Shown here piece after piece: positions 1 to 64,000 of a stretch of DNA of 64,000 bases. The translations under genes and the position numbers were made by a program. The notes under the pieces were generated by a model. It was given only the letters and a program-made list of their open reading frames with translations. It did no database searches and was not told the DNA's origin. The stretch is taken from contig NZ_LWSK01000004.1 in the NCBI RefSeq assembly GCF_001642955.1, forward strand, positions 62,001 to 126,000. Reading direction: 5' to 3'. This DNA is from Rubripirellula obstinata (GTDB lineage: Bacteria; Planctomycetota; Planctomycetia; Pirellulales; Pirellulaceae). Position 1 is the first letter of the stretch; every line of letters starts with the position of its first letter.

Positions 1-397
1 CGCCGCCACCTCCGACAAATGCCTCGAGTGCCGCCTTGGTTTCGTCGGGCCAAGCCGCAGCGTTGTAACCAAAGTTGCTAAGTACGACGTCGTAGTTTGC
101 AAAGTTCGGCTTGAAGTCCGGGTCCGTTTTTGGCTTGGGCAGATCCTCGTATTGCTTTCCATCATCCAGTGGGAACTCCTCCAGTAATTCGCCACCTTTC
201 CATGTGAATTGAGTTCTTTCAATATCGACAGTGAAACGATCGGTTTCCTCCAGAAAGGACTTCATCATCATCGTCGTTTTCGGCCATGTGTCGTGGTTGT
301 TCTGCCCATCGATGATCAGCACACGGATCTTGTCTTCGGCGGAAGCGACCGAAGTGAAGCCGAATATGATCAGGAAGAGGTAGCTAAAAGCTTTCAT
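1..397 (-). CDS. ThuA-domain secreted protein (partial, C-terminus off the left edge)
   Basis: The minus-strand frame opens at an ATG at 397 and stays open to the window edge (132 codons visible). It starts with a short signal peptide (basic residue, LFLIIFGF core, cleavage near ASA-ED at residue 20), followed by RVLIIDGQNNHDTW, the opening strand and loop of the ThuA/trehalose-utilisation fold, which is glutamine-amidotransferase-like. Further on, YDVVLSNFGYNAAAWPD is the usual second block of planctomycete ThuA proteins. In this phylum the family is common next to sugar-catabolism genes and is probably periplasmic; its reaction is unknown. Xylulokinase lies upstream on the same strand, but a 100-bp inverted repeat separates them. 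The domain call is firm; the substrate is not known. Confidence 0.85.
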   Translation of the reverse strand, partial: MKAFSYLFLIIFGFTSVASAEDKIRVLIIDGQNNHDTWPKTTMMMKSFLEETDRFTVDIERTQFTWKGGELLEEFPLDDGKQYEDLPKPKTDPDFKPNFANYDVVLSNFGYNAAAWPDETKAALEAFVGGGG

Positions 398-459
398 AGG
401 AATGACGACGCCGATAAGGAGGTGGGGCAGGATGCTTCTGAATTATAACAAGAAGTTTT

Positions 460-560
460 AACCACGGATGGCTTTCGCGGGACCACGGATTTTTTGGGTG
501 AATACTGGCTCGATAGACATCGCAATTATCCGTGGGTCTGCGAAAGCCATCCGTGGTTAT
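460..560. repeat. Long inverted repeat between the ThuA gene and xylB
   Basis: Arms 460-480 and 540-560 are perfect inverted copies (AACCACGGATGGCTTTCGC and its complement). Inner arms 481-490 and 529-539 extend the stem to about 30 bp around a ~38-nt loop. It lies 4 bp past the xylB stop and 60 bp upstream of the ThuA start. A structure this long could end xylB transcription or protect its 3' end, but there is no proper T-tract. It resembles the other palindromic spacer repeats in this window. Confidence 0.8.
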
Positions 561-564
561 TCTT

Positions 565-2091
565 TTACCCAGCCTGAATGTCAGCCAATTGGTTCATCGA
601 CTGTTTCAGGTTGCCGTACAAGTCGCGATAGATCGGAAACAGTCGGTCGTAAGCTTTCACCGCCGATCGATCGGGTTTGGTTTCGTCGGCGACTTTGATT
701 GTGGCTTTGCAGGCTGATTCGATGTTTTTGTAGGCCCCATCGCCCACCGCTGCCAGCAACGCGACACCGAACGCTGGTCCCTGTTCGACTTCCAGTGTCG
801 TGATCTTTTTACCAAATACATCAGCCTGCATTTGTCGCCACATCGGGTTCTTGCTGCCACCGCCCGACGCGCGAATTTGCTTAATCGGGACACCCATCGA
901 ACCGATGATTTCTAAGCTGTCACGCAGTGCCATCGTGATTCCTTCCATCACACTGCGAGTTAAATGGCCGCGACCGTGAGTAGTGTTTAGGCCCACAAAA
1001 CTACCGCGAGCATCGGGATCGGCGTGAGGCGTTCTCTCACCATTGAGATACGGCAAGAACACTAATCCATCGCTTCCAGCAACAATGCTTTCCGCTTCTT
1101 TGGTCGCCGCGTCGTAGCGTTTGTTTTCGGGAATGCCTTCGAGTCCCTGCAAGATATTGTCGACCCACCATTGCAATGCGCCGCCACTGGTCAAGTTAAC
1201 GCCCATCATGTGCCACTTACCGTTGACCGCGTGACAGAACGTATGAAGTCGGCCTGTCGCGTCGTATTCGGGTTGATCACTATGAACGAACATCACACCG
1301 CTGGTTCCAATCGATGTGCTCAGCACTCCGCTTTTGACGACGCCGTTACCGACCGCGCCGGCGGCACAGTCGCCCGCACCACCAACGACTTTGCAATCGG
1401 TTGTTAGGCCTAATGCTTCTGCTGCGGCGGCCGTCAACGTTCCCGTCACTTCGTCACTTTCAACGACCGACGGCAACAGATCCGCATCAAGATCTAATTT
1501 GGTAAGCAGCTTCTTTGACCACTTTCGTTTCACCACATCTAGCAACAACGTTCCGCTGGCGTCGCTCACTTCGGTCACATAGTCGCCGGTCAAACGCCGG
1601 CGGATATCGTCTTTCGGAAGCAGGACTTTTGCGAGCTTGTCGAAGTTACGTTTCTCTTTGTCACGCATCCAGAGAATCTTGGGTGCCTGGAACCCGGTCA
1701 GTGCCGGATTGGCCACCATTTTGATCAGGGCTTTGCGTCCGCCCGCTTTGGAGGTGATTTCGTCGCATTGGGCGGCAGTCCGCTGATCATTCCAGAGGAT
1801 CGCGGGACGAATCACGTTGTCTTTCTTGTCCAAAAACACCGAGCCGTGCATTTGTCCGCTCAACCCGATCGCTTTGACATCGGAAGGTTTCAGTTCGCTC
1901 TTGTTCATCACGGTGCGAACCGTCTTGACCGTCGCCGCCCACCAATCATCGGGATCTTGCTGCGTCCAGCCCGGCTTGGGCTGCTCGATCGGGTACTCCG
2001 CGTTCGATTCAGCTAACACCTTGCCTGTTTCATCGATCAGCAAAGTCTTGGTTCCGCTGGTTCCGATGTCGATTCCTAGATAGTGACTCAT
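565..2091 (-). CDS. xylB: Xylulokinase (FGGY family)
   Basis: The product (508 aa) has the usual xylulokinase length. It phosphorylates D-xylulose to xylulose 5-phosphate in the cytoplasm, feeding the pentose phosphate pathway. The N-terminus YLGIDIGTSGTKTLLID is the FGGY ATP-binding phosphate-1 motif. QMHGSVFLD near residue 80 and WNDQRTAAQC near 100 are xylulokinase substrate-site signatures. GGAGDCAAGA near residue 240 carries the catalytic Asp, and RASGGGSKNPMWRQMQADVFG near 400 is the second FGGY signature. The ATG at 2091 is the only start giving a complete N-terminal motif. No xylose isomerase or pentose transporter is adjacent, so regulation cannot be read from context. FGGY members cross over in substrate, but the MHG and WNDQR motifs favour xylulose. 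Confidence 0.93.
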   Translation of the reverse strand: MSHYLGIDIGTSGTKTLLIDETGKVLAESNAEYPIEQPKPGWTQQDPDDWWAATVKTVRTVMNKSELKPSDVKAIGLSGQMHGSVFLDKKDNVIRPAILWNDQRTAAQCDEITSKAGGRKALIKMVANPALTGFQAPKILWMRDKEKRNFDKLAKVLLPKDDIRRRLTGDYVTEVSDASGTLLLDVVKRKWSKKLLTKLDLDADLLPSVVESDEVTGTLTAAAAEALGLTTDCKVVGGAGDCAAGAVGNGVVKSGVLSTSIGTSGVMFVHSDQPEYDATGRLHTFCHAVNGKWHMMGVNLTSGGALQWWVDNILQGLEGIPENKRYDAATKEAESIVAGSDGLVFLPYLNGERTPHADPDARGSFVGLNTTHGRGHLTRSVMEGITMALRDSLEIIGSMGVPIKQIRASGGGSKNPMWRQMQADVFGKKITTLEVEQGPAFGVALLAAVGDGAYKNIESACKATIKVADETKPDRSAVKAYDRLFPIYRDLYGNLKQSMNQLADIQAG

Positions 2092-2259
2092 GATGATGCC
2101 AAAGCGATGGAAGAAGATGGATTTGTTTGAATGTCAGATCTATCAATATAAAGAATGTGAGTTTTCAATGTGGGCGGAGCCGTGTGATTACTCAAGCCAT
2201 CCGCGTCTGGGCCGTACAGAGTAGACCGGCCCGCCAATGGGAACCCGCTGCGTGAGCAA

Positions 2260-2422
2260 GGGATCTTCCCAACGCCGTGAAGAGTTTTGGTACCGGAAAA
2301 CACGGATGAGTTCGTTTAGCCGCGTGGGCATCGCCCCGCGCGTTGTGCTGTCCCCGAACGCGCGGGGCGATGCCCACGCGGTTAAACGATTTAGAACCCC
2401 TTCACGGTGTTGGGATCTTCCC
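2260..2422. repeat. P1 palindromic element with perfect 11-bp target duplication
   Basis: The element spans 2271-2411 (141 bp). Its ends are AACGCCGTGAAG and the near-inverse CTTCACGGTGTT; inside is a near-perfect hairpin (GTTTAGCCGCGTGGGCATCG at about 2315, inverse ending at 2391). The 11-bp direct repeat GGGATCTTCCC directly abuts both ends (2260-2270 and 2412-2422), as expected of a target-site duplication. The rest of 2092-2597 holds only the terminator at 2535; no gene is seen. Confidence 0.8.
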
Positions 2423-2534
2423 CCATCCCTCGATCACGCATTCAGGTTACCCTCGCGACCGTGCATTCTCTGCTTGCACTTTTGCCGTATTTCGCTCCAC
2501 TCAATACGGCCTACATTGCTGCGGCTTGTTTACG

Positions 2535-2570
2535 AAAAAAGCCGGAGTTGCTTGTTGCATGCTCCGGCTT
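2535..2570 (-). terminator. Rho-independent terminator of the ribosomal operon
   Basis: Read on the minus strand, the GCCGGAG/CTCCGGC stem (arms 2562-2568 and 2541-2547) closes a 14-nt loop and is followed by a run of six T. It lies 28 bp past the rplQ stop, the natural end of the rpsM-rpsK-rpoA-rplQ transcript. Confidence 0.85.
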
Positions 2571-2597
2571 TGTTTCTTCAATCGTGTTGACTTCGGC

Positions 2598-3224
2598 TTA
2601 GGAAGTTGCTTCTTCCTTCGCTTCAGCAACGGGCTCATCGACTGGTTCGGATGCAGGTGCAGCGTCATCGAAAGATGGCTTTTCTGCTTTCCGTTTGACT
2701 CGGTCGTTCTTGCCGACCAATTCCAGGATCGCTCGCTGTCCGTTGTCACCAAGTCGTGGCGTGGCAAGTTTTAGGATTCGAGTGTATCCGCCTGGGCGGT
2801 CCACAAAACGTTCTGCGATTGTGTCGAACAGGATGCTGGTGGCTTCGCGATCGCCGATCAGTTGGACCACGCGACGCTGTGCAGCAACGACGGGAGCACG
2901 AGCGGCAGCCCATTTTTGCCAGTCGTCGCTCTTCCGCCAAGCTTTGTAAGCATCGGTGCCGCGATCCGCTTGAGTCGCGTACTTGGACGCTTCTTCGGCC
3001 GATGCCAATGACTTCTTGGCGATCGTGATGCACTTTTCAACCAACGGGCGAACTTCTTTCGCCTTGTGCGTCGTTGTCGTAATACGACCGGGAACCTTGG
3101 GTGCGTTGTCGTCCAAGGAAGCATCGCGTTCGGTCAAAAACAGAGCGCTAGTTAGGTTTTTAAGCAGCGCTTTGCGGTGAGCAGGGCTGCGGCCGAGCGT
3201 TCGGCCTCTTCGACGGTGGCGCAT
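2598..3224 (-). CDS. rplQ: 50S ribosomal protein L17, enlarged
   Basis: L17 lines the peptide exit tunnel of the large subunit. The N-terminus MRHRRRGRTLGRSPAHRKAL and the block RPGGYTRILKLATPRLGDNGQRAILELVG (about residues 145-173) are diagnostic. At 208 aa it is far longer than the ~120-130 aa of most bacteria. The extra length comes from an internal insertion of about 40 residues rich in Lys, Ala and Trp (around residues 75-120) and an acidic C-terminal tail of about 30 residues. It is the last gene of the rpsM-rpsK-rpoA-rplQ block, 74 bp after rpoA, and a terminator follows. The order is standard, so function is certain; the role of the extensions is unknown. Confidence 0.97.
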   Translation of the reverse strand: MRHRRRGRTLGRSPAHRKALLKNLTSALFLTERDASLDDNAPKVPGRITTTTHKAKEVRPLVEKCITIAKKSLASAEEASKYATQADRGTDAYKAWRKSDDWQKWAAARAPVVAAQRRVVQLIGDREATSILFDTIAERFVDRPGGYTRILKLATPRLGDNGQRAILELVGKNDRVKRKAEKPSFDDAAPASEPVDEPVAEAKEEATS

Positions 3225-3268
3225 GTCAGTATCTGTTGGTCTTGAAAGGGATGGTTTTGGTTGCGGTG

Positions 3269-3297
3269 TCCACAGGCTGGGAGCCTATGCCACACTG
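3269..3297. repeat. Family F repeat in the rpoA-rplQ spacer
   Basis: CACAGGCTGGGAGCCTATG followed by CCAC lies in the 74-bp spacer, ending two bases before the rpoA stop. The same motif occurs at 4376-4414 between rpsK and rpoA, and as a long hairpin at 16130-16195. It is a small inverted repeat of the AGGCT/AGCCT type. No function is visible, though it could shape transcript processing inside the operon. Confidence 0.6.
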
Positions 3298-3298
3298 A

Positions 3299-4294
3299 TT
3301 AGAACATCGGTTGGTTCGGCACTCGCATGCCGAGGTGCAAACCGTACTGAGAAAGCTTTTCGCGAACTTCGTTCAGCGTTGTGTCGCCAAAGTTGCGAAC
3401 TTCCAGCAATGTGTCTTCGGTGCGAACAACCAAGTCACGAATGGTTTGAATGTTTTCGCTTTCCAAGCAATTGTTGGCCCGTACCGACAATCGCATGTCC
3501 GCCAAAGTCATGTTCAACTTGGCTTCTAATTGAGCTTCGGGCGATCCGGCACCACCGCGGGCGGCCGAGAAAATACTCGGACCCAATTCGCGATACTGAA
3601 CGAAGGGGTTCAGGTGCTTGCGAAGAATCTTGGCCGCTTCGATCAAAGCGAGTTCAGGGCTGACACTGCCGTCGGTCCAGATTTCCAGGTTCAAACGATC
3701 GTAGTTGGTTTTTTGTCCAACACGTGTTTCTTCGACTTCGTAACGCACACGAGTAATCGGACTGTAAACCGCATCGATCGGGATGATGCCGATTTCGTGG
3801 TCAACGGAACTGTGTTCGGTACTTGGAACGTAACCGCGACCGTTTTCGACGACCATTTCGATCATCAAATCAACGTCTTCGGTCAACGTCGCGATCACAT
3901 GATCTTTGTTGATGATTTCAACGTCAGAATCCGTTTGGACATCGCCGCCAGTAATCACGCCAGCCTTGTTGGCTTCGATCGTGATCACGCGAGTCGCTTC
4001 GCTGTGGTTGCGAACGACCAAGCTCTTCACGTTCAAAACGATTTGAGTGACGTCTTCAACAACACCCGGGATCGAAGTGAATTCGTGCTGAGCGCCGCGG
4101 ATTTTGATTTGAGTTACCGCACTGCCCATCAAGCTGGACAGTAGAACGCGGCGAAGGCTGTTACCAACGCTTGCACCAAAACCACGCTCGAAAGGTTCAG
4201 CAGAAAACTTTCCGTAGCTTGCTGTCAGGGTATCGCGATCGACTTCCAAGTTGCTCGGAAGTTCCATTCCTCGCCATCGGATGTGCATTGACAT
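3299..4294 (-). CDS. rpoA: DNA-directed RNA polymerase subunit alpha
   Basis: Alpha dimerises to nucleate RNA polymerase assembly; its C-terminal domain contacts UP elements and activators. The product (331 aa) has the normal length. The N-terminal domain shows [20 protein letters not shown] near residue 35, the universal dimerisation segment, and [10 protein letters not shown] near 150. The C-terminal domain shows [20 protein letters not shown] and a final helix-hairpin-helix [16 protein letters not shown], near residues 265-320. It lies between rpsK and rplQ, and the usual rpsD between rpsK and rpoA is absent. Start ATG 4294 gives [13 protein letters not shown], which fits family alignments. 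Confidence 0.98.
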
Positions 4295-4366
4295 AAGTTT
4301 CTCGGCTCTTGGGCAAAATTCTTGGTATTGAAAAGTGGGGGCGGGCTAGGAGACCCGTCCCTTTTT

Positions 4367-4415
4367 TGATCACAGGCTGGTCTTGATCACAGGCAGGAAG
4401 CCTATGCCACGGAAA
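4367..4415. repeat. Family F repeat in the rpsK-rpoA spacer
   Basis: The motif GATCACAGGC occurs twice (4369 and 4387), followed by AGCCTATGCCACGG. It fills the 130-bp gap where most bacteria carry rpsD. It is non-coding. Confidence 0.55.
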
Positions 4416-4424
4416 CGCTGCGAA

Positions 4425-4808
4425 TTAAACGCGGCGTTTCTTGCGAGGCCGGCAACCGTTGTGCGGGATCGGTGTGACTTCTTCGATCAATTTCACATTC
4501 AGGCCAGCGGCTTGCAGCGAAGTAATCGCACTCTCACGACCTGAACCAGGTCCCTTTACCTTGACTTCAACATCACGCATTCCAAACTTCTGAGCCTTTT
4601 CGGCAGCTTGCTGTGCAGCACATTGCCCGGCGAACGGCGTGCTCTTGCGGCTTCCCTTGAACCCGCTTGTGCCAGCACTGGCCCAGCACAACGTGTCACC
4701 TTTTGGATCGGTAATCGTGACGGTGGTGTTGTTGAAGGTCGCGTGGATGTGCGCGATGCCGTTGCTAACGTTGCGTTTGACGCGTTTCTTTTTGTTGGTC
4801 TTTGCCAC
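4425..4808 (-). CDS. rpsK: 30S ribosomal protein S11
   Basis: S11 forms part of the small-subunit platform near the mRNA exit. The product (127 aa) is of normal length. Its signatures are [22 protein letters not shown] near residue 17, [19 protein letters not shown] near 44, and the closing [17 protein letters not shown]. The basic N-terminus [14 protein letters not shown] is typical. It follows rpsM by 67 bp and precedes rpoA, so the block is co-transcribed. Confidence 0.98.
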
Positions 4809-4875
4809 TGCAAAGTTCTCGTTGATTCAGGTGAAGGAAGTGATCGAGTGGTTTTGTGGAGTAAAGGAATCCGCT

Positions 4876-5259
4876 TTAGCGAAGATCCTTAACGCCCTTC
4901 TTACCGGCAACCGTCTTCTTGGGACCCTTGCGGGTACGCGAATTGGTTTTGGTACGTTGGCCGCGAACCGGCAAACCAACGCGGTGACGCATACCGCGAT
5001 ACGATTTAATCTCGCGAAGGCGGCTGATGTTTTGAGCGGTTTGGCGACGCAGCGGACCTTCGACCGTGTAATCACGTTCGAGCAGTGCCGCAATCCGACC
5101 GATTTCGTCTTCATTGACGTCGGAGGCCGGGCGGGTCGGGTCAATGCCCAATTTTTCGCATGCCTCACGAGCCGAGTAGAGCCCGATTCCGTAAAGGTAG
5201 GTAAGCGAATATTGGATCTGTTTGTCGTTTGGAATATCGACGCCCATCAAACGGGGCAT
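4876..5259 (-). CDS. rpsM: 30S ribosomal protein S13
   Basis: S13 sits in the head of the small subunit and contacts the P-site tRNA and the large subunit. The product (127 aa) is of normal length. The N-terminus MPRLMGVDIPNDKQIQYSLT, the helix-two-turn-helix around residues 15-50, and the block SYRGMRHRVGLPVRGQRTKTN near 93-113 are diagnostic. It is the first gene of the block here. The small gene rpmJ (L36), usually just upstream, was looked for in 5260-5500 and not found. No clear Shine-Dalgarno sequence precedes the ATG. Confidence 0.98.
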   Translation of the reverse strand: MPRLMGVDIPNDKQIQYSLTYLYGIGLYSAREACEKLGIDPTRPASDVNEDEIGRIAALLERDYTVEGPLRRQTAQNISRLREIKSYRGMRHRVGLPVRGQRTKTNSRTRKGPKKTVAGKKGVKDLR

Positions 5260-5599
5260 AGCCAGACTCCGAGTTCAAGCAGGAGGGAAAAATTTGCAAC
5301 AAGACGATAGGTGAGTGTAGAAAATCAGCTTTGAAGTCAGACTCGGCGAAGCCAAAGAGCAGCGATGAAATGCCTTAAGTCATTCCTTGTGAACAACTTG
5401 CAACGTTTACTGCTTGGGTCCCCAGTTTGCATCCGATGCGGAACAAGCCGCTGAAATTGCCAACCAAGTGTCTTTCAAAATCGATTTCCTCGTGGTTTTC
5501 GTTCGCAAATGCTGCGGAACTGTGACCAGGAATCCCGGAATATACCGGTCCAGACCCGTTTTACTCAAGTGGTAACGGAGACGGAAATTTCACTAATTT
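5260..5599. other. Spacer upstream of rpsM, no gene seen
   Basis: These 340 bp lie between rpsM and folA. No Cys/His-rich rpmJ-like frame, tRNA or strong hairpin is visible. It must hold the promoter of the rpsM-rplQ transcript (minus strand), but no convincing -35/-10 pair can be picked by eye. Confidence 0.5.
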
Positions 5600-6094
5600 T
5601 TAAGATCGGACGTATTTCACGAACTCGGTTGGCACATCATCTTTTTCAGAAGCCGGGATTCGAGTCTGTTCGACCACGCGAAACGGGGCTAAATCCAGTT
5701 CCAGGTGCGTGTCGCCTTCGACCTGAGACAAAACTCGGGTCAGCAGAATCTGGTCGCACCGAGTCAAAAGTTGTCGATAAATTTCTGCGCCGCCGACGAC
5801 AAACACGTCATTTGAACCAGCCATTGTCACCGCTTCGTCGGGCGAGGCCGCTCGATCGACGCCTTCGGCCGACCAATCGTCGCTTCGTGTGATCACAATC
5901 GTCCGCCGGCCAGGCAGAGGGCGGCCGATTGAATCGTAGGTCTTTCGCCCCATGATCAGGGTGCCGCCCATTGTCAATTTCTTGAATCGACGCAAATCGC
6001 TGCTAAGCCGCCATGGCATGTCACCGTCGAGCCCGATCACCCCCGATGGCGTCATGGCAACGATGGCGGTCAAGGAAGATGAGTTTTTTACCAT
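5600..6094 (-). CDS. folA: Dihydrofolate reductase
   Basis: Reduces dihydrofolate to tetrahydrofolate with NADPH. The product (164 aa) is the normal size. Visible motifs: AIVAMTPSGVIGLDGDMPWRL (residues 10-30) with the Trp-Arg substrate loop, then SSDLRRFKKLT with the conserved acidic residue Asp33. The NADPH-binding segments are GGTLIMGRKTYDSIGRPLPG (43-62) and DVFVVGGAEIYRQLL near 110. No thymidylate synthase is adjacent. It sits alone between the ribosomal block and a repeat block. Function is secure. Confidence 0.95.
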   Translation of the reverse strand: MVKNSSSLTAIVAMTPSGVIGLDGDMPWRLSSDLRRFKKLTMGGTLIMGRKTYDSIGRPLPGRRTIVITRSDDWSAEGVDRAASPDEAVTMAGSNDVFVVGGAEIYRQLLTRCDQILLTRVLSQVEGDTHLELDLAPFRVVEQTRIPASEKDDVPTEFVKYVRS

Positions 6095-6177
6095 GAGAAG
6101 AATTGTACCAAAGTTGAACTCCGTTCTTCAGGGAGCGCCCATCTTAGAAACTGTCCCGAAATAACTTCCCGGTTTTC

Positions 6178-6250
6178 CCGTAGCTGGTCCCGCCAGGGTT
6201 CAGTTCACTACTAGCTGTACCCGACTGAACCCTGGCGGGCCCAGCTACGA
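6178..6250. repeat. Family A palindrome
   Basis: The arms TAGCTGGTCCCGCCAGGG and CCTGGCGGGCCCAGCTACGA are inverted copies around the loop TTCAGTTCACTACTAGCTG. This copy shows the uninterrupted loop that elsewhere received element B (21663). Other copies are at 9894, 11014, 18269, 20390, 27105, 33482 and 48811. Confidence 0.8.
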
Positions 6251-6394
6251 AAGACTTCGCCAGATACGGAACGTTATCAATGCAGCGCAAACCAGCCAAT
6301 CTAGCCGCGGAGCAGTGACAGCACTCTGCCGGTAATCAAACCAAAACATGATTTGCCCCGGAGGAGTGATAGAGCCTAAAGTTGGACACTTCTC

Positions 6395-7045
6395 GGAAAA
6401 CACGTGTTATTTCGTTTAACCGCGTGGGCATCGCCCCGCGCGTCGTGCTGGTCTCACAGCACGCGGGGCGATGCCCCAATGCCACTTATCTTTAGCCCCG
6501 GACGGGGCGTCAGCACGGTGCCGTGGGCCTTGGCCCACGGGAGTCAAACGCAGCAAAATCCCAAGCCCCGGCAGGGGCGGCAGCGAGCATCCATCGGATC
6601 GATTACCCCTCCGGGGCAAACCATGTTTTCTGGCCGATTACCGGTGGCCGTTGGCCACCGGCAAAGTGCTATGCCCCCTCCAGGGCAGTTCAGTGTTGAA
6701 AATAAGTGCCATTAGGCGATGCCCACGCGGTTAAACCATTCAGAAACCCTTCACGTTGCGGGGCGATGCCCCAATGCCACTTATCTTTAGCCCCGGACGG
6801 GGCGTCAGCACGGTGCCGTGGGCTTTGGCCCACGGGAGTCAAACGCAGCAAAAACCCAAGCCCCGGCAGGGGCGGCAGCGAGCATTCATCGGTTCGATTA
6901 CCCCTCCGGGGCAAACCATCTTTTCTGGTCGATTACCGGTGGCCGTTGGCCACCGGCAAAGTGCTATGCCCCCTCCGGGGCAGTTCAGTGTTGAAAGCAA
7001 ATGCCACTAGGCGATGCCCACGCGGTTAAACAATTTAGACGTTGG
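6395..7045. repeat. P1/P2 repeat block with a ~295-bp tandem duplication
   Basis: A left P1 hairpin arm (6414-6470) leads into a P2 module: GCCCCGGACGGGGCGTCAGC, then CGGTGCCGTGGGC, then TTACCGGTGGCCGTTGGCC hairpins. The whole module recurs 295 bp later (6471 versus 6766) and ends in a right P1 arm (7013-7030). The stretch has open frames on both strands, but they follow the repeat and match no protein. The same P2 module appears at 17970-18075 and 40905-41650. No gene is seen in 6095-7098. Confidence 0.8.
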
Positions 7046-7098
7046 ATCCCACCTGTCCCGCCCCGCGGGACAGGTGGGTGGTGATCACCGAAGAGCGT

Positions 7099-7689
7099 TT
7101 ATTTCTCGACGGACTTTTCAACAGGTTCTTTCACTTCGACAAAGTTCATGGACGCGCTGTTCATGCAATAACGCTTTCCGGTCGGCTGTGGCCCGTCATC
7201 AAAGACATGACCGAGGTGTGCTTCACACCGCGAGCAGTGCACTTCGACGCGAGGATAAAACATCACGTAGTCCGTCTTGGTTCCAACTTGCCTTTCGTTT
7301 AGCGGCGCATAAAAACTGGGCCAGCCGGTTCCTGACTTGAACTTGGTCGCACTGCTAAACAGATCCTGGCCACAAACCACGCATTCGTACACGCCATCTT
7401 TTTTGTAATTCCAATACCGATTTTTGCGAGGCGGTTCGGTGGCGTCGTTCTGCGTAACATCGTATTGCATCCGAGAAAGTTTTTTCCGCAATTGAGATGC
7501 CGGTGGCTTCACGTAGGCTTCTAAGTTGGCGGCCGCAGCGTCAACCTGCACAGGATCAATCTGCCCGGGAACCGCCTTTGTGACGACGTCGGCTGAACCG
7601 GGTGAGGAAACAGCATTGCTTTCTTGTCCGCCGACCCAGGACATTCCAATCAAGACCGACAGTCCAGCGAAGATCAACCAACGACTCAT
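7099..7689 (-). CDS. msrB: Secreted peptide-methionine (R)-S-oxide reductase
   Basis: Reduces the R epimer of methionine sulfoxide in proteins. The product (196 aa) carries an N-terminal hydrophobic signal (about residues 4-20), so it likely works in the periplasm. The catalytic domain covers residues 65-190. Zinc ligands are C103/C106 (CVVC) and C152/C155 (CSRC). The block GTGWPSFYAPL is near 121, and RYCMNSASMNF carries catalytic Cys175, where some relatives have selenocysteine. A 45-residue Ala/Pro-rich linker joins signal and domain. It has no operon partner. The family call is certain and the export call is well supported. Confidence 0.95.
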   Translation of the reverse strand: MSRWLIFAGLSVLIGMSWVGGQESNAVSSPGSADVVTKAVPGQIDPVQVDAAAANLEAYVKPPASQLRKKLSRMQYDVTQNDATEPPRKNRYWNYKKDGVYECVVCGQDLFSSATKFKSGTGWPSFYAPLNERQVGTKTDYVMFYPRVEVHCSRCEAHLGHVFDDGPQPTGKRYCMNSASMNFVEVKEPVEKSVEK

Positions 7690-7842
7690 CTCACGTCTCC
7701 TTCAAAAGGGATTCGATGCAATTGACGGAACTGCGTTTCGCTTGTTCCAGTCTACATCTTCCGGCCTACACCTTCCGATCTACATCGCTAGGATGAAGTT
7801 CCGAAATCAGAATTTTCTATAACCTTTAATACACTTTAGTTT

Positions 7843-8895
7843 ATGGCATCCGTCCAGCTTCGTCATATCCAGCATCGATTTGGCGATTTCCCTGCTCTTA
7901 ATGACCTGTGTTTGGATATCGAATCCGGTGACTACGTGGCTCTGCTAGGCGAGAACGGCTGCGGAAAAACAACCGCACTGCGAGTCATTGCGGGGCTACT
8001 GAAACCCAGCAGTGGTTCGATTTTTCTGGGCGGGGAGTGCATGGACGGAATTCCACCACGGCGTCGGTCGGTGGGAATGATGATGCAGGGCACGACGCTC
8101 TATCCGCACCTAAACGCGGCGCAGAACATTGAATTTGGATCGACTGAGAACTCCCCACCATCAGGCTCATCAGCTAGTCACGCGATCGAGATGGTGGGCG
8201 TTGGGAACCTGCTAGACCGATTCCCACACCAATTAAGTGGTGGCGAATTACGCCGCGTCGCGATCGCCAAAGCCATCGCTGGCGATCCACCAATTCGACT
8301 GTTTGACGAACCCCTTTCGGCGATCGATTCCACGACAAGTTCAAGGTTGGAACGAGACTTAATGCAAGTTCATCAAACGATTGGCGGGACGACAATCCAT
8401 GTCACGCATGACGCCGGCGAAGCCATGCGGATGGCCGACAAAATCGCCGTCATGCACCAAGGCGGTTTGCTGCAATACGATTCGCCGGAGATTATTTCCA
8501 GCCAACCAAACTCAGTACACGTTGCCAATCGTATTGCAATCTCACCGATCAACTGGTTTCAAGCCGCGATTGACGACGACTCTTTGCGTTTCGATCAACC
8601 CGATGTCAAAGCGCAGGGTGACTGGTCAGCTTTCCTGAATCGTTTCCCGATGCTGCCCGCAAAAACTTTAGTTGGCGTTCGACCGGAAAGTTTTGCACCG
8701 GAGTGTTTTCAGGCGACGGCGAGCCAGTCATCGAAACCACTGCTGAGTGCCAGCTCAGCTAACGTGATCGTGCGAGGTGTTGTCCAGCACCACAGCAACC
8801 ATTTAGACACCTCCAGATTCGACGCTGATGCAGAAGACATTATGTTCTTCGATGCGGAAACAGGGTTAGCGATCCGATCGGTGGCTTCGCAGTGA
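7843..8895 (+). CDS. ABC transporter ATP-binding protein (CysA/UgpC/PotA-type)
   Basis: The product (350 aa) powers an importer of the CysA/ModC/UgpC class. Walker A is GENGCGKT (36-43), the Q-loop is at Q82, the signature is LSGGE (131-135), Walker B is IRLFDEP (151-157) with catalytic Glu156, and the switch His is His189. Residues about 230-350 form a short, divergent TOBE-like tail. The stop overlaps the next gene's GTG by 4 bp (GTGA), implying translational coupling to the TSUP permease. No ABC permease or binding protein is nearby, so the membrane partner is unknown. Coupling to a TauE/SafE-type protein could point to sulfur-compound traffic, but that is inference. Confidence 0.88.
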   Translation: MASVQLRHIQHRFGDFPALNDLCLDIESGDYVALLGENGCGKTTALRVIAGLLKPSSGSIFLGGECMDGIPPRRRSVGMMMQGTTLYPHLNAAQNIEFGSTENSPPSGSSASHAIEMVGVGNLLDRFPHQLSGGELRRVAIAKAIAGDPPIRLFDEPLSAIDSTTSSRLERDLMQVHQTIGGTTIHVTHDAGEAMRMADKIAVMHQGGLLQYDSPEIISSQPNSVHVANRIAISPINWFQAAIDDDSLRFDQPDVKAQGDWSAFLNRFPMLPAKTLVGVRPESFAPECFQATASQSSKPLLSASSANVIVRGVVQHHSNHLDTSRFDADAEDIMFFDAETGLAIRSVASQ

Positions 8896-9650
8896 GCGAA
8901 TTGTTAATCGACTACGCAACCATTGCGGTGATCCTTTGTCTTGGCATCTTTGTACAGGCCGCCGCCGGGTTTGCGGGTGGGATGTTGATCGTGCCGCTGT
9001 TGATGTGGTTTGGCTATTCCATTCCCGCAGCACAGGTCGCATTGCTGATCGCAACGATCCCGCAAAACCTGTACGGCGTATGGGCACTGCGGAGCGACAT
9101 TTCCGTCAGGCAACTTGCGATCCCTGGGCTTGCCCGTGTCGCGTTCTTCCCACTCGGGATCTGGGTGCTCGCACGCATGGAATCACTGCCCAGTGAAACG
9201 CTGCGACAAATCGTCGGTGGATTTATTTTGGCGGCGACGCTTGCGACCATTTTGATTCGCCCGACGCCACGGCCATCGATTCATCCGCTATGGAGCTGGG
9301 TGACGTTTCCGATTTCCGGGATGGTGCAAGGGATGGTGGGAATGGGCGGCCCGGTAATGGTGTTTTGGGTCCAAGCACACGACTGGAACACCCGACAAAG
9401 TCGCGGGTTCTTGTTTGCGATGTACCTGATCAGCATCGTTCCTGCGATCTTGATACTGTGGCTCGCTTTTGGCAATCGCTTGCTTGCCCCGGCAGTGATC
9501 GCAACCTGCAGCATTCCGCTACTTTGGATCGCAACGCACCTGGGACTGAAAGTAGGATCATGGCTCGGCCGAAAACGATTGCGAATCGTCACGCTCGGCT
9601 TGCTGCTTATGACCGGAATCGCCGGCTTGGCGGCACCTTGGATGAGGTAG
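8892..9650 (+). CDS. TauE/SafE family (TSUP) membrane permease
   Basis: The product (252 aa) is an integral membrane protein of the TSUP family, whose members move sulfite, sulfonates or related organic anions. About eight hydrophobic segments are visible. The N-terminal half carries the family hallmark FVQAAAGFAGGMLIVPLLMW (residues 16-35), and the second half repeats it as GMVQGMVGMGGPVMVFW near 146. The GTG start at 8892 overlaps the stop of the ABC ATPase and is the only start that keeps the first helix. The substrate cannot be read from sequence. Confidence 0.88.
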   Translation: MSELLIDYATIAVILCLGIFVQAAAGFAGGMLIVPLLMWFGYSIPAAQVALLIATIPQNLYGVWALRSDISVRQLAIPGLARVAFFPLGIWVLARMESLPSETLRQIVGGFILAATLATILIRPTPRPSIHPLWSWVTFPISGMVQGMVGMGGPVMVFWVQAHDWNTRQSRGFLFAMYLISIVPAILILWLAFGNRLLAPAVIATCSIPLLWIATHLGLKVGSWLGRKRLRIVTLGLLLMTGIAGLAAPWMR

Positions 9651-9893
9651 GTCGCACCGTCGTGAGTGCCACGGCCGTGTTGAGCCGACGTGCCCGACAA
9701 GAGTGCAAATTGAAAATGAAAGTTGCTAAAGGTAAACCGAACGCGAAAGTTTTGAAGCTGCGCTTTTGGAAAGCCCGAAAGGCGAAAGATGGACTGCGGG
9801 GAAGGTGACGACCTGTTGATCTAAATGAGCCTCGGGCACGTGAGCGAGCGTCCAGCTTACGAATTGTCCCGAAATAACTAATCCCAGTCTTCT

Positions 9894-9936
9894 CGTAGCT
9901 GGGCCGCCAGGGTTCAGTCCATCAGGAGTTGTACCC
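9894..9936. repeat. Family A palindrome, left half (cut by a P1 composite)
   Basis: The half-element TAGCTGGGCCGCCAGGG...TTCAGTCC ends with GAGTTGTACCC at 9926-9936. The other half resumes at 11005 with GAGTTGTACCT, then GACTGAACCCTGGCGGG. The two halves together make one family A element interrupted by 1,068 bp. Confidence 0.75.
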
Positions 9937-10210
9937 GACGCCGTGAAGAGTTTTGGTCGTAAAAACACGTGCTAGTTCGTTTAGCCGCGTTGGGCATCTC
10001 CCCGCGCGTCGTACTGCCCGAACGCGCGGGGCGATGCCCACGCGGTTAAACAGTTTGATGCCCTTCACGGCTTTGAATTGGATTGTGTGTTGGAAAGAAG
10101 TTGACGCAGAGTCGCAAGAGACGCGGGGACGCAAAGGAGTTGGGGAATGGGCAAGACGATGTTGAGTCGTACTTGGTATCGTTTTGCCCTTCCATCGTTT
10201 TGCCACAATT

Positions 10211-10320
10211 GAAACCGCTCATTGACGCTAACAGGACGCTAATAAGAGTCTTGGATGGGATCTTAAGTAAATCTGTAGCTGTTTTGATTAGCGTTTTATT
10301 AGCGTCCATTAGCGGTTTAG
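10211..10320. repeat. Inverted repeat, first of a duplicated pair
   Basis: The left arm CGCTAACAGGACGCTAATAA pairs with TTATTAGCGTCCATTAGCG around a ~40-nt loop. A near copy sits at 10675-10783, about 460 bp downstream, with the same loop (GATCTTAAGTAAATCTGTAG). It is non-coding. Confidence 0.75.
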
Positions 10321-10674
10321 TATCTCAAGCTTTGCCTTGACTCGTTTGTCTGATGTGGTGCTTGAGAATTGGGTTTATGGGAGTGATCAGATCATGCACG
10401 GTGGGACGAGATTGGCAAAAAATTGTTGGCAGAAAAATGATGTAGGGCTACCACAGAGGCACAGAGGAACACAGAGAAGGTGCTTGGTGTTTTTGAGTGT
10501 TTTGGCTCTGTGGTTCTCTGTGACTCCGTGGTTGATTTCTGGTCTGAAGAAACAGTGCTTGAAAATCGGGTGTGGAAATTTGTGGGTTGCAAATGTTGAG
10601 TGATGCGGTTGTGGTCGTGCGAGGAATAGGTCGGGAAATTGTTGGTAGTGAGTGTGGTTTGGTCCATCGAGTCG

Positions 10675-10783
10675 AACCGCAAATTTTCGCTAACAGGACG
10701 CTAATAAGAGTCTTGGACGGGATCTTAAGTAAATCTGTAGCTGTTTTGATTAGCGTTTTATTAGCGTTTTATTAGCGGTTTAG
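10675..10783. repeat. Inverted repeat, second of a duplicated pair
   Basis: Near-identical to 10211-10320. The right arm is slightly changed: TTTTATTAGCG is repeated where the first copy has GTCCATTAGCG. Confidence 0.75.
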
Positions 10784-11194
10784 ATGAAAAAGGGTGTTAG
10801 GTACCGAATGGGAGTTTGAGTTGTTTTGATGTAGGGGCGTCACGGTCGTTCGGGGTAGATCGCGACGTCGTGAAGAGTTTTGGTTCGGGGAAACACGTGT
10901 TAGGTCGTTTAGCCGCGTGGGCATCGCCCCGCGCGTCATGCTGCCCCGCAGCGCGCGGGGCGATGCCTACGCGGTTAAACAATTTAGAAACCCTTCACGG
11001 CATTGAGTTGTACCTGACTGAACCCTGGCGGGTCCGGTTACGAAAGATTTCGCCAAATACACTGCGCTAGCCTGAGGTTTTACCACCAGCAGGTTGCGTT
11101 TGCCGGCACATCTGAGCTTCGCGAAATACGGCGTTGCGGAGGTCGCCGTGTGTCGCGTAGCTCCCGCACGGCCTACTTCCACAGATTGCACAAC

Positions 11195-12643
11195 TTAGCC
11201 GCCGCGATGGCGACTGGTTCGTTTGATTCGGTGCAGATCTTCTTCCTGCGTTAACATTCCCCAATCCAATGCTTGATCCTGGTTGTACTGTTTGCCGAGC
11301 GTCATCGCGATCGATGCCTTCGCCATTTCGTAACCGAGATAGAACGCATGGGAAGCGTCAACATTGTCCACCTTTTGCTCGTTAAGCAATCGGTCAAACA
11401 ACTCGAACGGATCGTCGCCGAACAAGTGAATCCCTGCCGACACCAAGTGGATCAAATCACCTTGAGCGAACAGCCGATAGTTGTTGTCCTTGATCGTGTT
11501 TGCAAGTTCAGCCAACGCTTGGTCGGTGTACGGTCGTAACTTTGGATCGCGGAGCATCACCAATTGATCGGACAGCCTTTTTGGCGGGACACGATTGCGC
11601 AGACTGTAGGAAACCATTCGCCGAGCAACATCGCACTCGCGAACACTCGAACGCGCCCAATTGATCACCTGGGTTGTCAACGCACTTTCAATCGAAAGTT
11701 CCTGACAGATCGCCAGCAACAAAAAATTGATGCCCGCAGAATCAACGTCGGTTAGCTCCGTTAAGTTCCCGATGCCCATCATCATTGCATGATCAGGAAA
11801 CTGTTTTCGCACCTCGGCGTAACGTATCAAGCTTTCAGTGAAGCCAGCACCGATCGGTTCTAAAATCGGATCCAACCGCATTGGAACTCGCGCAGTTTCT
11901 AAAAATTCAATTGTTTTTTCAAAACTTTTTTGATCCCCAGGTGTGTCCGGAACCACGACCACTTCGCATCCCCAATCAACCGCCGCTTCACGGTTGGTTG
12001 AATTGACGGACAAGACCAACGACGCTCCTTTATCCGCCGCAACCTTGGCTTCCCAAGCATCAAACGTATCGACTGAAACGCATAGCCCCTGATCAACCAA
12101 CGCGGCAACGTAATCACCAATCGACAAGCAACGCGAAGTTGGATCGCAACCGAAATCAATGACATTCGCACCGTCGTCGCGGTATCGCATGGCGATCGAT
12201 TGAACGTCGTTGATTGAGATTCGCGGCGCGTGATTGATCTCTGCGATGATGTCAATTTCGTACTGACTTAAATCTGGTTCGTCGCGTTCCTTACCAAACA
12301 ATTCCGGCAACCATCGGCAATCGTTTGGACCGCAAATCACCGGTATTTTGTAGTCTTTGGTTAGTAAATCGATTCCATGGCTGCAGTAGCCGGGCAAGAT
12401 CACATGCGTGGCTTCGGTCGGGACATCAAGGTGCCGTTTTAGCCACCCAGGGGTCATCAATGCAGCAACGGTGATTGGCATGACACCGATCGAGAAGCCG
12501 AAACCGTATTGACTTGCGAGGCCTTCAACGATGTCTCGCAAAGAGTGTTCCGCTAGCCGCCCGGTCACAAAATAATAGTGATGACTAGGTTTGGGATCGA
12601 TGCTGTATTTCATTGGACTAGGTTTCATTTCACGCGAACGCAA
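11195..12643 (-). CDS. DUF6513 / dihydropteroate synthase-like protein
   Basis: The product (482 aa) belongs to the DHPS-related family found with tetrahydromethanopterin-linked C1 genes in methylotrophs, methanogens and planctomycetes. The N-terminal region (about 20-135) includes HVILPGYCSHGIDLL and ICGPNDCRWLPELFG. A TIM-barrel pterin-binding domain follows: ANVIDFGCDPTS (159-170) where DHPS has a GGEST-type loop, LCVSVDTFDAWEA (187-199), and LVLSVNSTN (209-217). MMMGIGNLTELTDVDSAGIN (287-306) is conserved in this family. The true start may be Met6 (12628) or Met11 (12613). The role in cofactor synthesis is inferred from family distribution; no other H4MPT gene is in the window. Confidence 0.8.
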   Translation of the reverse strand: MRSREMKPSPMKYSIDPKPSHHYYFVTGRLAEHSLRDIVEGLASQYGFGFSIGVMPITVAALMTPGWLKRHLDVPTEATHVILPGYCSHGIDLLTKDYKIPVICGPNDCRWLPELFGKERDEPDLSQYEIDIIAEINHAPRISINDVQSIAMRYRDDGANVIDFGCDPTSRCLSIGDYVAALVDQGLCVSVDTFDAWEAKVAADKGASLVLSVNSTNREAAVDWGCEVVVVPDTPGDQKSFEKTIEFLETARVPMRLDPILEPIGAGFTESLIRYAEVRKQFPDHAMMMGIGNLTELTDVDSAGINFLLLAICQELSIESALTTQVINWARSSVRECDVARRMVSYSLRNRVPPKRLSDQLVMLRDPKLRPYTDQALAELANTIKDNNYRLFAQGDLIHLVSAGIHLFGDDPFELFDRLLNEQKVDNVDASHAFYLGYEMAKASIAMTLGKQYNQDQALDWGMLTQEEDLHRIKRTSRHRGG

Positions 12644-12812
12644 CTTCGCTTACCGAGAACTCGGGCGACTTGAAACCAACATAGTCGAAGACGCTGTCAA
12701 AGAAGACACATGGTTCGCAGCAGCAAATCTTTGCGATGCGAACACGATTCAATTTGAACCGCTTGACGCCCAATCGCTCTTGACGCTTGCAACAGAAACT
12801 CTAAGGTTTCGT

Positions 12813-12884
12813 AAACGAGAGATTCGTCGATGCTTGTCGTGGTCATCCCCGACAAACTTCGTGGCCGGGATCTCTCGTTTTTTT
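12813..12884 (+). terminator. Terminator-like hairpin, plus strand, without an obvious gene
   Basis: Arms AAACGAGAGAT (12813-12823) and ATCTCTCGTTT (12870-12880) pair, an inner TTGTCG/CGACAA stem sits in the loop, and the T run continues to 12884. It lies just upstream of the DHPS-like gene (minus). No plus-strand gene is upstream, so it may instead act as a 5' leader structure of that gene. Confidence 0.4.
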
Positions 12885-12901
12885 ATGCGCTGATCCCAAT
12901 C

Positions 12902-12940
12902 GAAAAAACCCCACGGCATCTTTCGATTGCCGTGGGGTTG
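12902..12940 (-). terminator. Rho-independent terminator of the exporter operon
   Basis: On the minus strand a perfect 13-bp stem (AACCCCACGGCAA-type arm, loop TCGAAAGA) is followed by six T. It lies 115 bp past the stop of the Wza-like gene. Confidence 0.85.
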
Positions 12941-13055
12941 TGCCGAAGTTAATGATGAGCCGCTGGCCGTCGGGCCTCGGGCCAAGTGTGGTAGGCCCGG
13001 CCGCTTACGCGTCGCGGCTCACATTAGTCGTTAAACCGTCTGGGTGACTGAGACT

Positions 13056-14420
13056 TTAGCGAGCTTGTCGGAAGATCTCAGCGACACCAAAGGTGAAGAA
13101 GGTTCGCAATCCAAAGTTGACCGCTTGCTCTTCGCACTTGTATTGCAAGATCAGTGTGTCACCAGCCTGTACGAATGGTCGTTTACGCGGGTCGTTGATC
13201 GCATCGGTCAGGTCGATCTCGATCGCAACCTGCCCGCCACATCCGTCTTTGCGGAGGATGTAAAGCAGTCCTGGTGGAACACCTTGTACGCCGCCGCCAA
13301 GTGCCTGCCCGAATTGCTGTGCGTTGCCGCCAACAGGTCGGCCAGCGATAGCGATCGCACCCAAAACATCCAAGTCAAAGTCACGAGGTAGCGGGAATTC
13401 ACCACCGTTGAGCAAACCACCGGTGTAGTACACTTCAGTCTCACGCGATTCGATGTAGACGATGTCGCCATCCTTAAGTGTGATCTGTTCTTCGGTGATG
13501 TTTGGAACGACGCCCGGTTTTAGACGCAATGGAATTCGCAAGATCGATGGATCTTCTGGCATCGGTGGTGCACAAACGCAAGGATCCAGTGCTGCGGCTT
13601 GCTGCTGAGCGAACCACTGTTGCATGAACTGAGCCCGCATGCGTTGATCAGCTTGGCTGGCACGCAAGACCTGCACTTCGTTCTTGGCATTCAAACCAGG
13701 GAGTCCCCCGGTTTCAACCAAGGCGTGAAGCACGTCGTTCTGGTAAGCCGGAAGCTTTACCAGTCCACCGGAAGCACTACGGTCGCTACTACCGGTCAGG
13801 AACTGAGCACCAAGGTTTTGGTTGAGAAGACCTTGATTGCCTGCGTTTCCACCATCTTCGCGAACAACAATCACATCGTAGGTCCGCTCTCTAATGATCG
13901 TCACAATCGGACGAGCCTTTTCAGGACGCAGAATGTCTTCGTCGATGTACTTGTCACGAATCGCATCGCGAACTTGCTCCAAAGTCAAACCATCAACATC
14001 AAGCGGTTCGATCAGCGGAAGTGCCAACGTCCCGTCATCTTGAATCGCGATTGGATAACCGATCGATGGCGGCAAGGTACTTTGGTCTTGCGGGAAGTTG
14101 ACCGGTGGCGGTTCAGGCGGTTGGTTCGGCGGGTTGAAGGGCAAAACACCTTCAACATAAACACCGAGGATATCGCCGCCCGAAAGCTGATAGTCGCGTG
14201 GTGGTTCGATCGATAACAGCGAGATATCGACTGGAATCAAATCGTTCTTCGGCTCAGCAAAAAACTGAGGCGGTAAACGATCTGCTGGAACACCTTCAAT
14301 GGGCTGCGTCAACGACGCGCATCCACCAAGGGTTGTCGCCATCACGCCGACGGCAACTGCGGTCGAGGCCGAGCGCAACCGCTGGACGATTCGCTCGACA
14401 GTTGGAAGTTGAATATTCAT
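13056..14420 (-). CDS. Wza-like polysaccharide export lipoprotein (SLBB)
   Basis: The product (454 aa) is an outer-membrane-type exporter of extracellular polysaccharide. The start was placed at ATG 14420, which yields a signal peptide with lipobox TLGGC at Cys34 and has AAGAGAG upstream; a longer frame to 14573 lacks this. The Poly_export domain (about 65-200) begins YQLSGGDILGVYVEGVLPF and holds a long Pro-rich insertion near 105-120. SLBB-type segments follow (about 210-400), with DGDIVYIESRETEVYYTGGLLNGGEFPLPRD being clear. A Gln/Ala-rich stretch lies near 275. It is the last gene of a minus-strand pair with the Cys-rich lipoprotein upstream, and a strong terminator follows. Family certain; exported glycan unknown. 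Confidence 0.92.
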   Translation of the reverse strand: MNIQLPTVERIVQRLRSASTAVAVGVMATTLGGCASLTQPIEGVPADRLPPQFFAEPKNDLIPVDISLLSIEPPRDYQLSGGDILGVYVEGVLPFNPPNQPPEPPPVNFPQDQSTLPPSIGYPIAIQDDGTLALPLIEPLDVDGLTLEQVRDAIRDKYIDEDILRPEKARPIVTIIRERTYDVIVVREDGGNAGNQGLLNQNLGAQFLTGSSDRSASGGLVKLPAYQNDVLHALVETGGLPGLNAKNEVQVLRASQADQRMRAQFMQQWFAQQQAAALDPCVCAPPMPEDPSILRIPLRLKPGVVPNITEEQITLKDGDIVYIESRETEVYYTGGLLNGGEFPLPRDFDLDVLGAIAIAGRPVGGNAQQFGQALGGGVQGVPPGLLYILRKDGCGGQVAIEIDLTDAINDPRKRPFVQAGDTLILQYKCEEQAVNFGLRTFFTFGVAEIFRQAR

Positions 14421-14581
14421 CCCTGAACTCTCTTGGTGGATCTTACTTTTCAATAGCCGCTTCAGCACTGGTGCCACATGAACCAACAAGTTCAAGACGA
14501 CACCCAACTCGCTAAAACGATGGATGGTTAAAAACACGACTCCAAAACAACACGATGGAGATACGTGTTCCAAAATGTTTC

Positions 14582-15664
14582 TTACTCGAAGCTAAATGGC
14601 ATTGAGTCGCCGATCGATGAATTGACTTGGCCCGAGGAAATCTCTCGATCAGCGGAGCCAAAAACTTCGTCAACATCAACGCGGACACCGCTGCCGCTGG
14701 CGGAATCATCTAGCCCAGCAATCCTTGCATCGCTCGATGAACCGACTGGATTCGCAGCACCAAAGATCGACTCTTCATCGAAGTCCGAACCTTGCGGCGT
14801 TGCGTTTGTGGACGCCGAATCAAAATCCAAATCGATGATGTCCTCAATCGCACCTGCAGGTCCCGTCTCGACTGGTCCTGAATCCGTTGCTGGTGCTTCT
14901 AAGGCAGGCATGACGCCTGGTTCTTGAATCGCACCACCATCGATGACCTGGCCCGCACCAGCGGCAGGTCCATAGAAGGGATTGGCAACGCCAGCAGCAG
15001 GCGTTTGTTGTGCATTTTGGTTGTGGTAGCCGGCCGTAGTGACCTGACCCCAATTCCCAACGCCAGCTTGTTCCGCAGCTTTGACACCCATCGGGTATCC
15101 TTCAAACCAGGAATTCACAGCACCTTGGCCTTGAGCCGATTGGTAACGCCAACCCCAGTACTCCTTGGGAGCGATTGCTGGAACGCAACCGTTTCCACCA
15201 CCTGCGACCTCCATAAAGCCGTCGGTAAATCCGGCTCTGAACTCTTTGGAGTGCTGGTTACAGAACTGATGCTTCTGACAATGCCAAGCCTTTTGGGCCA
15301 TCGCACGATTGCGATAGTTAACCATGAACTCGTCGATGCAGTGCCCATCACCAATGGCACCCATCATTCCCGAAGTTGTCGTGCATCCGGGAACCCCGGA
15401 CAAAAACAACCCGAGAGCCCCTGCGCTGAGAGCACAGGAAAGCCAGCGGCGGGCACGGTGACGCCGACCGGCAACGGACTTGCCGCTGCTTGAGCCTGCA
15501 TCATCTTGATGCAAGCGGGTCAGACTGTTGGTTTGAGAAGCGTTTCGTTGACTGCCCTGTGGGGTAGCTTCTGAATGATCAGAGATACCGCAACAGATTG
15601 GATCAACTGGATCGCTTTGGTTCTTTGTAGACGCACGTCGAGCGTCGTTGGAACGAATCGCCAT
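14582..15664 (-). CDS. Cys-rich putative lipoprotein of the exopolysaccharide locus
   Basis: I do not recognise a characterised family. The start at ATG 15664 is preceded by AAGGGGGG; an upstream ATG at 15757 is less likely. The product (360 aa) has an unusual ~75-residue polar N-terminus, then a hydrophobic segment ending in SGVPGC, a lipobox-like motif. The conserved-looking core (about residues 95-195) contains CIDEFMVNYRNRAMAQKAW, HCQKHQFCNQHSKEFRAGF, a GGGNGCVPAIAPKEYWGW block and WFEGYPMGVKAAEQ. The C-terminal half is acidic and Gly/Ser/Ala-rich, likely disordered. It lies 161 bp upstream of the Wza-like gene on the same strand, so a role in surface polysaccharide export or anchoring is inferred from position only. 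Confidence 0.75.
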   Translation of the reverse strand: MAIRSNDARRASTKNQSDPVDPICCGISDHSEATPQGSQRNASQTNSLTRLHQDDAGSSSGKSVAGRRHRARRWLSCALSAGALGLFLSGVPGCTTTSGMMGAIGDGHCIDEFMVNYRNRAMAQKAWHCQKHQFCNQHSKEFRAGFTDGFMEVAGGGNGCVPAIAPKEYWGWRYQSAQGQGAVNSWFEGYPMGVKAAEQAGVGNWGQVTTAGYHNQNAQQTPAAGVANPFYGPAAGAGQVIDGGAIQEPGVMPALEAPATDSGPVETGPAGAIEDIIDLDFDSASTNATPQGSDFDEESIFGAANPVGSSSDARIAGLDDSASGSGVRVDVDEVFGSADREISSGQVNSSIGDSMPFSFE

Positions 15665-15716
15665 TGTGGCCCCCCTTGGCTTAGTGGCTGCATCCGGTTT
15701 TAAAATTGCTTGAGCG

Positions 15717-16019
15717 TTAACCCATGCACGTTGTGAGGTCTGTGCCATCAATAGCACTTTGCTCTGGATTACTTATCGCCGTTTCGTTATGGCCGGATGA
15801 GCCAAAAACGCGGAAAATGCCAGCAGCAACGAAAAACACGGTGATTCCGGCGGTAACGATTACGCAGTTCACACGTGAAATCGCGACAGATCCAACGGAA
15901 ATGTCGTCAGAGTCCGCACAGCTTTTAGGAAAATAACCGGGTTGGACCAGTTTCTCATTCAGCCCGTCTTTCGACCCTTTATACTGATTCGATCGTCGCA
16001 CGCAGTTGAGGAACGACAC
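15717..16019 (-). CDS. Possible small membrane protein
   Basis: A 100-codon frame opens at GTG 16019 and ends 53 bp before the start of the Cys-rich lipoprotein. It has one clear hydrophobic segment, VNCVIVTAGITVFFVAAG (about residues 51-68). The N-terminal half is polar and unremarkable, so the real start may lie further in. It has no recognisable motif or ribosome binding site. It could be a small membrane partner of the export genes or chance; confidence is low. Confidence 0.3.
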   Translation of the reverse strand: MSFLNCVRRSNQYKGSKDGLNEKLVQPGYFPKSCADSDDISVGSVAISRVNCVIVTAGITVFFVAAGIFRVFGSSGHNETAISNPEQSAIDGTDLTTCMG

Positions 16020-16129
16020 CCCAGCGGTGGAGCCCCACCATGGTGTGGCGTGCTTGCCAATCGCAGCTCAGCGTCTAACGTAGCTACGAGCGACAGGAGA
16101 CGAAATGAGTGATCCGATGGCGACATTTT

Positions 16130-16195
16130 AAAGTGGCATAGGCTTCTAACCTGTGTCTAGATGAGCCACAGGCTAGAAGCCTATGCCACTTTTTG
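16130..16195. repeat. Family F long hairpin upstream of the MraY-type gene
   Basis: Arms AAAGTGGCATAGGCTTCTA and TAGAAGCCTATGCCACTTT are perfect inverted copies around a ~26-nt loop, followed by TTTT on the plus strand. It lies 57 bp before the next start codon and could act as a terminator or leader structure. Short relatives are at 3269 and 4376. Confidence 0.75.
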
Positions 16196-16251
16196 TTCCG
16201 ACAATTACCTCATAAATTCCGCTGCATTTCCCTACTAATTGAAGTGACAAG

Positions 16252-17910
16252 ATGGTTTGGTTGATCGCAATTTGCATCACGATGTCGCTCGCCTGTTCGC
16301 TGCTGCTGGTTCCACTGGTCCGTAAAGCTGCCCGAACATTGGGAGCGATCGATCGCCCTGACCAACAACGAAAATTGCAGACGATGCCGGTGGCCCTGGG
16401 CGGTGGAGTCGCTGTCTTCGCGGCGATGATCATTGCGTTCGTTGGAACGATCTTGATCGACCGAGCCTTTTTCGGATTCCAGCTTGGATACAACCGAAGC
16501 CCCTGGTATCTGCTGTTTGGTTCAGCCGGTGCCTTGCTGCTGGTTGGTTTGGCAGACGACATTTGGAATCTTCGCGGCCGACAAAAGCTGCTCGCACAAA
16601 TCTTGATCGTTGCCATGTTGGTCGGCAGCGGAACCGTGATCGAGCAGATTGGACTTTTCGGCTACGACTTACCGCTCGGCATTTTTGCATTCCCCGTCAC
16701 CATGCTTTGGTTACTGCTTGCGATCAATGCACTGAACCTGATCGATGGTGCCGACGGCATGGCAACCACTGTCGGAATCATCATATGCTTGGGGCTTGGT
16801 ATCGCCAGTTCGATGACCGCTGGTGGCGGCGGTTTCGCGCCGATCGTGGCGTTCGCTCTTGCGGGTGCGATGGCCGGTTTCTTGATGTTCAACAAACCGC
16901 CGGCAACCATCTATCTGGGTGACGCGGGCAGCATGATGATTGGGTTGTTCCTGGGCGTCCTCGCGATTTGGACTCGACTCAAAGAACCAACCGTCCTTGC
17001 CACTGCCCCAATCGCAATTTTTGCACTCCCGCTGTTCGACTCCTTCGCTGCGATCATGCGGCGTTGGCTTACCGGCCGAAGCATTTATCAGACCGACCGC
17101 GGACACCTGCACCACCTGATGCAGCAAAAGTATGGTCGCAAAAAAATGCTGTTGATCGTTGCTGCACTTTGTTTCGTCACGACAACACTTTCGGTTCTGT
17201 CGATCAAAATTTCACTGCCGCTGCTACCCATCGTGGGTGTTATGACCGTTGTTGGACTTCTGGTTGCCACCCGCACATTCGGGCACGCAGAATTCCGTTT
17301 GCTACTCGGCAAAGCCTCTCACTTCGCGAGTTCATTTGCGATCACGCCCGCCAGCATTAAATCAAAGAAGTATCAGAGTGGAATCTTGATGCAGGGCGCG
17401 GGTGCATGGGAAACGATCTGGGAACCACTCGTTGATTTTGCAAAATCGCACGACATGGCTCGAGTGAAAATTGACTTAAGCCTTCCTTGGCTACACGAAG
17501 GCTATCACGCCAATTGGCAAAGCGCTCGACTGCCCGAGAAAGCTTCCCAGCTAAAAATCTGCCTACCACTTTTTACCCAAGCCAAGATCGATCCGAACTC
17601 CGCGCAGAACGAGAACGCCCAGCTTCCCGTTGGTCCAGTCGAACCGAATCAGATATTGATTGGTCGTTTAGAAATCGTCGCGCCCGCCGATCACAGCGGC
17701 GTTTACGATCGCTTCAGCGACTTAGTAGATCACCTAGCCGAAATGGGTGTTCAGGTGGACGGCATTGTCGCGTCACTTGAACAGCAAGCGATTGAAAAAC
17801 GCTTGGCCGATTCGCAGAGCGATCACTACGGGACTCAAAAACCTGCAGCGGCTCCCACGCAAGAATCGCTCGAAGGATCAGAATCGTTTTCGGCCAGCAC
17901 AACGTCCTGA
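16252..17910 (+). CDS. Undecaprenyl-phosphate sugar-1-phosphate transferase (MraY/WecA family), C-terminally extended
   Basis: The product (552 aa) starts lipid-linked glycan synthesis by moving a HexNAc-1-phosphate onto undecaprenyl phosphate at the inner membrane. About ten or eleven hydrophobic segments fill residues 1-345. Motifs: RKLQTMPVALGGG (40-52), LLLVGLADDIWNLRGRQK (95-112) with the Asp pair, INALNLIDGADGMATT (158-173), YLGDAGSMMIG (near 221) and DRGHLHHLMQQKYG (near 280), the WecA-type His motif. Residues about 350-552 form a soluble extension not seen in WecA, ending in a disordered Ser/Glu tail. It lies in the exopolysaccharide locus ahead of the NusG-like gene, so it is the likely initiating transferase. 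Confidence 0.9.
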   Translation: MVWLIAICITMSLACSLLLVPLVRKAARTLGAIDRPDQQRKLQTMPVALGGGVAVFAAMIIAFVGTILIDRAFFGFQLGYNRSPWYLLFGSAGALLLVGLADDIWNLRGRQKLLAQILIVAMLVGSGTVIEQIGLFGYDLPLGIFAFPVTMLWLLLAINALNLIDGADGMATTVGIIICLGLGIASSMTAGGGGFAPIVAFALAGAMAGFLMFNKPPATIYLGDAGSMMIGLFLGVLAIWTRLKEPTVLATAPIAIFALPLFDSFAAIMRRWLTGRSIYQTDRGHLHHLMQQKYGRKKMLLIVAALCFVTTTLSVLSIKISLPLLPIVGVMTVVGLLVATRTFGHAEFRLLLGKASHFASSFAITPASIKSKKYQSGILMQGAGAWETIWEPLVDFAKSHDMARVKIDLSLPWLHEGYHANWQSARLPEKASQLKICLPLFTQAKIDPNSAQNENAQLPVGPVEPNQILIGRLEIVAPADHSGVYDRFSDLVDHLAEMGVQVDGIVASLEQQAIEKRLADSQSDHYGTQKPAAAPTQESLEGSESFSASTTS

Positions 17911-17969
17911 GGATTTGTCCCAAAGCATGTTCGTGGCATCGAATTCCATCAAGCCAAAACCTGCTCGCT

Positions 17970-18330
17970 TTCGCCCCTGCCGGGGCCTCGGTTTTTGCTG
18001 CGTTTAATTCCGTGGGTCAAGAGACCCACGGCACCGAGCTGACGCCCCATCCGGGGCTGAAGCAAGCGCCATTGGGCAGTGCCCAACGCCGTGAAGAGTT
18101 TCTAACTTGTTTAACCGCGTCGGCATCGCCCCGCGCACTGCGGGCCGCACGACGCGCGGGGCGAAAAGTAGCATGGCGGCCCCCCGCCGTGGACTCACCC
18201 CGCGCACTGCGGGCCGCACGACGCGCGGGGCGATGCCCAACGCGGTTAAACGATTTGAGCTGTACACGACTGAACCCTGGCGGGCCCAGCTACGAGAGAT
18301 TTCGCCAGGTACGGAAATTGTTTCAGGACA
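17970..18330. repeat. P2, P1 and family A repeats fused end to end
   Basis: A P2 piece (about 17970-18075) leads into a P1 left end (AACGCCGTGAAG at 18085). The P1 hairpin loop carries a duplicated CGCGCACTGCGGGCCGCACG stretch with AAAGTAGCATGGCGGCC between copies, a motif shared with the 40.4-kb array. The P1 right part runs straight into a family A right half at about 18269. No gene is seen in 17911-18413. Confidence 0.7.
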
Positions 18331-18593
18331 GTTCCTAAGCGGCCGGGCCTGCGTAAAGCCCGAGGCGTTACCGCCAGCGGCTCACAAGAAATGTCCCGGC
18401 TTCAAAAAGTGAATTGCCCTGCGTGGCTGTCATCCCAAGTTTCGATCAGAACCACATATTGCTAGACTCTGCGAAACACTGCAGACGCGAACCAGGGAAC
18501 TTAACAAGAGTTCACTTCTTTGGTCGTCTCAAAACCTTCGGCAAGTTTCATTTCTGCCGCTTTCGCTACGCAATCAGCCCCAACGACAACCTC

Positions 18594-19145
18594 TTGCCGA
18601 TTCTCCCCGCCGAACCTGATTGCCATCCCGCGGACCTGCTGGAGATTCCGGCGACCGAGCTGCGTCCCTGGTGGTTGGCCTACACACGCAGCCGTCAGGA
18701 AAAGCAGTTGATGCGACGTCTGCGTGAGTTGAACATCGACCACTATGCACCACAGATCGTTAAACGCCGGCGGTCGCCCGCCGGACGCGTTCGAATCACC
18801 TACCAACCACTCTTCATTAGTTACGTTTTCATCTGCGGTGACGACGAAACTCGCTACCAAGCGACCTGCACCGGCTGCATCATGCAAATCGCCCAAATCG
18901 AAGATTCCGAAGAGCTGGTGAAGGATTTAAGGCAGATTCAAAGACTGATTCAGATGGACGTGCCGCTGTCGGTAGAAAGCCGCCTAAAACCTGGCCAGCT
19001 AGTAAGAGTCAAAAATGGAGCCTTCGCTGGCTATGAAGGAACCGTCGTCCAAAGAATGCAAGAAACACGCTTGCTCGTTTGCGTCCGATTCATGGAACAA
19101 GGCGTCAGTGTCAAACTCGATGACTGCCAACTCGAAAAGATTTGA
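18594..19145 (+). CDS. NusG/RfaH-like transcription antiterminator
   Basis: The product (183 aa from TTG 18594; the frame is open back to ATG 18414, 243 aa) is a specialised NusG paralogue that keeps RNA polymerase processive on long operons, typically for surface polysaccharides. The NGN domain starts WWLAYTRSRQEKQLMRRLRE and continues IDHYAPQIVKRRRSP and YQPLFISYVFI. The C-terminal KOW domain is LKPGQLVRVKNGAFAGYEG. The preferred TTG start fits the usual NGN start; the extra 60 residues of the longer frame look unlike protein. It sits directly ahead of gmd and the epimerase, matching the RfaH/LoaP/UpxY arrangement, so it probably regulates the sugar genes that follow. Confidence 0.85.
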   Translation: MPILPAEPDCHPADLLEIPATELRPWWLAYTRSRQEKQLMRRLRELNIDHYAPQIVKRRRSPAGRVRITYQPLFISYVFICGDDETRYQATCTGCIMQIAQIEDSEELVKDLRQIQRLIQMDVPLSVESRLKPGQLVRVKNGAFAGYEGTVVQRMQETRLLVCVRFMEQGVSVKLDDCQLEKI

Positions 19146-19147
19146 AT

Positions 19148-19260
19148 GTTAGCTGTTAGCTGTTAGCGATTGAAATAACGAGCTACGCAAAAACCGCAAC
19201 ACCTAATCGCTAATCGCTAATCGCTAATCGCTAATCGCTAATCGCTAATCGCTAATCACC
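19148..19260. repeat. Heptamer repeat array abutting the gmd start codon
   Basis: About eight head-to-tail copies of the 7-mer TAATCGC occupy 19204-19257 and stop three bases before the TTG start. An inverse stretch (TTAGCTGTTAGCTGTTAGCG) sits at 19148-19168, so the spacer can fold back on itself. No Shine-Dalgarno sequence is left between array and start. Confidence 0.9.
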
Positions 19261-20244
19261 TTGCCAACCGCATTCATTACCGGAATCACGGGTCAAGACG
19301 GCTCTTACCTAACCGAGCTGTTACTGTCCAAAGGCTATTCAGTCCATGGACTGGTTCGGCGCAGCAGTTCCACAATACGATCGCGGATCGACGAACTCTT
19401 TCGCGACAAAGAAATCTACGGCAAGCGTCTGTTCTTGCATTACGCAGACCTAGATGACGTCACCACGATCCGTCGGCTGCTAGTCCAAACCAAGCCCGAT
19501 GAGCTTTATCACTTGGCTGGGCAAAGCCATGTCGGAATTAGTTTTCAGGTTCCCGAATCAACTTGTCAGTTCACAGCAATGGGGACGCTGAAACTGCTGG
19601 AGATACTTAGAGATCTCGAGAAGCGACCAAAGTTTCTTCACATCAGCAGCAGTGAAATTTTTGGCAGCCCGACCTTTGCTCCTCAAAACGAAGACACACC
19701 GATGCGGCCGATGACGCCTTATGGTGTCGCCAAAACCTTTGGAACCAACATGACGCGGTTGTATCGCGAATCATTTGATTTTTTCGCCGTCAACGCGATC
19801 TGCTACAACCACGAATCGCCGCGGCGAGGAGAATCGTTTGTGACGCGAAAGATTACACGCGCGGCCGCAGCGATCTCGTTGGGCCTGGAGCAAACATTGC
19901 AAATGGGCTCACTCGATGGCACCCGCGACTGGGGATACGCACCGGACTACGTGGACGCGATGTGGCGAAGCCTACAACACTCAGTCGCCGAAGACTTTGT
20001 CATCGCCACCGGCATCAGCCACAGTGTCGAAGAATTTCTGTCCGCCGCTTTCCAGAGCGTCGGACTGAACTGGAAAGACCATTACCAAGCCGACCCACGA
20101 TTCATTCGGCCGGCCGAAGTCAGCCAATTGGTTGGTGATGCGAGCAAGGCACATCAAAAACTAGGCTGGAAACCCACCATCGACTTCACAAAACTCGTTG
20201 AAGTCATGGTCCAAGCAGACCTAAATGAACTAAAACACAGCTAG
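19261..20244 (+). CDS. gmd: GDP-mannose 4,6-dehydratase
   Basis: Converts GDP-D-mannose to GDP-4-keto-6-deoxymannose, precursor of GDP-fucose, GDP-rhamnose or GDP-perosamine. The product (327 aa) has the family length. The Rossmann signature GITGQDGSYLTELLL (8-22) and the GMD-specific VHGLVRRSSST (28-38) are followed by YADLDDVTTIRRL (61-73) and YHLAGQSHVGISF (83-95). The catalytic YGVAKTF segment has Tyr154 and Lys158, and MGSLDGTRDWGYAPDYVDAMW lies near 218. The start is TTG 19261, the only start that preserves the PTAFITGITGQDG opening. It is preceded without a gap by a heptamer array. It forms part of the surface polysaccharide locus. Confidence 0.95.
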   Translation: MPTAFITGITGQDGSYLTELLLSKGYSVHGLVRRSSSTIRSRIDELFRDKEIYGKRLFLHYADLDDVTTIRRLLVQTKPDELYHLAGQSHVGISFQVPESTCQFTAMGTLKLLEILRDLEKRPKFLHISSSEIFGSPTFAPQNEDTPMRPMTPYGVAKTFGTNMTRLYRESFDFFAVNAICYNHESPRRGESFVTRKITRAAAAISLGLEQTLQMGSLDGTRDWGYAPDYVDAMWRSLQHSVAEDFVIATGISHSVEEFLSAAFQSVGLNWKDHYQADPRFIRPAEVSQLVGDASKAHQKLGWKPTIDFTKLVEVMVQADLNELKHS

Positions 20245-20295
20245 TGACTTAGTTAATAAATAAGGAAGTGTCCTGAAATAACTTTCCGGTTTTCT

Positions 20296-20361
20296 CAACC
20301 CGAACGCGTAAGCGAGGGATCTTGTTCGGCGTGGAAATCCCTCGCTTACGCGTTCGGGTTG
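20296..20361. repeat. Family E hairpin
   Basis: The arms AACCCGAACGCGTAAGCGAG and CTCGCTTACGCGTTCGGGTT are perfect inverted copies (loop about 25 nt). A near-identical copy lies at 34919-34985. Both are followed by GGGATTT. Confidence 0.85.
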
Positions 20362-20389
20362 GGATTTCGTCTAATCAAATCTTCCCGCC

Positions 20390-20500
20390 AGGTTTCAGTC
20401 CATTAGGAGTTCACAGTCCATCATTAGCAGTACCCGACTGAACCCTGGCGGGCCCAGCTACGATAGATTTTGCCAAATACGGAAATTGTTTCAGGACAAT
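20390..20500. repeat. Family A palindrome with an expanded loop
   Basis: The left arm CCCGCCAGGTTTCAGTCC and the right arm GACTGAACCCTGGCGGGCCC bracket a loop with two short direct repeats (CAGTCCAT, at 20395 and 20413). It lies between gmd and the epimerase gene. Confidence 0.7.
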
Positions 20501-20551
20501 TCCTAAGCACACATTGACTGCTCATCAGACTTCGCCCGATAAGGGGCCGTT

Positions 20552-20590
20552 TCACTCTTCACTCTTCACTCTTCACCTTGCACTCTTCTT
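20552..20590. repeat. Octamer repeat array abutting the epimerase start codon
   Basis: CACTCTTC occurs three times head to tail and once more after a 6-bp break, ending directly at the TTG start (20591). This is the same arrangement as at gmd, with a different unit. Confidence 0.85.
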
Positions 20591-21589
20591 TTGTACTCAA
20601 ACGCCTTTCACAACATCGACCTCTCAAAAACCTCGGTCCTGGTGACCGGCGGGGCGGGATTCATTGGATCCCACATCGTTGAATACTTGGTTAGCCATGG
20701 CGTTGGAAAAGTTCGCATCTTGGACAATCTCAGCGAAGGTAAACGCGAGAACATCGAACCGTTCTTGTCTGAACCCAGCGTTGAATTTATCCACGCCGAC
20801 ATCACCGACCCCGTCACGTGCCAAAACGCGTGTGTGGGAATCGACTTTATCAGCCATCAAGCGGCACTTGGATCCGTTCCCCGATCGATCGCCAATCCGC
20901 TGGCGACCAACGAAGCCAATGTGACTGGCTTCTTGAACATGTTGACTGCCGCCAAAGACGCCGGCGTAAAGAGGTTTGTCTACGCCAGCAGTTCATCGGT
21001 CTATGGGGACAGTCCTGTGTTGCCAAAAAAAGAAGAACGAATTGGACGCCCGCTTTCGCCGTACGCGGTCAGCAAGCGAGTCGACGAGATGTATGCCGAA
21101 GTCTTCTCGCTCGCCTACGGCTTTGAAGTCATTGGTCTGCGATACTTCAACGTTTACGGCCCAAGGCAAAAACCTGACGGCCCCTACGCCGCCGCGATCC
21201 CGCTGTTCATCGACGCCTTGCTGCACGATCGACCACCGATGATCAACGGTGATGGGGAACAGTCTCGCGACTTCACCTTTGTCGCCAGCGCCGTTCAAGC
21301 GAATATCCTGGCAATGGTTTCGGCACCGACTTCGGCAACGGGAAAAGTGTTCAACATCGCCCACGGCCAGCAAACCACGATCAACGAACTGTTTCATTCA
21401 TTGAGACAATTAGCCGGGTCAAACTTGCAGCCACAACACCGCGAAAACCGAGTCGGCGACGTCCGCCATTCTCACGCCGACATCTCCGCCGCACATCAGC
21501 ACCTGGGTTACCAGCCAACTGCCGAACTACTGCAGGGGCTAGAAACAACACTGCAGTGGGCGAAAAGCCGGGTTCAGCGAGATTCTTAG
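20591..21589 (+). CDS. NAD-dependent NDP-sugar epimerase/dehydratase (WbpP/GalE type)
   Basis: The product (332 aa) is an extended short-chain dehydrogenase acting on a nucleotide sugar. The NAD-binding motif is VLVTGGAGFIGSHI (16-29), the acidic residue after strand two is in ILDNLSEGKREN (43-54), and the active-site block is YASSSSVYG with SPYAVSK (Tyr158, Lys162). LRYFNVYGPRQ lies near 188 and NGDGEQSRDFTFV near 222, typical of WbpP/TviC-like UDP-GlcNAc/UDP-GalNAc 4-epimerases and relatives. The TTG start leaves about 15 residues before the first strand, as in WbpP. It lies downstream of gmd in the polysaccharide locus. The exact substrate is uncertain. Confidence 0.88.
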   Translation: MYSNAFHNIDLSKTSVLVTGGAGFIGSHIVEYLVSHGVGKVRILDNLSEGKRENIEPFLSEPSVEFIHADITDPVTCQNACVGIDFISHQAALGSVPRSIANPLATNEANVTGFLNMLTAAKDAGVKRFVYASSSSVYGDSPVLPKKEERIGRPLSPYAVSKRVDEMYAEVFSLAYGFEVIGLRYFNVYGPRQKPDGPYAAAIPLFIDALLHDRPPMINGDGEQSRDFTFVASAVQANILAMVSAPTSATGKVFNIAHGQQTTINELFHSLRQLAGSNLQPQHRENRVGDVRHSHADISAAHQHLGYQPTAELLQGLETTLQWAKSRVQRDS

Positions 21590-21622
21590 CAACTGTCACG
21601 AAACAACGGCCCGGTTTTGGGA

Positions 21623-21671
21623 CAAATCTTTCGTAGCTGGGCCCGCCAGGGTTCAGTCGGGTACAGCTAGT
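21623..21671. repeat. Family A palindrome, left half (interrupted by element B)
   Basis: TAGCTGGGCCCGCCAGGG, TTCAGTCGGGT and then ACAGCTAGT (21663-21671) form the left half. The right half resumes at 23946 with the same ACAGCTAGT followed by AGTGGACTGAACCCTGGCGG. Confidence 0.8.
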
Positions 21672-21711
21672 ATTCCGCGTCACCTCAATTTTCGGGTAGC
21701 GGAACTCGCGC

Positions 21712-23863
21712 GTGAGCCGCAGGGTTCACGAACTTAGTCGTGAATCGGTGAAAGCCGGTTCACTTTAAACGGTGAGGTCGCCCAGAGGTGGCCGAAGCCT
21801 ACCTCGGCTGGTCCGTTCTGGTCGAGAACTTGTTCCCCGAACTTCATTTTTGGAGGTAAGCAGCTAGTGTCACCCTAAAAAGTGGTATCGAAGGAGCCAA
21901 GGAACAAGACCTTGGGAGGATCCACGATTCGGCCTAGACGAAGTGCCAGCTACCGCGAGCCGGTGAAGCATGGCGGTCAACTCGATCGACCGTCGGGCGG
22001 CGACAAAAACGGTTAGTCGTCGCTCAAGCGTCAGGGTGGTTGGTGGGTTCACCTCGGGAAAATGGTTCGTGAGCTTGACCGGTGAGGTCCCCCTTTCGTC
22101 CGGCGATCGTTATGCATGACATCGACGGTAAGCCAACGTATAAGCCGACGGTGAAATCCGAGGTGATGCGAAGGATAGGAGCCAGAGGCAACCATTCGCC
22201 TTGCGAATTTTCCTCCGAGAAACCCTCGGGGCGATCACGGCCCACGCCAAGGCCGCAGAACGCATGGGACCACAGCAGATCCGGAGTAGTCGCCAGTATC
22301 GCGATGAAAGGAAAAACCTAGTTTGAGTCCATCGGCAAACGCTCGGCAGAGGCCGCAACGTTAGTCGCCAAAACGTCGAAAGGACCACCAAATGGTCCGT
22401 CGGTGCCCTGCAAAGCCTCGACAGCGACCAACCGGCAGCTAAAGAACAACGGCAAGTGGCCCAGCGGACCGTCGGTGGCAGTTAGCAAGACGTAGGATGG
22501 CCCTCATGGGTAAGAAACGTAAAGTGCATTCGCTCACCGGTCGCATCGACGACCGACTGCTGATGCAGAGCTTCAAAGCGGTCAAACGAAACCGTGGCGC
22601 GGCGGGAATCGATAAAGTCAGCGTTGGGATGTTCGAGGAAAATCTCGACGCCAATCTGGCTGCGCTTAAGCGAGACTTGAAGACAAGGGATACCTTTGTC
22701 GCCAAGCCGCTACGGCGCGTGTTCATTCCCAAAGACGCCAAGGGAAAATCGTTTCGTCCGTTAGGCATTCCGGCTGTACGGGATCGGGTCGCACAGGAGG
22801 TGATTCGAAGGCTTCTTGAGCCGATCTTCGAGCCGCTGTTTCATGATTGCTCGTTCGGGTTTCGACCAAAACGGAGTTGTCACAAAGCGATTGAGAAGTT
22901 GTTGGAGTTCCACGAAGAAGGCGACCGGGTCACCCTGGACGCCGACATCGCTGGATTCTTTGACAACATTCCTCACAAGCTGATTGTCGACGCCGTGGCG
23001 GAAGAAGTCGCTGACGGGAACATCCTGAATCTAATCTGGAAATTTCTAGCAGCCGGTGTGATGGAAAACGGAGTTTTCAAACCCACCACGATCGGCACGC
23101 CGCAAGGTGGTGTGATCAGTCCGTTGCTTGCCAACATCGTGTTGAACAAACTCGATTGGCGACTGGAGCAGGCGGGGTATCGCTTCGTGCGGTACGCCGA
23201 CGACTTCGTCGTCGTGTGCAAGGACCGGGTGCAGGCGAAAGCAGCCTTGGAATTAGTCACAGAGGTCATGACCGAACTCGGACTCTCACTGAGTCCCGAG
23301 AAGACGAAGATCGCCAGTTACGGGAAGGGTTATGACTTCCTGGGCTTTCGACTTTCGAGCAAGTCACGAACGATGCGAACGAAGTCCGAGGAGAAATTCA
23401 AGACGAAGATTCGGGAGATAACGCGTCGGTGTCACAACCTGGACGCCGAGGTAATCAAGAAACTGAACCAAGTGATTCGAGGCACGGCGAACTTTTTCGC
23501 CACGAAGTTTTCGACATGTATCAAGCTCTTTCAAAAGCTTGATCGTTGGATTCGGATGCGAGTCCGCAGCATGAAATTCAAACGGAAGTGGTCCAATGAC
23601 AACTACCGTCTGAGAAAACGAAACCTTCAGAACAAACTTGGGCTGTTGGGGCTCCTGGACTTTACGCAGACAACCATGAGCAAGACGTCACGCTGACTCC
23701 TCTTTGGGTCGGCGTCGCGGTCGGACCGCGTCACCGCCTATGAGGCAATCAGCTGGGGGTAGCCCGGTGCGGGAAAGCCGCACGCCGGTAAATACAGGGA
23801 ATTGACCCTGTCGCTACAACGGGGAGGCGGTGGCTAGGATAACCTAGCCACTGCTTTACCCAC
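21712..23863 (+). mobile_element. Group II intron with an encoded reverse transcriptase
   Basis: Begins GTGAGCC at 21712 and ends near CCCAC/T at 23863-23864, about 2.15 kb. Boundaries come from comparison with the intact B copy at 50668 and are uncertain by a few bases. Domain V is at about 23761-23791: the catalytic AGC triad, a stem with a two-base bulge and a GAAA-type loop. Domain VI is at about 23821-23863: a 12-bp hairpin with an ATAA loop and a candidate branch A in GCTTTACCC, seven bases from the end. A small extra hairpin (ACAGGG/CCCTGT) lies between V and VI. Domains I-III occupy 21712-22490, and the ORF sits in domain IV. It appears complete and could be active. Confidence 0.85.
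22497..23696 (+). CDS. ltrA: Group II intron reverse transcriptase/maturase
   Basis: The product (399 aa) helps the intron RNA fold and copies it during retrohoming. RT blocks: RGAAGIDKVSVGMFEENL (33-50), RRVFIPKDAKGKSFRPLGIP (73-92), SFGFRPKRSCHKAI (119-132), DADIAGFFDNI with a metal-binding Asp (148-158), GTPQGGVISPLLANI (200-214) and YADDF (233-237), the active site. Maturase domain X follows (about 300-370). There is no HNH endonuclease domain after it, so this is an En-minus type. The frame is intact with all catalytic residues. The start may be ATG 22497 or 22506. Confidence 0.96.
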   Translation: MALMGKKRKVHSLTGRIDDRLLMQSFKAVKRNRGAAGIDKVSVGMFEENLDANLAALKRDLKTRDTFVAKPLRRVFIPKDAKGKSFRPLGIPAVRDRVAQEVIRRLLEPIFEPLFHDCSFGFRPKRSCHKAIEKLLEFHEEGDRVTLDADIAGFFDNIPHKLIVDAVAEEVADGNILNLIWKFLAAGVMENGVFKPTTIGTPQGGVISPLLANIVLNKLDWRLEQAGYRFVRYADDFVVVCKDRVQAKAALELVTEVMTELGLSLSPEKTKIASYGKGYDFLGFRLSSKSRTMRTKSEEKFKTKIREITRRCHNLDAEVIKKLNQVIRGTANFFATKFSTCIKLFQKLDRWIRMRVRSMKFKRKWSNDNYRLRKRNLQNKLGLLGLLDFTQTTMSKTSR

Positions 23864-23945
23864 TCAAGAGTTTCGGCTACGAGGGGGGACGCCGAAAGTC
23901 TACGCGACTTCCGCTACCTCCTAACCGAAGATTGAGCTGACATGG

Positions 23946-23995
23946 ACAGCTAGTAGTGGACTGAACCCTGGCGGGACCAGCTACGGGAAAACCGG
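23946..23995. repeat. Family A palindrome, right half
   Basis: After ACAGCTAGT (23946-23954), GGACTGAACCCTGGCGGGAC and CAGCTACGGGAAAACC complete the family A element broken at 21671. The rest of 23996-24339 holds half a family C motif (CTTGTTCCGGCCTAC at 24113-24127) and no gene. Confidence 0.75.
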
Positions 23996-24339
23996 GAAGT
24001 TATTTTGGAACATTTCCTTAGACTGGGAAATGCTCGTCGATCAGGGCATGCAGAGCATCTGTCCGAGAACAATTGCCTGACCGTATTGCCGGAATCGCGC
24101 CGGTGACGCGTCTTGTTCCGGCCTACATCTTTCAAAGCTTTGTAGAAAGTTCTTCAATCGCTGGTTCAAACCGAGAACCAGGAAACTAACGAATGAACGT
24201 AAGTCGTTACCCAGAAGCCACTTGAAGCCTAATCTCGTTTTTCTTTGGCTCGTTTGGCACGGGGTCTGCTTTAGTACCAATCATCTTCCAACGAAGACTT
24301 GTGACTTAACACTTATCGAAACGGCGAAGGAGACTGCCC

Positions 24340-24750
24340 ATGTTAGTTCTTACACGAAAAGCAAACGAAGAAATCCTGATCGGCGACAACATCAAGATCA
24401 CCCTGGTCCGAATCAAGGGCGGCAGCGTCCGAGTCGGCATCGAAGCCCCTCGCGATGTCAAAATCATGCGTGGCGAATTGAACCGCTTGGATACCACTGA
24501 AATGGACGTCGAGGCCAGCATCGAAATTGATCCGACTGCGGAAGTCTTTGCTCACCCGGAAGCTCAAAACTTGGTCGGTCACTTGAAGGCCAGCCAAAGC
24601 CAACCGAAAGCAGGCACTAATCGTGTCGCTCAAGCCGATGCCGTCAGTGCGGCAACCAAGACAGAATTGTTCGTCGGCACCGTTTCACGAAGCGGAAAAG
24701 AAACCAAACTGCGTCGTGCCCCGTTGTCAGGCTTTGTTGCCGCTAGCTGA
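24340..24750 (+). CDS. csrA: CsrA translational regulator with a long C-terminal extension
   Basis: CsrA binds GGA-containing loops of mRNA leaders and controls translation and stability, often of carbon storage, motility and biofilm genes. Residues 1-51 match classical CsrA: MLVLTRKANEEILIGDNIKI with L4 and R6, RVGIEAPRDV, and KIMRGE with R44, the RNA-contact residues. Classical proteins stop near 61-75 aa; this one continues to 136 aa with a low-complexity tail of acidic, then Ala/Gln/Lys/Arg-rich sequence. AAGGAG is well placed upstream of the ATG. It converges with the lipase-like gene at a 1-bp gap. Confidence 0.93.
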   Translation: MLVLTRKANEEILIGDNIKITLVRIKGGSVRVGIEAPRDVKIMRGELNRLDTTEMDVEASIEIDPTAEVFAHPEAQNLVGHLKASQSQPKAGTNRVAQADAVSAATKTELFVGTVSRSGKETKLRRAPLSGFVAAS

Positions 24751-24751
24751 A

Positions 24752-26890
24752 TCAGCGTTGAAGGTTTTGCTGTAGATTTTGATACTGCTGGTATTCAAAT
24801 TCATCCACTTGTTGTTCCTCGCGGAACACTGGTTGTACCGGAACGGACTGCAGCACTTCGGGTTGTACCGCGATCCGATCGGTTGATCGGCCCGCAACAC
24901 GATCCTTGGAATCGATTGACTTGATGTGTTCCAACAGGATCCTTCGGACCTCAAAAATTGCTTTGGGTGTCATGTGAATTTTTGTGTGATCGGCGTCCAC
25001 GATCACTTCGCTTTCGACGTCTTCCATGTGAGCACTTTCGTAATCGACCACCCCGTCACCACGCCCGGCACGTGATGTGATAATGGACGGATTCTCCAGC
25101 ACGCCAATAATGTTGTGATACTTGACGCCGGGCGATCGTTTCGCCCGCATCATGACCGGAAAGATTGGTGATTCGGGTGCCAACGAATCAATCGCGTTTG
25201 CGACGGTCAGCAATTCGGTGTCTTTGAACAACTTGGGATTACTCTGGGCCAGACGTTTACCCACGCTGATCGATTTGGATGGCAGCTTGATGAATTTGCG
25301 AGCCAACCACCGCGTGTAGTCGTTCGCAAATTCGCTGCCGCGATGCGGTGTGCTGATCGTGACGACGCGGCGAACCGATTGGTTAGGACGAAAGAACAAC
25401 GCACTGACAAGTCGGTTGCGATCTTCGTCGTCACCTTTTAACTTCGCGACCGCTTGATCGGCGGTATGGACGGGTTCATCGCTAACGATCTTCCAAAATT
25501 CATCGCCACTGTCGATCGTTTGCATGCGGCTGACCAACCCGCCCATGCTGTGTCCGACCAAAACCATCTGGTCAAGCGCGTGATCGCGACGCCCCGGATC
25601 AAACGCTTCACGCATTTTTTGCAAGTCACCACGCAACTGCGTCGCGCTCAACCAAAACGGCTGGCCGGACGGATACAGGTAAAACCAAAACTGATAGCGT
25701 TCGCGGATCTCGGGGAAGCTACGCAGGTCATTAAACATGTCCATCCACGTCATCGGCGACGACCACAAACCATGAACCATCAGGACCGGGATTCGGTCGG
25801 GATCGTAGGGTTCCAACATGTAGAGCCCTTTTTTCTCCAGCGATTCATTGGGATCCAGCAATCCTTCGGTCGCTTTATTGCGGCGACGAAATTCAGGACT
25901 GTCCAAAAAGAATGCCAGCGGTGTGGTCAGGTCCGTTTCCAGCGGTACCCATTGTTTGTCCAACTGGATTTGGTTGGCAGTTAACGGATCAAAGAATTCT
26001 AATACACAAACTTTTGATTGTCCCGGCCGACCGCCATCCTTAGGTTCCACGCATCGCATCATCGCGGTGACGGAATAGGAAAGTCCATCGGGGTAGTACT
26101 CTTCTGCATCCTTGCGGTCATCTTGGGTCCGACGAACCGCGATCAACGGAACGCCCAAACCGTACGTCGTGTGACGATTGCGAAGTGTTTCGATTTCGTA
26201 ATCGCTAACAAATTCGTAGTGATCAAATTCGTCGGATTTCCATTGGCCCCGCATCTCGGTTCGAATCACAAATTCGCGGTCAGGCGTTTGAATGCTGTAG
26301 GTTTGTCCCGGCTGAATTTGGTTCTCTTTGCAAAGCAATCGCAGCGTGTCTTCGAGCGATTCGTTGTAAATGTCACAGGCACCGCGGAACTGCGGATCGT
26401 AAAAATTGCGAGTCGTGCCCAGATCGTTACTAAACAGATAGTCGTAGCTGTTGGTCAGCGCGACGCCATACTGGTTAAGCGCTAAACTCATGTCACCTGA
26501 ATGCTCGGCAAGCTTGCCTTCTACGTAAGACAATTCGCTGAGCGCGTAGATCAGTTCGCCGTCCGGGGTATCAGCAATCCGCTCGCGAATTTCTTGGAAG
26601 CATTTTTTGTGGTCTTTCTGATAGCTGACATCCAAGTCATATCGCCGCAGCGTATGCCAAGTCCGGTCGCTGATCTGCGGCCCCTTTTTGCTGACCAGAT
26701 TCAGCGTCGATGCGAGCGCATTGTCACGAACCTTGCGGTTGGACAAATAGCTGGTCGTTGCACAACCGCTGATGCTGAAAACCAGCGAAACCCCAACGCA
26801 AACGATCGCGCAAGCGCGAACCCAATGCGCGGTGGCATTGATTGGCAAACGGTGGGCACGGATTTCGTGAATGGGCATCCTGCGCGACAA
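24752..26890 (-). CDS. Alpha/beta-hydrolase lipoprotein (lipase-like)
   Basis: The product (712 aa) has an N-terminal signal with lipobox FSISGC (Cys43), so it is probably a membrane-anchored periplasmic or surface protein. The hydrolase domain (about residues 365-640) includes PVLMVHGLWSSPMTW (the HG oxyanion segment), then VLVGHSMGGLVSRMQ carrying the nucleophile Ser, a pattern shared with PGAP1-like and LCAT-like lipases. The Asp is probably in GDGVVDYESAHM, and the His in DADHTKIHMTPKAI. The N-terminal 320 residues look like a planctomycete-specific domain. The C-terminus is Gln-rich. The substrate is unknown; esterase or lipase activity on lipids is inferred. Confidence 0.8.
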   Translation of the reverse strand: MSRRMPIHEIRAHRLPINATAHWVRACAIVCVGVSLVFSISGCATTSYLSNRKVRDNALASTLNLVSKKGPQISDRTWHTLRRYDLDVSYQKDHKKCFQEIRERIADTPDGELIYALSELSYVEGKLAEHSGDMSLALNQYGVALTNSYDYLFSNDLGTTRNFYDPQFRGACDIYNESLEDTLRLLCKENQIQPGQTYSIQTPDREFVIRTEMRGQWKSDEFDHYEFVSDYEIETLRNRHTTYGLGVPLIAVRRTQDDRKDAEEYYPDGLSYSVTAMMRCVEPKDGGRPGQSKVCVLEFFDPLTANQIQLDKQWVPLETDLTTPLAFFLDSPEFRRRNKATEGLLDPNESLEKKGLYMLEPYDPDRIPVLMVHGLWSSPMTWMDMFNDLRSFPEIRERYQFWFYLYPSGQPFWLSATQLRGDLQKMREAFDPGRRDHALDQMVLVGHSMGGLVSRMQTIDSGDEFWKIVSDEPVHTADQAVAKLKGDDEDRNRLVSALFFRPNQSVRRVVTISTPHRGSEFANDYTRWLARKFIKLPSKSISVGKRLAQSNPKLFKDTELLTVANAIDSLAPESPIFPVMMRAKRSPGVKYHNIIGVLENPSIITSRAGRGDGVVDYESAHMEDVESEVIVDADHTKIHMTPKAIFEVRRILLEHIKSIDSKDRVAGRSTDRIAVQPEVLQSVPVQPVFREEQQVDEFEYQQYQNLQQNLQR

Positions 26891-27010
26891 TGACCCGATC
26901 CTTGGGACGATTTAGAGCCCGGAAAGTAGGAAGATTCACGGTCGCATGTCAACGTGTTTCGCGAGTTCCACGTAAACATGGGTGCAGGCATCCAAATCGC
27001 TAGGTTTCTT

Positions 27011-27170
27011 GTAGGCCGTAGCGAGTGGAGCGAGTTACGGCGTTTTGCAGCCCTGCCGTAACTCGCTTTACTCGCTACGGCCTACTTAAATAACTTCCCG
27101 TTTTTCCCGCGACTGGGCTCGACTGACCCCTGGCGGGCCCAGCTACGACAGATTCCGCCAATTTCAGGAC
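27011..27170. repeat. Family D hairpin followed by a family A fragment
   Basis: GTAGGCCGTAGCGAG (27011) and its inverse ending at 27086 bracket GCGAGTTACGGCG and CCGTAACTCGC inner arms. A family A copy (CTGGCGGGCCCAGCTACGA) follows at about 27105-27150. It lies downstream of uvrA (minus). No gene is seen in 26891-27190. Confidence 0.75.
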
Positions 27171-27190
27171 AGTTTCTTACTGCCCCAGCT

Positions 27191-29683
27191 TCAAAACTTG
27201 AAAAACTTGCCGCTGATGCTGGCTGGGTTGTCGGCGACCTGTTCAGGAGTTCCCTCGGCGACGATCTGGCCCCCATCCGCTCCACCGCTTGGGCCCATGT
27301 CGATGATCCAATCACAGGCTGACAGCAAATCGAAGTTGTGTTCGATGACCAAAACCGTATTTCCCGCGTCCACCAATCGCTGCAGCACGTCCACCAAACG
27401 CTGGACATCCGCAAAGTGCAATCCGGTGGTCGGTTCATCCAGCAAGTACAGCGTGCTGCCTGTGGACACTCTGGCCAATTCAGTTCCCAATTTAATTCGC
27501 TGGGCTTCACCACCCGACAACGTGGTGCTGGCTTGCCCCAGATGCAAATAGCCAAGCCCCACATCTTGCAGCGATGCCAACAAGCGAGAAATCTTTGGCA
27601 CGTTCTCGAAAAATTCCGCCGCACCATCGATCGACATTTCCAACACGTCGGCCACGTTCGCGCCCTTGAAACGAACTTGCAACGTTTGGCGATTGAAACG
27701 TCTTCCGCCGCATCGCGTGCAGGTGACAAACAGGTCGCTCAGGAAATTCATCGCGATCCGTTCAACGCCATGGCCCTTGCACAGTTCGCATTGCCCCGAC
27801 TTGGAATTAAAGCTAAATCGGCTGGTGGAAAAGCCACGGGTTTTGGCTTGGCGAGTGGCTGCGAAGACCTTGCGAACCTCGTCAAGCACGCCCGCGTACG
27901 TCGCTGGGCACGAACGGGGACTGCGTCCAATCGGCGTCTGGTTGATCGGCACCAGTTTGTCGATCTTTGTCGCACCGCGAATCGATTTCAACGGTCCCGG
28001 TGCCGGTGTTTGCAAACCCAGCTTTTGCGCCAGAGCGGGATACAACGTGTCGCTGATCAGCGAACTTTTACCGCTTCCCGAAACGCCGCTGATGCCGACC
28101 AGTGACGCCAGCGGAATTTTCGCCGTCACGTTTTTCAGATTGTTTAAGCTGGCGTCGGTGATTGTGATCCAGTGCTTCGCTGTCCGACGCTGATCCGGGA
28201 TCGTGACTTGTTCTTTCCCTGACAGGTATTGTCCCGTCAGGCTTTTTCGATTCTTGATGACTTGCTTGGGCGTTCCTTCGGCAATGATGTGCCCGCCATG
28301 CTTCCCCGCACCGGGGCCGATGTCAACTAAGCGGTCAGCCGCCAACATCGTCGCTTCGTCGTGTTCAACAATCACAATTGTGTTGCCCTGCGATTGCAAT
28401 TCTTTGATGCAATCGATCAATCGCCCATGATCGGCCGGATGCAAACCGATCGATGGTTCGTCCAGGACATAGCAAACACCAACCAATCCGCTGCCGATGC
28501 TGGTCGCCAATCGAACACGTTGCAGTTCGCCGCCGGACAAAGTGTCGGCAGCCCGGCTTAGCGTTAAGTAATGCACACCAACGCGGCCCAGGAATTCAAT
28601 TCGCCGCGTGACTTCGCGAACAATCGGCAGTGCGACGGCTTGCTGAAGTGGCGTCAGCGATTGCTCACACTCGCCAAGCCAATCGCCAGCACCGGCCAGC
28701 GGCATCGCGGTCAATTCATGAATCGCACAGCCCGCAATGGTCACTCGCCTGGCCTGGATGCAGAGCCGTGACCCTTCGCATTCGGGACACACTTCATCCG
28801 CATTCTCACCGACCTTTCCCAAACCTTCGCAAGTTGGGCAGGCTCCGTAGGGACTATTAAACGAAAACGTTCGCGGTTCAACTTCGGCGAAACTTGTGCC
28901 GCAATCGGGGCAGGCCATCGCGGTTGAGTACAACGTCTCGTCCCAGACTTCACGGTCTTTCGCCGATGGATCTTGCACCATCGAATTGATCAGACCGTCA
29001 CCCAACCGCAGTGCCAACGCGACCGAATCACGAAGCCGCGATTCGATTCCATCACGAATGACCAAGCGATCGATGACGGCTTCGATGGTGTGGTTTTTTC
29101 GTGGAGCCAGCACCGGGACGTCTTCGAGCGGATACATTTCGCCATCAACGCGAACGCGGACAAGGCCCGCTTTCTGAATCGATTCAAAGACGTCCTTGTG
29201 AACGCCTTTGCGTCCACGGACCATCGGAGCCAAAACCACTAGCTTGGTTTTGTCGGCAAGAGCCAACAGCGAATCAGCGATCGCGTCGGGTGACTGAGTC
29301 GCAATTTCGCTGTTGCATTCGGTGCAGTGCGGTGTGCCCGCGCGAGCAAAAAGCAATCGCAGGTAGTCGTAGATTTCTGTGATCGTGGCAACGGTGCTGC
29401 GCGAACCAGAAGTGGTGTTCTTTTGGTCGATCGCCAGCGTCGGCGCGAGTCCGTTGATCGAATCAACGTCGGGCCGCGGAATCTGGTCTAGGAATTGTCT
29501 GGCGTATGCCGAAAGCGAATCGATGTATTGCCGTTGCCCTTCGGCGTACAAGGTATCAAAGGCCAGCGAGCTCTTGCCGCTGCCCGAAACGCCGGTGATG
29601 ACCGTGATTTTCCCACGCGGAATATCAAGGTCAACGTTCTGCAAGTTGTGAACGCGAGCGCCACGAATTTCGATAACAGACAA
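27191..29683 (-). CDS. uvrA: UvrA excinuclease ABC subunit A (short form)
   Basis: UvrA is the damage-sensing ATPase of nucleotide excision repair, working with UvrB and UvrC. Two ABC modules are seen. In module one, Walker A is [20 protein letters not shown] (29-48) and the split signature [20 protein letters not shown] is near 375. In module two, Walker A is [20 protein letters not shown] near 535 and the signature [14 protein letters not shown] is near 735. Zinc motifs are CPTC...CPEC and CELC...CTRCGGRRF. At 830 aa it is about 100 residues shorter than typical UvrA, with smaller insertion domains, but all catalytic motifs are intact. It could be a UvrA paralogue. It lies 25 bp after tyrS on the same strand. 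Confidence 0.93.
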
Positions 29684-29708
29684 AGGCGAGCGTCGCTACA
29701 AAAGAGAA

Positions 29709-31019
29709 TCAAACAAATCGCAACAACGCGTACTTCCGTTTTCCACGTCTGAAAACCATCACGGTTTCGCTGGCCAGGTCAGACGTTGCCAGCCGTTTCT
29801 TTTCGTCGGTTTCGCGAGTGTTGTTAACGTACACGCCGCCTTCCTTGATCGCACGCCTGGCTTCGCCGCCCGACTTTACTAAGCCGGTCGCCTGCAATGC
29901 ATCCACGATCCAGTATCCGTCGCCGTCCAGGTTTGAACGATCGACTTCACTGCTTGGGACGTCGGCAAAAATCGAACCAAGGCTGGCGTCGGTCGCGTCA
30001 CCGATCTCGCCACCGAACAGAATTTCTGACGCGCGAGTCGCTGTGGCCAGGCCTTCGTCGCCATGGATCAAGACCGTCATCCACTCGGCCAAACGATTCT
30101 GCGCCGCACGTTTTTCAGGCTCCGAGGCCGTGGCGGCGGCAAGCGAATCATATTCCTGGCGGTCAATCTCGGTCAGGTAAGCGATGCATCGCATCACGTC
30201 GGCGTCATCGACGGTTCGCCAGTATTGAAAGAATTCATACGGACTGGTGCGATCAGGATCCAACCAAATCGCACCCTTTTCCGTCTTGCCCATCTTCTTG
30301 CCATCGGACGTCGTCAGCAACGGCGCGGTGATGCCGAACAATTGCTGACCCAACATGCGGCGACCAAGATCGATGCCCGCAGTGACGTTGCCCCATTGAT
30401 CACTGCCGCCGGCTTGGATCAGGCAGCCATGATTTTTGGCCAAGTAAACGAAGTCGTAAGCCTGCAACAACATGTAACTGAATTCGGTGTAACTAAGTCC
30501 CGCTTCGCTGTCCAACCGCGAACGCACAGACTCTTTGCCCATCATCGCTCCGACAGGAAAATTCTTGCCGACGTCGCGTAAGAATTCCAAGTAAGAATAG
30601 CCCTGCATCCAATCAAAATTGTTCAGCAACATCGCAGCGTTTTCGCCGTCAAAATCAAGCAGCATTCGCATCTGAGCCGCAACGCCGTCCACGTTTTCTT
30701 GCAACTGCTGGGCAGTTAGCAAATTTCGTTCTTCGCTCTTGCCGCTGGGGTCGCCAATCATTCCGGTCGCCCCGCCGACCAAGGCAATTGGCCGATGCCC
30801 AGCTTTTTGGAAACGCCGCAACATCATCAACTGCATCAACGATCCGACATGCAAACTGGTCGCGGTCGGGTCGAAGCCGATGTAGACGGTTTGAGAGCCT
30901 GAATCAAGCAATTTTTGCAGGCCGGTTTCATCCGTGGATTGATGAATCAGTCCCCGCCACTTCAATTCCCCAATGAGTGAGTTTTCGACCAGTGAGTTTT
31001 CGGGTTTATTTTCAGGCAT
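29709..31019 (-). CDS. tyrS: Tyrosyl-tRNA synthetase
   Basis: Charges tRNA-Tyr with tyrosine. The product (436 aa) has the normal class I length. VYIGFDPTATSLHVGSL (45-61) carries the HIGH-type motif, QAGGSDQWGNVTAGIDLGRR is the tyrosine pocket near 207, and KKMGKTEKGAIWLD near 246 is the KMSKS loop. The C-terminal S4 RNA-binding domain (about 370-436) includes SGGEARRAIKEGGVYVNN. It lies 2 bp after ispD on the same strand, so the two are likely co-transcribed, and uvrA follows 25 bp downstream. Confidence 0.97.
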   Translation of the reverse strand: MPENKPENSLVENSLIGELKWRGLIHQSTDETGLQKLLDSGSQTVYIGFDPTATSLHVGSLMQLMMLRRFQKAGHRPIALVGGATGMIGDPSGKSEERNLLTAQQLQENVDGVAAQMRMLLDFDGENAAMLLNNFDWMQGYSYLEFLRDVGKNFPVGAMMGKESVRSRLDSEAGLSYTEFSYMLLQAYDFVYLAKNHGCLIQAGGSDQWGNVTAGIDLGRRMLGQQLFGITAPLLTTSDGKKMGKTEKGAIWLDPDRTSPYEFFQYWRTVDDADVMRCIAYLTEIDRQEYDSLAAATASEPEKRAAQNRLAEWMTVLIHGDEGLATATRASEILFGGEIGDATDASLGSIFADVPSSEVDRSNLDGDGYWIVDALQATGLVKSGGEARRAIKEGGVYVNNTRETDEKKRLATSDLASETVMVFRRGKRKYALLRFV

Positions 31020-31021
31020 GA

Positions 31022-31750
31022 TTAGCGGGCATGATTTGATTGGGCTTGTTGGCGAGCCAAGATGGCTTCGGCTACCAGCAGGTCTTCGGGGTAAGTAATT
31101 TTTAAGTTGTCGGCCGATCCGCGAACGATGGAAATCGCATGTCCCGTTCGTTCGACCAGTTCCGCATCATCGGTGGCGGGTCGCCCATTGTGATGGGAAT
31201 ACGCGTGCCGCAACAGCCCCGCATCAAACACCTGCGGCGTCAAAGCTTCGTACAAATCTTCTCGATTCACCGTTTGCGTATGACTGCCCAGGTCTCGGCG
31301 GATCGTACCCGACAACGGAGCCGCCAAGATTGCCGCTTTGCTGCTGATGACAACCGAAAAAAGCGTTTGCAGATCTTCGGGACTAACCAAAGGACGCGCC
31401 GCATCATGAACGGCAATCCAGCGCACGGATTCATCGCCTTCGATCCGTTTCAGCCCTTGCCGAACGCTGTCACTTCGCTGATCGCCGCCAGCAACAAACT
31501 CGACGCCAAGCGATTCGGCGAGTTCGGCATGTTGGACCAAGAAATAATCTCGATCCGCGTCCGCAATCGGCAGCACGATTCGTCCAACGCACGGTTGGTC
31601 ACGCAATCGCCGGACGGACATCACCCACAACGCGACACCATCAATTTTGGCAAACAGCTTGTTCGTTTCGCTACCAAATCGACGCCCGCTACCCGCAGCC
31701 GGGACGATGACGGCGACACTGCCAGGCGGTGGTGTTGGTTTGGGTTGCAT
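31022..31750 (-). CDS. ispD: 2-C-methyl-D-erythritol 4-phosphate cytidylyltransferase
   Basis: Third step of the MEP isoprenoid pathway: joins MEP and CTP. The product (242 aa) has normal length when started at ATG 31750; a longer frame back to 31924 reads through a P1 palindrome and was rejected. SVAVIVPAAGSGRRFGSETNKLF (11-33) holds the CTP loop with the conserved Gly-Ser-Gly-Arg-Arg and Lys. WIAVHDAARPLVSPEDL near 120 holds the Asp-Ala-Ala-Arg motif, and TDDAELVERTGHAISIVRG near 190 is the MEP-binding segment. It is the first gene of an ispD-tyrS-uvrA run. No other MEP gene is near. Confidence 0.95.
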   Translation of the reverse strand: MQPKPTPPPGSVAVIVPAAGSGRRFGSETNKLFAKIDGVALWVMSVRRLRDQPCVGRIVLPIADADRDYFLVQHAELAESLGVEFVAGGDQRSDSVRQGLKRIEGDESVRWIAVHDAARPLVSPEDLQTLFSVVISSKAAILAAPLSGTIRRDLGSHTQTVNREDLYEALTPQVFDAGLLRHAYSHHNGRPATDDAELVERTGHAISIVRGSADNLKITYPEDLLVAEAILARQQAQSNHAR

Positions 31751-31784
31751 CGGTTGGGTGAGAGCCTGCTTCGACTGATCAGGT

Positions 31785-32100
31785 GTGGTTCGTTTAGCCG
31801 CGTGGGCATCGCCCCGCGCGTTCGGGGCTAGCACGACGCGCGGGGCGATGCCTGGGCTGATGAAAATGCGGTGGGAGAGGTTTTTAGCGAACCAGTCGAA
31901 CATTGCAAATTGCAAAATGAACATTGCAAATTGAAAATTCTTGGGAAGCGTTATTTGCTGATCAATTTACATTTTGCAATGTTCATTTTGCAATTTGCAA
32001 TCAACACCGAGGCCGTTCAGCCACAAATCCCCAAAGCCATCCAGTTTCCCTCCACGCAAGCATCTACGTCAGCCCGGGCGATGCCCGCGCGGTTAAACGA
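31785..32100. repeat. P1 palindrome split by an A/T-rich inverted repeat
   Basis: The P1 left arm and most of the hairpin are at 31789-31853. The right arm CGATGCCCGCGCGGTTAAAC resumes at 32078. Between them an A/T-rich inverted repeat (CATTGCAAATTGCAAAATG-type units at 31903-31940, inverse at 31970-32000) fills about 220 bp. Short CCTGGGCTGATG and CAGCCCGGGCGATG stretches lie at the two junctions. No gene is seen in 31751-32105. Confidence 0.65.
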
Positions 32101-32105
32101 TTCGA

Positions 32106-33440
32106 CTACTTCTTCTTCGCGAACGCTCGCTTCAGCTCATCCAATCCTGTTAAACCTCTTGCCACCGTCATCACTGCTTCGGTTTGCAATCCACGGAAAC
32201 CTTCGCCTTTGGCAATCGCGGTCAGTTGTCCCAAGTCTTGTGTTTTGGTCAGTGCATCACGTAGTTTTTCGCCGGGAATCAACAGCTCGAAAATTGCGAT
32301 CCGGCCGTAATAGCCGCGAGCGTTGCAAACTTCACACGGAACCAGCGGCGCGGGGCGTCCGTTTTCATCGACCTGCTGCTCGATCGGCGGTGGAATGAAA
32401 GGTTGGTACAACACCGCGACACGTCCTGGTGGGATGCCCAACTGTTTCAGCAATTGCGGCGGCGGTTCAAACCCGACTTTGCAGTTATCACACAAACGCC
32501 GAATCAGTTTTTGACCCAACACAGCACCGATTGATTTTGCAATTCGTTCCCGCTGATCTGGATAGCGAGCCATAAACTGAACCAAGCCGGCGAGCGCACC
32601 GCTGGCGACAATCCGCGTATAGATCTGCTTCTCGATCTTCTCGACTTGATCCAACGCAAGGCCCAACGATTCGGGTTCAGGCAGGCCCGGGAACATCAAA
32701 ACATCGGGCTCTTTCAGAATCATCTTTTTGAGCAGCGACAATTCGGTCAGCCCGGTATCGCCGCCGAAAAAGTTGGGGCTGATGTTGATAATTTCCGGTT
32801 CCGGGCTTTCTTGATTCTCGAACGATTGGAAGTCTCGAACCAATCGGTCGGCCGCGTTCACCGCGACGGTCCAGGTCGTTGTCAGCCCTTCGCCTTTGGG
32901 AGCCGTAATTAGGACCATGCCAGAATCTTGGTTGAGCTGTTCCTTGAACGTCTCCAGCATTTTGTCTCGCATCCCCAGATCGCTCATCCGCTCAAACGGA
33001 ATCTTCAACGACTCGATTCGGGCCAGCACACGTTCGCCGGTGGGAACCCCTTGGGACTGCAAATGCAAATCAAGTTTATCCTTGGACAACTTGATTCCGC
33101 AGACGCCCGATTGTTGACTGCGACGATCCGCCGGGTTCATTTCGCAGAGCTGTTTCAGTGCATACAGCATCGCGTCGCCGGTTTCGCGATCGAGCGGTTC
33201 CAGCATTTCCCAGGCACCATCAATTTGGTACCGAATCGCACAACCTGTTTTGGAAAAGTCCAACAACATGTGAGTCGCACGGCCTTGAATCGCGTGAGAC
33301 AGCACGCCCGCTGCAACTTCAAAACCAGCACCCTGGCGAGCTTGAATCAGGACCGACTGGGCCTCGGTGCGATCAGCACACTTGGGGGCAAACTCGACGG
33401 GAGCCACCGTTTGCCAAAATTGAAGTTCTTCTTGTGCCAT
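32106..33440 (-). CDS. PilB/GspE-type ATPase homologue lacking catalytic motifs
   Basis: The product (444 aa) keeps the fold of type IV pilus or type II secretion ATPases. Its N-terminal half has the GspE-like order THMLLDFSKTGCAIRYQIDG (56-75) and GIKLSKDKLDLHLQSQGVPTGERV, and its C-terminal half has LVQFMARYPDQRERIAKSIGAVLGQKLIRRLC with zinc-type CDNC (317-320) and CEVCNARG. The Walker A position reads TAPKGEGLTT (179-188), where Leu186 replaces the essential Lys. The Walker B region reads EPDVLMFPGLPEPES (244-258), without the Glu and Arg-Asp of active members. ATP hydrolysis therefore seems lost. It sits 136 bp downstream of an intact PilT-type gene, suggesting a partner or regulatory role. 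The frame is clean. Confidence 0.85.
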   Translation of the reverse strand: MAQEELQFWQTVAPVEFAPKCADRTEAQSVLIQARQGAGFEVAAGVLSHAIQGRATHMLLDFSKTGCAIRYQIDGAWEMLEPLDRETGDAMLYALKQLCEMNPADRRSQQSGVCGIKLSKDKLDLHLQSQGVPTGERVLARIESLKIPFERMSDLGMRDKMLETFKEQLNQDSGMVLITAPKGEGLTTTWTVAVNAADRLVRDFQSFENQESPEPEIINISPNFFGGDTGLTELSLLKKMILKEPDVLMFPGLPEPESLGLALDQVEKIEKQIYTRIVASGALAGLVQFMARYPDQRERIAKSIGAVLGQKLIRRLCDNCKVGFEPPPQLLKQLGIPPGRVAVLYQPFIPPPIEQQVDENGRPAPLVPCEVCNARGYYGRIAIFELLIPGEKLRDALTKTQDLGQLTAIAKGEGFRGLQTEAVMTVARGLTGLDELKRAFAKKK

Positions 33441-33481
33441 AGTTTTGTTTCAGTTGTCTTTAAGACGGTGTTAAAACGTAG

Positions 33482-33548
33482 CTGATCCCGCTAGGGTTCA
33501 GTCCACGATCGTAGGGAGCTTGACTGAACCCTGGCGGGATCAGCTACG
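33482..33548. repeat. Family A palindrome
   Basis: TAGCTGATCCCGCTAGGG, TTCAGTCC and then TTGACTGAACCCTGGCGGG, ATCAGCTACG form a clear inverted repeat between the PilB-like and PilT genes. A short loop (CACGATCGTAGGGAGC) lies between the arms. Confidence 0.8.
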
Positions 33549-33576
33549 GGCAGGTCGCTGAATAAATACCGAGGCC

Positions 33577-34785
33577 TTACAAAATACCCGGTGCCTTTAC
33601 GTCGATGCCCTTGAGCGCCATTTTCAGAGCGTCTTTATTCGGGGCAACCGCGAACGCAGTCGGACGGTCAATCAATTCATCATCGATCAACTGCTTCAAG
33701 CTCATCGTAAAGTCCTGCATCCCGTCGGCTTCACCGATGCGAATCGCGTCGGGCAGTTTATGGTCCTGGCCTTCCAGCACCAACTTGCGAATCATCGGAG
33801 TGAAGGTCATCACTTCGCACGTTGGAACTCGCGGAACATCGGGGCGAATCGTCTTCAGCAATTTCTGCGCGACGATACCTTTCATGTTGAACGCGATCGC
33901 CGACCGAATGGCATTGTGCATTTCTTCGGGGAACAAATCCAAAATCCGACCGATCGTCGTCGATGCACTCGCCGCGTGAATCGTCCCGAACACCAAGTGA
34001 CCTGTTTCCGCTGCATGGATCGCCGTCATGAACGTTTCCTCGTCGCGAAGCTCACCAACCAAAATGATGTCGGGGTCTTCCCGCACCGCGTGCTTCATTC
34101 CGACTGAGAAATCCAGAACGTCTTGACCGATTTCACGTTGATTGATCAACGACTTGTCTTCGGTGAAGATAAATTCAATCGGATCCTCCAACGTCAGGAT
34201 GTGTTTTCGATAAATGCTGTTGATGTAGTTCAGCATCGATCCGATCGTCGTACTTTTCCCCGAACCTGTCACGCCAGCGAGCAGCACCATCCCTTGATCG
34301 AAGTGACAAAGCGTTTCAATCGACTCGGGCAAATAAAGGCCGCGGAAATCGGGGATGTAGTTACTAATCCGCCGCGCGACCAATCCAATGTTACCGAGCG
34401 ACTTCAACATGTTGACGCGAAACCGCCATCGTGTTCCATCGACGTGCATCAGGTGCGAAAAGTCAGCGCCGCCTTCGGCTTCAAAAATCAGCAGGTTGCG
34501 TTGGTCCATCATCGGGATCAGCAACCGCACCATTTCTTCCGCTTCGATCGGCGGTCGGTTGAGCGGTTTGAGTTCGCCGCGAACCCGGACCATGGGCGGT
34601 TGGCCGACTTTCATGTGAAGGTCGGACCCTTCTAATTTGACGAGAGCCTTGAAGATCTTATCGACTTCCAGTTCGCCCTTTTCTTGCAGCAGGTTCTCGC
34701 GAAGTCGAGCGGCAACTGCTTCCGCTGAATTATCTGCACCAAGTTGAGTAGGCGTGGGAGGAGCCGAGCCATTTTTATGCGACAT
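33577..34785 (-). CDS. pilT: PilT-family retraction-type ATPase
   Basis: Hexameric ATPase of type IV pili; PilT members drive retraction and twitching. The product (402 aa) has an N-terminal extension of about 40 residues with Ala/Glu helix. Then come KLEGSDLHMKVGQPPMVRVRG (50-70), Walker A GVTGSGKSTT (171-180), the Asp box TLEDPIEFIF near 196, Walker B EDPDIILVGELRDEET near 238, the His box AAETGHLVFGTIHAASA near 258, and AIAFNMKGIVAQKLL near 290 of the PilT type. All catalytic residues are present. The neighbouring PilB-like protein lacks them. No other pilus gene is in the window. Confidence 0.92.
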   Translation of the reverse strand: MSHKNGSAPPTPTQLGADNSAEAVAARLRENLLQEKGELEVDKIFKALVKLEGSDLHMKVGQPPMVRVRGELKPLNRPPIEAEEMVRLLIPMMDQRNLLIFEAEGGADFSHLMHVDGTRWRFRVNMLKSLGNIGLVARRISNYIPDFRGLYLPESIETLCHFDQGMVLLAGVTGSGKSTTIGSMLNYINSIYRKHILTLEDPIEFIFTEDKSLINQREIGQDVLDFSVGMKHAVREDPDIILVGELRDEETFMTAIHAAETGHLVFGTIHAASASTTIGRILDLFPEEMHNAIRSAIAFNMKGIVAQKLLKTIRPDVPRVPTCEVMTFTPMIRKLVLEGQDHKLPDAIRIGEADGMQDFTMSLKQLIDDELIDRPTAFAVAPNKDALKMALKGIDVKAPGIL

Positions 34786-34918
34786 GCGAAACGTTTAGTT
34801 GGGAAAAAGAATTGTTCTGGTCGCATTGTATTCTAAGCGAACGCAGGCCGGAACAAGAGCACCGTAGTTCCGGCAAAAACGCTAATCAGAAAGTGTCCCG
34901 AGGCAACTTTCCAACTTC

Positions 34919-34985
34919 CCAACCCGAATGCGTAAGCGAGGGATACTGTTCTGCGTGGAAATCCCTCGCTGACGCGTTCGGGTTG
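34919..34985. repeat. Family E hairpin
   Basis: AACCCGAATGCGTAAGCGAG and CTCGCTGACGCGTTCGGGTT are near-perfect inverted copies; this is the second copy of the element at 20296. It lies between pilT and a glycosyltransferase gene (minus). Confidence 0.85.
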
Positions 34986-35030
34986 GGATTTGGTGGAATC
35001 CAGTCTCCTGAATCTATTCCGGGACCATTC

Positions 35031-35882
35031 CTAGGCAGCCATCCGTTCGCCCGAACCAGATTCTGACAATCCGAATTCAGTGCGAATTCGGCCACTGCGA
35101 CTTGTTTCGCTGCGAATCGCCTGGTTGGTTGCCAGGTCTTCTGGATTGGCGTACCCGCGGCCATGGTCCAGATGCAGCAGCAAGGTGTCGAACCGAACAT
35201 GCTTGCCGCGAATGCCAGCGTTTTCAAGTCGCTCGCCAAGTTCGCGATCCTCGCCACCGTACCGCATTCGTTGGTCAAACCCGCCGGCTGCCACCAAGTC
35301 GTCTCGCCAACCTGACGAATTGTTGCCGTTCCAAGTCGGCCGAGTCGTGGTCAATGCGTTCAAGACCCCAGCGGTCCGACGTCCCGCAGCAATCCGCATC
35401 CAGCGATGCGAAAAGGGCAAGCCGCTACGACGAAGCCAAGACAAATCGAACGCTTCGCCACTGCAAATATCGTCTTCCGAAATTCGTTTACTCAAACCCA
35501 TCGGCAACTTGTAGTAGCCACCCGATAGAAACGTTTTCGGTTCCGCGTGCCGATGATGCTTGGCAACAAAGTCACTGCGAGGAATGCAGTCGCCATCGGA
35601 AAACAACAAGTAGTCACCGCTGGCAACCTTAATCGCCTGATTCAAAATCGTTGTCTTGCGAAATCCATCATCGGGATGCCAGACGTGCCGAATTTCGATG
35701 TTGGACTGATCAACAAAGCGGTCCACCACATGATCGGTCTCCACGCTTGATCCATCATCCGCGACAATGATCTCGAATCGATCGTGCGATTGACATGCAT
35801 ACCCAGACAGCACCTTGGACAACCATTCCGGTTGGTTAAAAGTTGACAGGATGACGCTGATGAAATCAGGGGTGCGTTTCAT
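35031..35882 (-). CDS. Family 2 glycosyltransferase (GT-A)
   Basis: The product (283 aa) transfers a sugar from a nucleotide donor, cytoplasmic. The GT-A core shows ISVILSTFNQPEWLSKVLSG (9-28), FEIIVADDGSSVETD (36-50) and GDYLLFSDGDCIPRSDFV (89-106) with the metal-binding Asp-Gly-Asp. A C-terminal WNGNNSSGWRDDLVAAGGFD and MRYGGEDRELGERLENAG (near 218-235) matches the chondroitin-synthase/galactosyltransferase-like acceptor region. A P1 element and another glycosyltransferase gene lie just upstream. Donor and acceptor are unknown. Confidence 0.88.
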   Translation of the reverse strand: MKRTPDFISVILSTFNQPEWLSKVLSGYACQSHDRFEIIVADDGSSVETDHVVDRFVDQSNIEIRHVWHPDDGFRKTTILNQAIKVASGDYLLFSDGDCIPRSDFVAKHHRHAEPKTFLSGGYYKLPMGLSKRISEDDICSGEAFDLSWLRRSGLPFSHRWMRIAAGRRTAGVLNALTTTRPTWNGNNSSGWRDDLVAAGGFDQRMRYGGEDRELGERLENAGIRGKHVRFDTLLLHLDHGRGYANPEDLATNQAIRSETSRSGRIRTEFGLSESGSGERMAA

Positions 35883-35907
35883 GGTTGTGATGATGACATA
35901 GGTTGTT

Positions 35908-36069
35908 GGGCGTTACGCAACGCCGTAAAGGGTTTCTAAACTGTTTAACCGCGTGGGCATCGCCCCGCGCGTCCATGCGGGGCGAAACGCGCGGGGCGAT
36001 GCCCACGCGGCTAAACAAAACAATGGGTTTTTACTGGATAAAAACTCTTCACGGCGTTGGGCGTTACGC
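35908..36069. repeat. P1 palindromic element with perfect 11-bp target duplication
   Basis: P1 at 35919-36058 (140 bp) has ends AACGCCGTAAAGG and CTCTTCACGGCGTT and a GCATCGCCCCGCGCG/CGCGCGGGGCGATGC hairpin. The 11-bp repeat GGGCGTTACGC abuts both ends (35908-35918, 36059-36069). The upstream glycosyltransferase gene ends inside the right-hand copy; its stop is TAA at 36064-36066. Confidence 0.85.
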
Positions 36070-37143
36070 TGCTTGTTGTTGTGACGAACTACTTCCAGCT
36101 TCGCTGGTGTAAAAATCCTGGTTGTGAAACGGCATGCTGATCGACCGCGTTGGTAGATCGAATTTGCCGTCGCGGATGCCCTTCAAAAATCTGCCCTGGC
36201 AAAGGTGAGCGTCAAAGAAGGCGGCTGCATTGGTTCGCAGGTTTGCAATTTCGTCTTTTGGCATTCGCAGAACTCGATCGATTGCCGCGATCAATCCTTC
36301 GCGGCCTCGGAACGTGATCGCAGTCTCGCCATCAACCAGTCGCGGCGTGACTCGGTCGTCGTATTCCAAAATTGGCACGGTTCCAACGGCCATCGATTCG
36401 ACCAAGTGATGACAAGTCGGTTGCGATGACCCGGGGGCGCAAAGAAAGAAGTCGGCCGTCGCGATCGTCGGCAACCAATCCTCCGCCGTGATCGATGATT
36501 CACGCGAATCCTTCAAACAAATGAATTCGGGATCGGCGAATGGGAACTGATCTCGGATCGCGCGAATCACTTCGATGCGATCCATGATGCCAAATTGTTG
36601 ACTCAGTTTTCCCTGGCCGTATTTTGGCTTTTGATTTCCGGCAAAGAAAACGCGATGGTCTCGTTGTCTGTCACCGCGTAGTGAATCTAAATTTGTCGGT
36701 GGCCAATGGTCCAGAGTCGCGGGATGCATCGGATACGGCATCACGGGCATTCCGGGTTCCGGTTCGCAACCGACTCGCAACCAAATCGCGGTCGCATCGC
36801 CGCTGTCGTGGTCGGTCAGGCGCAGGCAGTTCGCGGGCAAGGGTTCGGTCGGCGTCAGGTAGGCTGCGTTGCTTAGCGCCAGCATTTCGCGACCATGTTG
36901 TTTCCGAGCAATCACTGCCAAGACAGACGACGGGCATCTCAGCAAAAACGGCGACCCAATCGCGATACTTTGCTGAGCCAACGCGGCCAGATGGCGTCCG
37001 CAGTCGAAGCAGAAGTCGGTTGTCGCTAGATCCAGAACGATCGGACGTTCGTTTAGGCCGATTGCCCCAGATCGTTCGCTGGACAAGAGTGCTTGCGCGT
37101 GACGAAAATCAAACGGGAATCGGATCCAATCTTTCAGCGTCAC
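36064..37143 (-). CDS. Putative glycosyltransferase (GT-B/exostosin-like)
   Basis: The product (359 aa) has no membrane segment or signal. I recognise a GT-B-like C-terminal half: HRVFFAGNQKPKYGQG (about 163-178), then LPTIATADFFLCAPGSSQPTCHHLVESMAVGTVPILEYDD (near 228-267), with the His/Glu pattern by which GT-B and exostosin enzymes bind the nucleotide sugar. The N-terminal half is Cys- and Leu-rich (TTDFCFDCGRHLAALAQ) and not assigned. It lies upstream of the family 2 glycosyltransferase on the same strand, with a P1 element between. A role in surface glycan synthesis is inferred from context. Confidence 0.65.
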   Translation of the reverse strand: MTLKDWIRFPFDFRHAQALLSSERSGAIGLNERPIVLDLATTDFCFDCGRHLAALAQQSIAIGSPFLLRCPSSVLAVIARKQHGREMLALSNAAYLTPTEPLPANCLRLTDHDSGDATAIWLRVGCEPEPGMPVMPYPMHPATLDHWPPTNLDSLRGDRQRDHRVFFAGNQKPKYGQGKLSQQFGIMDRIEVIRAIRDQFPFADPEFICLKDSRESSITAEDWLPTIATADFFLCAPGSSQPTCHHLVESMAVGTVPILEYDDRVTPRLVDGETAITFRGREGLIAAIDRVLRMPKDEIANLRTNAAAFFDAHLCQGRFLKGIRDGKFDLPTRSISMPFHNQDFYTSEAGSSSSQQQAA

Positions 37144-37263
37144 GAGAAACTCATTTTCCTTGGGGCCGGATCTTCAACTAAATCCGGTACTACCAGGATC
37201 GCGCGGGGCAAGGCAAGACGAGCCGCTAGAAATAGAGTGCAGTCAAGCAAGTCACCGGCTTTT

Positions 37264-37300
37264 TCGTAGGCCGTAGCGAGTGAAGCGAGTTACGGCGATC
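37264..37300. repeat. Family D half-element
   Basis: GTAGGCCGTAGCGAGTGAAG then CGAGTTACGGCG is a single arm of the family D hairpin seen complete at 27011 and 62915. Confidence 0.6.
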
Positions 37301-37357
37301 GTGCATTGAACAACACAGCGATTGCAAAGCCTGACGCTCCGGCAAATACCGCCATTC

Positions 37358-38536
37358 TCACCAATCCGCCATCGGCCCCGTTGGGTTGCGGATGGCGTTT
37401 TCGTGCTGGGCGTCACAGAAAGTGTCAGTCATCCCGGCCAAGTATTGCCCGATCACCAATTCCAGCGGGCGTTCTTCCAATCGCGTGCGGAATCGCAACG
37501 GCAAGCGGCCGGGGGTTCGACGCAACATTTCAAACAGCGTCACCACGCGATCGGCGGCGGCATCGCGAACGGGGATCAGACGCGGGTGGCGATAGACGGC
37601 ACCAAACAAGAATTTTTCTAGCTGCTTTCGTTGCAGAGACAAAGGTTGGCTGTGCCCCAAACGAATGCCAGCGTCACAAATTTCATCTGAAGTGTATCCC
37701 TCGCAAGATCGCAATTGTTCAATCGCCGACTGCAACAAATCACTGACCTGCAAATCAATCAATTCGTGGACCAACAACTGACGCAATTGAGTCGTCGGCA
37801 GATGACCATGTTCGCCACGGATCACATCAAGCGACCGCCGCACGACCGTTAGTTGAGACAATTCATCAATCGATAACAGCCCCATTTGCAATGCGTCATC
37901 AACGTCGTGCGCGTCGTAGGCAATGGAATCGGCTAGGTCAACGACTTGAACTTCCAAGATCGGTGCTCGGCCGACCGCGGCTTCCGCCTTGTGGGCTCGA
38001 GTGTCTTGGCCGCCCAATGTTTCTCGGCACAGGTTCAAACCGGGGAACCGGCTGTACCTTTGTTCCAATTCTTCGACGATCACCTGAGCGAACGCGTTGT
38101 GCGAAAAACCGCCGACCGAACTCATGCAATCGCTCAGCGCATCTTCGCCGCAATGGCCGTAGGGCGGATGACCGATGTCGTGCATCAACGCCAATGCTTC
38201 GGTCAGATCTTCGTTCAGCCGTAACGTGCGAGCAATCGTGCGGGCGATCGACGCCACTTCTAAGGTGTGAGTCAATCGAGTTCGGTGATAAATCCCCATC
38301 TCGCCCGTAAAGACCTGCATCTTCCCAGCCAATCGCCGAAACGAACTACTGTGCAGGATCCGATCACGATCACGGGCAAACGGACCGCGGTAGGAATGAG
38401 CAGTTTCGGGATGCACGCGGCCCCGCGAATCACAAGAATGCATCGCGTAGGACGCCAGCAACAAGTGCTCTCGATCGACGCAACGTCGCAGATCGATCGA
38501 AGGATTTTCGGCGGTAGGAAAGCGTTTCACAGTCAT
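37358..38536 (-). CDS. dgt: dGTP triphosphohydrolase-like HD protein
   Basis: Hydrolyses dNTPs (classically dGTP) to the nucleoside and triphosphate. The product (392 aa) is in the range of the shorter dGTPase-like group. Motifs: SYRGPFARDRDRILHSSSFRRLAGKMQVF (48-76), HRTRLTHTLEVASIARTIA (84-102) with metal His90, and ALMHDIGHPPYGHCGE (116-131) with the HD pair 119-120 and a second His cluster. DLADSIAYDAHDVDDAL near 215 holds the last metal-binding Asp and helix. The C-terminal 150 residues are helical. It is a single gene with no operon partner. Confidence 0.92.
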   Translation of the reverse strand: MTVKRFPTAENPSIDLRRCVDREHLLLASYAMHSCDSRGRVHPETAHSYRGPFARDRDRILHSSSFRRLAGKMQVFTGEMGIYHRTRLTHTLEVASIARTIARTLRLNEDLTEALALMHDIGHPPYGHCGEDALSDCMSSVGGFSHNAFAQVIVEELEQRYSRFPGLNLCRETLGGQDTRAHKAEAAVGRAPILEVQVVDLADSIAYDAHDVDDALQMGLLSIDELSQLTVVRRSLDVIRGEHGHLPTTQLRQLLVHELIDLQVSDLLQSAIEQLRSCEGYTSDEICDAGIRLGHSQPLSLQRKQLEKFLFGAVYRHPRLIPVRDAAADRVVTLFEMLRRTPGRLPLRFRTRLEERPLELVIGQYLAGMTDTFCDAQHENAIRNPTGPMADW

Positions 38537-38591
38537 ACGTCGGAGTTTAGCGACAAACCGCGATCAAGCCCAGACGAACCGACGAGGAGTA

Positions 38592-38816
38592 GGGAAGTAG
38601 GTGTTAGGTGTTAGGTGTTAGGTGTTAGGTGTTAGGTGTTAGGTGTTAGGTGTTAGGTTTTAGGCTCAGTCGCTTTCGCTTGAATCTGACTGCAAGTACA
38701 TTGCTGGCTTGCGTCCAACTCCCAACTCCCAACTCCCAACTCCTAACTCCTAACTCCTAAAACCTAAAACCTAAAACCTAAAACCTAAAACCTAATCCCT
38801 AACACCTACTCCCCCC
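38592..38816. repeat. Heptamer repeat arrays abutting the tsaD start codon
   Basis: About nine copies of the 7-mer GTGTTAG (38600-38660) face arrays of CAACTCC, CTAACTC and CTAAAAC units (38717-38810), so the two sides are roughly inverse. The last bases (CCTAACACCTACTCCCCCC) run directly into the ATG at 38817. No Shine-Dalgarno sequence is seen. No gene is present. Confidence 0.9.
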
Positions 38817-39836
38817 ATGCTGCTGACGATTGAATCGACTTGCGACGAAACGGCGGCGGCTGTCATTGATGATGATGGCCGGGTGTTGGGCGATTGCGTG
38901 GCGACTCAGGAAACACTGCACGAAAAATTTCAGGGCGTCGTTCCTGAGATCGCAGCCCGGGCACATTTGGAACGGATTCTTCCCGTCATCCAAACAGCGA
39001 TGCAGAAAGCGTCGGTGTCCAGTGCGGACCTGACTGCGATTGCCGTTGCCGATCGTCCGGGGCTCGCCGGGTCGCTGCTAGTCGGCGTCGTTGCTGCGAA
39101 GACATTGTCGCTGGCTTGGGACAAACCGCTGGTGGCGATCAATCATTTGCACGCGCACCTTTACGCATGCCAGTTGGCGACACCAACGCCGGTCTATCCG
39201 TGCATCGGTTTGGTCGTCAGTGGTGGGCACACCAGTTTGTATCACTGCACGTCGCCATTGGACTTGGATTACTTGGGCGGGACGATCGATGACGCCGCGG
39301 GCGAAGCGTTCGACAAAGTCGCCGCGATGCTTAGCCTGGGTTTCCCCGGTGGTCCGGCGGTATCGAAATTAGCAGCGACGGGAAATCGAAAGGCGTTCCA
39401 GTTCCCGCGTTCGATGCTGAACAAGGACAACTTTGATTTCAGTTTCAGTGGCCTTAAAACAGCGGTGCGATACGCGATTACGGGACCAGGCCAAACTGAC
39501 TTTTCAAAGCTAGAGATTGCCGACGATGTCAAAGCCGATGTGTGTGCATCGTTCGAGGCGGCAGTGGTCGATGTCTTGGTTGGTAAAGCCCGAAAAGCGG
39601 TCGCCAAACATCGAGTGAACCGATTGATCGTAGGCGGAGGCGTTGCGGCGAACGGTTATCTGCGTGAACAATTACAGCAAGCTGCGACAAAGCACGGCTT
39701 TGAGGTCATCATCGCGCCGATGGATCTGTGTACCGACAACGCGGTGATGGGCGCGATCGCGCTGCAGAAAATTCGTCGCGGCGAATTCGCTGACCTTACC
39801 CTGGACATTACTCCGGGTTTGCAACGCGGGTTTTGA
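38817..39836 (+). CDS. tsaD: tRNA N6-threonylcarbamoyladenosine synthase subunit
   Basis: With TsaB and TsaE, TsaD transfers threonylcarbamoyl to A37 of ANN-decoding tRNAs. The product (339 aa) is the normal length. MLLTIESTCDETAAAVID opens the ASKHA fold, GVVPEIAARAHLERILPVI (40-58) is diagnostic, and NHLHAHLYA holds metal ligands His110 and His114. The second half has VVSGGHTSLY near 135, DYLGGTIDDAAGEAFDKVA near 155, GGGVAANGYLRE near 265, and CTDNAVMGA near 300. Its start codon lies directly behind a repeat array. Its 3' end overlaps the convergent Cys-cluster gene by 29 bp. Confidence 0.97.
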   Translation: MLLTIESTCDETAAAVIDDDGRVLGDCVATQETLHEKFQGVVPEIAARAHLERILPVIQTAMQKASVSSADLTAIAVADRPGLAGSLLVGVVAAKTLSLAWDKPLVAINHLHAHLYACQLATPTPVYPCIGLVVSGGHTSLYHCTSPLDLDYLGGTIDDAAGEAFDKVAAMLSLGFPGGPAVSKLAATGNRKAFQFPRSMLNKDNFDFSFSGLKTAVRYAITGPGQTDFSKLEIADDVKADVCASFEAAVVDVLVGKARKAVAKHRVNRLIVGGGVAANGYLREQLQQAATKHGFEVIIAPMDLCTDNAVMGAIALQKIRRGEFADLTLDITPGLQRGF

Positions 39837-40188
39837 TTCCAAAGTGCTTTCGCCAATCAATGCAGTCGTTGCATCCGACCTGGAAGTCTCGGCAAACACT
39901 CGGGCGATATTCGTGGTTCTTGCAAAGTTTGGTAGTTTGATCAAACCAAAAACACGGACCGTCTAATTCACCCTGCTTCGGGTGCTGGTACTCGTTTCGA
40001 TACTCAACAAGTTCACTGCGAAGGTGTTCTGGTAAATCGATCCAATACTTTTCGGCAGCCTGCGTTGGACTGCCTTCGATGTACGGCGGGTAACCCATGT
40101 GCATGCAGCAAACGCCGCAGCCTTGGCAATCATCAACCTGAGGCAACGGCGATCGTTTTGCGTTATGATTTCGAGGGTTGACTGACAT
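39808..40188 (-). CDS. YkgJ-family cysteine-cluster protein
   Basis: The product (126 aa from ATG 40188; 146 aa if started at 40248) carries the eight-cysteine pattern of this family: CQGCGVCC at residues 21-28, then GPCFWFDQTTKLCKNHEYRPSVCRDF and VGCNDC. The pattern predicts a bound metal or iron-sulfur cluster. Biological function is unknown. It converges on tsaD and overlaps its last 29 bp, so the two mRNAs are complementary at their 3' ends. The shorter start begins closer to the conserved core and is preferred. Confidence 0.85.
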   Translation of the reverse strand: MSVNPRNHNAKRSPLPQVDDCQGCGVCCMHMGYPPYIEGSPTQAAEKYWIDLPEHLRSELVEYRNEYQHPKQGELDGPCFWFDQTTKLCKNHEYRPSVCRDFQVGCNDCIDWRKHFGIKTRVANPE

Positions 40189-40359
40189 GGAAAGAACGCG
40201 GGATGAAAGAATACGGTGGGACAGATTTGGCAAACCCAATTTAGCCAATCAGACCATGCGTTTTCTACTTTGCGTTGGCAACCAACGGAAGTACCGAACG
40301 CGATTCAGCGCAGTGCGTACTTAAGCAGCGCCACTTAGTTCAGTTAGCTTCCACCACCC

Positions 40360-41870
40360 ACACAGCAAAGTAGCATGGCGGCCCCCCGCCGTGCGTTGGC
40401 ATGCAAGCAACAGTCCCAGGCTCCACCGCCCACACAGCAAAGTAGCATGGCGGCCCCCGCCGTGCGTTCAATGTGCCTACCCCAACACGACATTTATCAT
40501 CGATCGCAGCAGTGGGTAACGCAGTGAAACAACGTTAGACTGTTAAACCACGCCGGCACCGCCCACACAGCAAAGTAGCATGGCGGCCCCCGCCGTGCGT
40601 TCAATGCGTCTGCCCCAACACGACATTTACCATCGATCGCAGCAGTGGGTAACGCAATGAAACAACGTTAGACTGTTAAACCACGCCGGGCATCGCCCAC
40701 GCAGCAAAGTAGCATGGCGGCCCCCGCCGTGCGTTCAATGTGCCTACCCCAACACGACATCTATCATCGATCGCAGCAGTGGGTAACGCAATGAAACAAC
40801 GTTAGCCATAACGCGTCGGGCATCGCCCCGCGCGCCGACGACCCAGCACGACGCGTGGGGCGATGCCCACGCGGCTAAACAAACTAGAAACCCTTCACGG
40901 CATTGCCAGGCAGGGGCGGCAGCGAGCATTCGTCGGTTCGATTACCCCTCCGGGGCAAACCATCTTTTTGGGTCGATTACCGGTGGCCGTTGGCCACCGG
41001 CAAAGTGCTTTCACCCCTCCGGGGCAATTCAGTGTTGAAAGCAAGTGCCATTAGGCGATGACCACGCGAGTCTCGTGGACGCGAGGGGCGATGCCTCAAC
41101 GCCACTTACGATAGCCCCGGACGGGGCGGCAGCACGGTGCCGTGGGCTTTGGCCCACGGGAACCAAGCGCAGCAAAAACCCAAGCCCCGGAAGGGGCGGC
41201 AGCGAGCATTCATTGGTTCGATTACCCCTCCGGGGCAAACCATCTTTTCTGGTCGATTACCGGTGGCCGTCGGCCACCGGCAAAGTGCTTTCACCCCTCC
41301 GGGGCAATGTTCCACCGCACACGCAGCAAAGTAGCATGGCGGCCCCCGCCGTGCGTTCAATGTGCCTGCCCCAACACGACATTTATCAGCGATCGCGGCA
41401 GTGGGTAGCGCAATGAAACAACGTTAGTCAGACCGCGTTGGGCATCGCCCCGCTCGCTGACGCCCAGCACGACGCGCGGGGCGATGCCCACGCGGCTAAA
41501 CGAACTAGAAACGCTTCACGGTATTGCCCGGCAGGGGCGGCAGCGAGCATTCGTCGGTTCGATTACCCCTCCGGGGCAAACCATCTTTTCTGGTCGATTA
41601 CCGGTGGCCGTTGGCCACCGGCAAAGTGCTTTCACCCCTCCGGGGCAATCCGCCCGCGCAGCAAAGTAGCATGGCGGCCCCCGCCGTGCGTTCAATGTGC
41701 CTGACCCAACACGACATTTATCAGCGATCGCAGCAGTGGGTAACGCAGTGAATCAACATTAGTCAGACCGCGTTGGGCATCGCCCCGCGCGCTGTGAACC
41801 CAGCACGACGCGCGGGGCGATGCCCACGCGGCTAAACAGTTTTGAAACGCTTCACGGCGTTGACCATCAA
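40360..41870. repeat. 1.5-kb array of P1, P2 and 134-bp direct repeats
   Basis: The motif CAGCAAAGTAGCATGGCGG occurs six times (about 40363, 40435, 40568, 40702, 41324, 41659). Copies two to four are separated by 133 and 134 bp and share CCCAACACGACAT and CGATCGCAGCAGTGGGTAAC. P1 hairpins (about 40814-40905, 41440-41525, 41770-41865) and P2 modules (40905-41040, 41110-41310, 41525-41650) are interleaved. Open frames here follow the repeats on both strands and match no protein. No gene is seen in 40249-41976. Confidence 0.85.
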
Positions 41871-41976
41871 AGACGCTCGCTACCACGTAGCGGTTGGTGC
41901 AAGTGTCGGCTGCACAATTTGGGGAGACCAGAAACAGGGCTAGCGATCGACATGTCAACGCTTTTGCATCAAAAAG

Positions 41977-42050
41977 TAGCGGTTGAGGGACTCGAACCCC
42001 CGACACGCGGATTATGATTCCGCTGCTCTAACCAGCTGAGCTAAACCGCC
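41977..42050 (-). tRNA. tRNA with anticodon CAU (Met, or Ile2 if lysidine-modified)
   Basis: A 74-nt cloverleaf on the minus strand: acceptor GGCGGTT/AACCGCT, D-arm GCTC...GAGC, anticodon stem GCGGA/TCCGC with loop ATCATAA giving CAU, variable GTGTC, T-arm GGGGG-TTCGAGT-CCCTC, discriminator A. CCA is not encoded. The first acceptor pair is G1-U72, a wobble. It lacks the three G-C anticodon-stem pairs of initiators, so it is elongator Met or Ile2; I cannot decide which. It lies at the edge of the repeat array. Confidence 0.95.
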
Positions 42051-42125
42051 GTTTTTGCGTTGGTGGGGAGTTTAATCGCTGGAGGCGGGGAAAGCCAAGC
42101 CCACTAAGTATCTTTTTAGAACGTG

Positions 42126-43295
42126 CTAATAACGCGTGCCGCTGGCTTGATCTCTGGTTTGATTTCTGGTCGCGATTGGCGGTACCTGAGGCGTCAGTCG
42201 CGGTGCTTCGTAGATCGTGAACTCGGCCCAAACGGGAAAGTGGTCGCTGATCTTCAACGCTTCTTCTTCGCTGATGCCAAACGTGTTTTGCAGATCCAGA
42301 ATGCCGTAACGGCCGGTGAATTCGGTTGTCATGTTGCGATCGATCAGAATGTGGTCGTACGTTTTGGTCCGACGTGTGTTGGTCATCGCGTCGCCGGCAA
42401 TTGAAAACACGCTGGGGATTTGGCCCAGTTCTCGCAGCCCGGCCGTGTCCACGTTTAAGTCACCCAGCAAGATAAAATCCTCTTCGCCAGTCATCCCATA
42501 TTCGTAATTTCTTACGCTGGTGAAGACATCGTCAAGCACGTTCATTTCGTTGATGATCGCGTTCTCGGCGACTTCGGATGGGGACGTGTGAACGTTGATC
42601 AGCGTGAAGCGAAACGGAGGCCGACCGTCCGGGGATCCGGTGCGAGTTTCAAACGACGCAACCATGGGCTCGCGGGACATCAGTTCGTCAGGATCCTGGA
42701 CGACGTAGGCGCTGCCGGGGATCATCGCGATTCGACTTTGGTCGTAAACAAACGCGTATGCTTCTTTGTAGCGGTCGCCTTCGCCGATCGATTCACTGAC
42801 CGAAGAACTGTAGCTTGCACCGGAGGCACGCAGAAGGCTGACCAGTTCGCCAATCGGCGAGACTTGTCCGTTACGAATCTCTTGAATTGCCACCACATCG
42901 AACTGGGAAACGATGCGTGCGATGGATTGCATGATTTGAGGGTTGGAGACCTTTGATGGCCCGAAGAATTGAATGTTGAACGTGGCGATTCGAATCGTTT
43001 CGCGCGATCGGTTATCCATCTGCAACGCAACGGGTTCGATTCTGGATCGTTGCGGTTGCCCAGAATCAGCAATCAGTTCACCGATTGGGTTTTCGCCGTT
43101 GCCCATCCACTGGTCAAAGACGGACAGATCGATCCGTCCGGTGACGACCATAAACAGCAGGCCCACGATTCCCGAAAAGGTAAACGAGGGGCCGAGCCAG
43201 CGCAGCAAGGGGATGCTGGTTGAAAAACTGCGATCGTTTTTTCGCGAACTTCGAGATCTTTTAGATCGGCTCCGCCGACCCAGTAACCATCCCAT
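42126..43295 (-). CDS. Endonuclease/exonuclease/phosphatase family membrane-anchored protein
   Basis: The product (389 aa) has a basic N-terminus (RRSRSKRSRSSRK), one membrane segment (about residues 38-55, TFSGIVGLLFMVVTG), and a DNase I-like domain (about 100-370). Motifs in order: IRIATFNIQFFG, DVVAIQEIRNG with the metal Glu, FTLINVHTSP, DFILLGDLNVD, YDHILIDR and KISDHFPVWAEF with the catalytic Asp-His. These match the Mg-dependent EEP fold, which includes nucleases and phosphodiesterases. It is an anchored enzyme facing inside or outside; topology is uncertain. Substrate unknown. Confidence 0.87.
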   Translation of the reverse strand: MGWLLGRRSRSKRSRSSRKNDRSFSTSIPLLRWLGPSFTFSGIVGLLFMVVTGRIDLSVFDQWMGNGENPIGELIADSGQPQRSRIEPVALQMDNRSRETIRIATFNIQFFGPSKVSNPQIMQSIARIVSQFDVVAIQEIRNGQVSPIGELVSLLRASGASYSSSVSESIGEGDRYKEAYAFVYDQSRIAMIPGSAYVVQDPDELMSREPMVASFETRTGSPDGRPPFRFTLINVHTSPSEVAENAIINEMNVLDDVFTSVRNYEYGMTGEEDFILLGDLNVDTAGLRELGQIPSVFSIAGDAMTNTRRTKTYDHILIDRNMTTEFTGRYGILDLQNTFGISEEEALKISDHFPVWAEFTIYEAPRLTPQVPPIATRNQTRDQASGTRY

Positions 43296-43382
43296 CGTAG
43301 GCCTCCTTGCCTAGGGGGAAATAGCTTTTAGCTGTTAGCGATTAGCTTTTAGCTTTGTTTGTTGAGAGCATGAAGCATCTCT

Positions 43383-43937
43383 TCACGCTGCTTCGCCGAT
43401 TCTTTTTAGGGCTTCGGTTGCCAGTCGTTTCAATCTTGGTGGTGCGTCCTCAGCAGCCTTGCTTAGCGAATCTTTCGCGACGGCTGCGGCTTCGCCGATC
43501 TGGCACAACGCCCATGCGGATCTTTCGCGGGCCGGCAGGTGCAACGATTTGTCTAAACAATCGCTCAATGCCTGACCTGCTTGGGCAGCGGCACCGCCAA
43601 GTCGGCCCAGCATGGTGGCGGCCCAGTATCGGACCTCTCCCTCTTCGTTCTCTTCCAGCACTTTGATCAGTGACGAAATCTCGTCCGCTGATGGTTGAAT
43701 TGCCCGTTCGAGTGCCTCCGCGGCCCACATTCTGATTTCATCATTGGAATTCCCGGCAAGTTCAACAATGCGGACCGTCATTCCGGTGACCGAGTCGCTG
43801 TTGGAGACTTGTTGCAGTGTTTCGATGACGGTTTCGGGCTTCAAATTGCCCAAACCACCGTGATCCCCGGGGCTTCCGACGGTTTGTTGGTTTTGGGACA
43901 GCGTTTGAGCCCAGGCTGCTTTTTGATTCGATGACAT
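43383..43937 (-). CDS. HEAT-repeat protein
   Basis: The product (184 aa) is mostly alpha-helical, with about four HEAT-like pairs between residues 35 and 180: NDEIRMWAAEALERAI, EGEVRYWAATMLGRLG, RERSAWALCQIGEAA and LKRLATEALKRIG. There is no signal peptide. Such repeats serve as protein-binding scaffolds; the partner is unknown. It is a single gene, divergent from metF with a 115-bp spacer. TTAGCTGTTAGCGATTAGC repeats lie just downstream (43325-43355). Confidence 0.8.
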   Translation of the reverse strand: MSSNQKAAWAQTLSQNQQTVGSPGDHGGLGNLKPETVIETLQQVSNSDSVTGMTVRIVELAGNSNDEIRMWAAEALERAIQPSADEISSLIKVLEENEEGEVRYWAATMLGRLGGAAAQAGQALSDCLDKSLHLPARERSAWALCQIGEAAAVAKDSLSKAAEDAPPRLKRLATEALKRIGEAA

Positions 43938-44052
43938 AGCGGGGGCGTCAGTGGGACTAACGGAATAAGGGTTGGCGGACTACAATACTGCTCCAGTAGC
44001 GATACAAAAAAACCGCTGTTTCATACAAGATCTCTTTGGAAAACCCTTCTCG

Positions 44053-44925
44053 ATGAGCCTCGCCTCTCACTACACCGACGGCACTTGCGCCATCTCTTTC
44101 GAGCTTTTCCCGCCGAAGACGCCGCAGGGGCTTCAAACGCTGTTAGACAACGTCCGCAAGCTGACTGAGTTCAAACCGGCCTATTTTACATGTACCTATG
44201 GTGCGGGTGGTTCGAGTCAATCGACGACGCTGGACGTGTTAAGCAAGGTGCGCGAACTGACCGATTTGCCGGTCGCGTCTCACCTGACCTGCGTGGGTTC
44301 GACGGTCCAGCAATTGGAAGATTACCTGAACAAAGCGACCGACTGCGGGACCGACTACATCGTTGCCCTGCGAGGCGACCCGCCAAAGGGCGAGACTGAA
44401 TTCCAGGCCGTGCAGGGCGGCTTTCGATATGCCAATGAATTGGTCGAATTGATCCGAGAGAAGTTTTCCAGCTTGGGGATCGCCGTCGCCGGTTACCCCG
44501 AAGTCCATCAAGAGGCCGTCGATGCGAAAACGGATCTTGATAACTTGAAGCGGAAAGTTGACGCGGGCGCGGACATCATTATCACGCAACTGTTCTACGA
44601 TAACGCCGACTATTACCGGTTCCGCGACGACTGCGTTGCGGCGGGAATCAATGTCCCCGTGGTTCCAGGCATTTTACCGGTCACCAACTTTGCACAGGCT
44701 CAGCGGATCGCGTCGATGTGCAAGGCCGGCATCCCTGATTCACTGCGAACCGCAATGACAGATTCGGACGATGCAGACCATCAATTCAAGATCGGCGTCG
44801 AGCATGCTCGGATGCAAACGGTTGATCTGGTGGAAAATGGCGTGCCAGGAATCCATTACTATGTTCTGAACAAGAGTGCCGCCGCCGAGTCATTGTTGGA
44901 TGGAATGCAATTGGGCACCGCGTAG
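44053..44925 (+). CDS. metF: 5,10-Methylenetetrahydrofolate reductase
   Basis: Reduces 5,10-methylene-THF to 5-methyl-THF with FAD, supplying methionine synthesis. The product (290 aa) has the standard length when started at ATG 44053; a TTG at 43972 adds 27 unlike residues. ISFELFPPKTPQGL (14-27) holds the catalytic Glu, FTCTYGAGGSSQ (near 51) and ALRGDPPKGE (near 110) are flavin/substrate blocks, and AGADIIITQLFYDNADYYRF lies near 172. The final 19 codons (44869-44925) are repeated three more times downstream, and the TAG stop lies in the first bases of a family C palindrome. Confidence 0.95.
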   Translation: MSLASHYTDGTCAISFELFPPKTPQGLQTLLDNVRKLTEFKPAYFTCTYGAGGSSQSTTLDVLSKVRELTDLPVASHLTCVGSTVQQLEDYLNKATDCGTDYIVALRGDPPKGETEFQAVQGGFRYANELVELIREKFSSLGIAVAGYPEVHQEAVDAKTDLDNLKRKVDAGADIIITQLFYDNADYYRFRDDCVAAGINVPVVPGILPVTNFAQAQRIASMCKAGIPDSLRTAMTDSDDADHQFKIGVEHARMQTVDLVENGVPGIHYYVLNKSAAAESLLDGMQLGTA

Positions 44926-45377
44926 GCCGGAACAAGCCTTGCGCAGTTCCGGCAATCCAACGTAGTACCATGCAATTGCCGGAACTGCGCAAAGCTTGTT
45001 CCGGCCTACGCGGTTGGAACAAGAGTGCCGCCGCCGAGTCGTTGTTGGATGGAATGCAATTGGGCACCGAGTAGGCCGGAACAAGAGTGCCGCCGCCGAG
45101 TCATTGCTAGATGGAATGCAGTTAGGCATGGCGTAGGCCGGAACAAGCCTTGCGCAGTTCCGGCAATCCAACGTAGTACCATGCAATTGCCGGAACTGCG
45201 CAAAGCTTGTTCCGGCCTACGCGGTTGGAACAAGAGTGCCGCCGCCGAGTCGTTGTTGGATGGAATGCAATTGGGCACTGCGTAGGCCGGAACAAGCCTT
45301 GCGCAGTTCCGGCAATCCAACGTAGCGTTATGCAATTGCCGGAACTGCGCAAAGCTTGTTCCGGCCTACGCGGTTGG
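44869..45377. repeat. Four 57-nt copies of the metF tail alternating with family C palindromes
   Basis: The 57-nt tail (AACAAGAGTGCCGCCGCCGA start, TAG end) is at 44869-44925 (in the gene), 45018-45074, 45080-45136 and 45229-45285. Three family C hairpins separate or follow them (44923-45010, 45132-45221, 45281-45371; GTAGGCCGGAACAAG to CTTGTTCCGGCCTAC). Copies keep the reading frame and stop; differences include TTG to CTA, CAA to CAG and ACC to ATG in copy three. Junctions share AACAAG. No gene is seen in 44926-45387. Confidence 0.92.
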
Positions 45378-45387
45378 CCGTACCTAA

Positions 45388-46038
45388 TCAAACTTCGTCC
45401 GACAATTCTGGGAAAACACCTTCGTCCAGATCCATTCGTTTGATGATCGCCTTCAAACGGATTTGGAAGTCGCTTTTGTAGTTGGCGATTTGTTGTTCGC
45501 TCAGCCCCACTTTCTCGGCGACATCTTTGTTGCCCATGCCGCGTACAAAGATCAGTTCGATCGCTTTTAGCTTGACGAAGCCATCGGAAGACTTCCAGCG
45601 ATCGACCTGTTCGCTGATCGCTTGGGCGACAGCGGATTCTTCGATTGCCTTGCGTTCGACGCTTCGCGCGATTGAACTGGCCACGCGGTCAGGGCCTTCG
45701 TGTTGCATCGACACCACGCTATCGTCACCACTGCGATGATGCATTTGCACCGATGGGCGTCGGCCTTCGCGGCGCAGATAATCGGTCAACTTGTAGCCGC
45801 AAATTGAAAACAGGTAACTTTCCAGCGGCCGCGAACCGTCGTAGTTGGGCAGACTGATCAGGAAACCGACAAACGCGTCTTGGACGATGTCTTCGCTGGC
45901 CGCACGATTTCGGATTCGGCTATCGGTGTACGCCAACAGGCGACCTTCGTATCGGTCGATCAATGATTGCCAAGCATCGCCATCACCGTCACGGATTCGA
46001 GTGACAAGAATCTGGTCAACGTCGCTGGATTCCTTCAT
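45388..46038 (-). CDS. ECF-type RNA polymerase sigma factor
   Basis: The product (216 aa) directs RNA polymerase to a specific promoter set. Region 2 (about residues 18-85) includes WQSLIDRYEGRLLAYTDSR and ASEDIVQDAFVGFLISLPNYDGSRPLESYLFSICGYKLTDYLRRE, the -10 recognition helix. Region 4 (about 150-200) includes LIFVRGMGNKDVAEKVGLSEQQIANYKSDFQIRLK, a helix-turn-helix for the -35. A ~50-residue Ser/Arg linker separates them, longer than in many ECF factors. No anti-sigma factor is adjacent: upstream and divergent is a membrane protein without a recognisable anti-sigma domain. Regulon unknown. Confidence 0.88.
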   Translation of the reverse strand: MKESSDVDQILVTRIRDGDGDAWQSLIDRYEGRLLAYTDSRIRNRAASEDIVQDAFVGFLISLPNYDGSRPLESYLFSICGYKLTDYLRREGRRPSVQMHHRSGDDSVVSMQHEGPDRVASSIARSVERKAIEESAVAQAISEQVDRWKSSDGFVKLKAIELIFVRGMGNKDVAEKVGLSEQQIANYKSDFQIRLKAIIKRMDLDEGVFPELSDEV

Positions 46039-46127
46039 GCTTTCTTTGTCCGTGATTGTTCGATAGTCTTTCGCGCTGCGTTCAACATTCCAACTGGGCT
46101 AATTCTAACTGAACTGAGTGATATCGG

Positions 46128-47192
46128 ATGACTGCGGAAGAGGTTCCTGATCAAATTCCCACGAAGGTTCACGCGGGTTATCAGCTTGAAAGCGGGCTAT
46201 TAGGTCGGGTTCGTGATTGGATCGATCTTTTCGGTCCGCTGCGGTTGGTACGAGTAATGCGAATCTCGGTATCGCCTATTGCATTGTTCGTTGTCGCTGC
46301 GGTTTACTTGGTGTGGCAATTTGGTTTTGTAACTTTTTTACATCCCAAGGTGCATTGGGGTGGGATCGGGAACCCCGTTTACGACGATCTTGCGTTGGTC
46401 GGTTTTAGCTTCAATCCAACTTCGCTGTGGTTTGTTTTCAATCGCCCCGATCCATGGGCTTCGTTTTTGTTGGTCAGTTGGTCATTAGTTCTTTGGACGC
46501 CAGTTGCGTTGTACTTGGCCAGACAAGGTGGCTTGCTTACCGCTGATCGGACGATGGAAGACGTCGGTAGTTTGCTCAAACGATCTTTGCGGCGAACACC
46601 ATCGGCTTGGTTAACAGCGATCGTGCCCACGCTGTGCAGTGCGGCGATTGGGTTGATGGTGATGTTACTGTCGCTGCTATTACAACTTAGCCACGGCCTG
46701 TTTTTCTTGGAATGGCCATTGGCAATCGCGATCACTTGCATTTCGATCCCGATTGGCTTGTTGCTGTTTGGCAGTTTTGTTGCAACGCCCTTGGCGATGG
46801 CTTCGATTTCAAACGAACGCCAAGCGGATCCATTGGATTCGCTAAGCCGCGGTTACGAAGCTCTCTATCGACGCCCGCTGCATTTGATTTTCAGCACACT
46901 GACTGCGATCGTTCTGGTCGCTGTCGTTTGGCTGATCACCAGCGGAGTGTCGGGGTTGGCGTCGGTCTCGGCTGGACTGTTCACAGACATCACGGGAACC
47001 TCGCGTGATCAACAATTGTTGATTCAACACTGCATCGCCGAATTGCCAACGATTGTCGCGTTGACGACCTGGTTGGCGATGGTTGGCGGCATCTACTTGC
47101 TGGCACGGCACGACACCGGCGGTCAAGAAGTGGAAGATCTTTGGATGCCAGAGAAGCCGACACCGCCGCCGATGCCCCAACCGAGTCGGTAA
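46128..47192 (+). CDS. Six-helix membrane protein of unknown function
   Basis: I do not recognise the family. The product (354 aa) has about six hydrophobic segments: near residues 48-70, 115-138, 163-195, 197-228, 255-290 and 308-330. Between helices one and two lies a soluble loop (HPKVHWGGIGNPVYDD). The extreme C-terminus is Pro-rich (PEKPTPPPMPQPS). It is divergent from the ECF sigma gene (90-bp spacer), so a signalling link is possible but not shown. A strong hairpin follows at 47212. Confidence 0.7.
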   Translation: MTAEEVPDQIPTKVHAGYQLESGLLGRVRDWIDLFGPLRLVRVMRISVSPIALFVVAAVYLVWQFGFVTFLHPKVHWGGIGNPVYDDLALVGFSFNPTSLWFVFNRPDPWASFLLVSWSLVLWTPVALYLARQGGLLTADRTMEDVGSLLKRSLRRTPSAWLTAIVPTLCSAAIGLMVMLLSLLLQLSHGLFFLEWPLAIAITCISIPIGLLLFGSFVATPLAMASISNERQADPLDSLSRGYEALYRRPLHLIFSTLTAIVLVAVVWLITSGVSGLASVSAGLFTDITGTSRDQQLLIQHCIAELPTIVALTTWLAMVGGIYLLARHDTGGQEVEDLWMPEKPTPPPMPQPSR

Positions 47193-47211
47193 AAAAAGAG
47201 CCGAGAATAAA

Positions 47212-47270
47212 TGTCGCCTTTCGCTCCGCGAAAGTGGCGAATCCGCGGCTTTCGCGGAGCGAAAGGCGAC
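47212..47270. repeat. Hairpin after the membrane-protein gene
   Basis: GTCGCCTTTCGCTCCGCGAA and its inverse TTCGCGGAGCGAAAGGCGAC are perfect arms about 20 bp long with a ~17-nt loop. A terminator role is possible, but no T run follows. Confidence 0.75.
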
Positions 47271-47354
47271 TATAAAAAGTTGCGTATGCACATGCGGTAT
47301 GATTAGCAAAGAGATGTATTGTTCCGTACCAACTTAGAGCTTTGACGTGACACA

Positions 47355-48701
47355 ATGATGAAAATCCAATTGAAGATCGCTGGGTTAATGCTGATCACCG
47401 CGCTGATCACCACGCTGTTCAATGCGTCTGGCTGCACCAAGCGAACACCTGTCGAAGAAATCTCGGTCGCTCAAAGTGGAATTGAGGTGGCGGAAGCAGC
47501 GGTTGTCAGCGGAGATGTTGGTGAACAAAGTTTTGATTGGCCGCAATGGCGTGGTTTGTCTGGTGGAGTGTCTGGCAACAAGAACGTTCCCACACAATGG
47601 AGTGCCGAATCAAACATTCGTTGGCAAGCCGATGTGCCGGGACGCGGTCATAGCAGCCCAATCGTGGTCGGCGACTTGGTGGTTCTGGGAACCGCGACCG
47701 AGAATCCTGACCAACAGTTGGTCGTTGCCTATGACCGAAACGATGGCCAGAAACGTTGGTCGTCGATCGTCCACGATGGCGGATTCCCAACGAAGCGGGC
47801 GGTCCACATGAAAGCGACGAATGCCAACGGCACGATCGCGTCCGATGGCAACGCCTTGGTTACCGCTCATTTGAACAGCGACCGAATCTGGGTCACTGCA
47901 TTTGACTTTGATGGGAATCGTCTTTGGCAAACAGACATCGGAGCGTTCGATTCTAAATTTGGTTACGCTCCCTCGCCAATCATTTACAAGTCGCTGGTGA
48001 TCGTGGCCGCCGACAATCGGGGTGGTGGCTACTTGGTTGGATTGGACATTGCGTCGGGCCAAATCGCTTGGCGTCGTTCGCGTGGTGACGCCAGCAGTTA
48101 TTCCAGTCCTTCGCTGGTGAAGCTGGGTGGAACGGATCAAATCGTGATCACTGGAAACGATCGCATGGCTAGCTATCAGCCCGCGACGGGAGACTTGATT
48201 TGGGAAACCGAGTGCATCGCCGAAGCGACTTGCGGGACGGTGGTTGCCGCGGCGGATCGGGTCTTTGGTTCCGGTGGCTACCCGAGCGAAGAGACGGTTT
48301 GCTTGGACCAGGATGGCAAACTCGTTTGGTCTCAGCGAACCAAAATTTACGAGCCGTCGATGGTAACCGACGCAGAAAACTTGTTTGGAGTCACCGATAG
48401 CGGGATCGCGTATTGCTGGGATGTTGAGGATGGAACCGTGCTTTGGAAAAAGCGACTTGGCGGGAACTTCAGCAGTTCGCCCGTCATCTGTGATGGCAAC
48501 GTTTACGTCGCCGATTTATCCGGCAACAGCTACGTCTTTAAAGCGTCCGGCGAATCGTACCAACTGGTGTCCAAAAATCGCCTGGGCGACGACTGCTACG
48601 CCAGTCCCGCGATCGCCGATGACGCGATCTTCTTTCGCATCGGATTTGGCGAGGAAGCGGAACGCACAGAAAAGCTGTTCTGCATCGCCGAAGATGGGTG
48701 A
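47355..48701 (+). CDS. PQQ-like beta-propeller lipoprotein
   Basis: The product (448 aa) starts with a signal and lipobox FNASGC (Cys near residue 28). The rest forms repeated PQQ-like WD blades: FDWPQWRGLSGG, LVVAYDRNDGQKRW, YLVGLDIASGQIAWRR, ASYQPATGDLIWETE, GIAYCWDVEDGTVLWKK and NSYVFKASGESYQLVSK. No PQQ-dehydrogenase active-site residues are visible, so it is likely a binding or scaffold protein at the membrane. Such proteins are abundant in planctomycetes. ATG 47355 and 47358 are both possible starts. Confidence 0.87.
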   Translation: MMKIQLKIAGLMLITALITTLFNASGCTKRTPVEEISVAQSGIEVAEAAVVSGDVGEQSFDWPQWRGLSGGVSGNKNVPTQWSAESNIRWQADVPGRGHSSPIVVGDLVVLGTATENPDQQLVVAYDRNDGQKRWSSIVHDGGFPTKRAVHMKATNANGTIASDGNALVTAHLNSDRIWVTAFDFDGNRLWQTDIGAFDSKFGYAPSPIIYKSLVIVAADNRGGGYLVGLDIASGQIAWRRSRGDASSYSSPSLVKLGGTDQIVITGNDRMASYQPATGDLIWETECIAEATCGTVVAAADRVFGSGGYPSEETVCLDQDGKLVWSQRTKIYEPSMVTDAENLFGVTDSGIAYCWDVEDGTVLWKKRLGGNFSSSPVICDGNVYVADLSGNSYVFKASGESYQLVSKNRLGDDCYASPAIADDAIFFRIGFGEEAERTEKLFCIAEDG

Positions 48702-48810
48702 AGTCCGAGCCAATCAGCCGCCACGCTATCGAAGCCTGCAAGTACAAACAGATTTTGTTTTCCGTTAGAATTGCAGTAAAACACTCTCGAAGGTTGCTGG
48801 CGACCTGCCC

Positions 48811-48882
48811 GTAGCTGATCCCGCCAGGGTTCAGTCGAGCTTGAACCGATCGTGGACTGAACCCTGGCGGGATCAGCTACGT
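48811..48882. repeat. Family A palindrome
   Basis: GTAGCTGATCCCGCCAGGG and TTCAGTCGAGC pair with GACTGAACCCTGGCGGGATC and AGCTAC, around a TTGAACCGATCGT loop. It lies between the propeller lipoprotein and phosphoglucomutase genes. Confidence 0.85.
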
Positions 48883-48950
48883 TTTGAAACAATCTTTTAG
48901 ACTTGTTGTCGCCAATTCTGCACGTTCACTCCCCTACAAAAACAATCACC

Positions 48951-50594
48951 ATGACACTTCACAAGCTTGCTGGGCAACCGGTTCCCATTGAACTGCTGGA
49001 AAACATTCCGCGGCTGGTTTCTTCGTACTACGCAATAAAGCCCGACCCGACCAATCCTTCGCAAGCGGTTGAATTTGGCACTTCGGGGCACCGTGGTACG
49101 TCCACGACGGGTCGGTTTAACGAAGATCATATCCTTGCGATCTCGCAGGCGATTTGCGAATACCGATCGTCGCAAGGGATCACCGGTCCGCTGTATCTTG
49201 GCATGGATACTCATGCGCTTTCGGAACCAGCGTTTGTGTCGGCACTGCAGGTCTTTGCGGCCAATGGCGTCACGACCATGATTGACGCAGGTCGTGGCTT
49301 TACGCCCACGCCCGTCATTTCGCATGCGATCTTAAATCACAATCGAGATCAAAACAGTTCATTGGCTGACGGCGTCGTCATTACTCCGTCACACAACCCA
49401 CCATCGGATGGTGGATTCAAATACAACGCAGTCAATGGCGGTCCCGCCGATTCGGCGACCACAACAACGATTCAAAATCGTGCGAACGAAATCATTGCCA
49501 ACAAGTTAGCGGATGTAAAAAGCGTCGGACTGGCGGATGCATTGGCGTCTGAATTTGTGCAGGAACATGATTACATCACTGGCTATGTCGAAGACCTCAA
49601 AAACGTCGTTGACATGGATGCCATTCAAGCAGCCAACTTGAAGATCGGCGTTGATCCGATGGGCGGGGCCGGCATCGCGTATTGGAAACCGATCGCGAAA
49701 CGGTACGGATTGAATATTGAAATTGTCAATCAGCGTGTCGATCCAACTTTCTCGTTCATGCGAGTGGACAAAGACGGAAAGGTTCGCATGGATTGCTCGT
49801 CGCCATCGGCAATGGCGGGTTTGATCGACTTGAAAGATCGGTTCGATATCGCCTTTGGAAATGATCCCGACTACGACCGTCACGGTATCGTCACACCATC
49901 GGTCGGGTTGATGAACCCGAATCACTATCTTGCAGTCGCGATTGGGTATCTGTTTCAGAACCGACCGCAGTGGGGTGACTCGGTTGCCGTTGGCAAGACG
50001 CTTGTGTCCAGTTCGATGGTTGATCGAGTTGCCGCAGATCTTGGCCGAACGCTTTGTGAAGTTCCGGTCGGCTTCAAGTGGTTCGTTGATGGGCTGGTCG
50101 ATGGATCGCTGGGATTTGGTGGCGAGGAAAGCGCGGGCGCATCTTTCTTGCGAATGGACGGCACGGCTTGGACGACGGATAAGGACGGAATCATCCTTGA
50201 CCTGTTGGCGGCTGAGATTTTAGCCAAGACGGGAAAAGATCCGGGCCAGCATTACCAGACGCTTGTCGAGAAATTCGGCAGCCCTGTCTACGCCCGAATC
50301 GACGCACCTGCAACGCCAGCACAGAAAAATGCCTTGAAAGAACTGAGTCCCGAATCGGTGCTCTCAAAAGAACTAGCGGGCGACGCCATCGAAGCCAAGC
50401 TAACCGAGGCCCCGGGTAACAACGCCCCGATCGGCGGATTGAAAGTCGTTACCAAGAATGGTTGGTTTGCGGCACGACCTTCGGGAACTGAAGACATCTA
50501 CAAGATCTACGCGGAAAGCTTTGTGGGCCAAGAACACTTAGAGCGAATCCAAACCGAGGCAAAGCAGATTGTCGCCGACGCGCTGGGTGATTGA
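48951..50594 (+). CDS. pgm: Phosphoglucomutase (alpha-D-glucose 1-phosphate specific)
   Basis: Interconverts glucose 1-phosphate and glucose 6-phosphate. The product (547 aa from ATG 48951) matches the E. coli Pgm length. [20 protein letters not shown] (41-60) is the N-terminal signature, [19 protein letters not shown] (141-159) carries the phospho-Ser147, [15 protein letters not shown] holds the metal-binding Asp triad near 304, and [15 protein letters not shown] near 390 is the sugar loop. [19 protein letters not shown] near the end is the phosphate-binding loop. It supplies glucose 1-phosphate for nucleotide sugars and is a single gene. Confidence 0.96.
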
Positions 50595-50667
50595 TGCTGA
50601 GTTGATTTTGCCTGGTGTTGTCTCAAGTACAAAGCGTCAATCACGTGCGGAATTGTCCTGAAATAGT

Positions 50668-50784
50668 ATTCCGCGTCACCTCAATTTTCGGGTAGCGGAA
50701 CTCGCCAAGAGTTTCGGCTACGAGGGGGACGCCGAAAGTCTACGCGACTTCCGCTACCTCCTAACCGAAGATTGAGCTGACATC
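50668..50784. repeat. Element B palindrome, uninterrupted copy
   Basis: ATTCCGCGTCACCTCAATTT to GATTGAGCTGACATCG, 117 bp, with GTAGCGGAA/TTCCGCTAC and TTCGGC/GCCGAA arms. It equals the element at 21672-23945 minus the intron: CGGAACTCGC joins CAAGAGTTTCGG directly at about 50705. The rest of 50595-51183 holds a P1 end (about 50855-50873) and a P2 piece; no other gene. Confidence 0.85.
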
Positions 50785-51183
50785 GACTACTAGTTTTTGT
50801 TTTTTGAAACATCTGTCGCAGCAGGGCCCGCCAGGCTGGCGGTGTGAAACATTTCTAAACTCTTCACGGCGTTGCCCGGCAGGGGCGAAAGCGAGCAGAC
50901 TTCGGCTTGATTTTCCGCGGCAGTTCCTGACGTGGCTGCATCGGTTGGCCCGGAAGCAACCCGACTAGGTGTCGCTGTTGAGCATGCAAATCCGGCGCAA
51001 TCGGAAAAACCCGATAAATGCCTCCCTCAAAGATTCACAAAGCTTCAAAGTTTGCTCACGAAACATTGACCTTTGGGGTGCTGCGGCGTCCACTTGTACC
51101 GGACGCTGGGCTGGAAGTTTTTTTACGGCCGGGCGTTTCCACGATTTAGAAGTAATGAAGAACCATTCAAGGAACCGCCGTCG

Positions 51184-52770
51184 ATGCTCTTTCGCCAACT
51201 GACGATTGCCTCGCTCTTTACCGCTCTCGCCGTCGCCGGCACAGGCTCGGCCGACGCGTGCTGTTTGACTGATTGGCTCTACGGCCGACAAGCATCGCCA
51301 TACGCCGCCGGCTACGCCCCTGTTGGAACCATCGCGCCGGTTGGCTTTGCACAACCTTACGCCGCTGGTTATACGCCGATCAGTACGTCGTCAACGACCT
51401 TGCTGCCCGCACAAACACCTGCGTTGTCCAGCGGTGCCTACCAGGCTCAACGACCGGCTTATCTTGACAACCCATCGGTCTACACCGGACTTCCTGTCGG
51501 CAACAACTTGCAGACGTCTTACAGCGTTCCGCTCACATCGGCTCCGCAATTGTCGGCTGGGAACCAGTCGCTCTTTGGCGGTCTTCGTGGCAATGCCTCG
51601 GCACGACCATTCTTGGGCAGCTCTCAATACGGAGCGTCCAACGTGTACCCCAATTCAAGTTACTATCAGTCCAACTACGCGTCCGCTCAGGTCGGCTTGC
51701 CTGCAACGGCATTGCCGGCAACCAACGTTGCACCGCTGTTCCCCCGAGCACCCGCGACACCTGTTCGCAGCGGTTTGTCTCGGTTCTTTGGCTCGCTGTT
51801 TGGAACCAATTACCAAAGCAGTTACTACCGCGCCCCGATCACTTACTATCGCCCGGTGACGTCAGTTGATCCAACACTTGGCACAACGGTGACCGTGCAG
51901 CAGCCTTGCACTTCGACCGTTCAGCAATTGCAACGCACGCCCTACAACAGCTTCCAACTTTCGGCTCCTGCACCGATGCAAGCCGCACCAGGTTTCGGTT
52001 CACCAACCTGTTCGACGCCCGCTTTCGGCCAAGCTGGTCCTGCTTACCAACCCAGCGCATATCAACCCAGCGCAATTGGCCAAGCAAGTGCGATCGCTCC
52101 TGCCGCTGGTCAGTTTACTGTTCCGATTCCATCGACAGCCACACCACCGTCTGGTTTTGGTCAATCTGGTTTGGGGCAATCCAGTTTCGGTCAAGGCCAA
52201 CCCAACACGGCACCGCTGACCGGTTCACCGAGCAGTCCGCGTTCGCAGTCAGACTTGTCGCCAGTGGATCCGCCAAGCCTTAATAATTATCAGCAACCCA
52301 GTTACCAACAACGCAGCGAAACCAGTTTCCGCGACGAATCACCTTCGTACGATCAGCCCGCCCCGCGCAGCGAGCCAACCGAAGAGCCGAGCACGCAAAA
52401 GTCGTATTGGGAACTTCAAAGCGGCGAGGATTCGACTGCGATGATTTCGCCGAGCAAACGTTACGGTGCGGTGCGTCCAGACTTTGAATCACGGCAAGCA
52501 CCCGCGTTCACCGGCATCCGCCCGATTCGGGCTTTGGATGAAGACGAGCCATCGCCCTTCCGTCAGGAACTCAGCCGTCCATCGACATCGCCTAGCTACG
52601 ACACCCCGCAACTTCCTGCTCGCACTGCACCCGTCGGTGGATACACGACAAGCAGCCGCGTTCCGGTCCGCGAAGCAGCAATGACTCGCCGTTCGTATCG
52701 CCGTTCGTATCCGGCCGCCAAGCCTCTGGCACCTGCAAAACGCGACAACACCTGGTCAACGGCCAAGTAG
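51184..52770 (+). CDS. Low-complexity secreted protein (Ser/Tyr/Pro/Gln-rich)
   Basis: The product (528 aa from ATG 51184) has a signal peptide (LFRQLTIASLFTALAVAGTG, cleavage near residue 25, before CCLTDWLYG). The mature part is rich in Ser, Pro, Gln, Tyr and Ala and has no recognised domain. Short motifs recur, such as AAGYAPVG/AAGYTPIS (about 42-68), repeated YQPSA, and GQ/FGQSG units (about 345-375), suggesting a disordered or fibrous surface protein. The C-terminal 60 residues are Arg- and Ser-rich. The stop TAG (52768-52770) is the TAG inside a family C palindrome's GTAGGCC. Function unknown. Confidence 0.75.
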   Translation: MLFRQLTIASLFTALAVAGTGSADACCLTDWLYGRQASPYAAGYAPVGTIAPVGFAQPYAAGYTPISTSSTTLLPAQTPALSSGAYQAQRPAYLDNPSVYTGLPVGNNLQTSYSVPLTSAPQLSAGNQSLFGGLRGNASARPFLGSSQYGASNVYPNSSYYQSNYASAQVGLPATALPATNVAPLFPRAPATPVRSGLSRFFGSLFGTNYQSSYYRAPITYYRPVTSVDPTLGTTVTVQQPCTSTVQQLQRTPYNSFQLSAPAPMQAAPGFGSPTCSTPAFGQAGPAYQPSAYQPSAIGQASAIAPAAGQFTVPIPSTATPPSGFGQSGLGQSSFGQGQPNTAPLTGSPSSPRSQSDLSPVDPPSLNNYQQPSYQQRSETSFRDESPSYDQPAPRSEPTEEPSTQKSYWELQSGEDSTAMISPSKRYGAVRPDFESRQAPAFTGIRPIRALDEDEPSPFRQELSRPSTSPSYDTPQLPARTAPVGGYTTSSRVPVREAAMTRRSYRRSYPAAKPLAPAKRDNTWSTAK

Positions 52771-52986
52771 GCCGGAACAAGGAGTCTTCGACGCAGTTCC
52801 GGCAATCCGCGCAATGCAACTGCCGTCAATTCGCGTCCAACGCATCCAGATCAGGTAGGCCGGAACAAGGAGTCTTCGACGCAGTTCCGGCAATCCGCAC
52901 AATGCAACTGCCGGAACTTCGCTGCGCTTGTTCCGGCCTACATCGTTGCGTCGCAACTGCCGTCAATTCGCGTCCAACGCATCCAG
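52767..52986. repeat. Family C palindromes with a duplicated peptidase-gene tail
   Basis: Two family C arms GTAGGCCGGAACAAG (52767 and 52855) and one complete inverse (ending 52940) are present. The 33-nt sequence from CAACTGCCGTCAATTCGC to CGCATCCAG occurs at 52817-52849 and 52954-52986. The second copy is the true 3' end of the S9 peptidase gene with its stop; the first is a displaced duplicate. Confidence 0.88.
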
Positions 52987-55350
52987 TAAAAACTGATCCG
53001 TCATCTGGACCATGTGCCAACTTTGATGAGGATCACTCACTGAATGGGCGGCACCTGGGTAGATCATCATCTGGAAAGGTTTGTGGGCCTTTTGCAAAGC
53101 CTTTGCCATTCGCAGCGTGTTGGCGGGGTGAACGTTGTCATCCACTTCGCCATGAATCATCAGCAATCGTCCACTTAGATTTTTTGCTGCCGAAATCAGA
53201 GACGTTGTTTCGTAGCCGTGCTTATTCTCTGACGGCAGCCCCATGTAGCGTTCGGTGTAGAACGAATCGTATTCGTGCCAATCGGTGACCGACCCGCCCG
53301 CGATGCCCGCAACAAACGCATCGCTGTGAGTCATCGAATACAAAGTCAGAAAACCACCGAAACTCCAACCGCGGATTGCGATTCGATCAGCGTCTACCCA
53401 TGGCTGCGACTTCAACCAAACCACTGCCGACATCACGTCGCGAAACTCCACTTCCCCCATTCGCCCGCGAATGGACCACATCGCTGACACTGGGGTGCCG
53501 CTGCTGGACCGGTTATCGACCACCAACGTCGCAATCCCGCGTCGGGCCAGTAGTTCCCGATACAATGCTTGCCGACCCGCAAAGCGACTCGACACGATTG
53601 GCGTTCCTGGTCCGCCATAGACCTCGACAACGACGGGAAACTTTTGCGAATCCTCCGATTCAAGGTCTGGTTTCACCAACAAGGCTGGCAGTTGCACCGA
53701 ATCGTCGGTCGTGATTGTCAGCAATTCGGGACTGCGAAGCGGACTCTGCGTCATCAGACGTGTTTCAGAAATCAGTGTCTCAGTTGTTTCGGGTGAGTCT
53801 CCGTCGGGAATTCTTGTCGGCCGAAGCACCATGCTTGGTGGCGTCGATGGATCGCTCTGTCGATCGACTAGCCAGCGACCATCGGGGCTAATATCCGTCG
53901 AATGCCAGCCTGATTCGCCGGTCAACGATATTAATTCGCTGTTAGCCTGATCCAATTTGCACTGGTACAAATGCTGATCAACGCCGCCGTCGCGGTCACC
54001 CACCAACCACAACTTGTCTTCGCTCGGGGACAGCGTGAAGTCGCGGACATTCAACGAACTTGGACTGACTGGCACCATCGAACTTCCGTCACCGCTGATA
54101 CGGTAAACGCGATACTTTCCGCTCGGCAATTCACTGCGCCACAACAAACCACCATCAGCCAGCCATGCCGGCGCGGCCGGTGGTTCGACCCAGGCCGGGC
54201 TCTCCTCACGCAGCAACAATCGCGGCAACACCAACCCATTTTCCAATGCCGCCGGATCGGCTTTGGAAAGCATTCGATAAGTCTGTTTGCGATCGCTGAC
54301 GCTGAACACCAGCGACCCATCGTGCGCGTGCCACCAAACGCCAGTAACAATCTGTTCCAGATCACTCGTTGATTCGACCATCAACTTTGGCGCTGGCACC
54401 GGTTCAGAATCAAACCGACGTAAATCCCATACATAAAGCGACGCATGCGGAATCGGATCGCCGGACTTGCTGTAGCGGGTGGTGGACCCATTACCACGGT
54501 CTGCACGGGAGGACGACAACACGTAAGGCTGAACCCCGCTGGTGTCGATACGAAGCATTGCCAACCAGTTTCCGTCGGGGCTAAACCAGAAAGCCCGAAA
54601 GTTACCACGACCAAAAATTTCTTCTTGGTAGATCCAGTCCAGTTCACCGTCCAGCAGCGTGTCTAAACCATCGTCGGTCAATCGGCGTGTCAAGTGAGTT
54701 CGGACGTCGGTGACATAAAGATCGCCATCGATCGTGTAACCGATCCGCCGTGCTTGAGAATCCAGCTTAACGTTTTCCCAGCTACCGGCATCGCGAGTCA
54801 GAATGCGTGCTGGTGTTTCGGAAGAAACCGTCGCCAGCGTATCGCCGATCCTTACCAAGATGGTGTCAGATTCTTCTTGCATCATCGGCACCGCTCGTGC
54901 GACCGATCGCGTCGCTGCTTTGGCGTCCACATTGGCGAGCGAACTCACATTCTTACACAACTGATCAAACGCAGGCCAGGTTTGCCAGGGCTGCGATGCT
55001 GAATCGCCTTTGACGACAGATTTCCCAAGTGGAAACTGCTTCCAAGTATTGTCTTTCTTGAGCAATAGTTTTGACGTTTGCTTTCCGATCCAGTGCGACA
55101 TCGGCAGTTTGCCATCGAAGTCAAACTTTTTGTCAGGATGATAGAGTCGTTCCAGCGTCAGCACCTGCGGTTCGCCGGACTGCTCGGTTTGGGGTGTGGG
55201 ATTCGCCGGTGGATAGGCGTTGGCACAAGAAACAAAGCTAAAGTTGCTCGGTAAAAACGTAAGCAACATGACCGCGGTTGTGGGCACAACCCAATGCGTC
55301 GCTCTACAATGCGTGTGTTCGCCAGAGTTCGTTTGCGCCACAGAATTCAT
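52963..55350 (-). CDS. S9 family (dipeptidyl peptidase IV-like) serine peptidase
   Basis: The product (795 aa) cuts peptides after proline-type residues; a hydrophobic N-terminus (about 25-45) suggests export. The beta-propeller half (about 95-480) includes LTRRLTDDGLDTLLDGELDWIYQEEIFGR, the DPP IV Glu-Glu motif that binds the peptide N-terminus. The hydrolase half shows VVEVYGGPGTPIVSSRF near 570, RIAIRGWSFGGFLTLY with catalytic Ser663, GEVDDNVHPANT with the catalytic Asp about 737, and GAAHSVSDP with His769. All catalytic motifs are intact. The last codons and stop are duplicated 137 bp downstream of the gene. Confidence 0.92.
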   Translation of the reverse strand: MNSVAQTNSGEHTHCRATHWVVPTTAVMLLTFLPSNFSFVSCANAYPPANPTPQTEQSGEPQVLTLERLYHPDKKFDFDGKLPMSHWIGKQTSKLLLKKDNTWKQFPLGKSVVKGDSASQPWQTWPAFDQLCKNVSSLANVDAKAATRSVARAVPMMQEESDTILVRIGDTLATVSSETPARILTRDAGSWENVKLDSQARRIGYTIDGDLYVTDVRTHLTRRLTDDGLDTLLDGELDWIYQEEIFGRGNFRAFWFSPDGNWLAMLRIDTSGVQPYVLSSSRADRGNGSTTRYSKSGDPIPHASLYVWDLRRFDSEPVPAPKLMVESTSDLEQIVTGVWWHAHDGSLVFSVSDRKQTYRMLSKADPAALENGLVLPRLLLREESPAWVEPPAAPAWLADGGLLWRSELPSGKYRVYRISGDGSSMVPVSPSSLNVRDFTLSPSEDKLWLVGDRDGGVDQHLYQCKLDQANSELISLTGESGWHSTDISPDGRWLVDRQSDPSTPPSMVLRPTRIPDGDSPETTETLISETRLMTQSPLRSPELLTITTDDSVQLPALLVKPDLESEDSQKFPVVVEVYGGPGTPIVSSRFAGRQALYRELLARRGIATLVVDNRSSSGTPVSAMWSIRGRMGEVEFRDVMSAVVWLKSQPWVDADRIAIRGWSFGGFLTLYSMTHSDAFVAGIAGGSVTDWHEYDSFYTERYMGLPSENKHGYETTSLISAAKNLSGRLLMIHGEVDDNVHPANTLRMAKALQKAHKPFQMMIYPGAAHSVSDPHQSWHMVQMTDQFLLDALDAN

Positions 55351-55379
55351 TACGTGTTCGGTTTTAAGAGGTTTGGGTC

Positions 55380-57296
55380 TTGATAAAAAACAATCGTCCG
55401 GCGGTCATGTTGTTGGCCATCATTGTAATCCATTTCCTTTTCAGTTCCGTCGCATTGAAGACCATCAATGCCTCAGATCCAAAGCGTCCGAATATCGTTT
55501 GGATTATCAGCGAAGACAACTCAAAACACTATTTGAACCATTTCGACAGCACGGGAACACCCACGCCCGCGATCGAGTCGCTGGCCCGCGCCGGAGTCAC
55601 GTTTGATCACGCGTTTTCGTGCAGCCCGGTTTGCTCGGTTGCTCGAACGACGTTGATCACCGGTTGCTATGCACCAAGGATTGGCACGGCGTATCACCGG
55701 GCGTTCGAGCCCGCGATGATGCCAGCCGGCATTAAGATGTTTCCGGTGTATTTAAGAGACAGCGGTTATTACACGACCAACAACAGCAAGAAAGACTACA
55801 ACGTCCGTCCAGGCCCAAAGGTCTGGGATGAATCATCGCGAAAGGCAAATTGGAAAAACCGTCCCTCCGATGAAACACCGTTCTTCCATGTGCAGACGAT
55901 CAAGACTTCGCATGAAAGCTCGCTGCATCCTGAACACCCCGATGCTGACAAACCGCTGGTCACCGATCCCGCGTCGATAACCTTGCAGCCGTATTTTCCT
56001 GATACGCCGCTGATGCGAAAGACGGTTGCTCGGTATCACGATTTGATCACCTCAGTCGATCAACAGGTCGGCGATATTATTCAAGACTTAAAAAACGCAG
56101 GCGAGCTTGAAAATACCTTTGTGTTTTACTTTGGTGACCACGGTGGTGTGCTTCCGCGATCGAAGGGCTACGTCTTTGAATCAGGCCTGCATGTCCCGCT
56201 GGTCATCCGCATTCCTGCAAATTTCACCGACACCGTGGATCGAGAACGCGGCAGTCGCGTCGATGGCTTCGTCGAATTCGTTGATTTCGGCCCCACAACG
56301 CTGAACTTGGCAGGCATTGAAATTCCGGAACGAGTCGATGGGAAGGCTTTTTTGGGGAAGCAGATGGTTGCATCGGAGGTGGACCAGCGTGATGAAGCAT
56401 TCGGGCATGCTGATCGGTTTGATGAAAAGTATGATGTGGTGCGGTCGCTGCGCGTGGGGCAATGGAAGTACATTCGCAACTTTGAACCGTTTTACCCCAA
56501 TGGAATGTACAGCGAGTATCGCTACAAGATGATTGCGATGCAGCAATGGCAATCGCTTCATACCCAGGAAAAGCTGACGCCGATTCAGGATGCGTTTTTC
56601 CAGCCCAAGTTGCCCGAAGCCTTGTACGACTTGGATGCTGATCCGCATGAAACCGTCAACCTAGCCAATGATCCGGCTCACCAGCAAACTCTGTTGCGAA
56701 TGCGCGATCGGCTCAACGAGCGGTTGGTCGGAATGCCTGATCTGGGCTTTGTCCCCGAAGCCTATTTGGTCGAGGACGCGATGACGGATCCAGTTACCTT
56801 TGGCAGGCGAAACCAAGACCAAATCAAGCGGTTCATCGAGACCGCAAACCTGCAATTACTGGACTGGGAAGACGCCAAGCCTAAAGTTATCACCGCAATT
56901 TATGACCAAGATCCGCTGGTTCGGCTTTGGGGCTTGGTGGCGGCGACCAGTTTTGGTGTTGAGGCGAAAGAGATTTCTAAAGACGTCGAAAAACGGTTGG
57001 TGGATCTGGAGCCGCTGGTGGTGATTCGGGCGGTTGAGTATTTCGCATCGCTGCGTAGCAAGAGCGAAACATCGCTGAAGGATCCGTTGCCGTTTCTGTA
57101 TCGGTCGTTGCAGCGATCGATCAGCGAACCGGAGGCGTTGCGGGTTCTGAACACGGCTGTCTTTGTCCGCGATCATTGCGGAACCGATGGCGACGATCGA
57201 TTGGACATTGATCCAAGGCAACTGCAAACACTGCCAGAAGTCGGCAAAAGCAAGTGGGTAAAAAAGCGGATCGCGTACTTGAGCCGCTCGCGATAG
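55380..57296 (+). CDS. Type I sulfatase (alkaline-phosphatase superfamily)
   Basis: The product (638 aa) hydrolyses a sulfate ester. It starts at TTG 55380 with a signal (about residues 8-30). RPNIVWIISEDNSKHYLNHF (36-55) has the metal-binding acidic residues. The maturation motif reads CSPVCSVARTTLITGCY (81-97), so the FGly core is Cys85-Ser-Val-Ala-Arg89 rather than C-x-P-S-R. TFVFYFGDHGGVLPRSKGY near 243 holds further metal ligands, and LYDLDADPHETVNLANDP near 430 is a sulfatase signature. The C-terminal ~150 residues look HEAT-like. It is divergent from the S9 peptidase (29-bp gap between starts). Substrate unknown. Confidence 0.93.
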   Translation: MIKNNRPAVMLLAIIVIHFLFSSVALKTINASDPKRPNIVWIISEDNSKHYLNHFDSTGTPTPAIESLARAGVTFDHAFSCSPVCSVARTTLITGCYAPRIGTAYHRAFEPAMMPAGIKMFPVYLRDSGYYTTNNSKKDYNVRPGPKVWDESSRKANWKNRPSDETPFFHVQTIKTSHESSLHPEHPDADKPLVTDPASITLQPYFPDTPLMRKTVARYHDLITSVDQQVGDIIQDLKNAGELENTFVFYFGDHGGVLPRSKGYVFESGLHVPLVIRIPANFTDTVDRERGSRVDGFVEFVDFGPTTLNLAGIEIPERVDGKAFLGKQMVASEVDQRDEAFGHADRFDEKYDVVRSLRVGQWKYIRNFEPFYPNGMYSEYRYKMIAMQQWQSLHTQEKLTPIQDAFFQPKLPEALYDLDADPHETVNLANDPAHQQTLLRMRDRLNERLVGMPDLGFVPEAYLVEDAMTDPVTFGRRNQDQIKRFIETANLQLLDWEDAKPKVITAIYDQDPLVRLWGLVAATSFGVEAKEISKDVEKRLVDLEPLVVIRAVEYFASLRSKSETSLKDPLPFLYRSLQRSISEPEALRVLNTAVFVRDHCGTDGDDRLDIDPRQLQTLPEVGKSKWVKKRIAYLSRSR

Positions 57297-57482
57297 TTGG
57301 CGGTGGACGGCATTGGTGTTCGGCAATACCGCGATGGTCGGTATAACCCAACCAGTCCGATTCTTTATTGTGGCTAGGACTTCTTTGCTGGACTTGTTAA
57401 CCGGACCCCGTCGGGATTTGTACCCCATGTTTGAGAAGCTGCCGGGATCGCATTTGATCCGCAGGCGGTTTGAACCATCTAA

Positions 57483-58355
57483 ATGACATGGATCCCAAGC
57501 ATGACAGTTGCCACCAACGACGCCGTATTCGCATCACCCGATCAGCTTTCAGAACAACTCGCTGGCCTGTCACCGGCTGATGATCACGGTCGGCTTATCG
57601 ACCAGATCGATGAAACGCTTGGCTTGATTGCTGAAGCGAATGAGATCGGCCAAGGGCGATTGGCGGTCGATCATTACGACGTGACCGTCGTGGTTCCGGT
57701 CTACAACGAAGTTGAAACGCTTCCAAAGGTGCTGCAGCGAATCGAACAAGTCATGCCACCGGCGACCGAAGTCATCGTCGTTGATGACGGCAGCACCGAC
57801 GGCACCCGACAATGGTTGGAAAGCCTTCCAGAAAAGGCTGGCCGAACGATCCTAACTCGACGAGCCAATCACGGAAAAGGATCTGCAGTTCGACTGGCGA
57901 TTCGTCACAGCAGCGGCCGAGTCGTTGCCATCCAAGACGCAGACTTGGAATATGAACCCGCCGACTTGTTAAGAGTCATCTGGCCGATTCTTGATGGTGA
58001 CGCCGAAGTCGTTTATGGATCTCGCTACCTTGGCGAAGTCACTGACGCTTCGATCGTTCACCGGTTGGGCAATTGGGCGTTGACCAAGGCCAGCAATCTG
58101 ATGACCGGTTTGAAATTGACCGACATGGAAACCTGCCACAAAGCCTTTGACGGTGACATGATTCGATCGATCCAATTGCGAGAATGCCGATTCGGATTCG
58201 AGCCTGAGATCACCGCCAAAGTCGCCTCGCGTGGTGCCATCGTGATGGAAGTGCCCACGGGTTACGACAGTCGCGGTTACGACGAAGGCAAAAAGATCGG
58301 CTGGCGAGACGGTGTCGCTGCACTGGCCTGCATGTGGCACTACCGATCACGCTGA
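57483..58355 (+). CDS. Family 2 glycosyltransferase (dolichol/polyprenol-phosphate type)
   Basis: The product (290 aa) resembles DPM1-like enzymes that load a sugar onto polyprenol phosphate. An N-terminal ~60 residues precede the core VTVVVPVYNEVETLPKVLQRI (about 63-83), ATEVIVVDDGSTDGTRQWL (97-115), NHGKGSAVRLAIRHSSGRVVAIQDADLEYEP (129-159) with the Asp-x-Asp metal site, and GSRYLGEVTD (near 180). METCHKAFDGDMIRSIQL and RFGFEPEITAKVA (near 218-247) are typical of this clade. It has no membrane helices. The start may be ATG 57483 or 57501. Confidence 0.88.
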   Translation: MTWIPSMTVATNDAVFASPDQLSEQLAGLSPADDHGRLIDQIDETLGLIAEANEIGQGRLAVDHYDVTVVVPVYNEVETLPKVLQRIEQVMPPATEVIVVDDGSTDGTRQWLESLPEKAGRTILTRRANHGKGSAVRLAIRHSSGRVVAIQDADLEYEPADLLRVIWPILDGDAEVVYGSRYLGEVTDASIVHRLGNWALTKASNLMTGLKLTDMETCHKAFDGDMIRSIQLRECRFGFEPEITAKVASRGAIVMEVPTGYDSRGYDEGKKIGWRDGVAALACMWHYRSR

Positions 58356-58370
58356 TCATCGGTTGTCAGC

Positions 58371-58504
58371 GTAGTGGATCTTGTTAAAGATCCGGCTGGG
58401 GATGGATCTTTAACAAGATCCACTACGATTGCGGCTGGGGTTGGATCTTTAACAAGATCCACTACGATTGCGGCTTGGGATGGATCTTTAACAAGATCCA
58501 CTAC
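58371..58504. repeat. Hairpin arm with 39-bp tandem copies
   Basis: GTAGTGGATCTTGTTAAAGA (58371) is the inverse of GGATCTTTAACAAGATCC-type units at 58404, 58443 and 58482, spaced 39 bp with GATTGCGGCTGGG between. One left arm faces three right arms, so alternative hairpins can form. It sits between two converging genes. Confidence 0.85.
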
Positions 58505-58545
58505 GATTGCGGTGACAAATCATTCGACTCTTATGCGTCTGCTTG

Positions 58546-59691
58546 CTATCGCTGAAACAGAATGCAAATCGGTGATGGGGCTTGCACGATATGCTGGCTG
58601 TATTGCAGCGTTCCCGAATTCTGATCAACCGAGAACGACGCGACTGTATGGGAATCTTGTCCGGCGACGACCAGCCACTTTCCATCGGGTGTCAGATTGA
58701 AATTTCGAGGCATCGCACTGCGTGAGTTCTCGATTTCGACTCGCGACAAACTACCGCTTCTTTGATTGATGCGACATACCGTAATCGTGTCATGGCCACG
58801 ATTGCCGCAATACAGAAATCGACCGCTTGGATGGATGCGAATTTCTGACGCACTCTTGAAGCTCTCTTTTTCCAATGCCTTTTTAGGAACGGTCGGCAGC
58901 GTTTCCATCGGACTTAGCGTCCCCGCCTCTGGGTTCCAAATCAATTGAGTCACCGTCAGCGAAAGTTCGTTGAGCACGTAGGCCCATTTTCCATTGGGGT
59001 GAAACTTCATGTGACGCGAACCGCTTCCGGGCGGCAGTTCCACGTCTCCGTGTGGCAGCAGTTTTGCCTCGTCGTGATCAATCCGATAGATCACGACTTG
59101 ATCGAGTCCCAAATCAGGCACGAACGCATACTGATTGTCCGGTGAAAAACCTACCCAATGCGGGTGAGGCGCATCCTGGCGATTGCCGACGACTCCGCTG
59201 CCACCTTTGTGCTTGACCAATTGAGTTCGGTCCTTGATCGAACCGTCTTCGTTCAGCCGGAACACGCCAACACTGCCGCCACTGTACTGTGCCGTTAACA
59301 ACAGCTTGCCGGTTTGATCGATCGCCAAATGAGCCGCACCGCCGTCACCAATGGCGACCGAATTGACGAGGCTCAATTGATTCTTGGGCCGACCAATGTT
59401 GTAAGCGACGACCGAGGGTTCACCGTCGATCGGAGTCCCGATCGCATAAAGATTGTCCAGTGTCGGATGAAGAGCAAGGAACCCGGGGCCTTTCAATTCT
59501 GCTGCCAATCGAGGCTTGCTCAATTTGCCAGTGCCCAGGTTCATTTGAGCTTGATAGATTCCGCGTGACGGCGGCCGATTGCTGGTGCCGATCCAAATGT
59601 CAATCGATTCAGCGCTACAAACCTTCAAAGTATCACCCCCCAAGATCAGACAAGCAAACGTGATCACGGTCAAAATCAAACGATCCGGCAT
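58546..59691 (-). CDS. Secreted lactonase-family beta-propeller (6-phosphogluconolactonase-like)
   Basis: The product (381 aa from ATG 59691) has a signal peptide (LILTVITFACLILGGDTLKV, residues 4-23), then a seven-bladed propeller: IDIWIGTSNRPPSRGIYQAQMN, GPGFLALHPTLDNLYAIG, GAAHLAIDQTGKLLLTAQYSGGSVGVFRL, HPHWVGFSPDNQYAFVPDLGLDQVVIYR, SGSRHMKFHPNGKWAYVLNEL, SEIRIHPSGRFLYCGNRGHDTITV and PRNFNLTPDGKWLVVAGQDSHTVASF. These are hallmarks of the Pgl/lactonase family. Being exported, it is unlikely to be the cytoplasmic pentose-phosphate enzyme; another lactone is more probable. A longer frame to 59778 runs through Gly/Ala repeats and was rejected. Confidence 0.9.
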   Translation of the reverse strand: MPDRLILTVITFACLILGGDTLKVCSAESIDIWIGTSNRPPSRGIYQAQMNLGTGKLSKPRLAAELKGPGFLALHPTLDNLYAIGTPIDGEPSVVAYNIGRPKNQLSLVNSVAIGDGGAAHLAIDQTGKLLLTAQYSGGSVGVFRLNEDGSIKDRTQLVKHKGGSGVVGNRQDAPHPHWVGFSPDNQYAFVPDLGLDQVVIYRIDHDEAKLLPHGDVELPPGSGSRHMKFHPNGKWAYVLNELSLTVTQLIWNPEAGTLSPMETLPTVPKKALEKESFKSASEIRIHPSGRFLYCGNRGHDTITVCRINQRSGSLSRVEIENSRSAMPRNFNLTPDGKWLVVAGQDSHTVASFSVDQNSGTLQYSQHIVQAPSPICILFQR

Positions 59692-59862
59692 GGCCTTCGG
59701 TTCCAATGAAAAAAAGAGTCGAGTGCTGGGAGCCCTGATGATGGGAGCCCTGATATGGGAGCCCTGATGATGGTTCACTCGGGGGCGCGAAGCAAGACTG
59801 CAAAGGAATACTTCCCCGGCAAATCACTCGGCCCGCCGTCGCTCGTCACGCACATTTCCCCC

Positions 59863-60549
59863 TCATGCCGCACGCCGGTAGATAATCCCCGTACGATCGC
59901 GACTGTGTTGATCAATCGCGCCGGTTTTTCGCAGAACGTAGGCAATTTGCTGAGCGGATTGGCGAGATTGCCCGATCGTTTTTGCTAATTCAGCGGTGTT
60001 GAAACAGCCCGACGGGTCCGCTTGGCCCACCTTTTCGCTGCTCGGCAACAGGGACAACAAATCCGCTGCGATGTTCAGTTCGAGCGTGGCTTCGGTTGAT
60101 TCCCAAATCACATCTTTGACACGGTAATCTTTGTGCCAAAATCGGCGTCTCTTTTTTCGGCTGGGCACGCGAATTTGTTCGACGTGAATCAATGGCACCT
60201 CGATCGTCAAATTCGGATGCGGGAATACTCGCGTGAAGTAAATCAATTCATCAAACAAATCGATCGCACTGCCACGTTTCGGGCTCAGGCGACGCGATTT
60301 GGTTTTCCCGTTTTCACTCGTCAAACGATTAATGCGAGTGCGAATGATGACCGGCTTCACCACGCGAAGTTGATGTCGCTTCAGCAGATTTTGACACTTG
60401 TCGCGAATCGCAGACAATGACGCGCATTGAACTTCGATCAGTTCGTCCCCACGAACGGCATCGATACGGTACCGGCCCAACTGCACTTCTGTCTGCGCGG
60501 CCTCGCCAGCGTAGTGAAGTTTCAATTGTTGATGTAGCGTGGTTTCCAT
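59863..60549 (-). CDS. Uncharacterised protein with nuclease-like N-terminus and winged-helix-like C-terminus
   Basis: I do not recognise a characterised family. The product (228 aa) has no signal. The N-terminal part has GRYRIDAVRGDELIEVQCAS: Glu21, Asp30 and Glu39-x-Gln41 are spaced like the catalytic residues of PD-(D/E)XK nucleases (E, D, ExK/ExQ). The region 60-75 (HQLRVVKPVIIRTRINRL) and a 120-150 segment with KKRRRFWHKDYRV are strongly basic, suited to nucleic acid. The C-terminal ~55 residues (FNTAELAKTIGQSRQSAQQIAYVLRKTGAI) read as a winged helix. DNA or RNA binding or cleavage is inferred only. A similar planctomycete DUF exists. Confidence 0.6.
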   Translation of the reverse strand: METTLHQQLKLHYAGEAAQTEVQLGRYRIDAVRGDELIEVQCASLSAIRDKCQNLLKRHQLRVVKPVIIRTRINRLTSENGKTKSRRLSPKRGSAIDLFDELIYFTRVFPHPNLTIEVPLIHVEQIRVPSRKKRRRFWHKDYRVKDVIWESTEATLELNIAADLLSLLPSSEKVGQADPSGCFNTAELAKTIGQSRQSAQQIAYVLRKTGAIDQHSRDRTGIIYRRAA

Positions 60550-60670
60550 CGTTTCGTTTCGATACCCGTGCTTTCTTCAATTCTCTTGGCCCGCCGGGCT
60601 ATCGAGTAGCGCTGGCTTCAAAACTTACGCGCTCGGGTTGGGAGATTGTGAGCTTGTTTCGTGACCGTTT

Positions 60671-61216
60671 CTAAAGTCCGAAGTCTTTAATCGTCGTCAA
60701 CGTCACCAATTCGATGCCCACCGCTGCAAACGCTTCTTCACCGCCGGCGAGTCGATCGATGATCGCAATGACCGTGTCGACTTCCAAGCCAAATTTGCGT
60801 GCGGCTTCGACCGCTTTGATCGCGCTGCCGCCGCTGGTGATCACGTCTTCGACAATCACCACTTTATCGCCGGGCTTCACGGGGCCTTCGACTTGCTTTC
60901 CGGTGCCATGGCCCTTGGGTTCCTTGCGAACCATGAACCCCTTCAAAGGCAAATCTTGCTGACCGGCGATCGTCACAATCGAAGCGGTGATGGGATCGGC
61001 ACCGATCGCCATGCCGCCAACGGCCGCTGGTAATTCGCCACGCGATTGAATCAGTTCAAGCATTCCCTGAGCGATCAAATTTGCGCCTTTGGGATGCAGC
61101 GTCAGGTTGCGACAATCAAGGTAGTAGGATGCCTTGGCACCGCTGGCGAGAGTGAAATCGCCGAGCTGGAGAGCTTCGCTACGAAGCAGTTCGATCAGTT
61201 GATCACGTTGGTACAT
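60671..61216 (-). CDS. pyrE: Orotate phosphoribosyltransferase
   Basis: Joins orotate to PRPP to make OMP, in pyrimidine synthesis. The product (181 aa from ATG 61216) is the normal short form; a longer frame to 61285 adds 23 unlike residues. LGDFTLASGAKASYYLDCRNLTLHPKG (17-43) is the orotate-binding block, and KGFMVRKEPKGHG near 90 is a conserved loop. GDKVVIVEDVITSGGSAIKAVE (113-134) is the PRPP motif. It is a single gene on the same strand as the L,D-transpeptidase upstream. Confidence 0.95.
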   Translation of the reverse strand: MYQRDQLIELLRSEALQLGDFTLASGAKASYYLDCRNLTLHPKGANLIAQGMLELIQSRGELPAAVGGMAIGADPITASIVTIAGQQDLPLKGFMVRKEPKGHGTGKQVEGPVKPGDKVVIVEDVITSGGSAIKAVEAARKFGLEVDTVIAIIDRLAGGEEAFAAVGIELVTLTTIKDFGL

Positions 61217-61359
61217 GGAGATTTGCGAGCTGTAGTTTTGGAAGAAGTGCGGGAACAAGCGATTCGGAAGAAACGAGGCTTCCACCGTTTCCTAGAACCT
61301 AACACTTCATCTCGCTGACCTAAATCCTACTTGTTCGTCGCCGCCTCCACTTGATCGTT

Positions 61360-62748
61360 TTACTTGATCGTGACGGTGGAACCATGCGACAGAATGCCGT
61401 AAAGGTCATCCGCGTAGTCCGACGACAAACTGATGCAGCCCTTGCTATCCGGCGTCGTTGTATTGGGGCTGCCGTGGATGCACAGATTACCACCCAAATC
61501 AATCCAGGCACCACCGTACGGATTGCCAGGACTACCCGGTGGCAAAGCGGATCCCGAAGCGTCGTAAAACACCTTTGATGTTTGCTTGTCTTGCACGGTG
61601 TAAGTTCCCGGCTTGGGTGCAGGATCGTTGCCGACACCGATCGGAAAACGACCCGCATAAAGATCGCCCAGGAACAACGTCAACTCGCGAAGCTTCAAAT
61701 CAACTTCGGCGCGGAAAGGACCGCGAACGACTTTCAATTCAGTGCCGGGCAGGACTGCGATCGGATCGCGAACTTGGTTGATGTTGGCGAGCAACTGCCA
61801 AGGGACTTCGTACCGCTGAGCAATTTTGACGAGCGTTTCATCGGACATCACGCGGTGAGGTCGTTCTAGCAAATGGTTGCCAGAGTAAATCACTGCGGCG
61901 GCCAAGGGGTCCAAGCGAGAGAGCAAGTCGCTTCGCTGTTCGCCGGACAAGTTAGGCGTGCTGTAGAAAATGCTGAGCGTCGATAGAGCTTCTTTGAGTT
62001 GATCTTTTGCGTATTGGGCGTCAGCCGTGCGGATTGCATTGTCCAGCCCGACGTTGGTGCCTGCATCAAGCCCCAGACTGTTTCCGATAGCCGATACTTG
62101 GGCAACGTTGTCGTCGCTGATTCCTGATGGCCGCTGTTGCGATCCGTTGGACATCAACGAGTTTGCGGCGGACGGCGTAAGCTGTGACGGATCAAGTTGC
62201 GACGGATCGGGCATTTGGAAGGTCCGTCCCGTCGTTTGATAACCCGTCATCGGATCAACGCTGGTGCTGATTTGCGGAGCGGCCGGGAAATCGGTGGTTT
62301 GCGGAACACGATCGGTCAGTGTTGTCGTGAAGCCTGGATCGGCGCTGGCGATCTGAGCGATCGGTGCGTTGCCGGCGGCGGCAACGGAAGTGTCGGTCGG
62401 GCTCTGTGCGAAACCGGAATCAGAATTGCCTGTGTTGTTTGCAAAACCAGAATCGCTTGGCATTGCGATGCCAATTTGATCGGTTGCCAATCCACCATTG
62501 CCAGCAGCACCAAACGCGACATCGCTGGAATCACCAAAATCGGTGCTGGCGGTGCCGGTATTGATTTCCAGGTCACCCAATGACGGCGGCAATGCGGATT
62601 CCAGGGGAAACTCACCTGTTTGATCCATCACAATCATGTCAGCGACATCGGGCGGCAAAGATTCCGGCGGCGTCGTCAACGACACCCACGCACCATAAAC
62701 CACTGACATCAATAACACGACGATAGCAGCCGTTTTGATCGTTTGCAC
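61360..62748 (-). CDS. L,D-transpeptidase (YkuD) with LysM-like repeat
   Basis: Cross-links peptidoglycan 3-3 or anchors proteins to it. The product (462 aa) starts at GTG 62748 because GGAGG lies seven bases ahead and a hydrophobic helix follows (TAAIVVLLMSVVYGAW, about 6-21). A long disordered Ser/Asp/Gln-rich stretch covers about residues 40-230. The LysM-like segment around 285-330 reads DETLVKIAQRYEVPWQLLANINQV. The YkuD domain (about 340-460) has FPIGVGNDPAPKPGTYTVQ and CIHGSPNTTTPDSKGCISLSSDYADDLYG, with His and catalytic Cys438 in the family order. Planctomycetes make peptidoglycan, so a wall role is reasonable. Confidence 0.92.
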   Translation of the reverse strand: MQTIKTAAIVVLLMSVVYGAWVSLTTPPESLPPDVADMIVMDQTGEFPLESALPPSLGDLEINTGTASTDFGDSSDVAFGAAGNGGLATDQIGIAMPSDSGFANNTGNSDSGFAQSPTDTSVAAAGNAPIAQIASADPGFTTTLTDRVPQTTDFPAAPQISTSVDPMTGYQTTGRTFQMPDPSQLDPSQLTPSAANSLMSNGSQQRPSGISDDNVAQVSAIGNSLGLDAGTNVGLDNAIRTADAQYAKDQLKEALSTLSIFYSTPNLSGEQRSDLLSRLDPLAAAVIYSGNHLLERPHRVMSDETLVKIAQRYEVPWQLLANINQVRDPIAVLPGTELKVVRGPFRAEVDLKLRELTLFLGDLYAGRFPIGVGNDPAPKPGTYTVQDKQTSKVFYDASGSALPPGSPGNPYGGAWIDLGGNLCIHGSPNTTTPDSKGCISLSSDYADDLYGILSHGSTVTIK

Positions 62749-62754
62749 AACAGT

Positions 62755-62759
62755 CCTCC
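62755..62759 (-). promoter_or_regulatory. Ribosome binding site deciding the L,D-transpeptidase start
   Basis: On the minus strand GGAGG lies six bases ahead of the GTG at 62748. It is the clearest Shine-Dalgarno sequence in the window apart from that of csrA, and it supports the GTG over the upstream ATG at 62832. Confidence 0.75.
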
Positions 62760-62900
62760 GTGACAAAATCGCGAGCGAAATAATCGGTCGCCCCGCGCAG
62801 CCGCCTGGGCAATCCATGCCAAGCGTGGGCACACCTTAGCGAAGCCTGCCGCCTCAATGCCAGATCACTTTCGTAGCAGCCAAAAATTGGATCGCCAGCA

Positions 62901-63080
62901 AGTAGCAAGTAGCAAGTAGGCCGTAGCGAGCCATAGCGAGTTACGGCGGTGCGCAAATTGCCGTAACTCGCTACAACAAATTCCCTTGATCGCCAACAAG
63001 TAGGCCGTAGCGAGCCACAGCGAGTTACGGCGGTGCGCGAATTGCCGTAACTCGCTATGGCTCGCTACGGCCTACTTTTA
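62901..63080. repeat. Family D hairpins in tandem
   Basis: Two family D copies: GTAGGCCGTAGCGAGCC at 62917 and 63000, with inner GCGAGTTACGGCG and CCGTAACTCGCTA arms. The second is complete and ends GGCTCGCTACGGCCTAC at 63076. AGTAGCAAGTAGCAAGTAG direct repeats precede them. No gene is seen in 62749-63123. Confidence 0.85.
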
Positions 63081-63123
63081 GGGGGACACACCGGATTTGT
63101 TGGGGTGCTACAAGTTCACTCAG

Positions 63124-64000
63124 CTACAGCAAATCCGCCGCTGACTGGCACATCGATTTCGCCTGTTCTTCGCTTTCCGCTTCCGCGATCAATCGCACGA
63201 TCGGTTCAGTATTACTGCCTCGCACCAACAACCAGCGATCATCCCACGCCAAACGCAGCCCATCGCCGGTTTGCGCCTTCGCTTCGGGATACTTGGCAAT
63301 CAATGCTTCAAATAATGCCGGCAAACGATCTGGCGTGACCGACGCTTTTGCTTTGTGGATATGCAGTTTCGGGATCGCCGCGGCTAATTCTGAAACCGAT
63401 TGCCCGGTGGCTGTCATCAGGTCCAGAATCTGAGCCATCCCGACGAAACTGTCGCGAACGTAGCCGACACGCGGGTCAATGGGGCCGCCATTACCTTCGC
63501 CGCCGTAGGCAGCTTTCTTGTCGATCATCATGTCGGCCACATTCGCTTCACCGACCGCGCTTCGGTGACACGGCACACCCGCCGCAGCGGCCAAACGTTC
63601 GCTCATCCCGCTGGTCGCACCGTTGATCACGATCGGGCCGAGAGTTTCTGGTTTGGAAAGAGCATGAACCACACACATCGCTAACGTGTATTCTTCGCCG
63701 ATGTAATTCCCTTGCTCGTCCACCAAAGCCAAACGGTCAGCGTCTGGATCTTGGCAAAACCCGACCACGCATTTCTCTTTGCGAACACGATCGGCAATGC
63801 CTGTCAAATTTTCAGCCGTGGGTTCGGGCACATGAGCAAAGTTGCCGTCGGGCGTGTCACCCACGGCAACCACTTCGCAGCCAAGCGATTCTAAAAGCCG
63901 GACGCCAAGCAAACTGCCGGCACCATGATTGCTGTCGATCAACACTCGATGACCGGCCGCGCGAATCGCGATCGTGTCAACGGTTTCAAGCACCTTTTGC
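63124..64000 (-). CDS. Phosphohexomutase (phosphoglucosamine/phosphomannomutase family), N-terminus off the right edge
   Basis: 292 codons are visible; the frame stays open to the window edge, so the gene begins beyond it. HRVLIDSNHGAGSLLGVRLLESLG is the domain 2 core, CVVGFCQDPDADRLALVDEQG carries the metal-binding DPDADRL triad, and YGGEGNGGPIDPRVGYVRDSF is the sugar-specificity loop. DRWLLVRGSNTEPIVRLIAEAESEEQA is the phosphate loop of domain 4. The active-site Ser lies in the missing part. GlmM and ManB relatives share these motifs; the GGEGNGG loop leans to the GlmM-like planctomycete group. It may serve cell-envelope sugar supply. Confidence 0.88.
   Translation of the reverse strand, partial: QKVLETVDTIAIRAAGHRVLIDSNHGAGSLLGVRLLESLGCEVVAVGDTPDGNFAHVPEPTAENLTGIADRVRKEKCVVGFCQDPDADRLALVDEQGNYIGEEYTLAMCVVHALSKPETLGPIVINGATSGMSERLAAAAGVPCHRSAVGEANVADMMIDKKAAYGGEGNGGPIDPRVGYVRDSFVGMAQILDLMTATGQSVSELAAAIPKLHIHKAKASVTPDRLPALFEALIAKYPEAKAQTGDGLRLAWDDRWLLVRGSNTEPIVRLIAEAESEEQAKSMCQSAADLL

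Follow-up and report, generated by a model that had tools for sequence, protein, structure and literature searches.

The metF locus and its REPIN array

The window, herein the whole stretch of 64,000 nucleotides of Rubripirellula obstinata DNA that was analyzed, contains the metF gene, followed by copies of its own 3' end (tails, T1 to T4) and palindromes (P1 to P3) in the order T1 P1 T2 T3 P2 T4 P3. The start of metF is uncertain, and the query was taken from position 44053. The following features were found:

44053..44925, + strand: metF, methylenetetrahydrofolate reductase (TIGR00676, 331.2 bits, cut-off 293.7)
44868..45289, + strand: two tandem 211-nt units of the form T P T, which differ at 8 positions (6 in T1/T3)
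44869..44925, + strand: T1, the genuine metF end, last 18 sense codons plus stop
44922..45009, + strand: P1, an 88-bp REPIN whose GTAG foot gives the metF stop (TAG at 44923-44925)
45010..45017, + strand: right REPIN flank GCGGTTGG, 8 nt, carried in the 149-nt unit
45018..45074, + strand: T2, second tail copy, with TCA to TCG and GCG to GAG
45079..45085, + strand: GAACAAG at the T2-T3 junction, 7-nt microhomology between the start of the metF tail and the REPIN arm (putative 211-nt duplication)
45080..45136, + strand: T3, third tail copy, with 6 nt changed in 4 codons relative to T1
45133..45220, + strand: P2, a REPIN identical to P1
45229..45285, + strand: T4, fourth tail copy, with TCA to TCG and ACC to ACT
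45282..45369, + strand: P3, a REPIN with four adjacent loop bases unlike P1 and P2
52855..52941, + strand: a single REPIN of the same family outside the array, 87 bp

The repeats described in the original prediction, four 57-nt stretches with the metF 3' end, are all present; each begins with AACAAGAGTGCC, ends with TAG, and comprises 18 sense codons plus the stop. The starts of T2, T3, and T4 are offset from that of T1 by 149, 211, and 360 nt. The copies had also been described as in frame, with a stop, and as separated by palindromes. Each copy is in frame only with its own stop, and copies 2 and 3 are out of the metF frame; palindromes separate the tails elsewhere in the array, but T2 and T3 are separated by just GCCGG. 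The differences of T3 are mostly silent, as had been noted: three of its four changed codons are synonymous, the fourth changes T to M, and two codons carry two nucleotide changes each. The metF tail used as a query gave four matches genome-wide. Since all four lie in the array, and since the palindrome folds far below its shuffled versions (see below), the array cannot be ascribed to chance. The downstream tail copies are probably neither translated nor needed.

The 211-nt units, T1 P1 T2 and T3 P2 T4, have a common identical run of 148 nt. Their differences are clustered, with 6 in the 57 T1/T3 positions and 2 in the other 154 (p = 0.0055). TCA is common to T1 and T3, and TCG to T2 and T4. 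Units with such a long identical run, in a draft genome of 307 contigs, could be produced by misassembly. This explanation is extremely improbable, because the copies have private differences, the array is internal to a 135-kb contig, and clusters with other linkers recur in the genome.

Other tandem arrays were also seen in the window. Those at 6463-7039 (period 295) and 40424-40805 (period 133) are rich in other palindromes and lie between listed ORFs of at least 120 and at least 110 aa, respectively. The array at 41186-41857 (period 335), likewise palindrome-rich, overlaps the end of a possibly spurious 123-aa ORF.

The "family C palindrome" of the original prediction is an 88-bp REPIN composed of two inverted, GTAG-tagged REPs. 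It spans GTAG to CTAC, and each half is a REP consisting of GTAG followed by an imperfect palindrome; P1, P2, and P3 all carry GTAG at the foot. The two halves fold into one hairpin of 36 pairs with an energy of -43.8 kcal/mol, against a mean of -12.2 in 200 shuffles (z -12.4, DNA parameters). Among 54 further copies from the genome, 32 are exactly 88 nt long and 28 of these are distinct. In these 28 copies, paired cells are standard in 967/1008 cases, and a two-sided change was found in 4 of the 36 pairs. The loop change in P3 (window 45326-45329, TACC to CGTT) looks more like a single event than a series of four point mutations. A CRISPR array was considered and rejected, as the spacers are copies of one another and not unrelated sequences.

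The stop codon of metF is the TAG inside the GTAG foot. In the relative L002, metF stops with TAG at the same codon position with no REPIN shown there; therefore, a native metF stop at the same place is possible.

The metF gene was found in 38 of the 40 genomes searched, including the source genome, and 29 loci of relatives (L002 to L030, 19 of them from the same genus) were compared. No tail copies were found by BLAST (E 0.05) within up to 1500 nt downstream of metF in these 29 loci, of which L009 is partly readable due to a run of N from 16 nt after the stop triplet and L013 and L016 contain 218 and 2 N; a lone 11-nt match in L028 was taken as chance. In the locus L004 (genome G013), a REP-like palindrome follows the metF stop at a distance of 52 nt, without tail copies. 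The upstream neighbor of metF in the window also lies close to metF in 7 of the 29 loci (L002, L004 to L008, and L014), the L014 match covering 55 residues only (E 9e-08). Genes for the sigma factor and the membrane protein gave no match near metF of the relatives, with up to about 1.5 kb downstream searchable.

The position of strong hairpins between the convergent metF and sigma-factor genes would suit an array kept for a function, for example termination or protection of mRNA 3' ends. Such a role is very unlikely, as no array was found in the loci of the 29 relatives, a single REPIN would be sufficient for it, and the tails add nothing obvious.

The REPIN family and its clusters in the genome

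The REPIN arm GTAGGCCGGAACAAGC occurs, with at most one mismatch, 181 + 180 times in the genome (the first 100 of these 361 places were listed), while the reversed control gave no occurrences. An alignment search gave at least 108 matches, with 40 of the 242 candidates scored and palindromes counted on both strands. The copies are mostly intergenic. The 54 further copies mentioned above were drawn from a subset of loci with a pattern that requires the GTAG foot, so they are no test of the foot itself; this pattern misses at least 4 copies on contig C306 with an altered right arm, including the LysR case described below. Matches from the foot-free alignment mostly begin at position 2 or 3 of the query, and the foot is at position 3.

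In 4 of the 54 copies, the longest ORF of at least 100 aa ends on the foot; the other listed ORFs end outside the copies. Two of the four foot-ending ORFs, metF and a 308-aa ORF, look real, and the other two (105 aa in C286 and 157 aa at C273) were taken as spurious. The 308-aa ORF (L122:1622-2548) likewise gets its stop codon from the REPIN foot.

A gene for a REP-associated tyrosine transposase (RAYT) was found on contig C306 (L063:2069-2623; NF047646, 164.7 bits, cut-off 80). It is located between a cluster of the REPIN family and another copy, thus having family copies on both sides. The RAYT ORF ends 2 nt from a REPIN. A second RAYT, on C33, also scores above the cut-off. From its neighborhood, the C306 RAYT is likely the enzyme acting on the metF REPIN family. 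Thus, the palindrome is a REPIN by its anatomy, its copy number, and the presence of RAYT in the genome. Among the 22 genomes of the genus, REPIN matches were found in three: the source genome, G013 (76 matches, with 72-79% identity among the rows listed), and G014 (10 matches, best E 4.7e-5). The cluster pattern was found at one place in G013 and at none in G014.

Palindromes repeated together with their flank, as at metF, were also found elsewhere in the genome. At least five other clusters were detected: C28 (2 copies), C46 (3), C286 (6), C306 (3+2), and C57 (4 arms in register); since exact arms were used, this number is a lower bound. Linkers are repeated within each cluster. Inspection by eye showed that the linkers at C28, C46, C286, and C306 correspond to the flanks of their own clusters, and that the junctions have microhomologies of 11, 2, 4, and 2 nt, respectively, and no common motif; the C57 linkers were compared among themselves and repeat. 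Additionally, C273 contains two REPINs with a 103-nt spacer.

The original prediction had treated the rebuilding of a gene end at a palindrome as a process of its own. This idea is not upheld, because the copied unit is the palindrome with any flank, which is intergenic in the C28 and C286 clusters. The proposed search for gene-tail copies near other palindromes was productive, with gene ends copied at 2 of the 5 other ordered clusters inspected. On C306, a LysR gene (PF03466, PF00126) ends on a REPIN foot (AGG TCA ACA ACA CCG TAG), and its last 5 codons are repeated, with changes, at four further places. On C46 (L061:1969-2263), the end of a protease-like gene (PDZ and trypsin-like domains) lies 9 nt from the last REPIN; the gene's last 8 codons with the stop recur after each of two other REPINs, and these first two tail copies are apparently untranslated.

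The LysR-derived linker was found at one more place, between REPIN halves on C255 (L161), as if LysR gene-tail DNA had moved there with a REPIN. A 148-nt stretch of C255 is 91% identical to the C306 array (L063) but consists mostly of the repeat itself; therefore, descent of the linker is supported by its 22 nt, of which 19 are identical by eye.

Proposed origin of the metF array

By its anatomy, the metF locus is an ordered REPIN cluster (the equivalent of a BIME). With good probability, it was formed by two nested tandem duplications of a unit in which the REPIN is joined to the gene tail on one side and to 8 nt of flank on the other. In the first step, a REPIN moved by RAYT would have inserted at the metF stop. 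The strong hairpin would then have disturbed replication, and a template switch nearly free of homology (1 nt) would have duplicated the 149-nt unit of tail, REPIN, and GCGGTTGG. In a third step, slippage between the GAACAAG of the metF tail and that of the REPIN arm would have duplicated the 211 nt of the form T P T, giving T1 P1 T2 / T3 P2 T4 / P3. The downstream copies would finally have drifted. The template-switch steps are deduced from sequence. The order of the two duplications, 149 nt and then 211 nt, is drawn from the identity of P1 and P2, the TCA and TCG pairing of the tails, and the junction microhomologies. The gene tail would thus be a passenger, carried because it flanks the hairpin.

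The junctions bear on an earlier suggestion that AACAAG, common to tail and palindrome, had allowed template switching or slippage at microhomology. The junction between copies 2 and 3 agrees well with it, having a clean 7-nt match (GAACAAG), but the palindrome-to-tail junction has a microhomology of 1 nt (G). A transposon target-site duplication was rejected as the source of the copies, as there is no tail beyond P3 and no REPIN at the T2-T3 junction. The T2-T3 junction could also have arisen if a four-unit array had lost one REPIN through GGAACAAG; however, the 211-nt duplication takes fewer steps and fits both P1 = P2 and the TCA/TCG pairing.

Alternatively, the array could have been amplified by RAYT itself. 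In the rolling-circle model proposed by Nunvar et al. (2010; PMC2817692), the transposase cuts at REPs and a circle is copied, so that slippage is unneeded. The RAYT gene adjoining a cluster of the same family agrees with this model, and the same paper holds that differences in BIMEs between strains are unlikely to result from recombination or strand slippage solely. At metF, however, the first unit extends from a point within the gene, 53 nt ahead of the REPIN, to 8 nt beyond this element, so neither end lies at a REP; no family copy is located directly before T1; and the junctions at C28, C46, C286, and C306 lack a common motif. Amplification by RAYT as the source of the whole array is therefore considered unlikely. 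Within the nested duplications preferred here, RAYT action may have played a part, chiefly in the later duplication step.

The insertion step was not seen, as no conspecific strain was found; the two best-scoring relatives have 79 and 80% protein identity. A contig search for same-species strains, which may omit records near the source genome, gave 15 loci with a best identity of 75%. Additionally, the clustered differences between the units and the three silent codons among the four changed in T3 are poorly predicted by drift of dead copies.

Silent changes and relation to known REP systems

The original prediction had proposed a test of the copies for excess synonymous change. If the six substitutions in T3 are treated as independent, p for altering no more than one residue is 0.003-0.010. 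A codon-wise count is safer, because two T3 codons have two changes each; in this count, 3/4 changes in T3 alone are silent (p 0.037-0.105 with kappa 1-8), as are 5/7 changes in all metF copies (p 0.008-0.041 with kappa 1-8). When the metF, LysR, and C46 genes are pooled, 8/13 changes are silent (p 0.007-0.034). The excess is weakly visible at metF but absent in the two other genes, for which 3/6 changed codons are silent (p 0.27-0.33). The silent bias is a suggestive hint that T3 preserves an older translated end. The original prediction had also held that simple tandem duplication would suffice if other genomes had the palindrome without tail copies and the copies had no silent bias. The former is seen in L004 with its REP-like palindrome, but at metF a weak bias is present.

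On this basis, T3 might be a fossil of a once-translated metF end: silent changes would have accumulated in the real end before a copy of it entered the array, and conversion from T2 or T4 would later have replaced T1. The counts that include metF speak for such a history, and in L002 two of the T3 codon positions are occupied by CTC and CAG. However, T3 was chosen after inspection, the pool without metF has no excess, and no donor was found elsewhere in the genome. The equally close relative L003 has TTG and CAA like T1, and since L002 and L003 disagree, the direction of the T3 changes is ambiguous. We regard the fossil reading as quite doubtful. A broader version is similarly speculative and improbable in our view: clusters at gene ends would serve as an archive, into which ends are repeatedly copied, where they escape selection, and from which they are written back by conversion. 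In a milder form, captured tails would become mobile linkers, such as the C306 LysR linker at C255.

Ordered REPIN clusters, in which REPINs are repeated with their flanks, were described in Pseudomonas fluorescens SBW25, where a cluster adjoins each of three RAYT genes (Bertels and Rainey, 2011; PMC3116915). The metF array differs from them in its planctomycete host and in its flank, the coding end of a housekeeping gene; coding flanks are not mentioned for SBW25 in the portion of that paper considered here. A second parallel is the capture of the rayt 3' end as the inter-REP segment of a BIME, described in four cases (Nunvar et al., 2010; PMC2817692). In both systems the 3' end of a gene becomes an inter-REP segment, a kind of capture thus already on record for rayt genes; the passengers here, in contrast to the rayt captures, are the ends of metF, of a LysR gene, and of a protease-like gene. 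Within the portions of the open-licence literature covered, no capture of gene tails beyond rayt genes was found. The third parallel is the GTAG-tagged REP superfamily (PMC3733652, 2013): adjacent ORFs often take their TAG stop from a GTAG terminus, singletons or dimers recur in tandem within clusters together with pieces of flanking DNA, and families were reported from Planctomycetes. The metF array resembles it in its foot-derived stop, its flank-carrying tandem organization, and its planctomycete host.

Thus, the elements of the array (GTAG stops, flank-repeating clusters, and rayt 3' captures) are known, and the new aspect is an ordinary gene as the passenger. The metF array is an unusually clear case of a known hairpin-array structure. 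Its readable junctions show how coding sequence becomes repeat DNA once a mobile hairpin is located at the end of a gene. Because each copied tail has a reading frame, one can reconstruct the succession in which the units of a REPIN cluster were duplicated, and the copies suggest a source of some REP linkers. If the archive reading were true, the last codons of such genes would evolve by exchange with the array.
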